Of a stretch of 32,892 nucleotides of DNA, positions 1 to 32,892 are shown in pieces. The first letter of the stretch is position 1. Each line of letters starts with the position of its first letter. Position numbers and translations under genes: made by a program. The DNA is from Thermofilaceae archaeon (GTDB taxonomy: Archaea; Thermoproteota; Thermoprotei; Thermofilales; Thermofilaceae), in NCBI GenBank assembly GCA_026986905.1, contig JALSNQ010000016.1:1-32892 (forward strand). Reading direction: 5' to 3'. The notes beneath the pieces were generated by a model. It did no database searches. It was not told the DNA's origin and saw nothing but the letters and a program-made list of their open reading frames with translations.

Positions 1-2
1 AA

Positions 3-152
3 GGCTTCGGGTCAAGCGATTGTAGGAGGGGCTGCAGGTCCCATTTGCTCAAGTGCCCGTGTGGCGGTTGTAGCAGGTGCCTAGAGGAGGTGGTCGAGGC
101 GTTTAAGAAGGCGGATCTCGAGCCCCGAGTCCTCCAAATAGCCAGAAAATAA
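3..152 (+). CDS. queC: C-terminal end of probable 7-cyano-7-deazaguanine synthase (QueC), 5' truncated by window
   Basis: Only the last 49 codons are inside the window, in the frame starting at base 3 and ending with TAA. The visible tail has cysteines spaced C-x8-C-x2-C-x2-C (with two further Cys), followed by an amphipathic helix reading EEVVEAFKKADLEP. Exactly this spacing forms the zinc site at the C terminus of QueC/ExsB, the ATP-dependent enzyme that makes preQ0, precursor of archaeosine in archaeal tRNA. The N-terminal PP-loop that would prove this lies outside the window, so the call rests on the zinc site alone. The gene faces the next one tail to tail, 28 bases apart. Confidence 0.55.
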   Translation, partial: GFGSSDCRRGCRSHLLKCPCGGCSRCLEEVVEAFKKADLEPRVLQIARK

Positions 153-171
153 AAAATAAATAAAAAAGGGT
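146..171 (-). terminator. T-rich terminator tract of the following minus-strand gene
   Basis: Read on the minus strand, the 30 bases after the stop of the gene ending at 181 are nearly all T with scattered A (two runs of six T). Archaeal RNA polymerase terminates on such tracts without a hairpin. The tract also overlaps the stop of the convergent queC-like gene. Confidence 0.5.
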
Positions 172-180
172 AAAATTCCT

Positions 181-786
181 TTAGGCGAAGGTAACCTTCC
201 TGTCCTTTAGACTCCTGTTGAGTAGATCCGCGTGCTCCAGCGTTACCTGGTACTCGGTGAGTTTCTTTAGGCTTAGGCTCGGTATCTCAACCTTGTTGAC
301 GTACACCTTGCCCTCGTCGAAGCCCACCGTGTACACGTAGACGTTCCTCTCGCCGAGGTACTTCTCGACGGCCTTGCTCTTGAGCGCCTCCTTGAGGCCT
401 CCGGCGGCGAATATTCTGACGTGCACCACTATGTCTCCACCCACGCCAGCCTTAGCCATGGCCTTCAGGAGGTTCACGAAGATCTTCTTGGTCTCCTCTA
501 TGGGGGTCTCGCCGCCGAACTGTAGCAGCACTACTTGTGCTCCAAACTCTTTGAGCCTCTCAGCTATCTTCTCCTCGTTGCCCTTCTCTACAAGGAAGTG
601 GTATGTGACGCCGCCGTTGAGGGTGAGGAAAGTGGCCTCTGTCGCGGTAGCTATAGCTGTGCATATTATGTTCTTCTGAGCGACAACTGCTAGCTTGTTT
701 ACGCCTAGGTCCGCGATCGCCTTGCCTACGAGCCTCCCGGTCAGGGTCCTCAGGTATATTTCCTCTTCAAACGTTGTGAGGGGCAT
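181..786 (-). CDS. conserved-looking protein of unknown function, about 201 aa
   Basis: I do not recognise this family. The protein is a soluble alternation of helices and strands with two glycine-rich turns (LNGG near residue 58; FGGETP near 91) and a region around 115-125 rich in Gly and Val. No signal peptide, membrane segment or obvious catalytic motif is visible. The open frame could start at TTG 882, giving 233 aa, but I prefer ATG 786. It is preceded by GGTGAT at 793-798, a classic archaeal ribosome site, and by an AT-rich TATA-like box at 821-830 that would place the transcript start near 800. The first 32 codons of the longer version would overlap that promoter. Confidence 0.6.
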   Translation of the reverse strand: MPLTTFEEEIYLRTLTGRLVGKAIADLGVNKLAVVAQKNIICTAIATATEATFLTLNGGVTYHFLVEKGNEEKIAERLKEFGAQVVLLQFGGETPIEETKKIFVNLLKAMAKAGVGGDIVVHVRIFAAGGLKEALKSKAVEKYLGERNVYVYTVGFDEGKVYVNKVEIPSLSLKKLTEYQVTLEHADLLNRSLKDRKVTFA

Positions 787-820
787 CAGGCTATCACCAT
801 CCACGTGTATGACACTGTCA

Positions 821-830
821 TAATAAATAT
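821..830 (-). promoter_or_regulatory. TATA-like box for the gene starting at 786
   Basis: The minus strand reads ATATTTATTA here, about 25 bases before a predicted transcript start near 800. The resulting leader of about 14 bases would carry the GGTGAT site at 793-798, which supports ATG 786 as the start. Confidence 0.4.
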
Positions 831-893
831 CTTTATGTAATAATCTAGACAGGCGGTTGGCGAAAACATTCCAGGGGCACAAAAATTTTTCCT

Positions 894-2144
894 TTAAGGC
901 TTAAATCCCAAGAATTCCTCCGCCGACAGGGAGAAGATGCCCTCCAGAACCCTCCGCCTCACATCGCCTGGTGGCTCGGGCTCCTTAACTATCCTTCCGT
1001 CAACCATGTATGTTTCGAGGAGAGGCTTCATGTCGCCTCCACATCTCGGGCATCGTGGAGGCTCCGCGTCCAGTGGTGCAACCAGGTCTACGTGGCAGCG
1101 AGGACACCTATACACCTGTTTTCTCCCGGAGAACTTGCCCCTCTTGGAGAGGGGTATCCACCTGCCATCTATGTTTACGGCGGTAATATCGAGTGCGTAG
1201 TCTACAGGCTTTGCAGCCGCTATCGAGGCGCCTACACCGAACGCTTCGGCGCCGGCTTCGATTAGGCGGGGAATCTTGTACTCGTCCAGGCCGCCGGAGA
1301 CGACTATTTTTACATGCCTACACCCGTTTACGTCGAGCTTCCATCTAACCTCCCTTATGATATCAGTGAAGTCGCCCCTCCTGCTGCTGGGCGTATCAAG
1401 CCTAACTCCCCAAAGCCTTTTTCCGAGCAATTTGCACGCCTCCACAGCCTCCTCGGTCTCGTCGCAGAACGTATCCACCAGTGCTATCCTCTTCACCTCC
1501 GGCTCTACGTGCTTGTCGAAGGCTTTCCACGCAAGCCTGTGGTCACCGCGGCGCGCCCTGAATATGATCATGAGGCTGTGGGGCATCGTTCCCGTCGGCT
1601 TTATTCCTATCCGCTCGGCCCCCGCGACCGCCGAGACGCCGTCGGCCCCTCCGATATAGGCGTAGTATTCTACGAAGGGCGCTAGGGCGGGGTGCTGCCT
1701 CCTCGCCCCGAAGGATAGGACCACCTTGTCGCCTGCAGCCCGCTTCACCCTAGCAGCCTTGGTCGCTATGCCGCTAGCGGAGCCCGCGAAGCCGAGGAGC
1801 GGAGTCTCGAGCTCTAGGAAGTCGCCGTACCTTCCCTCTATAGTGAGGAGCGGTATTTTCACCCCTGAGGCGTCTCTCGGCCTGAATATCTCCCCCTCGG
1901 GGAAGGAGCGGATCGTCACGGGCCTTCCTTCGAAGAGTTTAAGTATCTCGCGTAGACCGGCGTAGACCGCCCAGGGATAGTTCTCCGGCAGCGCGCTGAC
2001 GGTCATCTCCATGTGGACGAGAGTGTCGGCCAGGCCCTCTCCCTCAAGTATCTTCTTTGTCCTGAGGAAGTATACGTCCGTCGTTTTTCCTTTCTTAACC
2101 TCATCGTACTCTGCGTATAAGAAGCGCGGATTCCCGCCTCCCAG
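894..2144 (-). CDS. pncB: nicotinate phosphoribosyltransferase, probable CTG start
   Basis: This enzyme joins nicotinate to PRPP to make nicotinate mononucleotide in NAD salvage. Family features are the N-terminal GKTTDVYFLRT segment, the SFGARRQHP segment, the GTMPHS loop, LVDTFCDE, the VSGGLDEYKI phosphate-binding region, and a C-terminal zinc ribbon with two CPRC pairs. The conserved N terminus lies upstream of the first ATG (2012) and continues to about 2130, yet that stretch has no ATG, GTG or TTG in frame. The frame is closed by TGA at 2151-2153. The only near-cognate start with a ribosome site is CTG at 2142-2144, six bases after GGTGA (2151-2155), giving 416 aa. A sequencing indel in the G-rich stretch 2133-2142, with GTG 2154 as start, is the alternative. 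The gene follows a regulator gene by about 25 bases on the same strand, so they are probably cotranscribed. Confidence 0.85.
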   Translation of the reverse strand: MGGGNPRFLYAEYDEVKKGKTTDVYFLRTKKILEGEGLADTLVHMEMTVSALPENYPWAVYAGLREILKLFEGRPVTIRSFPEGEIFRPRDASGVKIPLLTIEGRYGDFLELETPLLGFAGSASGIATKAARVKRAAGDKVVLSFGARRQHPALAPFVEYYAYIGGADGVSAVAGAERIGIKPTGTMPHSLMIIFRARRGDHRLAWKAFDKHVEPEVKRIALVDTFCDETEEAVEACKLLGKRLWGVRLDTPSSRRGDFTDIIREVRWKLDVNGCRHVKIVVSGGLDEYKIPRLIEAGAEAFGVGASIAAAKPVDYALDITAVNIDGRWIPLSKRGKFSGRKQVYRCPRCHVDLVAPLDAEPPRCPRCGGDMKPLLETYMVDGRIVKEPEPPGDVRRRVLEGIFSLSAEEFLGFKP

Positions 2145-2150
2145 GAGTCG

Positions 2151-2155
2151 TCACC
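2151..2155 (-). promoter_or_regulatory. ribosome binding site GGTGA before CTG start
   Basis: The minus strand reads CGGTGACGACTC then CTG. The spacing of six bases is what archaeal Shine-Dalgarno sites show elsewhere in this window. The site supports translation starting at the non-canonical CTG of the nicotinate phosphoribosyltransferase. Confidence 0.45.
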
Positions 2156-2169
2156 GGGAGAATATAGCG

Positions 2170-2472
2170 CTACGCGGTATAGATATTGTTACCCTTTCCC
2201 CACTCCTCTAGGGATGCGTGCATGCCGAAGCCTCCGCGGAGAAGGTATTTCTCATCAACGTAGAGTCTAAGCCTGTTACCCGTGCGCTCCTCCCTGACGA
2301 GCCCTACACGTTCCAGTATGACTATATGGCCCGATATGCTTCCGAGGCTTATGCCGAGATCCCGGGAGAGCTGCCTGATAGAGGCCCCCGGCTTCTCTAG
2401 GAGGTAGCGTATAATCCTCCTGCGTACAGGGTTTCTCAGCGCATCGCCGACGCTCAGTACTTTGCCTGGCAT
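2170..2472 (-). CDS. winged-helix transcriptional regulator (ArsR/MarR type)
   Basis: A 100-residue protein made almost wholly of one winged-helix DNA-binding domain. Helix 1 (DALRNPVRRRIIRYLLEKPG) is typical of ArsR-like regulators, followed by the helix-turn-helix SIRQLSRDLGISLGSISGHI and a wing around GLVREERTGNRLRLYV. I chose ATG 2472 because the reading frame upstream (to 2616) has no family resemblance and would overlap the divergent mevalonate kinase. The gene lies just ahead of the nicotinate phosphoribosyltransferase and is probably in the same transcript. A role in controlling NAD salvage is therefore a guess from context. No metal-binding cysteines typical of ArsR sensors are seen. 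Confidence 0.8.
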   Translation of the reverse strand: MPGKVLSVGDALRNPVRRRIIRYLLEKPGASIRQLSRDLGISLGSISGHIVILERVGLVREERTGNRLRLYVDEKYLLRGGFGMHASLEEWGKGNNIYTA

Positions 2473-2581
2473 GCACACACCCTGGAGGTTCTTGGGAAAG
2501 GGACTACGTCGGTCAAAGATAAGGTCTTCGCCGCAAAGACTTGTTATAGGGTAGGGCTGCAAAGGTATACGGGGGCCAAAG

Positions 2582-3544
2582 TTGAGGGCTGTCGCCTCAG
2601 CGCCTGGAAAAACCATACTCTTCGGCGAGCACTTCGTTGTCAGGGGTGAGCCCGCGGTGGCCGTAGCGGTGGGCCTAAGGGCACGCGTCGAGGCCGAGAT
2701 TGGGGGCGACGCGGTTGTCGTCGAGTCGAAAAACCTCGGGCTCAGGGAAAGCTTCCCCCTCCATGGAGGAGGAGAAGGCCCCCTCTATCCAGTCGCCGTA
2801 GCGGCTAGGGAGGGGCTCAGAGCGGCGAACGCTGACACCGGCGTGAGAGTAGTGGTAGATTCCCAGATACCTCCGGCCGCCGGCATGGGGAGCTCGGCCG
2901 CAGTTGCCGTGGCCACAGTCGCTGCGGTAGCCGCCGCCGCCGGCGCCGAGGTGGAGGCCGAGGAGGTCTCGCGGCTGGCGTATAGAGCTGAGGAGGTTGT
3001 ACACGGCAAGCCAAGCGGCATCGACAACACTGTTTCTGCAATGGGGGGTGCTATACTCTACGTTAAGGGGGAGGGGGCCCGCAGGCTCGACATAGACTTC
3101 TCGCCGGTGGAGCTAGTCCTCGCGGACACGGGTATCCCGAGAAACACTGGAGCCATGGTTAGGCGCGTGCTCTCACTCGCCGAGAGGCACCCAGAGGTTT
3201 TTAGCGCCATTTACCGTGCAGCCGGGCTTCTGGCACGCCGCGCCGCTGAGCTCATGGAGGCGGGGGAGTTCGAAGCGGTGGGGGAGCTAATGAACGTGAA
3301 CCACGGCCTACTCTCCTCGATAGGCGTGTCGAGGTATGAAATAGAGAGGCTGGTATACGCGGCGCGCCGGCACGGCGCTTTCGGGGCAAAGCTCACCGGC
3401 GCCGGTGGCGGAGGATTCATAGTGGCCTTAGCGCCGAGGGGGGTGGGGCGGAGGATCGCCGAGGCTTTAGGGGACGTCGCAGCTAGGGTGTACGTCGTAC
3501 CCGTGGAGGAGGAGGGCGTCAGGGTGGAGGAGAGAGATTTATAG
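2582..3544 (+). CDS. mvk: mevalonate kinase
   Basis: This GHMP kinase phosphorylates mevalonate in the archaeal isoprenoid pathway that feeds ether lipids. It has 320 residues. The N-terminal substrate region ASAPGKTILFGEH is at 5-17, the ATP-binding motif PPAAGMGSSAAVAV at 97-110, and the C-terminal GHMP motif KLTGAGGGGFIVAL near 270-283. The start is TTG 2582, chosen because the protein then begins just ahead of the conserved APGK segment. A TATA-like stretch near 2541-2549 would give a transcript starting within about 20 bases of it. It is divergent from the regulator gene at 2472 and followed after 34 bases by the next gene on the same strand. Confidence 0.93.
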   Translation: MRAVASAPGKTILFGEHFVVRGEPAVAVAVGLRARVEAEIGGDAVVVESKNLGLRESFPLHGGGEGPLYPVAVAAREGLRAANADTGVRVVVDSQIPPAAGMGSSAAVAVATVAAVAAAAGAEVEAEEVSRLAYRAEEVVHGKPSGIDNTVSAMGGAILYVKGEGARRLDIDFSPVELVLADTGIPRNTGAMVRRVLSLAERHPEVFSAIYRAAGLLARRAAELMEAGEFEAVGELMNVNHGLLSSIGVSRYEIERLVYAARRHGAFGAKLTGAGGGGFIVALAPRGVGRRIAEALGDVAARVYVVPVEEEGVRVEERDL

Positions 3545-3578
3545 CTCTATTAGGGGAGGAGATGAGAGGGCGGTAAAA

Positions 3579-3965
3579 ATGGTGCTGGGCCCAGTGAGGT
3601 TTTCCCAGAAGCGGCTCATAGCGAGGTACGGGCCTATAGGCGTGGTGGCGGCGCGGTACCTTGAAGCCGGGCTCAGCGTGCGGGTAAACCACCCTACAAG
3701 GTACGGCCCCATACATGTTTTGGCGTGGGGCCATGGCCAGCGGAGGGCCGTGGAGGTGTATAATTCTTCTAGGCCTCCCTCAAGGGAAGTCGTAGAGAAT
3801 ATCGCGGCGAAGGCTAGGCTTGTGAACGCTAAGCCGGTTCTGGTGCTCTACGGCTCAACGCCCCGACCCGTGGGCGACGCGTTGGAGGCTGCTAACAGCT
3901 TGGGGGTGGCTTTGAAGAGGATCCGCCCATCTAGGATACCGCAGGAGGTCTTCCCAAGGAAGTAA
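3579..3965 (+). CDS. unknown 128-aa protein, possible degenerate PD-(D/E)XK nuclease fold
   Basis: I do not recognise the family by name. The order of elements resembles the restriction-endonuclease-like fold of Hjc and RRP-type nucleases: an N-terminal helix (AARYLEAGLSVRVN), a strand at PIHVLAWGHG, a strand at RRAVEVYN, then a helix and the strand KPVLVLYG. If that alignment is right, the catalytic Asp is replaced by His (residue 46) and the E-x-K motif reads E-V-Y, so the protein would be inactive. This is inference. It sits between mevalonate kinase and two genuine PD-(D/E)XK nucleases (Cas4-like and NucS). The start is ATG 3579, preceded by GGGCGGT. Confidence 0.65.
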   Translation: MVLGPVRFSQKRLIARYGPIGVVAARYLEAGLSVRVNHPTRYGPIHVLAWGHGQRRAVEVYNSSRPPSREVVENIAAKARLVNAKPVLVLYGSTPRPVGDALEAANSLGVALKRIRPSRIPQEVFPRK

Positions 3966-4004
3966 ACTGTAGCGCAGGGGTATTTTCTGCTACGTTTTTT
4001 ACGG

Positions 4005-4742
4005 TTGAACATACTTCCGCCATTATATCAACGCTTTCAATATAGCCCCTATGAGCGCTTATATCTCGTGGCGTCGCTGGATATCTCGGAGGAGCTTGTA
4101 GAGAAAATGGTCTACAACGCCTTCAGGAAGGTCTGGGAGGAGAACAAGTGGACAGGCACCCCTCCCCCGAGCAAAGTCTACGTCACCGAAATCACGCAGT
4201 GCCCCCTTAAAGCGTGGCTAGCAAGAGCCATCGGGGAGAACATACGGGAAGAGAAAATGATCATACTTCTCCTAGGCGACGACGTGCACTACATAATGCA
4301 GGATAATTTTCCGCTGGGAGAGGGAGAGAAGAGGTTTGAAAAAGAGTATAACGGCGTCACCATAGTCGGCCGCGTCGACAGGCTCATGGGGGACATCATC
4401 CTAGAGTTCAAGACCGCCGCAGGCATACCGAAGGAGCCGCGCAGCCACCACGTCGATCAGATGCAGCTCTACTTCTGGCTCTCCGGGAAGGAAAGGGGGT
4501 TTATCGTCTACGTGTCGAAAACCAACGGGAAGGTGAAGGCGTTCGAGGTTAAAAGAGACGAGGAGAGGATACGCTCGCTGCTGGACAAGGCCGTGAGGCT
4601 CAGCGAGAGTCTATCCTCAAGCACGCCTCCAGAGCCCCACCTCGACGAAAGTGAGAAGTGGCAGTGCAGGTACTGCGAGTTCACCGACTACTGCCCCTAT
4701 CTGAGGAGCCGAGGAAGCGGAGAAGGCCGCCCCTCGATTTAA
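4005..4742 (+). CDS. Cas4-like PD-(D/E)XK exonuclease with iron-sulfur cluster cysteines
   Basis: This belongs to the Cas4/RecB-like family, nucleases that bind a 4Fe-4S cluster through four cysteines. Those cysteines are visible: C66 (ITQCPLKAW) and C221, C224, C230 (WQCRYCEFTDYC). The nuclease core shows H95 (GDDVHYIMQ), D125 (GRVDRLMG), E134 and K136 (LEFKTA), and the QMQLY helix at 152-156. No CRISPR array or other cas gene is in the window, so a general repair role is as likely as spacer acquisition. The start TTG 4005 is about 21 bases after a TATA-like box (3981-3987), which fits a leaderless transcript. ATG 4107 is an alternative, since the first 34 residues look poorly conserved. The last 62 bases overlap the convergent nucS gene. 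Confidence 0.85.
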   Translation: MNILPPLYQRFQYSPYERLYLVASLDISEELVEKMVYNAFRKVWEENKWTGTPPPSKVYVTEITQCPLKAWLARAIGENIREEKMIILLLGDDVHYIMQDNFPLGEGEKRFEKEYNGVTIVGRVDRLMGDIILEFKTAAGIPKEPRSHHVDQMQLYFWLSGKERGFIVYVSKTNGKVKAFEVKRDEERIRSLLDKAVRLSESLSSSTPPEPHLDESEKWQCRYCEFTDYCPYLRSRGSGEGRPSI

Positions 4743-5454
4743 GGATCCTCGCCACCATTCTAAGGTCAACCCTCCTGTATTCGAGGCCCAGTGATTCCAG
4801 CAGCGGCCGTGCGCCCTTCGCAAGCGCCGGGGCGGCTAGTATGCCGCGAACCGGGTGCCCGAGCGCCGCGGTATAATAGTCGACGTAGCGCTTCAACTGT
4901 TTAACGGCCTCCCTGGTAGCCGCGCCCTTCTTTATTTCAACGACGACGTACGTGCCGTTGGGGTCAACGAGAAGTAGATCCGCGTACCCCCTGTCGCCCA
5001 TCTTGTGCTCCTCGTCTACGAGCTTGAACCTCTCCCCCAGTATTGAGGGCTCCAAGGCTATGGCGTGCTTTATGTCCTCCTCGCTGCCCCACATCTCGAA
5101 CTCTGCCTCGTCCCTCAGCTTCCCGGTGAACAGGGCGAGCAGGTTGTAGACGTAGATATCCATGACCTCGAGGGGCTTTGCCCGGGTCGACCGGAGATGT
5201 ATCCTTCCCTCCTCCACGGTCACCGTTAGGGTGGAGCTCTGGGGCTGGTAGTTTACCGGGCTATAACCCCAAGGCCTGTGTACTATGAGCGCCCCGTCGG
5301 GCTTCAGTATGATGACGCGCTCGCCCCTCCCGAGCCTGGAGAAGGACCGCCCACTATAGTATACCTCGCAGTCGCACAGGGCTACTACCAGCTCGCCTGC
5401 CCTGTAAGCGTCCCTTATCCTCTCGGCGGCCTCCCTTAAATCCTCTCTCTTCAA
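4681..5454 (-). CDS. nucS: mismatch/branched-DNA endonuclease NucS (EndoMS)
   Basis: NucS cuts branched or mismatched DNA together with PCNA in archaea and some bacteria. The 257-residue protein has the N-terminal dimerisation and DNA-binding beta-sandwich (residues 20-120, including HRPWGYSPVNYQP) and the C-terminal nuclease domain. Catalytic residues are visible at D159 (GYADLLL), E173 and K175 (VVEIKKG), Q186 and Y190 (QLKRYVDYY). The tail is long and polar, and I see no clear PCNA-binding box. The start is TTG 5454, which overlaps the htpX stop (ATTGA) and has GGAGGA just before it, so the two genes are probably translationally coupled. Its 3' end overlaps the Cas4-like gene by 62 bases on the opposite strand. 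Confidence 0.93.
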   Translation of the reverse strand: MKREDLREAAERIRDAYRAGELVVALCDCEVYYSGRSFSRLGRGERVIILKPDGALIVHRPWGYSPVNYQPQSSTLTVTVEEGRIHLRSTRAKPLEVMDIYVYNLLALFTGKLRDEAEFEMWGSEEDIKHAIALEPSILGERFKLVDEEHKMGDRGYADLLLVDPNGTYVVVEIKKGAATREAVKQLKRYVDYYTAALGHPVRGILAAPALAKGARPLLESLGLEYRRVDLRMVARILKSRGGLLRFLGSSDRGSSR

Positions 5455-6392
5455 TCCTCCCCCCTTGCCAGGGCCTCGAGGGCCCTCAGCCTCTTCACAA
5501 TGTTGGGGTGCGTTGAGAACAGCTCCATCAGCCGGTCTGCCAGCGTCAACCTGCGCTTCGCTATCTTCTCGGCGGCCAGGTACCCTTCAAGTTCCCTGTA
5601 ATCTCTGAGAGCCGTGTCGGGATCCGCTATGAACAGCTCCTTAAATCCCATAACCCTGAGCCTGTTCCCGGAAACCTTCATTTCGGCAGTTGCCCCGACT
5701 ATCTTTGCAAGCGCGGACATTAGCCTCTTAGCCCCTATGCTGCGCATGGGGGCTAGCTCTACACTGAACCTATCCGCGTAGTACTCGCGCAGCCTGCTTA
5801 GCTGGAGCACGGCCAGCGTCATTATATAGTAGATAACCATGCTGGCTATGCCTATCAGGAGCGCCGTGTTGCCCTCCCTATCATCTCCTAGGCCGAAGAG
5901 GCTTTCACCAAGTATATAGAAGAGGGCCGGCAGAGCCGAGGCGAACGTCATGAGCTCGACGTCCCTGTGGGCTATATGGCCCAGCTCGTGGCCGAGGACG
6001 GCCTCCACTTCTTCCGTGTTGAGAACCCGTAGGAGCCCCCGGGTCACGGCGATCCTCTTTCCCGCCAGCGGTGAGCCGTAGGCGAATGCATTGGGGTAAT
6101 CAACCTCGGCGACCATGAGCTTGGGCTTCTTCTCGATACCAGCTCTACGCACGAGCCTCTCCAGGGCTTCGTAAACCGCTGGCGCATCCTCGTAGCGGAG
6201 CTCGTGGACCCCGTAGAGGGCCTGGACGATGTATGGGGAGACGAGCCACTGGGCCAGGTTAAAGGCGAGGACCGCTGTGAAGAGGACGAGGGGGGCCGTT
6301 ATGCCGATGTAGCTGAGAACCGCCGCTAGGAAAAGCGTGGTGACGCCTATTATGAACGCTAGTGTAAACAGCATTGAGAGACGGAGCCCCAT
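5451..6392 (-). CDS. htpX: HtpX-type membrane zinc metalloprotease (M48)
   Basis: This membrane protease degrades damaged or misfolded membrane proteins. The 313-residue protein has two N-terminal membrane helices (about 5-27 and 31-52), the zinc motif HELGH at 135-139, two further hydrophobic segments (about 148-166 and 178-198), and the third zinc ligand E203 in REYYAD, as in the M48 family. The active site would face the cytoplasm. ATG 6392 is supported by GGTGAT six bases upstream. The gene heads an operon with nucS. Two 15-base direct repeats lie 73-111 bases upstream. Confidence 0.92.
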   Translation of the reverse strand: MGLRLSMLFTLAFIIGVTTLFLAAVLSYIGITAPLVLFTAVLAFNLAQWLVSPYIVQALYGVHELRYEDAPAVYEALERLVRRAGIEKKPKLMVAEVDYPNAFAYGSPLAGKRIAVTRGLLRVLNTEEVEAVLGHELGHIAHRDVELMTFASALPALFYILGESLFGLGDDREGNTALLIGIASMVIYYIMTLAVLQLSRLREYYADRFSVELAPMRSIGAKRLMSALAKIVGATAEMKVSGNRLRVMGFKELFIADPDTALRDYRELEGYLAAEKIAKRRLTLADRLMELFSTHPNIVKRLRALEALARGED

Positions 6393-6702
6393 AACGAATC
6401 ACCACATCATTCATTCATGGATGACAATTAAGGCTTTAACCCAGAAAATACATTCTCAGCTATATTTCACTATATCTAGATCTAGCCATTTCATTATATC
6501 TAGCCCCTCTATGCGACATGCAGCGTACAGGCGAACCAAGCTCTGCCCGCGCGGTCCCGCTCTCCGGGGGGCTCGCCGCATCGTCCCATGCGCCGGCGTC
6601 AACGTGAGCAGTGCCTATGAGAAAAACGTCTGGGGCCTGCAACAAGCTCCTCAGCTGCGGGGTGTAATTATACCTTGGAATTCTTCTAGGGCAGGGGTGA
6701 GG
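6393..6702. other. intergenic region between htpX and the TYW1 gene
   Basis: The part next to htpX is AT-rich and holds its ribosome site, a weak TATA-like stretch (about 6422-6432) and the repeats at 6465-6503. The part from about 6520 to 6670 is GC-rich, unlike its AT-rich surroundings. It could encode a structured RNA, but I find no tRNA, SRP RNA or RNase P motif. The TYW1 frame stays open beyond its stop across this stretch. Confidence 0.4.
6465..6503. repeat. pair of 15-bp direct repeats upstream of htpX
   Basis: TTTCACTATATCTAG at 6465-6479 recurs as TTTCATTATATCTAG at 6489-6503, one mismatch, 24 bases apart centre to centre. They lie upstream of the htpX start and could be regulator sites, or simply AT-rich chance. 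Confidence 0.5.
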
Positions 6703-7785
6703 CTAGTAGTTAAGCATCGTCAAGCCTTCTCTGGAGAGTCTAAAGTCCCTCACTTTACCACGCCAGCTCTTGTCGTATTCTTCTTCCCGGCGCCTCCACT
6801 CTCTGACCATCTCCAGGCTCCTCTCCCAGGCCTCCTCGTCGCGTACAAGCATTATAACCCTGCTCTTATCGTCCACCTCCTTTATCGCGTACCCAGAAGC
6901 CGCGGCGAACTTCTCGGCAAAAATCCTGAGCTCTTCGAGCCGGGGCATGGCCGATATGGGAAGCCTCTTCTGGCTTTCGCCGACCCAGGTGTAGCCCTTG
7001 AACTCGACGAACATGGGCCTATACTCGAGGGCAAGCTTCGCGTACCCCTCTGGGCTGCGCATGTTTAGGCCCTTCACAGCGGTGATCCTCATGATAGTCC
7101 TCGACCCGGCTTCCTCGAATCTCTCGAACATGCCCAGGCTGTCCATGACCATCTCCCAGGCCCCCGGTATGCGTGGGTCGGCGGCCTCCATAAAGGTCTC
7201 CTCGTCGGGGCCGTACACGCTTATATATAGATTCGTCGGCACGTGCCCCTTAGACAGCATTTCCCGAAGCCTCTGTGGCACAGATCCGTTGGTCACGAGG
7301 AAGGCGGTCATCCTCCTAGCCTTAACCTCCCCTATGAGCTCGGGCAGCATCGGGTAGAGGGTGGGCTCTCCGTCCAGGCTTATAGCGACGTGGCGGGGAA
7401 ACATCGCCTCTAGGAAGCGCTCCCTGTCCACCTGGGGGTTTCCCTTAAATCCTATCAACAGCTTCCTCTGAGCAACTATTATGCCGTCTACTATGCTGCG
7501 TGGGTCATCCCACTCCCATCCCTCGGGGAGCTTGAACCTGCCCGGTAGATGCATCCTCCAGCAGAACTTGCAGGCGAAATTGCAGAAGTTGAGTACAGGC
7601 GTCATCTGTATGCAGCGGTGGCTCCTCACGCCATACCATCTCTTGTAGCAGAGTCTCCCGCCCTTCAACGCGCTGCGCGTCCACCTACAGATGGCCACTG
7701 CGCTGTGCCTGCCCACTAGGCTGTAGCCCGCTCTAAGATACCTGGCCACGTTACGCTCGGAGAGAGACGCCATCTTCGACCTCAT
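6703..7785 (-). CDS. taw1: TYW1-type radical SAM enzyme of wyosine synthesis
   Basis: Archaeal TYW1 (Taw1) condenses N1-methylguanosine 37 of tRNA-Phe with pyruvate to form the tricyclic wyosine core. The radical SAM cluster motif CNFACKFC is at residues 68-75. Three upstream cysteines at 33, 46 and 58 match the second 4Fe-4S cluster of archaeal TYW1. Further family segments are AISLDGEPTLYP and FVEFKGYTWVG. The reading frame is open to 8055, but that would run into the neighbouring gene. ATG 7785 is chosen because a strong TATA box (TATATAAGA, 7804-7812) lies 23 bases upstream, giving a leaderless 360-residue protein. The frame continues open for 81 codons after the TAG stop. Confidence 0.93.
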   Translation of the reverse strand: MRSKMASLSERNVARYLRAGYSLVGRHSAVAICRWTRSALKGGRLCYKRWYGVRSHRCIQMTPVLNFCNFACKFCWRMHLPGRFKLPEGWEWDDPRSIVDGIIVAQRKLLIGFKGNPQVDRERFLEAMFPRHVAISLDGEPTLYPMLPELIGEVKARRMTAFLVTNGSVPQRLREMLSKGHVPTNLYISVYGPDEETFMEAADPRIPGAWEMVMDSLGMFERFEEAGSRTIMRITAVKGLNMRSPEGYAKLALEYRPMFVEFKGYTWVGESQKRLPISAMPRLEELRIFAEKFAAASGYAIKEVDDKSRVIMLVRDEEAWERSLEMVREWRRREEEYDKSWRGKVRDFRLSREGLTMLNY

Positions 7786-7803
7786 GGGGGGCGGGCGAGG
7801 CCC

Positions 7804-7812
7804 TCTTATATA
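7804..7812 (-). promoter_or_regulatory. TATA box of the TYW1 gene
   Basis: The minus strand reads GTATATAAGAGG. Its centre is 23 bases before ATG 7785, the usual archaeal spacing to the transcript start. That fixes the start codon and predicts a leaderless mRNA. Confidence 0.7.
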
Positions 7813-7897
7813 CATTGCCGTCCAGATTTTATGGGGTGCCGTGAAGAGCCGATGGCTGAGCGATGAGTGAGCGGAGGGTAAGCTGCCCGAGCACCCC

Positions 7898-8977
7898 TTA
7901 CATCCCGGTAGCTTCCAGGTAGTCCTCGTAGATGCTCCTCCACCCGCTCTCCGTGTATATCCTAGAGAACGGCCTGCTCGCATAGTAGCTGAGTATAAGT
8001 TCCTCCTCGAACCTCTTCGCGAATCTAAGCGAGAAGCGCTTGGAAAGCTTGCCAAGAGCCTCCTCCCTGTCAGGAGGTAGATAGGTTAGCACCACTAGGC
8101 TGTCGCGCTGGTTTATAGGCCGCGCCGTGAATACCGTGGGGTACATCGTCCTGTAGAACTCCTCTACGACGTCGACGTCTTCTCCATCGTAGATGAGGAG
8201 CCTCGGCTCAAACCGTTTTCCCACACCCTTCCACATAACAATGTTGTATTTCCAGATGGGGAGGACGTGGTTCACGTAGTGGTAGTGTAGAACCTGCCTG
8301 TAAAGGCCGTGGCGCTTAGCTATACTACTTATACTCACAAAGGCGTCGGCGAGCTTGGAGTCCAGTATAGTCACGTCGTACTCGTCCATGTCCACATAGT
8401 ACACGTCGCTGCCCGCGCCTCCCTGCCTATCCCGTACCTTCAGGGAAGCTAGGAACCTTTTAAGAGAATCTCTCCCGTCAAATCTCTCGAGCAGATACTC
8501 TATGAATATGCTCGCCACCTCGTTTACCGTGAATGTCTCCCCTAGCCCGTCGCGCTCCGCGAGGAAGTCTATGAACGCCGTGTTCCACCCCCTTACCTCC
8601 CCCAAGGTATAGAACTTGCCCCCGCCGCTGAACGCTTTCCTGGAAAACTCGGGCAGTGACCTCTTATCCGCCAACGCTACGTAGAGGAAACCGCTACCCC
8701 TAGACTTGAGATGGAGGAAAAAGTGGGGTATCTTCTTCACGAAAGAGAACATCTCCCCCTCGGAGAGGATGAATATCAGCGACAAGCCTATCTTAGGGAG
8801 ATCTGGGAAGAAGACTAGTATCCCAAGCTCGTTGAGCCGCCTAGCTACATCTCTAACATACTTTCTCGAAAAACCCGTCCGCCTGGCCGCTTCCGAGAGA
8901 GAGGGGGAACTTGTAAGAGCCGTGAGAACCTTCAGCTCGTCCCTCGAAAGCTCGACATCACCTGTCACAGGCTTCAT
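7898..8977 (-). CDS. transcriptional regulator with two helix-turn-helix plus beta-domain modules
   Basis: A 359-residue protein. The N-terminal helix-turn-helix (SRDELKVLTALTSSPSLSEA through RDVARRLNELGIL) is AsnC/Lrp-like in layout and is followed by alternating strands and helices (about 60-135). A second helix-turn-helix-like stretch (TILDSKLADAFVSISSIAKR) near 200-220 is followed by a second alternating region (about 245-325). I read this as an internal duplication of a helix-turn-helix plus sensor module; that is inference. The start ATG 8977 follows GGAGAGGGGGGCG, and a TATA box at 9008-9016 puts the transcript start near 8987, excluding TTG 8995. It is divergent from the MFS-DUF47 gene 115 bases away and might control it. 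Confidence 0.75.
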   Translation of the reverse strand: MKPVTGDVELSRDELKVLTALTSSPSLSEAARRTGFSRKYVRDVARRLNELGILVFFPDLPKIGLSLIFILSEGEMFSFVKKIPHFFLHLKSRGSGFLYVALADKRSLPEFSRKAFSGGGKFYTLGEVRGWNTAFIDFLAERDGLGETFTVNEVASIFIEYLLERFDGRDSLKRFLASLKVRDRQGGAGSDVYYVDMDEYDVTILDSKLADAFVSISSIAKRHGLYRQVLHYHYVNHVLPIWKYNIVMWKGVGKRFEPRLLIYDGEDVDVVEEFYRTMYPTVFTARPINQRDSLVVLTYLPPDREEALGKLSKRFSLRFAKRFEEELILSYYASRPFSRIYTESGWRSIYEDYLEATGM

Positions 8978-9007
8978 CGCCCCCCTCTCCGCCAACCAGC
9001 GGCGTGT

Positions 9008-9016
9008 AGATATACT
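9008..9016 (-). promoter_or_regulatory. TATA box of the duplicated-module regulator
   Basis: The minus strand reads AGTATATCT, about 25 bases before a start near 8987. A second AT-rich block (9033-9056) on the same intergenic stretch may serve the divergent transporter gene. Confidence 0.5.
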
Positions 9017-9091
9017 CTACCTTACTACTAAAACATCTAATAATAAAAAATATCCGTAGCCCCAGAATATCAGAGACCTAACTAGGCAACG

Positions 9092-10927
9092 GTGCAGGCC
9101 TTGAACAGGAGGCTCCTCGTCATACTTATATTATCCGCGGAGGCGCTGGTGGGCAGCGCCACTGGAGTCCAGAGAACCGTGCTCTCAAGCGTGCTCAGGG
9201 GCTACGGCGGCTTCCTACTGATACTGCCGATAATGAGCTTCGGCATATTCAAGGCAACCGCCGACGTCGTGGCCGGCCTACTCGCACACAAGCGGGGCAG
9301 GCGAGCAGTATTCGTGCTGGGAGCGGCAGTATACCTCCTAGGCGTGTCGACGATACTCTCCTTGCCCCCGCCTCTGAGCTTCGTACTAGGGAACACACTA
9401 GTGGGAATGGGGGAGGGCATAGTGTTCGCGAGCGCGGCGGTCGCGCTGACAGACGTGCTCGGCTCCCAGGCCTCGTCCCGGAGCTTCGGCTTCATGGAGG
9501 GATTCGCCTACATGGGCTACGGCGCCGGCGCGTTCCTGGGAGGCCTCTTCTGGCAACTCTACGGCCCCATGTCCGGCTTCACATACGCGGCCGCCGCCGC
9601 GGCGGCGGCCCTGGCGGCCACCCTGGCGCTCAGCGAGACCAAAGAGCTTGTGCTGGAGGAGAAACGCTACCGGTACGAGGCAGACGTCGAGGCCAGCGTT
9701 GCCCTCGGGAGTCTCCTGAGGAACCCTAGTATAGTCGCCGCCATGGCCGCCGCGCACGTCGCTAAGATCGGAGACACGCTGGTTTGGGCCCTCATACCGC
9801 TGCTTCTGCTAACGCGCTCGGTGGGCTCGGTGGAGATAGGACTGATACAGTCCTCGATGATAGTGGTCTGGGCCTTAATGATGCCCCTGTGGTCCGAGCT
9901 ATCGGACAGGATTGGTAGGCGGCTGCTGGCCACGTTGGGGTTGCTCCTCAATGCGGGGGCCGTCATACTGTTCCCCTCCATGTGGGGGTTTCACCAGTTC
10001 CTACTCCTGTCGCTTATAATGGGAGTCAGCTACGCGATGTATTACCCCGTCCTCCCGGCGCCTGTCGTCGACGTGGCCCCCCTAAAGGTTAAGGATATAG
10101 CTGTGGGCGTCTACCGCGGTGTCCGCGACTCGGGCTACGCCTCGGGGGCGCTTCTCACGGGCCTGCTGTTGTCCTCGGGGAGAGACGTGGCCGCACCCTT
10201 CATATATATAGGCGCGCTGCTCGCCTTGACGGCAGCATCCTTCTCCCTGACGTTTAGGGAGACTAGGCCCGCGTGGCCCTTCTTCGACCTTGTGGTGCAG
10301 CACGCAAAGGTGATGAGGGACGTGATGGAGGCTCAGGGCGACCTCATCAGGGCGGTCTTCTCGGGGAGGATAGAGGAGGCCGAGGAGCACATGGCTAGGA
10401 TAAAGGATCTCGAGAGAGCTGGCGACCAGCTTAAAAGGGAGATAATGGGGAGGATCTGGTCAAGCTTCCTGCCCATGGGCGACAGGATGGACTTTGAGAG
10501 GCTTGTAGAGGAGCTTGACAGGATAGCTGGGGCCGTGCTTGAGAGCGACGAGAGGCTCCTAAGGATAGAGCCGAGCCCCATACTCAGAGACGTTGGGAAG
10601 CTCATGGAAGAGATGAACAGCGAGATCGTGAAACTCGCAGAGATATTCATCGAAAACCTCCACGCCCTCAAGACGTCTCCGCTCTACGCGGTGAATCTGA
10701 GCGTCGAGGTTGATCACGCCGAGGGGCGTGTCGATAGGATAAGGTCGAGGCTTCTCAACGAGATCAGGGCGCTTGTAAAGAGGGAGGACATAGACGTTCT
10801 TACGGCGATAGACCTTAGAGACGCGGTCGACTTGCTCGAGATGGCAGCGGACGACTTCGAGGACGCGAGCGACATTATAAGGATAATAGCGTACAAACAC
10901 GCCGCAACCCCCCTCTTCCCCGCATAG
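9092..10927 (+). CDS. MFS transporter fused to a C-terminal PhoU/DUF47-like domain
   Basis: A 611-residue fusion. Residues 1-395 form a major facilitator transporter: about twelve hydrophobic segments with the loop-2-like motif GLLAHKRGRRAVF near 61-73 and its second-half counterpart ELSDRIGRRLLA near 270-281. Residues about 398-605 are soluble and helical and resemble the DUF47/PhoU family, seen in the stretch EEAEEHMARIKDLERAGDQL followed by a segment in which DRMDFERL leads into a helix around ELDRIAGAVL. DUF47 proteins normally accompany PiT phosphate transporters, so phosphate or another anion is a reasonable but unproven substrate. The start is GTG 9092; TTG 9101 is an alternative. tldD follows after 53 bases on the same strand. 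Confidence 0.85.
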   Translation: MQALNRRLLVILILSAEALVGSATGVQRTVLSSVLRGYGGFLLILPIMSFGIFKATADVVAGLLAHKRGRRAVFVLGAAVYLLGVSTILSLPPPLSFVLGNTLVGMGEGIVFASAAVALTDVLGSQASSRSFGFMEGFAYMGYGAGAFLGGLFWQLYGPMSGFTYAAAAAAAALAATLALSETKELVLEEKRYRYEADVEASVALGSLLRNPSIVAAMAAAHVAKIGDTLVWALIPLLLLTRSVGSVEIGLIQSSMIVVWALMMPLWSELSDRIGRRLLATLGLLLNAGAVILFPSMWGFHQFLLLSLIMGVSYAMYYPVLPAPVVDVAPLKVKDIAVGVYRGVRDSGYASGALLTGLLLSSGRDVAAPFIYIGALLALTAASFSLTFRETRPAWPFFDLVVQHAKVMRDVMEAQGDLIRAVFSGRIEEAEEHMARIKDLERAGDQLKREIMGRIWSSFLPMGDRMDFERLVEELDRIAGAVLESDERLLRIEPSPILRDVGKLMEEMNSEIVKLAEIFIENLHALKTSPLYAVNLSVEVDHAEGRVDRIRSRLLNEIRALVKREDIDVLTAIDLRDAVDLLEMAADDFEDASDIIRIIAYKHAATPLFPA

Positions 10928-10980
10928 CCGCCAGCATCAAAGATAAGATTCTGTAGACGCAATGTGATAATGAACAAAAG

Positions 10981-12426
10981 ATGACGTGGGAGATGGAAGA
11001 CCTTGTCTTCCACGCGGTAAAGAAGGGAGAAGAACTAGGCGTAGAGTACGTTGAGGCGCGCTACCACAAGCGTGGCACAAAGACGATTATAACCAGGAAC
11101 GGCGGGGTTCTAGGCCTCCAATCCTCCTTCGACGAAGGAATAGCCGTTAGGGTGCTCGTGGACGGCGCCCTAGGCTTCTCTTCGACGGAGATCCTGACGA
11201 GGGAGGGCGTCGAGGACGCAGTAAGGAGGGCTGTAGACAATGCGAGGAGACACTCTAGCCTCATGAAGGAGCCCATAAGGTTCAGCGAGGAAAGGCTCGG
11301 GAGGGCCTCTTACACGGCTGCGCAGAGGAAGGGGTTCGACGAGGTCAGCGATGAAGACAAAGTCTCCTATCTGGCCGAGATTTGGAGCAAGGTCTCCGGG
11401 GCCGTGAGGGAGGCCAGGGTCGCCGCGTTGATGGCGATGCTTTCCGAAAGCTTCGAGGAAAAAGTACTCGTGACTAGTGACGGGGCCTATGTGCGGAGCC
11501 TTGTCCCACGCCTCTCCCTAGGCTACAACGTCGTCGTAACTATACCCTCTAAGGGCACTATCCAGCGCTGGTTCTCGCACAGCGCTAGCGGAGGCTACGA
11601 GCTGCTGGACGAGTGGGGTGTCCACGACTACCTCCCGAGGGACGTGGAGACTTACGAGAAGATACTGCTTGAGGCGAGGAAGCCGCCGACGGACAAGCCC
11701 GTGGACGTCGTTGTGGGCAGCGAGATCGTGGGTTTAGTTGTACATGAGAGCTGCGGCCACCCCAGCGAGGCGGACCGTATATTGGGCAGAGAGGCTGCGC
11801 AGGCCGGGAAGAGCTTTATAAAGCCCGACATGAGGGGGTACAGGATAGGCAGCGAGCACGCAACCGTCATAGACGACCCAACCATACCGGGTAGCAACGG
11901 CTTCTACCTCTACGACGAGGAGGGCGTGCCCGCTAGGCCCAGGTACCTTTACAAGGAAGGCGTCATAAACGAGTTCCTCCACAACAGATGGACCGCCGCC
12001 GTTTTCGGGACTAAGAGTAACGCCGCCGCAAGGGCCAACGGGTTTAGGGGCGAGCCCATCGTGAGGATGGCTAACACGTACTTTAAGCCGGGGGACATGA
12101 GTTTTGAGGAGCTAATAGAGGACGTGAAGCTTGGTGTATACATGAAGAGCTACATGGAGTGGAACATAGACGACGAGAGGTGGAGCCAGAGGTACGGCGG
12201 CCTCGAAGCCTACCTCATAGAGAACGGCGAGCTCAAGGGTCTCGTGAAAAACCCCGTGCTCGAAGTCACCACGAAAAAGTTCTACAGCTCGGTGGACGCG
12301 GTCGACGGGAACCTAAGGTTCTACGCGGGGACGTGTGGGAAGGGAGAGCCAATGCAGGGGGTCCCCGTGTGGTTCGGCGGGCCGGACGTAAGGCTCCGTA
12401 ATATTATGCTTAGGGTGATTGCGTGA
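10981..12426 (+). CDS. tldD: TldD family metalloprotease subunit
   Basis: TldD is the catalytic half of the TldD/TldE heterodimer, a metalloprotease that degrades unstructured peptides and matures some ribosomal peptides. The 481-residue protein has the family zinc motif HESCGH at 255-260 (HExxxH) and a C-terminal GTCGKGEPMQ segment whose Cys supplies the third ligand in this family. The N-terminal half has the usual ARYHKRGTKTIITRNGG start. The gene begins with ATG 10981 and its stop overlaps the GTG start of tldE, so the two subunits are translationally coupled. Confidence 0.95.
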   Translation: MTWEMEDLVFHAVKKGEELGVEYVEARYHKRGTKTIITRNGGVLGLQSSFDEGIAVRVLVDGALGFSSTEILTREGVEDAVRRAVDNARRHSSLMKEPIRFSEERLGRASYTAAQRKGFDEVSDEDKVSYLAEIWSKVSGAVREARVAALMAMLSESFEEKVLVTSDGAYVRSLVPRLSLGYNVVVTIPSKGTIQRWFSHSASGGYELLDEWGVHDYLPRDVETYEKILLEARKPPTDKPVDVVVGSEIVGLVVHESCGHPSEADRILGREAAQAGKSFIKPDMRGYRIGSEHATVIDDPTIPGSNGFYLYDEEGVPARPRYLYKEGVINEFLHNRWTAAVFGTKSNAAARANGFRGEPIVRMANTYFKPGDMSFEELIEDVKLGVYMKSYMEWNIDDERWSQRYGGLEAYLIENGELKGLVKNPVLEVTTKKFYSSVDAVDGNLRFYAGTCGKGEPMQGVPVWFGGPDVRLRNIMLRVIA

Positions 12427-13766
12427 TGATTAGGGATGAACTGCTCGGTGTTGGGGAGCGTATAGTTAAGAGGGGGCTTGAGAAGGGCTTCGACGAGGTA
12501 GCGGTAAGGGCAGACTACTACGACGCCGTAATGGTAAAGTTCGCAAATAGCGAGCCCAGCGTGGTGCAGTCGTGGAGGGAGAGGGAGGTCGGCGTCTACG
12601 TCTCAAAGAACGGCCGTATACTGGGCACAAGCGGCTCCGTGGAGTCGCTGGGAGACGTTGAAGCGATACTGGATAAGCTCTCGGGGGTGGCGGACAAGAT
12701 ACCCGAGTCTATGCTTTACGCCCCCTTACCCGAGCCCTCGGAGATAAGCTTCATGGATAACCTGGTCGACGATAGAGTTCTGGGAGTGGTTAAGGATCCT
12801 TCCGACGTGTCGGAGCTTATAGTTGAGGCCGTGCAGAGGCGGCCTATAGACTACTTCGCTGGTATGTTCGAGGCGGCCTACACGGCACGGGCCTTGGTGA
12901 CGAGCAAGGGTGCAAGGCTCTTCGAGGATGGGACATATATTAAAAGCTATATACGGGCCTTCGCAGGCGAGGGCTCGGGGCAGTGGTCCCTGGGCTCACG
13001 CCGCCTCGATAAAAAGAAGATAGAGGACATGGCTGAAACCGCTGCAAGGTATGCCGTCGAGGCGCGTAGCCCCGTAGAAGTGGAGCCTGGTGTCTACGAC
13101 ATAGTGCTCTCGCCCATGGTGGCTGGCAACCTCTTCAACTATGTGACGAGAATGGCGTCCGCGCTAAGCGTCCTCATGGGCATGTCCATCTTCGCCTCCA
13201 AGAAGCCCGGCGATAAGGTCGCCTCGGAGAAACTCACCATAATAGATGATCCCCGTAACCCGGAGCTGCCTAACTCTTGGTCGTTCGACGACGAGGGCGT
13301 TGAAACCTACTCTAAGCCCATTATAGAGAGGGGGGTCTTCAAAACTCTACTCCACAACTCCAAGACGGCCGCAAAGATGGGCGGCAAGACCACCGGCAAC
13401 GCGGGCCTTTTAAGCCCACACCCCTGGAATATGAGTATCCCGGCCGGCGACCGCGACTTAGAAGAACTGATAGGCGACGTGAAGAACGGGTTCCTGGTGA
13501 CAAATAACTGGTATACAAGGTTGCAGAACTACGTGGAGGGCACCTTCTCCACCATAACCAGGGACGCAATCCTAATAATAAGAAACGGCGAGATAACGGG
13601 CTCAGCAAAGAAGTTCCGCATAGCCGACACCTTCCCAAGGATACTCGGGAACATAGAGGCGCTCGGCAAAAACCTCTACGACATTTACTGGTGGGAGGTA
13701 GAACTCCCCTCACGCCTACCCTACGTCCTGGTACGCGACGTCCACACGTCAAAGCATACGGGTTAA
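12423..13766 (+). CDS. tldE: TldE (PmbA) family protease subunit
   Basis: The partner subunit of TldD, 447 residues, in the same family but lacking the HExxxH zinc motif, as expected for TldE/PmbA. Recognisable segments are the N-terminal ADYYDAVMVKFANSEPSVVQ and the region LTIIDDPRNPELPNSWSFDD, which in TldE leads up to the dimer-facing domain, and a Gly-rich GGKTTGNAGLL. The start is GTG 12423, overlapping the TldD stop by four bases; ATG 12426 follows directly. It ends 24 bases from the convergent radical SAM gene, with a T-run at 13786-13791. Confidence 0.93.
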   Translation: MMIRDELLGVGERIVKRGLEKGFDEVAVRADYYDAVMVKFANSEPSVVQSWREREVGVYVSKNGRILGTSGSVESLGDVEAILDKLSGVADKIPESMLYAPLPEPSEISFMDNLVDDRVLGVVKDPSDVSELIVEAVQRRPIDYFAGMFEAAYTARALVTSKGARLFEDGTYIKSYIRAFAGEGSGQWSLGSRRLDKKKIEDMAETAARYAVEARSPVEVEPGVYDIVLSPMVAGNLFNYVTRMASALSVLMGMSIFASKKPGDKVASEKLTIIDDPRNPELPNSWSFDDEGVETYSKPIIERGVFKTLLHNSKTAAKMGGKTTGNAGLLSPHPWNMSIPAGDRDLEELIGDVKNGFLVTNNWYTRLQNYVEGTFSTITRDAILIIRNGEITGSAKKFRIADTFPRILGNIEALGKNLYDIYWWEVELPSRLPYVLVRDVHTSKHTG

Positions 13767-13790
13767 AATCTCCGGCTACCTCGTCGTTTT

Positions 13791-14564
13791 TTACTTTATC
13801 CTCTTAGCGCCGTCGGCCAGGGTTCTAGCCCATACCTCGAAGCCGGGCAGCTCTACGCGGCGCGCGGCCTCGTACACCTCCTCGGGGGGCGTGGCGGGGC
13901 GCTGCCTGAAGGCCTCGGGGACGCCCTCGTAGGGTATGAACTGCTGGACCACGTAGACGGCGCGGCCGCGGGGCTCGAGTCCTAGGGCGGCGATGCTCCC
14001 GGCCACCCTGGCGACCCCGGCGGCGTCGAGTATCCCGGGCGCCATGGTGGAGCGCAGCTCGAGGAAGCGGGCGTGGCGGGCGGCGAGCCTCACGCCCTCC
14101 CTGACGAGGGGGAGCAGGCGGGCCGCCAGGCGCAGCGGCAGCCCCGTGGCCCTGGCGTAGCCGGCGGGGTCGTCTAGGGGCGCCTTCACGTCTATCGCTA
14201 TGTGGTCTACCTCTACCTCGGAGAGGAGGCGCTGGAGTATACGGGGCGTACTCGCGTTGGTGTCGAGGCTCAGCGGCAGCCCTGTGCGCCGGGCGACGCG
14301 TCGGAGGAGCTCTGTGAGCGCGGCCGCCTGGAGGGTGGGCTCGCCGCCGGTTACGTGGAAGTAGTCGACGAAGGGGGCGGCGTCGGCGGCGGCCTCGACC
14401 ACCTCGTCGACGGGGACGCGCTTGGCGTCGAGGCCGCGGGCCAGCCTGGAGTTGCTGCACCAGGGGCACCTGAAGTTGCAGTAGGCGAGCCACACGGTGA
14501 AGCTGACGTGCTCCAGGACGTCTACGAGGCTGGTCTCACTCCAGCCGCCAATGAGGAGCTCCAT
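13791..14564 (-). CDS. radical SAM activating enzyme (NrdG/PflA type)
   Basis: A 257-residue radical SAM protein with the cluster motif CNFRCPWC at 29-36, the SAM-binding VTGGEPTLQ segment, and the substrate-side strand DHIAIDVKAPL. The start GGWSETSLVDVLEHVSFTVW is typical of the group annotated as anaerobic ribonucleotide reductase activating proteins, which make a glycyl radical on a partner enzyme. No such partner is in the window, so the target is unknown. Base composition is striking: the gene is far richer in G and C than its neighbours, with Ala, Arg and Leu dominating. This may point to transfer. ATG 14564 is the start, and a TATA-like stretch near 14596-14604 lies upstream. Confidence 0.88.
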   Translation of the reverse strand: MELLIGGWSETSLVDVLEHVSFTVWLAYCNFRCPWCSNSRLARGLDAKRVPVDEVVEAAADAAPFVDYFHVTGGEPTLQAAALTELLRRVARRTGLPLSLDTNASTPRILQRLLSEVEVDHIAIDVKAPLDDPAGYARATGLPLRLAARLLPLVREGVRLAARHARFLELRSTMAPGILDAAGVARVAGSIAALGLEPRGRAVYVVQQFIPYEGVPEAFRQRPATPPEEVYEAARRVELPGFEVWARTLADGAKRIK

Positions 14565-14632
14565 GTATACCCGGGTTAAACATAGCCGGCGGCGCGTATA
14601 AGCTGGGATGTAACGTTCTTTATAGCCCCTTT

Positions 14633-16714
14633 TTAAAGGAAAAAGGAGGCCGCATAGTACGCGGCTGCCGCCGAAATAAACGCCACAACCATTTCGTAGA
14701 GTACTAGGAACAAGAGATATTTTGCCTTCCTTATTTCCTCGTAGAAGGCAGCGAGCGTAGCTACGCAGGGGGTATATAGGTTCATCGCGATCAGAAAGGA
14801 GACTACCTGTGGTATCGTCAAGCCAAGGCTTCTAACGGCTGCTACAGGGTTATTTATACCAGTCGCGAGCACGATGGTTTCTACAAGGCCCTCCTTTGCC
14901 ACGAAACCCGCCTCGAACGCCAACGCGACGCGCCAGTCGGGGAGTCCCATGAGGGATGTTACAGGCACGAGTAGTCGGCCCAGGATTGCCGCATAGCTCT
15001 CCTCTACGGTAGCTGCGCCGCCGGGGCCATATGCTACGAGGTACCACATTATGACCGAGAGTGCCAGAATCACTGTACCCGCCTTCTTAAGGAAGTGCAC
15101 CGTGTGATCCCAGGCGTACCACCACACAACCCTTAGGCTCGGCTTATGGTAGGGGGGCAGCTCTATTATAATCTCGGGCGGCTCGTATCCCTTGAGGAGA
15201 ATCCTCCTGAATAGGAGGCTCAGCAGTACTATTAGGAGGCCGGAGTAGAGGTAGAGGAAGACCACCATTAATGCCTGCAAGAGAGGATTGCTGAAGAAGG
15301 CTGAAACGAAGACCAGGATCACTACCAGCCTGGCCTGGCAGGGTATCAGCGGCGCCAGAAGACTCGTGAGAAGTTTCTCCTCGTCGCTCTCGAGTATCCT
15401 CGCCCCAACTATGGCTGGAACGTTGCAGCCTATGCCCAGCAGGAGCGGCAGCAGGGCCTTTCCGGTCAGCCCTATCCTGTGCGCGAAGCGGTGTCCGAGC
15501 ACCGCGAAACGTGCCATTAGCCCCGAATCCTCGAGCACGCTGAAGGCTACGAAGACCATGAAGATCAGGGGTAGGAAGCTTAACACGCTGCCTACTCCCG
15601 GTATTACGCCGTCGGCGACGAGGCTTATGAGGAAGCTCGGCGCGCCGAGGGCCGCTAACCATGACGCCGTCGCAGAGCTGAGCAGGTCGAAAAACTTGCT
15701 TAGAAGCCCTGCGAGGCTGTTCTCCTCTATCATGCTGGCGACACCGGGCATGCCCATATAGTCGAAGATGAAGTTCAGCGGGAAGCCCGTGTTTATCGAA
15801 AATATCACCAGTAGTAGGAAGAGCATGAGGGAGAGCGCAGCCAGAGGCCCTACATGGGGGTGGAGGAATATGTTGTCGAGGGTCTCCGTGAGCTCCGGCT
15901 CGGCGACGCTAGCCTTTTCCAAGACAGCCGAGACAACCCTCTGTATAAACTCGTATCTCGCGCTGACCGCGATGAGCTCCGGTGGCGACCCAAGCTTCCT
16001 CTCAACGCTCTTCCTGGCCTCCTCTATCTCTCCGAGCACGTCGCCGCATCCCTCGTCTAAGAGTGACTTCTCGAAGGCGGGGTCGCCCTCTAGGAGCCTC
16101 ATAGCCGCCCACTCGAGGGGGTAGCCGCTGAGGCTGTGGCACTGACCTAGCTTCTCCACAATGTTTCTCGTGAAGTAGGGGAGCCCATCGTAGTCCAGCC
16201 TCAGCCTGGACGCCCTGATTCTCCCCTGAGCCACGTCCAGTACGAGCTCCACGAGCCTGTGGAGCCCCTCCCCCTCGATGGCCGATATGGCTACGGCGGG
16301 CGCGCCTAGAAGCTTTGAGAGCTTGGGCACGTTGACGTGTATTCCCCTACGCCTCGCGGCGTCCATCTTGTTCACCGCGACGACAACTCTATCGTAGAGC
16401 TCCAATACCTGGACGGCGAGGTAGAGGGTTCGTTCGAGCTCTATCGCACTAGTGACTACAACGACTACGTCGGGCTTCTCCCTAACAATGTACTCCCTGG
16501 CGATAACCTCCTCCTCGCTTATCGCGCCCAGGCTATACGTCCCCGGCAGGTCGACAACCCTAATCTTGACGCCATGGTGCTCCAGTTCACCCTCATATTT
16601 TTCAACCGTCTTGCCTGGCCAATTGCCGACATGCCTCCTCTCGCCGACAAGCATGTTGAACAAGGTACTCTTACCTACGTTGGGGGCTCCCGCGAGCGCG
16701 ACGGTTACCTCCAT
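14633..16714 (-). CDS. feoB: ferrous iron transporter FeoB
   Basis: FeoB imports Fe2+ across the cytoplasmic membrane. The 693-residue protein has an N-terminal GTPase domain with G1 GAPNVGKS (9-16), G3 DLPG (55-58) and G4 NKMD (115-118), then a helical spacer. The membrane domain has two Gate-type repeats: GVGSVLSFLPLIFMVFVAFS leading into a segment with GIGCNVPAIVG, and a C-terminal counterpart around FVAKEGLVETI and NLYTPCVATLAA. All parts are present and in order. ATG 16714 overlaps the end of feoA by ten bases, so the two are cotranscribed. Confidence 0.96.
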   Translation of the reverse strand: MEVTVALAGAPNVGKSTLFNMLVGERRHVGNWPGKTVEKYEGELEHHGVKIRVVDLPGTYSLGAISEEEVIAREYIVREKPDVVVVVTSAIELERTLYLAVQVLELYDRVVVAVNKMDAARRRGIHVNVPKLSKLLGAPAVAISAIEGEGLHRLVELVLDVAQGRIRASRLRLDYDGLPYFTRNIVEKLGQCHSLSGYPLEWAAMRLLEGDPAFEKSLLDEGCGDVLGEIEEARKSVERKLGSPPELIAVSARYEFIQRVVSAVLEKASVAEPELTETLDNIFLHPHVGPLAALSLMLFLLLVIFSINTGFPLNFIFDYMGMPGVASMIEENSLAGLLSKFFDLLSSATASWLAALGAPSFLISLVADGVIPGVGSVLSFLPLIFMVFVAFSVLEDSGLMARFAVLGHRFAHRIGLTGKALLPLLLGIGCNVPAIVGARILESDEEKLLTSLLAPLIPCQARLVVILVFVSAFFSNPLLQALMVVFLYLYSGLLIVLLSLLFRRILLKGYEPPEIIIELPPYHKPSLRVVWWYAWDHTVHFLKKAGTVILALSVIMWYLVAYGPGGAATVEESYAAILGRLLVPVTSLMGLPDWRVALAFEAGFVAKEGLVETIVLATGINNPVAAVRSLGLTIPQVVSFLIAMNLYTPCVATLAAFYEEIRKAKYLLFLVLYEMVVAFISAAAAYYAASFFL

Positions 16715-16959
16715 CCTCCCGTCACCTCGACAGGCTCTACGAGGATGCGGTAAGCGTGCCTCCGTCCTATAGCCAGGCGGGCTCCACCCCTCTCGACAAT
16801 CACGGGGCCTAGACTGTTGCTTACAACGCGCAGCACAGCGCCGGGATATACGCCTAGCTCGAGGAGACGCCTATACGCCCCCCGCCCCCTCACCTCTACG
16901 CGTACAACCCTCACCGTAGCGCCCGGGGGCGCATTTGACAGTGGGATCAGAGACGCCAT
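16705..16959 (-). CDS. feoA: FeoA-like SH3-domain protein
   Basis: A small (84-residue) cytoplasmic SH3-like protein that assists FeoB. Typical features are the N-terminal PPGATVRVVRVE, the RRLLELGVYPGAVLRV core and the C-terminal AIGRRHAYRILVEP strand. ATG 16959 is preceded by GTGATGATAC. A TATA-like box lies 40-50 bases upstream. The overlap with feoB shows they form one operon. Iron-dependent control is usual for such operons, but I see no clear DtxR-type palindrome here. Confidence 0.9.
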   Translation of the reverse strand: MASLIPLSNAPPGATVRVVRVEVRGRGAYRRLLELGVYPGAVLRVVSNSLGPVIVERGGARLAIGRRHAYRILVEPVEVTGGWR

Positions 16960-17286
16960 GTATCATCACATATCCAGGCGTCAGGGGGTTTTTATCTCTT
17001 TAAAAAATCCTAGAGGAACCGCACGGCGGAAGACTTGGAGCATGGATGATAAACTGTAGAGACTTGAGGCAGGCTTTGACCCCCTCCCCCTCCGAGGTAG
17101 CCGTAGAACTGGGGGTTTATACCGGATACCTTATATCTTTGATTATTATAATGACAATTTTTATATAAAATAACGTCTATTATAAAAGAAAGATATAAAA
17201 GTGTAGAGATGAAAACACTCATAGCTACAGCCATCGGTCGAAAAATACCTTAAAACGTGTTTAATAACCGTAAAAATAAAAAGGCC
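16960..17286. other. intergenic region between feoAB and tRNA-Ala
   Basis: It holds the feoAB promoter (TATA-like TTTTTAAAGA, minus strand, 16999-17008) and an AT-rich tract at 17125-17230 with several TATA-like runs. A TATA-like GTTTAATAACC near 17258-17268 suits the tRNA gene that starts at 17287. I see no protein or RNA gene in the rest. Confidence 0.5.
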
Positions 17287-17389
17287 GGGCCGGTAGCTCA
17301 GGCTGGGAGAGCGCCGCCCTCGCACGGTCCGCAGACAAGGGGTTCGGGAGCGGCGGAGGTCGGGGGTTCAAGTCCCCCCCGGTCCACCA
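17287..17389 (+). tRNA. tRNA-Ala (anticodon CGC) with 26-nt intron, CCA encoded
   Basis: The cloverleaf can be drawn by hand. Acceptor GGGCCGG (17287-17293) pairs with CCGGTCC (17379-17385), including the G3-U70 pair that marks alanine tRNAs. The D stem is GCTC/GAGC, the anticodon stem CCGCC (17314-17318)/GGCGG (17352-17356), and the T stem GGGGG/CCCCC around loop TTCAAGT. The anticodon CGC is at 17321-17323. An intron interrupts the anticodon loop after base 37. A73 and CCA follow at 17386-17389, then a T-rich stretch. Confidence 0.95.
17325..17350 (+). other. tRNA-Ala intron at canonical position 37/38 with bulge-helix-bulge
   Basis: The exon-intron junctions fold into the archaeal splicing motif. 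The anticodon stem continues into a four-pair helix CTCG (17319-17322)/CGGG (17345-17348), with a three-base bulge CAC (17323-17325) on one strand and AGC (17349-17351) on the other. Cutting after the second base of each bulge removes exactly 26 bases. Confidence 0.85.
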
Positions 17390-17422
17390 CCTTTTATATT
17401 AGGACTATGTGACGCGGCCTTT

Positions 17423-18715
17423 CTAGGGGTACACTCTGTTGACGGTACGTGGGAAGGGTATCGCGTCCACGATGTGGTCGATCCCTGTCAGCCACATGAC
17501 GAGCCTGTCCATCCCCAGGCCGAAGCCCGCATGTGGTACTGTGCCGTAGCGCCTCAGGTCTATGTACCACTGGTAGTCTTCCGGGTTTAGGCCGAATTTC
17601 TTTATCTTGGCTATAAGCTCGTCTTTGTCTTCGATCCTTTCTCCCCCGCCTATTATTTCGCCGTATCCCTCTGGTGCTAGTAGGTCGGCGCTGAGGGTTA
17701 CCTCTGGCCGCTTGGGGTCGTTTTTATGGTAGAAGGCCTTGGCTTTCTCCGGGAACCCGTATAGGAAGAAGGGCTTATCAAACTCCTGTGTGAGCACCCG
17801 CTCCTCGTCTGCGCCGAGGTCTTCCCCCCATTCCACATGTACCCCCTTGTCTTCTAGGATGCTCAGTGCTTCGTCGTAGCTTATCCTGGGGAAGGGCGGT
17901 TCCACCCTTTTCAGGGCTTCTATGTCGCGGCCCAGTAGCTCGAGCTCCTCCCTCCTCTTCTCCAGCACCCTCCTGGTGATGTGGGCTATGAGTTCTTCTT
18001 CTATCTTCATCATGTCGCCGAGATGCGCCCACGCGGCCTCCGCCTCCGCGTGCCAGAACTCTGTGAGATGGCGGCGTGTCCTGGATTTTTCTGCGCGGAA
18101 ACTGGGGGCGACCGTATAGACCTTTTCCAGGCTGAATATTAGTGATTCGAGGTAGAACTGAGACGACTGCGTTAGGTAGACTTTGCGGCCGTCAACGTAT
18201 TTTACCTCGAAGAGCGTCGCCCCGCCCTCGACGGCGGCCGTGATGAACATGGGGCAGTGCACCTCGTAGAAGCCCCGGCTTCTAAAGAACTCGTGCACCG
18301 CCTGGAAGGCTGTGTCGCGCACCTTGAATATGGAGGTGAGGCGGCGGCTCCTGACGGCTAGGTGCCTGACGTCTAGAAGGAACTCCCGGGACGCATCCCT
18401 CCTTATGGGGAAGTTCTCGGCGAGGCCTATTATCTCGATGCCTGTCCCGACTATCTCTTTCCCGCCGGGCGCGCGTGGGTCGTCGCGGACTATGCCCTCT
18501 ACGACTACGCTCGACTCTACAGTTACCTTCCTGGCCTCGCTGAGGGCCCGCGAGTCCTCCCCGAATACGGCCTGCATTATACCGGTGGAGTCGCGCACTA
18601 CGACGAAGGCCTTCTTTTTAAGGTCACGCCGCCTATAGACCCATCCCCTCACGGCGACCGGCGACCCCTGAGGGAGTTTTAATGCTTCCTTGACCGGAAC
18701 TATTTCTGTGCGCAA
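17423..18715 (-). CDS. asnS: asparaginyl-tRNA synthetase (class IIb)
   Basis: This charges tRNA-Asn. The 430-residue enzyme has an N-terminal OB-fold anticodon domain (about 15-100) and a class II catalytic core: the EGGATLFEVKY loop, YLTQSSQFYLE, motif 2 FRAEKSRTRRHLTEFW (206-221) and motif 3 GFGLGMDRLVMWLTG near the end. The TQSSQFYLE and C-terminal PFPRTVNRVYP signatures favour AsnRS over archaeal AspRS, but the two are close relatives and I rate AspRS as a small possibility. The start is TTG 18715. The gene is convergent with the tRNA-Ala gene and divergent from the methyltransferase gene, with starts only about 28 bases apart. Confidence 0.88.
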   Translation of the reverse strand: MRTEIVPVKEALKLPQGSPVAVRGWVYRRRDLKKKAFVVVRDSTGIMQAVFGEDSRALSEARKVTVESSVVVEGIVRDDPRAPGGKEIVGTGIEIIGLAENFPIRRDASREFLLDVRHLAVRSRRLTSIFKVRDTAFQAVHEFFRSRGFYEVHCPMFITAAVEGGATLFEVKYVDGRKVYLTQSSQFYLESLIFSLEKVYTVAPSFRAEKSRTRRHLTEFWHAEAEAAWAHLGDMMKIEEELIAHITRRVLEKRREELELLGRDIEALKRVEPPFPRISYDEALSILEDKGVHVEWGEDLGADEERVLTQEFDKPFFLYGFPEKAKAFYHKNDPKRPEVTLSADLLAPEGYGEIIGGGERIEDKDELIAKIKKFGLNPEDYQWYIDLRRYGTVPHAGFGLGMDRLVMWLTGIDHIVDAIPFPRTVNRVYP

Positions 18716-18743
18716 GCCCTACGCACCCCTGAGGAGGATCCCT

Positions 18744-19331
18744 TTGAAGATTACAGCTCTACTACTAAAACTCTACCTACGCGTACATCCCGCGGAGATG
18801 AGTTTTAGGGGGCTTATGCTCCACGTACCTTCTGGCTGCCTGCCTCCAAGGTTAACCGTGTCTACAAGTCTCTTAGCCGAGGTGTTGAGCGAAGAACTCG
18901 CGGGGAGAGAGGTGGCCGTACTGGATATTGGCTGCGGCGTAGGAGCCCTAGCCCTGCTTGCAGCCAGGCTTGGACACTACGCGGTTGGCACTGAGATAAA
19001 ACCTAGATGCGCGGCCGCAGCTAGGGTGAACGCCAGGCGCAACGGGGTCGACGCCTACATAGATGTAGTCGTCTGCGACGGGGCTTCCTGCCTGCGTGGA
19101 GGCTTCGGCGCGGCGGTTGTTAACCCCCCGTTTCTGCTAGTTGAGGGGGATCCCTCCTACGCGTGCGGGAGGGGGTGCGGCGTGGCGGCCAAGATACTTC
19201 TTGAGGCCGTGGACGCGGCAGACACGGTGATCTACGCGTGGAGCAGCCTTTCAGGGCCTAGCCCTATAGGCGGCGTGGAGGTTGCCTCCCGGAGGGGGCT
19301 CTTCGACCGCGTCTACGTGTATAGGGTCTAG
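18744..19331 (+). CDS. class I methyltransferase with NPPF motif (PrmC/RsmC-like)
   Basis: A SAM-dependent methyltransferase of 195 residues. The SAM-binding loop VLDIGCGVGALAL, the acidic strand end GTEIKP and the catalytic NPPF (AAVVNPPFLL) are visible. An N/D-P-P-Y/F motif suggests methylation of an exocyclic amine in RNA, or of a Gln or DNA base. The substrate is unknown. A longer frame starts at 18690, but TTG 18744 has GGAGG at 18733-18737 with good spacing and avoids overlap with asnS. The C-terminal end is short compared with PrmC. It overlaps the helicase gene tail to tail by four bases. Confidence 0.75.
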   Translation: MKITALLLKLYLRVHPAEMSFRGLMLHVPSGCLPPRLTVSTSLLAEVLSEELAGREVAVLDIGCGVGALALLAARLGHYAVGTEIKPRCAAAARVNARRNGVDAYIDVVVCDGASCLRGGFGAAVVNPPFLLVEGDPSYACGRGCGVAAKILLEAVDAADTVIYAWSSLSGPSPIGGVEVASRRGLFDRVYVYRV

Positions 19332-21553
19332 ACAATGGGCTTTCCCGCGCGCAGCGTTTTCGCTCCGTGGAGGCGTAGACTCAGCATGTCTCCAAGCACC
19401 GCGGCCGACTTCCGCCTGGAGAGGAGCTGGTTGTTGTTTCCACAGTATGGGGAGTATATACAGCGTGGGCATCCGTCCTGGCAGGTGCACCTGGACACTA
19501 TGTCGAAGGCCCTCCGTATCGCCTCCTCCAGCCTCTGGAAGAGTAGCTTTGTGACGCCGGAGCCGCCGGGGAAGGCATCGTAGATGTATATGTGCCCCGA
19601 GGGGAAGCTTATGCCTCCCATATCCGTGGGGGCCGCGCCGGTAACCATCTGCCCCGCAGATATCAGCGCGTGCTCTACCGCGTGGAAGGCTTCAGCGTTC
19701 CCCGTCTCGCTCCAATGTGGCCTAGGGGCAAAGTGTAGGAGTATGCCCTTTGTCCTGAAGCTGTACTTCAACTCCTCGTCGAGGAGGTGCTGGCCCAGCG
19801 TCTCGCCGCCGGGGAAGCTCTTTACAACGTACCCGTATACGACGTCTGTTATCTTTAGTTCCATATACTCTACTGGTACGCCGTAGACGACCCTAGCGTC
19901 TATAGGCTTCTCGTCTTCTGGAACCGTGTAGTAGAGAGGCTTCGTCGTGACCGGTGGGGCGCTCCTCGGCAGGGGCTTCACCAGGGCTCTACGCCCCTTG
20001 ATGCCAAGGGAGAGGTAGACCCTGCCTCCGTGGAGATATATTGCTCCGGGGAAGAGCTCCTTTATGGCCTGGGGGGCCTCCCTGAAGCCTATCCTCCTAC
20101 CCCCTGCTACGCGTATCTCGATCATTTCTCCGACCCCACGTATGTTCTCGCGCTCCTTGAGGAAGGAGAGGCCCTTCCTGGTGGGGTGTACGCGGCCCCC
20201 TCTAACCCTGACGAGCCCCTCGCTCTCCAGCGTTGAGAGAACCCTGAGCTCCGCGTCTCCCAGTATAGATGGAGTGTAGGGGGCGTCCTGGGCCATGGCT
20301 ACCAGGTGAACCTTTAACACCTCCTCGTTGCCGGCGTCGAGGTAGACCGGGTCGGGCGGCTGGGAGAAGTATTCTCTGGGGTGGCGCTCATAGTAGGCGC
20401 TTATCGGGTCGTTTCCGAGAACAGTGATTACATACGCCTCGCCTCCACGCCTGCCTACACGGCCTGCCCTCTGGAGGTACTTGGAATAGGTGGGCGGCAG
20501 GCCGTACATCACCACCGCGTCCAACGAGCCTATGTCTATGCCTAGCTCCAAGGTAGGCGTGGCGACTACTGCGTCCAGGTCGCCCCTCCTGAGTTTCTCC
20601 TCTATCCTCCTCCTCTCTTCCGGTAGGAGGCCCGCCCTGTGCACCTCTACGCGGAGTCCGTGGCGCTTGGCCTCTATTCCTATAAGCTCCACGGCCCGGT
20701 GGCTGTCCGCGAAGACTACTGTCCGTAGCCCCTCTTTGGAGAGTATCTTCAGTAGCGAGAGAATCTCGGCTCTCTTGCCCCTACTCTTCGGGGAGAGCAG
20801 CACGTGGTAGACCCTGGCCCTCCTCGTGGGGCCCGCTTCTACGACCTCTACGGGAGAGGAGAACAGCTTCTCCCCGAACTCTCGGGGATTGCCTATGGTC
20901 GCGGACGCCGCGATGAACACAGGGTTCTCGCGTAAAAAGCGGCGCAGCCTTCTAACTATCATGTGCACGTGGGCCCCGAAAACGCCGCCATACACGTGCG
21001 CGTCGTCCAGCACTATGAAGCGTGCAGTTGATACAAGGTCTTTGAAGCGGCTGCTCCTGCGTAGCGAGTAGTGTATCATGTCAGGGTTCGTGACGAGCAC
21101 GGCTGGGGGGTATTCGAATATCCTGCGTCTCTCCTCCTCAGGCGTGTCGCCGTCGTATGCCGAGGCGCGGAGCCCGAAGACGCGGGAGGAGTAGAAGTTT
21201 ATCCTGTCGAGCTGGTCGCGGGCCAGCGCCTTTGTGGGGTAGACTATTAGGCCTGTGACCTCACCGCTCCTCCCTTCGGCTTCCTCGAGCATTGGGATGA
21301 GAAAGGCCTCCGTCTTCCCCGTCCCCGTCCCAGCGACGATGAAGACGTTTTTTCCACGGCGAGCTGTCTCAACCGCCTCCGCCTGAAACCTGTATAGCCT
21401 TTCTATCCCCCTAGCCCTGAGCGCCTCTCTCAGCCAAGGCGTTTTTACGACTTCCTCGAGCCTGGGGCCCGGCTCCGGGAGCCTGGGCTCCTCGACGTGG
21501 ACGTATACTAGGCCGTGTCTCTCGTCCCTCTGGAGCTCCTCTAGTACAGGCAC
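19328..21553 (-). CDS. superfamily 2 helicase of the MrfA/Hrq1 (DUF1998) type
   Basis: A 741-residue DNA helicase. The N-terminal core has a Q-like motif (LYRFQAEAVE), Walker A AGTGTGKT (74-81), motif Ia VYPTKALARDQL, a Walker B reading DDAH (173-176) and motif III SATIGNP. The second core domain has TPTLELGIDIGSLDAV and the RAGRVGRRG motif VI. The C-terminal part carries the DUF1998 zinc site, Cys at CTCQDGCPRC and YCG near 705-720. Related proteins (bacterial MrfA, yeast Hrq1) unwind DNA during crosslink and excision repair. The second acidic residue of DEAH is Asp rather than Glu. The start is GTG 21553, divergent from the next gene. Confidence 0.92.
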   Translation of the reverse strand: MPVLEELQRDERHGLVYVHVEEPRLPEPGPRLEEVVKTPWLREALRARGIERLYRFQAEAVETARRGKNVFIVAGTGTGKTEAFLIPMLEEAEGRSGEVTGLIVYPTKALARDQLDRINFYSSRVFGLRASAYDGDTPEEERRRIFEYPPAVLVTNPDMIHYSLRRSSRFKDLVSTARFIVLDDAHVYGGVFGAHVHMIVRRLRRFLRENPVFIAASATIGNPREFGEKLFSSPVEVVEAGPTRRARVYHVLLSPKSRGKRAEILSLLKILSKEGLRTVVFADSHRAVELIGIEAKRHGLRVEVHRAGLLPEERRRIEEKLRRGDLDAVVATPTLELGIDIGSLDAVVMYGLPPTYSKYLQRAGRVGRRGGEAYVITVLGNDPISAYYERHPREYFSQPPDPVYLDAGNEEVLKVHLVAMAQDAPYTPSILGDAELRVLSTLESEGLVRVRGGRVHPTRKGLSFLKERENIRGVGEMIEIRVAGGRRIGFREAPQAIKELFPGAIYLHGGRVYLSLGIKGRRALVKPLPRSAPPVTTKPLYYTVPEDEKPIDARVVYGVPVEYMELKITDVVYGYVVKSFPGGETLGQHLLDEELKYSFRTKGILLHFAPRPHWSETGNAEAFHAVEHALISAGQMVTGAAPTDMGGISFPSGHIYIYDAFPGGSGVTKLLFQRLEEAIRRAFDIVSRCTCQDGCPRCIYSPYCGNNNQLLSRRKSAAVLGDMLSLRLHGAKTLRAGKPIV

Positions 21554-21557
21554 AGGG

Positions 21558-21565
21558 GATATATG
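21558..21565 (+). promoter_or_regulatory. TATA-like box for the operon starting at 21582
   Basis: GATATATG lies about 20 bases before ATG 21582, consistent with a leaderless transcript for the three-gene operon that follows. It lies just upstream of the divergent helicase start (21553). Confidence 0.45.
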
Positions 21566-21581
21566 CGCCCCGGGGCGCTAT

Positions 21582-22250
21582 ATGTGTGCATTGATAGAGG
21601 AGATCAGGGGGGTTGTCCTAGTAGACGACGTGCCCGCCGTGGAGGGCGTGTTGCCAGCCCACGGGCTAAGCATATTCCTGGAGGTGGGCTACGGCGAGGA
21701 GGGGGAAGTGAGCATGCTCATCGACTCGGGCCACTCCTACAAGCTTCTCGAAAGGAACGCGGAGGCCCTCGGCGTGGAACTCCCAGTAGACTACTTCTAC
21801 GCGACCCTCCCCCTCTTCCACCACGTGGGCGCCGCCATGCAGCGGAGAGTGGCTAAGCACTACAGCCTACCTCCCCGCCTCGGCGGCGAAGCAAGGCTCC
21901 CACCGGGGTTCGCGGAGACTCCGGCTAGCGGATACTGGGGTGAGAGGGGGCTTACCGTGAGCATCGGCGGCAGAAAGGTCTTCTTCGCAGGCTGCAGCGT
22001 GCACGGGCTAGAGTACACGTGGGGGGATACGCTGGAGGGGTACTGGGGCCTTATAGGCGGCCTCGGCCTCTCGATGAGGGACGCCCATGGCCTGGGCTTC
22101 CTAAGAAAACTGGTGGAAGGGGGCCTGGAGGTGGTGTTCCCCCTCCACTCCGTGAGCGTGGAGGCTCGGGAACACATACTGGGCAATATTTTAGGTGGAC
22201 GAATGAGTGTTGAGATGACAGGTGTGGGTGTTGAGTTTAGTATACGCTGA
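21582..22250 (+). CDS. metallo-beta-lactamase-fold protein lacking the metal-binding motif
   Basis: The 222-residue protein resembles the metallo-beta-lactamase subfamily of MJ0301/TM0207-type proteins (methanopterin-synthesis-like hydrolases). Their N-terminal signature is seen here as PAHGLSIFLEVGYGEEG, MLIDSGHSYKLLERNAEALG and VELPVDYFY. In that family the next segment is SHGHYDHTGG, which binds two metals. Here it reads ATLPLFHHVGA, so the first two His and the Asp are missing. The later FFAGCSVHG corresponds to the family's GCSHxG loop. I infer a degenerate, perhaps non-catalytic, member. It starts with ATG 21582 and overlaps the site-2 protease gene by 29 bases. Confidence 0.75.
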   Translation: MCALIEEIRGVVLVDDVPAVEGVLPAHGLSIFLEVGYGEEGEVSMLIDSGHSYKLLERNAEALGVELPVDYFYATLPLFHHVGAAMQRRVAKHYSLPPRLGGEARLPPGFAETPASGYWGERGLTVSIGGRKVFFAGCSVHGLEYTWGDTLEGYWGLIGGLGLSMRDAHGLGFLRKLVEGGLEVVFPLHSVSVEAREHILGNILGGRMSVEMTGVGVEFSIR

Positions 22251-23364
22251 GCAGGTGCTCATAGCCGCCTGGGTCGCCGCCATCTACGCGGCCGTCTGGC
22301 TTCTCGTGAAGAAGGCTCCGAGGCTCGCGGAGAGGTGGGGTCTCTCCCTAGACGGGCTCACGATAATGCTTCGTACAGAGAGGCTTAACCGCTTCATCGA
22401 GGAGACGGGGTCCAGGCACGAAAAACTCTTTAAAGCGCTGGGGGACGCCTCGATACTCGTCGGCATACTGCTTTCGGCCTACGGCGCATACTTTCTCCAC
22501 GTAAACCTCCTAAGCCTGGCGTCGCGTGCACCCACAGCTAGCCCCGTCGCGCCGGTTATTCCCGGCGTGACAATAGGCCTCGACGCGCTGCCCTACTTTG
22601 TGGTGGCGGCCTTCCTCGTCTTAGCCCCACACGAGCTCATGCACGCGTTCGTAGCCGCCGCGGAGCGTGTCCCAGTAAAATCTACCGGAATATTCCTACT
22701 TCTTATACTGCCCGGCGGCTTCGCCGAGATAGACGAGGAGGAGCTGGCCCGCCGCGGCCTGAGAACCAAGGCCCGCATATTCTCGGCCGGCAGCATGGCG
22801 AATATAGCGACGTTCCTCGTGATAGCCGCCCTGATACCCGCACTCATATTCCCTGTGGGCGTCAGGGTTGAGGGCACCCTCCACGGGTACCCTGGCGAAC
22901 GCGTACTTAAGCCAGGAGACCTTCTGGTCGCGATAAACGGGGAGCCTGTTAAGACGATAGGGGACCTCGGCGCCGTTCTGTCAAAATTCAGGCCAGGGGA
23001 TACTGTCACGTTGACGGTTATACGGGGTGGTCGCAGGCTCGACTTGAAGGTTAAGCTCGCGGAGAACCCCTCCCTGCCGGGGAGAGGGTTTATAGGGGCG
23101 TACTTCTCGCAGGTGTTCAACAACGACGTGCTCTACAACCTGCTGTGGTGGAGCGCCGTGTTCACCTCGAGCGTCGCTGTGATAAACATGCTGCCTATAT
23201 ATCCCCTAGATGGGGGGCGCATGCTGGAGGCACTGCTGAGGTCTAAGATGGGTGAGGGGCAGGCTAAGACGCTACTATACCTCGTCTCGGCGTACTTTGT
23301 TGGGACACTATTATTAAACATGGTGTTCTCCTTCTCTATCTTCGGGCTGAGGGTGATGCCCTGA
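22222..23364 (+). CDS. site-2 protease (M50) with PDZ domain
   Basis: An intramembrane zinc protease of 380 residues. It has an N-terminal membrane helix, two more hydrophobic stretches, the zinc motif HELMH at 137-141 within a membrane segment, a PDZ domain at about 212-280 (PGDLLVAINGEPVKTIGDLG), and the second metal site NMLPIYPLDGGRM with D330. Site-2 proteases cut membrane-bound regulators or degrade membrane peptides. GTG 22222 overlaps the preceding gene, and the stop overlaps the next start (TGATG). The three genes thus form one tightly coupled operon. Confidence 0.93.
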   Translation: MWVLSLVYAEQVLIAAWVAAIYAAVWLLVKKAPRLAERWGLSLDGLTIMLRTERLNRFIEETGSRHEKLFKALGDASILVGILLSAYGAYFLHVNLLSLASRAPTASPVAPVIPGVTIGLDALPYFVVAAFLVLAPHELMHAFVAAAERVPVKSTGIFLLLILPGGFAEIDEEELARRGLRTKARIFSAGSMANIATFLVIAALIPALIFPVGVRVEGTLHGYPGERVLKPGDLLVAINGEPVKTIGDLGAVLSKFRPGDTVTLTVIRGGRRLDLKVKLAENPSLPGRGFIGAYFSQVFNNDVLYNLLWWSAVFTSSVAVINMLPIYPLDGGRMLEALLRSKMGEGQAKTLLYLVSAYFVGTLLLNMVFSFSIFGLRVMP

Positions 23365-23789
23365 TGGGAGAAGAGGATGAGAGGATTGGAGAGATAATAT
23401 ACTTTCTCGCGCCGGCTATTCTCTCAGCGGCATTCGTCGCCGTACCGCTTGAAAACATTCTGAGCGAGTTCCCCTTTCAATACGTGTTCCCATGGTATCC
23501 CCCCTGGCGGGGGGCCCTAGTCTCGTTCATCATCTGGGTTACAGCGGGCTTTGTCCTATCAGAGAAGCGGGAGTGGAGCAAGCTCATCTTCGGGGGATCC
23601 GCCGCCTCCTTCACAGTCTTCCACTATATTTCGCTCATTGAGGTCGTCATGAAGGGCTACGCGGTGGCAATATATCCCTTCTTCTATACGGTTGGGGAAA
23701 GCCCTCTTCACGTGGATCTCGCCCAGGTGATACTCGTGCTCACAGCTATAGCTTTGAAAAAAGATATTGCGAGGCTTCTCAAGCACTAG
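23364..23789 (+). CDS. small multi-pass membrane protein, unknown
   Basis: A 141-residue protein with about four membrane helices (roughly 11-32, 47-66, 76-95 and 117-133) and a short charged C terminus (KKDIARLLKH). I do not recognise the family. Its start overlaps the stop of the site-2 protease gene by one base, so the two are probably made together. It could be a partner, chaperone or substrate of the protease; that is inference from position only. It ends two bases from the convergent TIP49 gene. Confidence 0.7.
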   Translation: MGEEDERIGEIIYFLAPAILSAAFVAVPLENILSEFPFQYVFPWYPPWRGALVSFIIWVTAGFVLSEKREWSKLIFGGSAASFTVFHYISLIEVVMKGYAVAIYPFFYTVGESPLHVDLAQVILVLTAIALKKDIARLLKH

Positions 23790-23791
23790 GC

Positions 23792-25120
23792 CTACTTTAG
23801 CATTTTTTCCTCGTACTCTTGGAGGTAGCGGGCGGACTCGTTCGTGCTTATGAAGAGCCTCCCGGCCTCCTCTACGTCCTCGCTAGCCACTTCTTCCCTG
23901 CCCTTCTGCCTCGCTATTATTAGGGAGGGCGTGAGCAGCTGAACAGCGTAGCGGAGACTATTCACTGTGCCTATCTCTACTAGACGCTCGAGGGCGTCCT
24001 CGCTAAGCTTTACTCCCTCTTCTTCAGCCCTTATCTTCAGTATCTCCCTTATCTCCTCCGGCTTGTACAGCCTGGTCTTTATTATCAGCAGGCGGTCGAG
24101 CAGATCGAGGGGCATGCCGTGGGGGGCCACAACGTCTGTGCCCCTTATCTTCGTGAAGCCCCTGTTCGTGGCCAGGATGATTATCGGGGCCAGCTCGCTC
24201 TCCATGGCCCTCGAGAGGAAGCTGTACACTTCTATGTCCAACATGTGAGCGTCGTCTATGAAGAGGACGCCGGGCAGCAGCTCGGCCTTTCCCTCCTCAA
24301 CCCAGCTTTTAACAAGCTTATCCACCCTGGCCCTCACGTCTGGAGGTATCTCCCTCTGCGGCGCGCCGCCAAATAGAAGCGTGAATATGCTCTCCGACCT
24401 TCCATGCATGACGTCAAGGTCGTGTAGGGTTAGCGTGTACACGAACTCCTTCTCCTTATATACCGGGCCATCGGGGACGTCGACGAGATCGGACTTCCCG
24501 ACAACCTCGTAGCCCTCCCTACCCCTAGCCTTGCCGACGCGCACAACCCTTCCCGTCTCCTCGTCGATCCATATGACATCGCCCTCCTCTACGCCGCGCT
24601 GAAGCATCTGGGCGACGACCTGAGACCCTACTTTGAGGGTTCGCTCCTCCTTCTTGGTCTTAAGCACAACGGTCGCCCCAAGGGGAACCTGCTGCCAGGG
24701 GTTAAGCGGGTGACGACCGAACTGCACGTCGAGCTTCTCGACGACACCCTCGTAGACCCAGCGCTGCTCCCTTATCCTGACGCCGATAGCCTTGCGCATC
24801 GCCTGCATCAGAACCTCTGTCTTTTTCAGCTCTGCAGAGTAGACCTCGCTGGCCGTCAGGCTCATAAACGGGGTTTCCCCGCCGAGCTCCCTCGCTATTG
24901 CCACGGCTAAAGCGGTCTTGCCGGTTCCCGGAGGACCTGCTAGGAGGACCGCGCGGCCAGCCATTTTGCCGCTCCTGATCAGCTGTACTACCACCCACGC
25001 GGCTTTTCTAGCCTCCTCTTGCCCCACTAGCCCGTCGGCTACTGGCAGCGGCTCGCCGTCCCGTATGCCGAGCCCTCTTATGTGGGAGTGGGCCCCAACC
25101 CTGCTTATACTATCCGTCAT
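23792..25120 (-). CDS. TIP49/RuvB-like AAA+ ATPase
   Basis: The archaeal relative of eukaryotic RuvBL1/RuvBL2 (TIP49), hexameric AAA+ ATPases of chromatin remodelling and complex assembly. The 442-residue protein has the N-terminal SHIRGLGI segment, Walker A GPPGTGKT (62-69), an inserted OB-like domain II at about 120-240, Walker B LFIDDAHMLDIE (286-297), sensor 1 ILATNRG and a C-terminal sensor 2 region. The eukaryotic Walker B reads DEVH; here it is DDAH, so the catalytic Glu is Asp. ATG 25120. The gene lies 38 bases behind the Holliday junction resolvase gene on the same strand, likely one operon. Confidence 0.93.
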   Translation of the reverse strand: MTDSISRVGAHSHIRGLGIRDGEPLPVADGLVGQEEARKAAWVVVQLIRSGKMAGRAVLLAGPPGTGKTALAVAIARELGGETPFMSLTASEVYSAELKKTEVLMQAMRKAIGVRIREQRWVYEGVVEKLDVQFGRHPLNPWQQVPLGATVVLKTKKEERTLKVGSQVVAQMLQRGVEEGDVIWIDEETGRVVRVGKARGREGYEVVGKSDLVDVPDGPVYKEKEFVYTLTLHDLDVMHGRSESIFTLLFGGAPQREIPPDVRARVDKLVKSWVEEGKAELLPGVLFIDDAHMLDIEVYSFLSRAMESELAPIIILATNRGFTKIRGTDVVAPHGMPLDLLDRLLIIKTRLYKPEEIREILKIRAEEEGVKLSEDALERLVEIGTVNSLRYAVQLLTPSLIIARQKGREEVASEDVEEAGRLFISTNESARYLQEYEEKMLK

Positions 25121-25158
25121 CGAAAGTTATTTGTAGAAGCGATAATTTAAACTGACGC

Positions 25159-25548
25159 TCAGGGGCTCCAGTCGCTCTCCTCGTCCTCCGCTACAACCAC
25201 GTCGTCGGCCAACAGCTGCTCAACTCTCCTGAACACCCATTTCCCGCTACTGGCGAACCACACGGCGACCACGGCCTCCCTTCTCCTATACTTCTTAAAC
25301 GCCGCCACGAAGCGGTAAAGCTTCTCGATCTGGCTCCTCTTAACCCTCACCTTGTCACGTATAGTAGACTTTACTTCAAAGGCCACCACCCTGTCCTCCA
25401 CGTTGTTCACCATAAAGACGTCGGGCAGCCCGCCTACACCGCTCACAGGTATCCTAAACACATGGTTGCCGCTCTTTTTCCGGAGCATGTGTACTAGCCT
25501 CCTCTCTGCGTCAAAGCCTCTCCGTCTACGCTGCCTCACCGTGCTCAT
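25159..25548 (-). CDS. hjc: Holliday junction resolvase Hjc
   Basis: Hjc cuts four-way DNA junctions during recombination. The 129-residue protein has all the expected residues: the N-terminal helix GFDAERRLVHML with the conserved Glu, the RIPVSGVGGLPDVF strand pair with the catalytic Asp, and AFEVKST carrying the E-x-K. The C-terminal tail is acidic (EDEESDWSP). I chose ATG 25548 because a TATA box at 25575-25583 puts the transcript start near 25555; the longer frame from 25593 would begin upstream of it. It is followed by the TIP49 gene. Confidence 0.93.
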   Translation of the reverse strand: MSTVRQRRRRGFDAERRLVHMLRKKSGNHVFRIPVSGVGGLPDVFMVNNVEDRVVAFEVKSTIRDKVRVKRSQIEKLYRFVAAFKKYRRREAVVAVWFASSGKWVFRRVEQLLADDVVVAEDEESDWSP

Positions 25549-25574
25549 GCCGACCCACTCGCCAGCCGAGACGG

Positions 25575-25583
25575 TATATATTA
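25575..25583 (-). promoter_or_regulatory. TATA box of hjc
   Basis: TAATATATA on the minus strand, centred about 31 bases before ATG 25548. It predicts a leader of only a few bases and rules out the upstream start. Confidence 0.55.
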
Positions 25584-25603
25584 CGCCACACATTTAAGCG
25601 ATA

Positions 25604-25665
25604 GGGGATGAGGAGAGTCATGCCAAGGCGACCCGGTGAGCGGTACTCCTGGGGTAGCTGACCCC
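25604..25665 (+). ncRNA. candidate C/D box small RNA
   Basis: In the gap between divergent hjc and the presenilin gene, GGGG-ATGA (25604-25611) and CTGA-CCCC (25658-25665) bracket about 46 bases. A short GC stem closed by ATGA and CTGA boxes is the layout of archaeal C/D box RNAs, which guide ribose methylation. The C box reads GGGATGA rather than RTGATGA, and the inner boxes are weak, so this is tentative. A local hairpin at 25651-25665 is a competing explanation. Confidence 0.25.
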
Positions 25666-25693
25666 CATACACGCTAAGATTTATCTTATCGCC

Positions 25694-26596
25694 GTGGAGC
25701 TTGCCATTGGTGTATATAGCGTGGAGCCGGCTAACCGCGAGGCGCTCGCCGCCATTACTGGCGTGGCGCTTGTACCCGTTCTGTCACTCGTCCTCGATCT
25801 CCCCTTCCATTTCTCCCTTACAAGGAGGTACCTCGAGAGCCCGTTTGCGCAGGGCGAGGGCGCCGGCGCCGCGGCGATAAACCTCGCCTTCTTTTTAGCC
25901 ATGGTTCTCGCAGGAACCGCGCTCATGATACTCCTTGTGAAGCTCGGTAAAGTGAAGCTGCTCCCCCTACTCTTTTCACTCTCAATATTCTTCTCCTTCT
26001 TCGCAATCGCCGACATATTCTTCTCCGCTTACTGCGAGAAGAGCATGCTATTCTGCGGGGCACAGTCGGATATACTCTCAATAGCCCTCGCGGTCGTCAC
26101 AGCATACCTGGTGGTTAAGCCGAGCTATCCTAAGCTTCTAAGCGCCCTCCTCATGCTCTATGGAGCCATGGCGGGCTCCCTTTTCTACGAGCTGCTACCT
26201 GCATGGAGCCTTGTAGTCATAGCGGCTGGCATGGCGGCCTATGATATATACGCCGTGTTCCACGGCCCCCTGAAATATATACTGGAAAACGTGCTTGAAC
26301 CGAGCGACGGCAAGCCCGGCCACGTTTCCCATAACCCGCTTCGGGGGGCATCCGTACAGCTTGGGGCGGTAACGCTCGGTATGGGGGACGTGCTCGTGTA
26401 CTCTATGCTGTCGCCGCTATACTACTTTTATCCTTCACCCTCCCCGGCTAGATGGATTTTCTCGATCACCGCCCTTGTAGCGGGCTTCTACATGACATTG
26501 TCGATGTTAAAGAAGAGGAGATTTATGCCAGCCCTGCCCCTTCCGGTGTTTCTTTCGCTGGGCGTATACCTAGTCTTAGTGCAGCTGGGCGTGTAG
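25694..26596 (+). CDS. presenilin/signal-peptide-peptidase-type intramembrane aspartyl protease
   Basis: An archaeal presenilin homologue (family A22) that cuts within the membrane. The 300-residue protein has about nine hydrophobic segments and the three hallmark motifs in order: YD at 183-184 (AAYDIYAVF), GxGD at 229-232 (LGMGDVLVYS) and PAL at 279-281 (PALPLP). D184 and D232 would be the catalytic pair. The likely start is GTG 25694; GTG 25721 is an alternative because the AT-rich stretch at 25678-25690 could be its TATA box. It ends before an inverted repeat at 26648-26666. Confidence 0.93.
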   Translation: MELAIGVYSVEPANREALAAITGVALVPVLSLVLDLPFHFSLTRRYLESPFAQGEGAGAAAINLAFFLAMVLAGTALMILLVKLGKVKLLPLLFSLSIFFSFFAIADIFFSAYCEKSMLFCGAQSDILSIALAVVTAYLVVKPSYPKLLSALLMLYGAMAGSLFYELLPAWSLVVIAAGMAAYDIYAVFHGPLKYILENVLEPSDGKPGHVSHNPLRGASVQLGAVTLGMGDVLVYSMLSPLYYFYPSPSPARWIFSITALVAGFYMTLSMLKKRRFMPALPLPVFLSLGVYLVLVQLGV

Positions 26597-26647
26597 GGGG
26601 TCAGGCCGCCCATCACTCGCCATCTCTCAGGCACCAACGCGCTCCTC

Positions 26648-26666
26648 ATCCCCCGTATAGGGGGAT
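26648..26666. terminator. perfect inverted repeat between convergent genes
   Basis: ATCCCCC (26648-26654), loop GTATA, GGGGGAT (26660-26666). The seven-pair hairpin lies between the ends of the presenilin-type gene and the Lrp-like gene, and may mark the 3' end of one or both transcripts. Confidence 0.45.
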
Positions 26667-26693
26667 TCGGGGAAACAATATTATATCTGCGCC

Positions 26694-26939
26694 TTACCTG
26701 CTGGCGGTTATAAGCGTGGATGTCTTCGTCACGCCTTCAATACTCCTGATCTGGGAGACAACGGAGTCGAGCATCTCTAACTGTGGGAGTTCGAGTTTTG
26801 CTATAATGTCGAACTCTCCGTACACGATATAGGCCTCGGTAACATAGTCCATTCCACGGATTTTTGCTAGAATGTCGTTCTCTTTTCCCACCTCCGTGTT
26901 CACAAGTATGTAAACCACAATGCGGTCTGTTATGCTCAT
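26694..26939 (-). CDS. stand-alone Lrp/AsnC ligand-binding (RAM) domain protein
   Basis: An 81-residue protein consisting only of the RAM effector domain of Lrp/AsnC regulators: strand VVYILVNTEVG, helix with ILAKIRG, strand VTEAYIVYGEFDIIAKLE, then helix and the final TSTLITASR strand. The DNA-binding domain is absent. Such small proteins form ring-like oligomers and can pair with full-length Lrp proteins. ATG 26939 lies 26 bases behind a TATA-like CTATATTC (26961-26968), so it probably has its own promoter inside the end of the preceding arginine decarboxylase gene region. Confidence 0.9.
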   Translation of the reverse strand: MSITDRIVVYILVNTEVGKENDILAKIRGMDYVTEAYIVYGEFDIIAKLELPQLEMLDSVVSQIRSIEGVTKTSTLITASR

Positions 26940-26973
26940 CAAATATAATTCTGCAGGGGAGAATATAGATGTT

Positions 26974-27471
26974 TTACCGGCTCCCCGGCTCCACTACTTC
27001 GATCTCACTGAAAACAAGGGCCGCCACAACACTCCCGTAGTAGCCGGCCGGCACCTCCAGCTCCTCCACCGCGTAGCGCGGCTCCTCGAGTTCAAACTCC
27101 CCTCTCCCGGCTATCTCCTCCCACATGGCGTCGAGCGCTCTATGAGAGTTTGAAAGGCTGTCCGCGTCGTGTATCTCTATAACGTAGCCGTATGGTTTCC
27201 CCCTAGCCCAGGAGATGCCGGCGCTTATACGGGCAGGCCCCTTCGCCCTTTTTTCGCTCATCACGAGAAATACTACGGAGCCGTATGGGAGGCGGCGCGG
27301 CTCCTCCTCTTCGATGTCGGGGGGCAATATAGAGGACACTGGAACCAGGTTGAGGGCGGATATCCCAGCTGAGCGTAGTGCGTTGTCGAACGCCATGAGG
27401 GGCGAAGTCCTGCTCAGCCCCTTTCCCGTCACGACGAAGTACTTGCGGGGTAAGAGCAGCCCGGTGATCAC
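26974..27471 (-). CDS. pdaD: pyruvoyl-dependent arginine decarboxylase
   Basis: This enzyme converts arginine to agmatine, the first step to polyamines. The 165-residue proenzyme has the self-cleavage site at S46-S47 in LNLVPVSSILPP; the second Ser becomes the pyruvoyl group. Other family parts are the N-terminal YFVVTGKGLSRTSPLMAFDN, the strand GSVVFLVMSEK and the YGYVIEIHD segment with a late E likely acting in catalysis. GTG 27471 is 26 bases from a TATA-like run (27493-27502), so the mRNA is probably leaderless. In known Sulfolobales the agmatine-forming enzyme is instead derived from S-adenosylmethionine decarboxylase. Confidence 0.92.
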   Translation of the reverse strand: MITGLLLPRKYFVVTGKGLSRTSPLMAFDNALRSAGISALNLVPVSSILPPDIEEEEPRRLPYGSVVFLVMSEKRAKGPARISAGISWARGKPYGYVIEIHDADSLSNSHRALDAMWEEIAGRGEFELEEPRYAVEELEVPAGYYGSVVAALVFSEIEVVEPGSR

Positions 27472-27492
27472 GCCTGGAGTGTAGGTCTAGGT

Positions 27493-27502
27493 GCTAAAAA
27501 AC
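27493..27502 (-). promoter_or_regulatory. TATA-like box of the arginine decarboxylase gene
   Basis: GTTTTTTAGC on the minus strand, centred about 26 bases from GTG 27471, consistent with leaderless initiation. Confidence 0.4.
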
Positions 27503-27629
27503 ATATTTCCGCAGAACTTTGAGCTCATTTTGATATCTGCTGATCCCAATGTTCATTTCTACAGCATTTAATCCCCTTTTCTCGAAGTATACGGGTTATG
27601 GAGGGTGTCGGGGGCGTATAGTATGCCTG
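27503..27629. other. non-coding stretch, nothing recognised
   Basis: Between the arginine decarboxylase promoter and the ATPase remnant. No tRNA, open frame of note or repeat is seen, apart from the short palindrome ATAGCGCTAT at 27632-27641 just beyond it. Together with the remnant this is the longest stretch here without an intact gene (27472-27971). Confidence 0.4.
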
Positions 27630-27809
27630 CTATAGCGCTATGCTGTGGGGCTTTGTTCTTGTTTTTCTCGGCCTTGGGTCTCCCTGCCTCACAAGTAAGG
27701 CGTTCCCCTTAACTGAGTAGAGTAGGTGCTCCCTCTCTGATTGCGTCAGGCCGTATAGCGTGGCCAGGGTGTCGACGTAGGGCTTCGGGCCGCTCAGCAG
27801 CACGGAGAA
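27630..27809 (-). pseudogene. C-terminal remnant of a VirB4/TraC-type conjugation ATPase
   Basis: The last 60 codons read like the C terminus of VirB4-type or HerA-like secretion ATPases: GPKPYVDTLATLYGLTQSER followed by a Leu-rich helix and GNALLVRQGD, a known end-of-domain pattern. No Walker motifs precede it. Upstream, the same open frame (to 27950) is a hydrophobic, low-complexity stretch that does not look like this family. I read it as a decayed fragment left by an integrated conjugative element. The match is by eye and short, so another P-loop ATPase is possible. Confidence 0.45.
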
Positions 27810-27971
27810 AACCGCGGGAGACCAGGTATAGGCGAACCCCGCGAACAAAGGCGATGACGAAAAAGCAACCATACCAGGGGGAAGCCCGAACCAACTCCCC
27901 CCAGCCCCAAACACAGCCCCCAACGAGCAAAACCCCCACAAAAACAACAAAGAGCGTCTATCGTCAGGCGT

Positions 27972-28520
27972 CTACACGCCCTTAAATGCCTCCACCACTA
28001 TGAGTTCCTCGTAGAGGCCGACCTTTATATTCCTGTGAACCTTCACCTGAGTGTACATTTTTCCGAGGGAGTCGAGGAGCCTGCCTGTGTTTGAGAGCGT
28101 AGACGCTATAATGACTAAAAACCCCTGCTTTCTTAATCGCGTCCACGCCTGCCTAGAGAGCCTAGTCGAGAATTCTACTCCTTCATCTCCGCCGCACCAT
28201 AGCTCTTCCCCCTCGTAGGGGCATGGGAGGTACGGCGGGTTGGAGTAGACCACATGGAAAGCCTCGTCCCTAAAGGGCGATAACATGTCCGCTACAACTA
28301 CGTCTGTTTTGTGGTCTAGAGCCGCGGACTTTAGTCTCCTTTTCGTCTCAAACGCGGCATCCGCGTGTATATCCACCGCGACGAGGTACGCTGCCTTCTC
28401 CGCGAGGGATATCGTTGCCGCCCCGGAGCCGCAGCCGACTTCCGCCGCCGTTTCAGCTTCCAGCGCCGAATCCGCTAGGAGAAATGTGTCCTCGGAGGGA
28501 GGATAAATGCTACTCTTCAT
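27972..28520 (-). CDS. PrmC/Mtq2-like N5-glutamine methyltransferase
   Basis: A 182-residue SAM methyltransferase of the HemK/Mtq2 group, which in archaea and eukaryotes methylates the GGQ glutamine of the class 1 release factor. The N-terminal YPPSEDTFLLADSAL, SAM loop EVGCGSGAATISLA, the acidic VAVDIHADA and the catalytic NPPY (SNPPYLPC) are typical. ATG 28520 puts the start directly before YPPSEDTFLL, overlapping the end of the XPF gene by 11 bases. The genes are therefore cotranscribed. Confidence 0.9.
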   Translation of the reverse strand: MKSSIYPPSEDTFLLADSALEAETAAEVGCGSGAATISLAEKAAYLVAVDIHADAAFETKRRLKSAALDHKTDVVVADMLSPFRDEAFHVVYSNPPYLPCPYEGEELWCGGDEGVEFSTRLSRQAWTRLRKQGFLVIIASTLSNTGRLLDSLGKMYTQVKVHRNIKVGLYEELIVVEAFKGV

Positions 28521-29184
28521 CGCCGGCATAGAGCGGCGTATATATCGTGTCTAGAACGGCTATTATCCTTTTAACCCTCTTTTCCCCGAGACCGGGAACC
28601 TTCTTCAGCTCGCTGGGCGGCGCTGCGAAGAATCTACGCGGCGTTTTAAAGTATCTAAGTATCTTGTCCGCCATTTCAAAGCTTATACCGGGTATAGAGG
28701 AGAGGAGGTTCAGCTGGACCACGGGGACGCTCGTGTTCATTTTTATAACCCTTTTCTTAGATGGTGGGACGTAGGTTCTCTTCTTCTTCTCAAGTCTCTT
28801 CTGCAATACTAATAGGAGTTCTGCTGTCTCGCGGGGGCCGGCTGTCTGTATTACAGAGATCTTGTTCTCGGCGAGCGCCGCCATTGCCCCGAAGATGGCG
28901 TGGGGGTTTATTCTCCTATACCTCAGGACTCTTGAAAAACCGCCCTCGACGACGATTATAGGCACCTCGAAGGCCTCACGCAGATAGGTTGCCTGGTCAA
29001 AGAGCCTCCTATCTATGATAGAGTTTATAAAATCTCCCGGGGTCTTCCGCTCCACCCCGTAGACTCCACCAACGTCGTAGTCCGCGACGTCCAGCCTCTC
29101 AATTTTAAACTCTACGCCTAGGCGCTGCAGCTCCTCTACTACAGGTGACCTCTTCTCTCTGTCATCGACTAGTATCAAAGGCAT
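28510..29184 (-). CDS. xpf: XPF-type structure-specific endonuclease
   Basis: The short crenarchaeal XPF: a 224-residue protein of a nuclease domain plus tandem helix-hairpin-helix, without the helicase part found in euryarchaeal Hef. The catalytic GVERKTPGDF (E-R-K-x3-D, 45-51) is intact. The C-terminal half has the two hairpins SSIPGISFEMADKIL and KKVPGLGEKRVKRII. These nucleases cut flaps and forks with PCNA. ATG 29184 is chosen because a TATA box at 29201-29209 lies about 21 bases upstream; the frame continues to 29313 but reads as non-homologous sequence. Confidence 0.93.
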   Translation of the reverse strand: MPLILVDDREKRSPVVEELQRLGVEFKIERLDVADYDVGGVYGVERKTPGDFINSIIDRRLFDQATYLREAFEVPIIVVEGGFSRVLRYRRINPHAIFGAMAALAENKISVIQTAGPRETAELLLVLQKRLEKKKRTYVPPSKKRVIKMNTSVPVVQLNLLSSIPGISFEMADKILRYFKTPRRFFAAPPSELKKVPGLGEKRVKRIIAVLDTIYTPLYAGDEE

Positions 29185-29200
29185 CTCCAAAGCCCGCCGC

Positions 29201-29209
29201 CATATAAGA
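29201..29209 (-). promoter_or_regulatory. TATA box of the xpf-methyltransferase operon
   Basis: CTTATATG on the minus strand, about 21 bases before ATG 29184, giving a leaderless mRNA and supporting the short start. Confidence 0.55.
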
Positions 29210-29239
29210 CAGGGTTGTAAAAAATGTGCCTCAGACCGC

Positions 29240-30193
29240 TCAGTACCCCTGCGCGCCCACCAGGTTGAGGGGCTGCTTTCCTCTAAGGAAGCGAGCGACG
29301 TTAGAAGCAGCAAACTCTACGCAGCGCTTCTTGGATAAAGGTGTCCAGCCGGCCTTATGGGGCGTAGCAAGTACTGCTGGATGCCTGTGCAAACCACGCC
29401 TTGAAGGGGCGTCCCGGCTGGGGGGATAACTCCACCAAACGTCTAGGCCTGCGCGCAGTCTTCCCTCATCTAAGGCCTCGGAGAGGGCATCCTCGTCTAC
29501 TACGGGGCCGCGGCCAACGTTAACAAGTATAGCCCCCTTCTTTGCCCGTGAGAGCACGCGCCTACCTATAAGCCCCCTAGTGTCCTCCGTTAAAGGCAAA
29601 GTCACGACGATGTAATCTGCTAGTCCCACCATCTTCTCGAGCTCGTCCACCGGTCTCACAACCCATTTTCCACGCACGCCAGGCCTCCTTGCTACGGCTA
29701 AAACCTTAATCCCGAAAGCCTCGGCTCTCCGCGCGACCTCTAACCCGATATTCCCGAAACCTACTATTAGCATGGTTTTCCCTAGTAGGTCCCCCAGCAT
29801 CGTCGATCTCCTATACGGCACCCACTCACCCCTCTTCATCGAAGAGTCCAACTCTACAATCCTCTTCTCGAGGGCAAGTATATGCGCGAAAACCATCTCA
29901 GCAACAGCCGCCGCGTTACAGCCCTTAGCGGATGCGACCTTTATACCCCTCTTCGCGGCGAAGCCGAGTATACGGGGATCAACCCCCGCGCTTATCGTCT
30001 GTATAAACCGCGCATTGACAGCCTCCCGAAGCCAGGGAGGGGGTGGAGCCATCACCAACACTTCTGCCTCGCGGTAGCCTTCAGGCTCCTTGGAGGGCCA
30101 GGCAATGGATGCCCCCAGCGCCTCTAGCCTCCCGCGCCAGAGCCCTATTTCCCACTCCTCGGGCTCCCATGCGAGGAAAACTTTAACGGCCAC
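29240..30193 (-). CDS. D-isomer-specific 2-hydroxyacid dehydrogenase-like protein
   Basis: A 317-residue member of the NAD(P)-dependent 2-hydroxyacid dehydrogenase family. The nucleotide-binding VGFGNIG is at 144-150, the substrate Arg in VNVGRGPVVDEDAL at residue 228, and the His in ATPHKAGW at 279. The catalytic Glu normally five residues after the Asp of the DVFxxEP motif is missing: the segment reads GLDVWWSYPPSRD. The substrate is unknown. I chose GTG 30193, 25 bases after the TATA-like TGTTAAACG (about 30214-30222); the longer frame from 30253 adds 20 poorly fitting residues and overlaps the Orc1/Cdc6-like gene. Confidence 0.88.
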   Translation of the reverse strand: MAVKVFLAWEPEEWEIGLWRGRLEALGASIAWPSKEPEGYREAEVLVMAPPPPWLREAVNARFIQTISAGVDPRILGFAAKRGIKVASAKGCNAAAVAEMVFAHILALEKRIVELDSSMKRGEWVPYRRSTMLGDLLGKTMLIVGFGNIGLEVARRAEAFGIKVLAVARRPGVRGKWVVRPVDELEKMVGLADYIVVTLPLTEDTRGLIGRRVLSRAKKGAILVNVGRGPVVDEDALSEALDEGRLRAGLDVWWSYPPSRDAPSRRGLHRHPAVLATPHKAGWTPLSKKRCVEFAASNVARFLRGKQPLNLVGAQGY

Positions 30194-30224
30194 AGTAGAG
30201 ATAGGAGAGGCAGCGTTTAACAGG

Positions 30225-31391
30225 TTAACGCCTCCTAGGACTATACGCTGCACGCCTATTCTCCACGGCGCTCCAAATCTCCTTTTTTAGCCTAGCAACG
30301 TCCAGCTCTACAGGGATTATAAGCTTGAGGGGACCGTTCATGCCCACCAAGCCTAGATCGTAGAGCTTCTGAAGAGCCACCTCGATCCCTGCCCCTCTAG
30401 GCCTCGGCAGGGAAAACGCCTCATATATCATCTCCGCGTACTCCTTTACCCTTGAAAGCTCAGCATACCCTGTGGAGCTATTTTCGAGCGCGAGGACGAC
30501 AGAGTACAACGTTATCTTCTCGTGAAGCGTTAACGAGGAATACACGTCGGCCGAGACGAACTGGTAGTCGAGCACGTTTCTAAGCGCCTTCGCGACATGG
30601 CTAAAATCGACCTTCCCGGAGCCGTCCATGTCGGCGGCTATACCTGCGTAGAGAAGCACGTCGAGAGCCTTCCTCAGGTCGGAGTCGAGGTAATTTACGC
30701 ATAGGTCAGCCACGTATTCCAGCACCTCGTCGGCGACAGCTCCTTCCCGGAACGCCTCAGAGGCTCTATACCGGAGTATATCCACTATCTGGCTCCTAGA
30801 GTAACGCGGATAATATATTATGAGCGAACCCAGACTTGACCGCTCTTCTGCCGCGAGCGAATTCTGCCAATCCCTCCTTCTCGACACGAACACGACCCCG
30901 CCGACATTTTCAGCCCCAAGCTCCGGCAGCCTGGTGAGATTGTATACTATCCTGCCGCCTCTCAAAGACCTCGACCCCGATAACTCGTCTGCCTCATCCA
31001 TAACTATCACATAGCTTCCCTTACCGCGAAGCTTCCGCACAAACCGTAGAAAGACCTCGCCCGCACTAAGACTCCTAGAGTATCTGCCACCAATTTTCGT
31101 CAACAAGGTAGAGTATACTAGAAACGGCGAGGGCTCGCTTAACGCCCTCAAGTTAACATATATGAAACGGACACCCGGCATTCTCGACGCAGCCTCCCTG
31201 GAAAACAGCAAGACAGAAGACGTCTTGCCTGCACCGACATGACCTATCAGCTGTATAACCTTAAAGTAAGGCCTCCCCTCCGCTAGATCTCTGAAAAACT
31301 CTCTAAGCTGAGCGAGCTGCGCATCCCTGTGAGGCAGCCTCTCAGGCACGTACTTCGAGGACAATTTGCCGCGATCCCTGAAAACGCTCAT
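30225..31391 (-). CDS. cdc6: Orc1/Cdc6-like initiator ATPase
   Basis: The archaeal replication initiator family. The 388-residue protein begins with KLSSKYVPERLPHRDAQLAQ, an N-terminal Orc1/Cdc6 hallmark, followed by Walker A GHVGAGKT, Walker B YVIVMDEADEL, a sensor 1-like VVFVSRR, and after about residue 285 a winged-helix domain (SLTLHEKITLYSVVLALENS). ATG 31391 is used because everything ahead of it in the longer frame is unlike the family. The start sits in a 12-bp palindrome. The AT-rich gap upstream could be an origin. Archaea often carry several such genes, some not linked to origins. Confidence 0.88.
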   Translation of the reverse strand: MSVFRDRGKLSSKYVPERLPHRDAQLAQLREFFRDLAEGRPYFKVIQLIGHVGAGKTSSVLLFSREAASRMPGVRFIYVNLRALSEPSPFLVYSTLLTKIGGRYSRSLSAGEVFLRFVRKLRGKGSYVIVMDEADELSGSRSLRGGRIVYNLTRLPELGAENVGGVVFVSRRRDWQNSLAAEERSSLGSLIIYYPRYSRSQIVDILRYRASEAFREGAVADEVLEYVADLCVNYLDSDLRKALDVLLYAGIAADMDGSGKVDFSHVAKALRNVLDYQFVSADVYSSLTLHEKITLYSVVLALENSSTGYAELSRVKEYAEMIYEAFSLPRPRGAGIEVALQKLYDLGLVGMNGPLKLIIPVELDVARLKKEIWSAVENRRAAYSPRRR

Positions 31392-31401
31392 TCCCGGGAA
31401 T
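31390..31401. promoter_or_regulatory. 12-bp perfect palindrome at the Orc1/Cdc6 start codon
   Basis: ATTCCCGGGAAT reads the same on both strands and includes the first two bases of the start codon. It could be an operator for autoregulation or chance; the TATA-like stretch near 31415-31425 would place the transcript start inside it. Confidence 0.4.
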
Positions 31402-31724
31402 CTACCGCAAGGAAAATCTATAGTTAAGTTACCCCCTGTCAAAGTATATACAGACACTGTAAACCACAATATAATATTTTATAAAAGATTTTATTTAAAC
31501 AAAAAATACAAAATACCCCTCCGTTAAAATACCGCTAAGGAAACAAGAGACTTCCCACAAAAATACAAAACACGAAAAATCTAAGCAAAACCAACAAAAT
31601 AATACTTGGGAAGACCTATGCAGTGTTGAAAAACACTTAAAAATCGAGGAAGAAACGAAAGATAACTTGGAGAAAGACCATAAACTTCTTATTATCGGTC
31701 GAGTCACCACTCTATATATTAATT
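31402..31724. other. AT-rich non-coding region upstream of Orc1/Cdc6, candidate origin
   Basis: About 320 bases without a credible gene. It contains an inverted repeat TACAG-ACA-CTGTA (31449-31461) and a very AT-rich stretch 31464-31510 that could melt easily, next to an initiator gene, as in many archaeal origins. I did not find clear origin recognition boxes. One long open frame on the plus strand (31499-31768) lacks an early start codon. Confidence 0.35.
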
Positions 31725-31988
31725 TTAATTTATTACCTTATCGTACTCTATTCCTCCTTGTTTACTAGGAGTTACTCTCCAGACTACTGTGCCTGTTATA
31801 AAGTCTCCGCGCTTGTAAGCCTTTTCAACCGCCATGTTCGCCTCTACAGGCATGCTTTTTGAGGCTACAGCAAAGACTGACTCGCAGAAATCGCCAACTA
31901 TAACTGGGTCGAACATGTCTCGCTGGCCTGGGCTGAACAAGTAGAAATCATAGGTACATATCTTTGCCTCATACCCCATGAAGGACAC
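31725..31988 (-). CDS. hypothetical 87-aa protein
   Basis: I do not recognise it. The sequence is soluble and mixed, rich in Val and aromatic residues, with no membrane segment or metal motif (DPVIVGDFCESVFAVAS near 27-43). It starts with GTG 31988, two bases after the stop of the preceding gene on the same strand, so the two are likely cotranscribed. The surroundings are AT-rich compared with the rest of the window, suggesting a mobile or recently acquired origin. Confidence 0.5.
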   Translation of the reverse strand: MSFMGYEAKICTYDFYLFSPGQRDMFDPVIVGDFCESVFAVASKSMPVEANMAVEKAYKRGDFITGTVVWRVTPSKQGGIEYDKVIN

Positions 31989-31990
31989 CG

Positions 31991-32311
31991 CTACAATGTC
32001 GTGCGGAGGCGAAGAGGGTATGCGTGAAGGCTTGCTAGTACAGACACACTTGGCCCTAAGCCCCAGGCTCCGGCAACGCCAAGCCAGCTATCTCCCTGTT
32101 CAGACATTATGCGCCGGGGCCACCTCCTAACAACCAAGAGATAAAACGCAACTACAAAAACAACAACCCTATCCAAAAACCAATACAAGGAAATGCTGCC
32201 AACATAGATCAGCCACACCCCTTCAACAAAATAATAACCTAAGAAAAAACCCACCACATACAATAAAATACGGGTCAAACTATTTAAAAAATCAAACAAC
32301 ATGTCACACAT
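31991..32311 (-). CDS. hypothetical small membrane protein
   Basis: A protein of about 106 residues with two strong hydrophobic segments (roughly 10-33 and 38-61 from ATG 32311), a basic stretch RRWPRR, and a hydrophilic to weakly hydrophobic C terminus. No family is recognised. GTG 32359 would add 16 residues; the choice is uncertain. It precedes the 87-residue gene with a two-base gap. The AT-rich setting beside a homing endonuclease suggests an accessory region. Confidence 0.45.
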   Translation of the reverse strand: MCDMLFDFLNSLTRILLYVVGFFLGYYFVEGVWLIYVGSISLYWFLDRVVVFVVAFYLLVVRRWPRRIMSEQGDSWLGVAGAWGLGPSVSVLASLHAYPLRLRTTL

Positions 32312-32564
32312 GTGAGGCCCTATTCTTGACTCTGCTGAACTATTTGGACGTACTATCACATGACTGGGGGCTGTCCTTTTGCTATAGTAGTTTCAATATT
32401 ATGCTTTGCTAGGCAAAATTTTCTATTATTAAGTTGAGTTTTTCGGAGTGATCCACCGCCCAGCGGGTTAATAATACTGGGAGGTAAGGTAGGAAGAGAT
32501 ATGAGGAGCAGTTTCCACTCAAAGATTCTGAATCACTGGTAGGAGCAGGCCCAACGTCACGCCC

Positions 32565-32892
32565 GTGAGGGTGGTGCCGGAGCTAGGCTACCTGACAGGC
32601 GTGCTAGTGGGAGACTACAGGCGGACAGGCGGGGGGCTGAAGGCGAAGGACAAGGGCTTCGTAGAATACTACGCCAAAGCATACGAGAAGGTTACAGGCG
32701 TCAGGCTAGAGATACACGAGGAAGAAGACAAGTACTACGGCGGAACATATTACTATACGAAAGAGAACGGCGGATTCATGCGAACACTCTGGAAAACAGG
32801 CCTCTGGAAGACCGTAGCCCACATCTACCCGGCAGAGTTTCTGCAAGGACTATTCGACAGCGAGGGATCGATAAGCTATAGCCCAAAACCGC
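32565..32892 (+). CDS. LAGLIDADG homing endonuclease, 3' end beyond window
   Basis: The visible 109 codons carry both dodecapeptide motifs of a single-chain LAGLIDADG nuclease: LGYLTGVLVGDY near the start and EFLQGLFDSEGSI near the end, with the intervening KDKGFVEYYAKAYEKVTG that is typical of archaeal members. The residues before it (RPNVTPVRVVPE) also fit, and they lie upstream of GTG 32565 in a frame closed by TGA at 32529-32531. The N terminus is therefore shortened, frameshifted or starts at a weak codon. Such genes live in introns, inteins or free-standing. No intein splice motif or rRNA sequence is visible around it. Confidence 0.75.
   Translation, partial: MRVVPELGYLTGVLVGDYRRTGGGLKAKDKGFVEYYAKAYEKVTGVRLEIHEEEDKYYGGTYYYTKENGGFMRTLWKTGLWKTVAHIYPAEFLQGLFDSEGSISYSPKP

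Follow-up and report, generated by a model that had tools for sequence, protein, structure and literature searches.

Can a carrier of the MFS type and a DUF47 domain, a member of the PhoU superfamily, share one polypeptide in archaea and, if so, what would such a protein transport and how would it be controlled? These questions are raised by an open reading frame in a 32,892-nucleotide stretch of Thermofilaceae DNA (hereafter, the window). A 2026 survey that covers 926 bacterial genomes describes three regulator-transporter pairs, namely PhoU-Pst, PitR-PiT, and PhoU domain-NptA, and proposes for bacteria that every PhoU clade has a single transporter family as its partner (PMC13170248). PitR, a lone PF01865 (DUF47) domain, co-occurs with PitA in 97.8% of cases in that genome set, a figure in line with the view of the initial annotation that DUF47 stands here away from its usual PiT partner (PMC13170248). 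Further, NptA and a PhoU domain are found in one chain in 258 of the 926 genomes (PMC13170248). It should be noted that the set used for the PitR tree consists of single-domain proteins, such that fusions would drop out of it (PMC13170248). The coordinates of the features discussed below are compiled in Table 1.

Table 1. Position, strand, and basis of assignment of the fusion gene, its parts, and associated features (positions refer to the window unless a locus is named).
Feature	Position	Strand	Basis or remark
MFS-DUF47 fusion gene, 611 aa	9092..10927	+	one open frame; 12 other fused homologs
MFS transporter domain, residues 1-389, 12 predicted TM helices	9092..10258	+	Pfam, AlphaFold helices, Foldseek/VIA
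Codon 108 (TM4)	9413..9415	+	Glu in fused clade, Gln in 13 aligned unfused relatives of the MBL-linked type
TM7 cluster H222/K225/D228	9755..9775	+	invariant in fused clade
Short linker, residues 390-397, ETRPxWPF	10259..10282	+	alignment of fused proteins
PhoU_div/DUF47 (PitR-type) six-helix domain, residues 398-603	10283..10900	+	Pfam, AlphaFold, Foldseek
Codon 480, Gly in fused rows	10529..10531	+	alignment with free DUF47
TldD/PmbA-type gene pair	10981..13766	+	Pfam PmbA_TldD; conserved in L034; context, outside the fusion
DUF47-containing ABC operons	L045:319-5988, L048:5206-10860, L049:5311-10942, L050:6002-11604		

One open frame encoding two domains

The open reading frame begins with GTG, runs uninterrupted for 611 codons to the stop, and encodes one protein in which an MFS carrier is joined to a DUF47 domain. 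MFS_1 matches the N-terminal part (E=2.8e-29; 102.6 bits versus a Pfam cut-off of 33.4) and PhoU_div/DUF47 (PF01865) matches residues 399-600 (E=1.3e-18; 67.6 bits versus a cut-off of 24.4). With both domains above their cut-offs in one frame, the earlier claim that MFS and PhoU/DUF47 portions occupy a single chain holds, and the extent that had been assigned to the gene was correct. The full-length AlphaFold prediction, for which the 13 fused proteins served as input alignment, has a pLDDT of 91.6 and a pTM of 0.87 and places 12 long helices in residues 2-387 followed by six in residues 398-603, and may be regarded as a confident two-domain model. When folded alone, the C-terminal domain gave a pLDDT of 94.2. 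The first structure matches of this predicted fold in Foldseek were 3l39, 2olt, 2iiu, and PhoU (4q25/1t72), with TM scores of 0.75-0.84 to 3l39/2olt/2iiu, as is the case for a PhoU-like six-helix bundle. The same part of the protein matched the solved DUF47 protein 3l39 at 4.8e-8 by sequence and at 1e-15 by profile. The initial annotation had considered that the C-terminal domain might fall into another helical family; none ranked higher than DUF47/PhoU.

That a sequencing error or a misassembly joined two separate genes is exceedingly improbable, given that 12 of 397 Thermoproteota genomes, several of which consist of one contig, carry the same single-frame fusion in a total of 13 copies, and that the linker is conserved among the fused proteins, with E390, T391, P393, and W395 unvarying in 13 of 13 aligned sequences. 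This recurrence also rules out a missed frameshift between two genes, the other doubt raised by the initial annotation. Moreover, purifying selection is similar on the two halves: a comparison of the window protein with its homolog in the sister genome G024 gives dN/dS values of 0.133 (MFS part) and 0.138 (DUF47 part), and the values for the G029/G031 pair are 0.047 (MFS half) and 0.062 (DUF47 half).

Distribution and genomic neighborhood

The distribution of the fusion was determined through a protein search of 81 genomes of the class and a profile search of the 397 Thermoproteota genomes. Thermofilaceae, the family of the window, accounts for 11 of the 12 carriers (of 17 family genomes), with two copies in G024, and closed, one-contig genomes with conserved gene order are among them. 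The single carrier outside this family is a distant genome, G155, which belongs to another family and encodes a protein 29% identical to that of the window; its sister genome, G246, yielded a DUF47 match only in the profile search. None of the other 64 genomes of the class, all outside Thermofilaceae, encoded the fusion according to the protein search. Additionally, a scan of genome contigs with patterns from close relatives returned a Thermofilaceae MAG as its single relative, and no plasmid match covered more than 80% of the fusion query. The second copy in G024 (L035:1517-3325) is diverged, with 42% identity to the window protein, and its neighbors, which encode an HD domain protein and a nitroreductase, are unrelated to those in the window. 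A candidate for a second fusion, G015:C70 (open frame 605), was found to be a free DUF47 of 220 aa (L045).

In the window and in most loci of genera g1 and g7, genes are ordered AsnRS, FeoA, FeoB, radical-SAM, fusion, TYW1, HtpX, and NucS, and those flanking the fusion on either side are mostly in the opposite orientation. The FeoA-FeoB genes of the window, followed by an NrdG2-like radical-SAM gene, lie at 13791-16959 on the minus strand, an order found again at several of the family's loci. The gene at 7898-8995 (minus strand), which diverges from the fusion gene, encodes a protein of 365 aa for which a weak HTH match was the sole hit, and an unclassified open reading frame of the same size occupies its place in L034. 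A Cas4-like PD-(D/E)XK nuclease gene (4005-4742, plus strand) is located beside the NucS/HtpX genes in conserved synteny. In the window, the TldD/PmbA-type pair starts 53 nt downstream of the fusion gene; the pair was seen in this place in the genus of the window only, and it is possible that the pair and the fusion gene are co-transcribed. In genus g7 the fusion gene stands alone, and no conserved operon partner that points to a substrate was found across the fusion loci compared.

The proximity of FeoA/FeoB, separated from the fusion by a few genes both in the window and at the majority of g1/g7 loci, together with the ability of PhoU-family domains to bind metals, might suggest a role in iron or metal homeostasis in which DUF47 senses iron and the MFS half transports either a complex of metal and anion or a chelator. 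Such a role is improbable, as the Feo genes are encoded on the opposite strand beyond intervening genes, as the fusion has other neighbors in G020, G023, the second G024 copy, and G155, and as the syntenic locus in G034 is without FeoB. The shared gene order may reflect slow rearrangement only, and FeoAB was rejected as an operon partner, the association being one of synteny across opposite strands.

Affinities of the MFS half

The N-terminal half has the 12 TM helices, the Pfam score, and the fold of an MFS protein. In a tree that omitted the near-identical fused copy L039 and four of the eight f32 loci, the 12 fused MFS sequences formed one clade with support of 98/98. The closest unfused relatives are MFS proteins of ~360-440 aa from the archaeal families f32 and f54 and from bacterial plasmids, and the models that score best for these relatives are of the efflux type; the match of the MFS part of the fusion to NorA is weak (1.2e-6). 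Loci L100-L105, L088-L091, L093, L094, L096, L097, and L086 contain an MFS subfamily that usually adjoins an MBL-fold hydrolase on bacterial plasmids and in archaea. Among plasmid relatives, an MBL-fold gene is directly upstream in all six that were inspected (of 17 MFS-type plasmid matches), and genes for ArsR/SmtB, DsrE, rhodanese, or TauE recur nearby. An MBL-cluster gene is likewise close by in each of the eight f32 loci fetched, with one member of the cluster confirmed by Pfam.

The MBL-linked MFS of Deinococcus aligns with the fused MFS over its full length (hhalign; 380 columns, E=4.3e-37). Members of this subfamily, from plasmids of Deinococcus, Rhodococcus, Bradyrhizobium, and others and from f32 and f54, share K54, E136, R342, R345, and D346 with the fusion, and R28 is also found in most of their rows. 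By full-length homology and a shared charged signature, the MFS half belongs with this usually MBL-adjacent subfamily, whose other members are unfused, and not with phosphate carriers of the OPA or NptA kind. The residues R28, K54, E108, E136, H222, K225, D228, R342, and D346 are identical in all 13 fused proteins, and this charged set appears compatible with an ionic substrate.

It is possible that the MBL-linked subfamily exports sulfur compounds or toxic oxyanions. Together with the full-length match, the hydrolase, ArsR/SmtB, and sulfur-related genes around the plasmid and f32 relatives could indicate that the cargo exported by the fusion is a sulfur oxyanion or some other toxic small molecule, with DUF47 acting as a metal or structural module that has no tie to phosphate. 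This interpretation is rather unlikely, however, as the relatives are tied to sulfur by gene context only and as none of the nine other genes scanned near the fusion in the window encodes an MBL fold. Moreover, the relatives lack DUF47 and in most rows have Q108, L222, and Q264, in contrast to E108, H222, and M264 in the fusion; these residues are peculiar to the fused clade, and its substrate may therefore differ from that of the MBL-linked proteins.

A relationship with the OPA family (GlpT, SLC37A4) was also considered. The fusion and this family have the MFS fold in common, but a comparison with GlpT produced only a 114-column half-repeat match (E=5e-5) and no full-length homology, such that OPA/GlpT membership is unsupported. 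Among VIA structure matches, SLC37A4 ranked first (Z 42.4; 2.5 A over 371 residues), followed by OxlT (Z 40.8) and VMAT2 (Z 40.7). The SLC37A4 score was not taken as evidence of substrate because other MFS families score almost as well, with OxlT and VMAT2 only about 2 Z lower; matches of this kind are common to the MFS fold and pick no substrate.

The DUF47 half, phosphate supply, and a proposed function

The C-terminal 200 residues of the fusion resemble PitR/DUF47 proteins (PF01865) in family score, six-helix fold, and most acidic ligand positions. PhoU-family domains bind metals via acidic motifs, and E441, D445, D476, E544, D548, E583, D587, and D594, which are invariant in all 13 fused proteins, may serve as metal ligands. 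PitR/DUF47 differs from the fusion in being a separate gene beside pitA and in having Asp480: all 13 fused proteins carry Gly at this position, whereas 20 of the 21 free DUF47 rows carry Asp and the remaining one Ala (two of the 21, L032 and L033, look aberrant). The equivalent residue is Asp in the alignment with 3l39 and Asn in that with 2iiu. Gly480 could denote an impaired metal site. In DUF47 trees, all 13 fused rows came together in only 30% of bootstrap trees in the first analysis (after removal of L032 and L033) and in 8% in the second (after removal also of the long-branched L022 and L106). Forcing these rows into one group in the second analysis cost 0.44 log units (p-AU 0.43), such that a single origin of the fused DUF47 domains is compatible with the tree but not supported by it, and the G155 domain was not firmly placed.

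Free DUF47 proteins of the same archaeal family have partners of more than one kind. PiT is encoded by three of the 17 family genomes (G000, G024, and G023), in each case beside a free DUF47; no PiT was found among the window genes scanned, and the fusion is not a separate gene accompanying PiT, as PitR is. Another free DUF47 is found inside an ABC operon that encodes two ATPases, the DUF47 protein, an SBP_bac_11 protein, and a fused permease of the molybdate/sulfate type. The family scan covered the proteins of one such operon, L048, whose fused permease scores just above the molybdate-permease cut-off; L045 is from a related family. An ortholog of this permease is encoded by one of the 11 fusion genomes (G020) and by four of the six other family genomes, and there is a broken copy in G021. 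The operons from genera g4 and g6 are like the fusion in that a member of the same family combines DUF47 with a transporter other than PiT but differ in that DUF47 is a separate gene and the transporter consists of ABC importer parts. DUF47 therefore pairs with several kinds of transporters in Thermofilaceae and, given its pairing with oxyanion-type ABC permeases, is not restricted to PiT. In g7, the fused DUF47 is the only one in six of the seven genomes, and G035 encodes a second.

A PiT or a strong PstB-like system is present in 10 of the 11 fused family genomes. The three PiT-encoding genomes are among these, and a PstB-like ATPase is encoded in all seven g7 genomes at 280-293 bits, below the TIGR00972 cut-off of 343.2 bits, with a PstS above its own cut-off beside the PstB-like gene in G029. 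Phosphate import being covered in these genomes, an exporter or a different substrate is favored. The initial annotation had proposed an anion, perhaps phosphate, as cargo; this is weakened by the other candidate phosphate importers in most fused genomes and by the MBL-fold hydrolases, often with ArsR-type regulators, that adjoin the nearest unfused MFS relatives. The fusion could alternatively import phosphate or another oxyanion and be turned down by DUF47 in the replete cell, as PhoU-family proteins accompany importers and NptA with its fused PhoU domain imports phosphate (PMC13170248). The genome of G020 (80% complete) is consistent with this, since it encodes the fusion with neither PiT nor a PstB-like match of g7 strength. 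An import function is nevertheless unlikely in view of the phosphate systems in the other 10 genomes and of the efflux-type models that best match the MFS relatives.

With a probability of about 40%, we infer for substrate, direction, and gating that the fusion is an ion-coupled exporter of an oxyanion, phosphate or a look-alike, gated in cis by its PitR-type domain. Because the C-terminus of MFS proteins is cytosolic, DUF47 would face the cytosol, where the 12-TM carrier would hold it on a fixed linker of eight residues. The carrier would then act as a relief valve through ion-coupled export of the cytosolic oxyanion, while the DUF47 bundle would sense how much metal-bound anion is present inside the cell and set in cis the balance between the open and closed states of the carrier, much as free PitR is supposed to act on PiT and the PhoU domain on NptA. 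More doubtful is the broader proposition that a PitR-type domain and an MFS oxyanion exporter make up a further control clade of the PhoU superfamily in addition to PhoU-Pst, PitR-PiT, and PhoU-NptA, a self-gated valve for phosphate or a look-alike in archaea, with the invariant Gly480 retuning the sensor.

Fusions of transporters with PhoU domains are already known from NptA; the pairing of MFS with a PitR-type domain would be a new variation on them. NptA-type proteins (PF02690 plus PF01895) are like the fusion in that a carrier and a C-terminal PhoU-superfamily domain share one chain, although the carrier family and the PhoU clade both differ, and PF02690 is absent from the fusion protein and from all 17 family genomes. 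By analogy, the MFS-DUF47 protein would work in principle like NptA. The initial annotation's view that the architecture is not commonly described stands insofar as no description of an MFS-DUF47 fusion was found among the literature matches listed and requires qualification insofar as PhoU fusions to NptA are common in the survey (PMC13170248). The fusion breaks the proposed rule of one PhoU clade for one transporter family, which is stated for bacteria in that survey (PMC13170248). The action of PitR-type proteins on their transporters has been difficult to resolve, the two being separate partners; a natural single chain, for which a two-domain structure is predicted with confidence, could open the contact between sensor and carrier to direct testing. 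The fusion also points to a possible route of oxyanion export in archaea.
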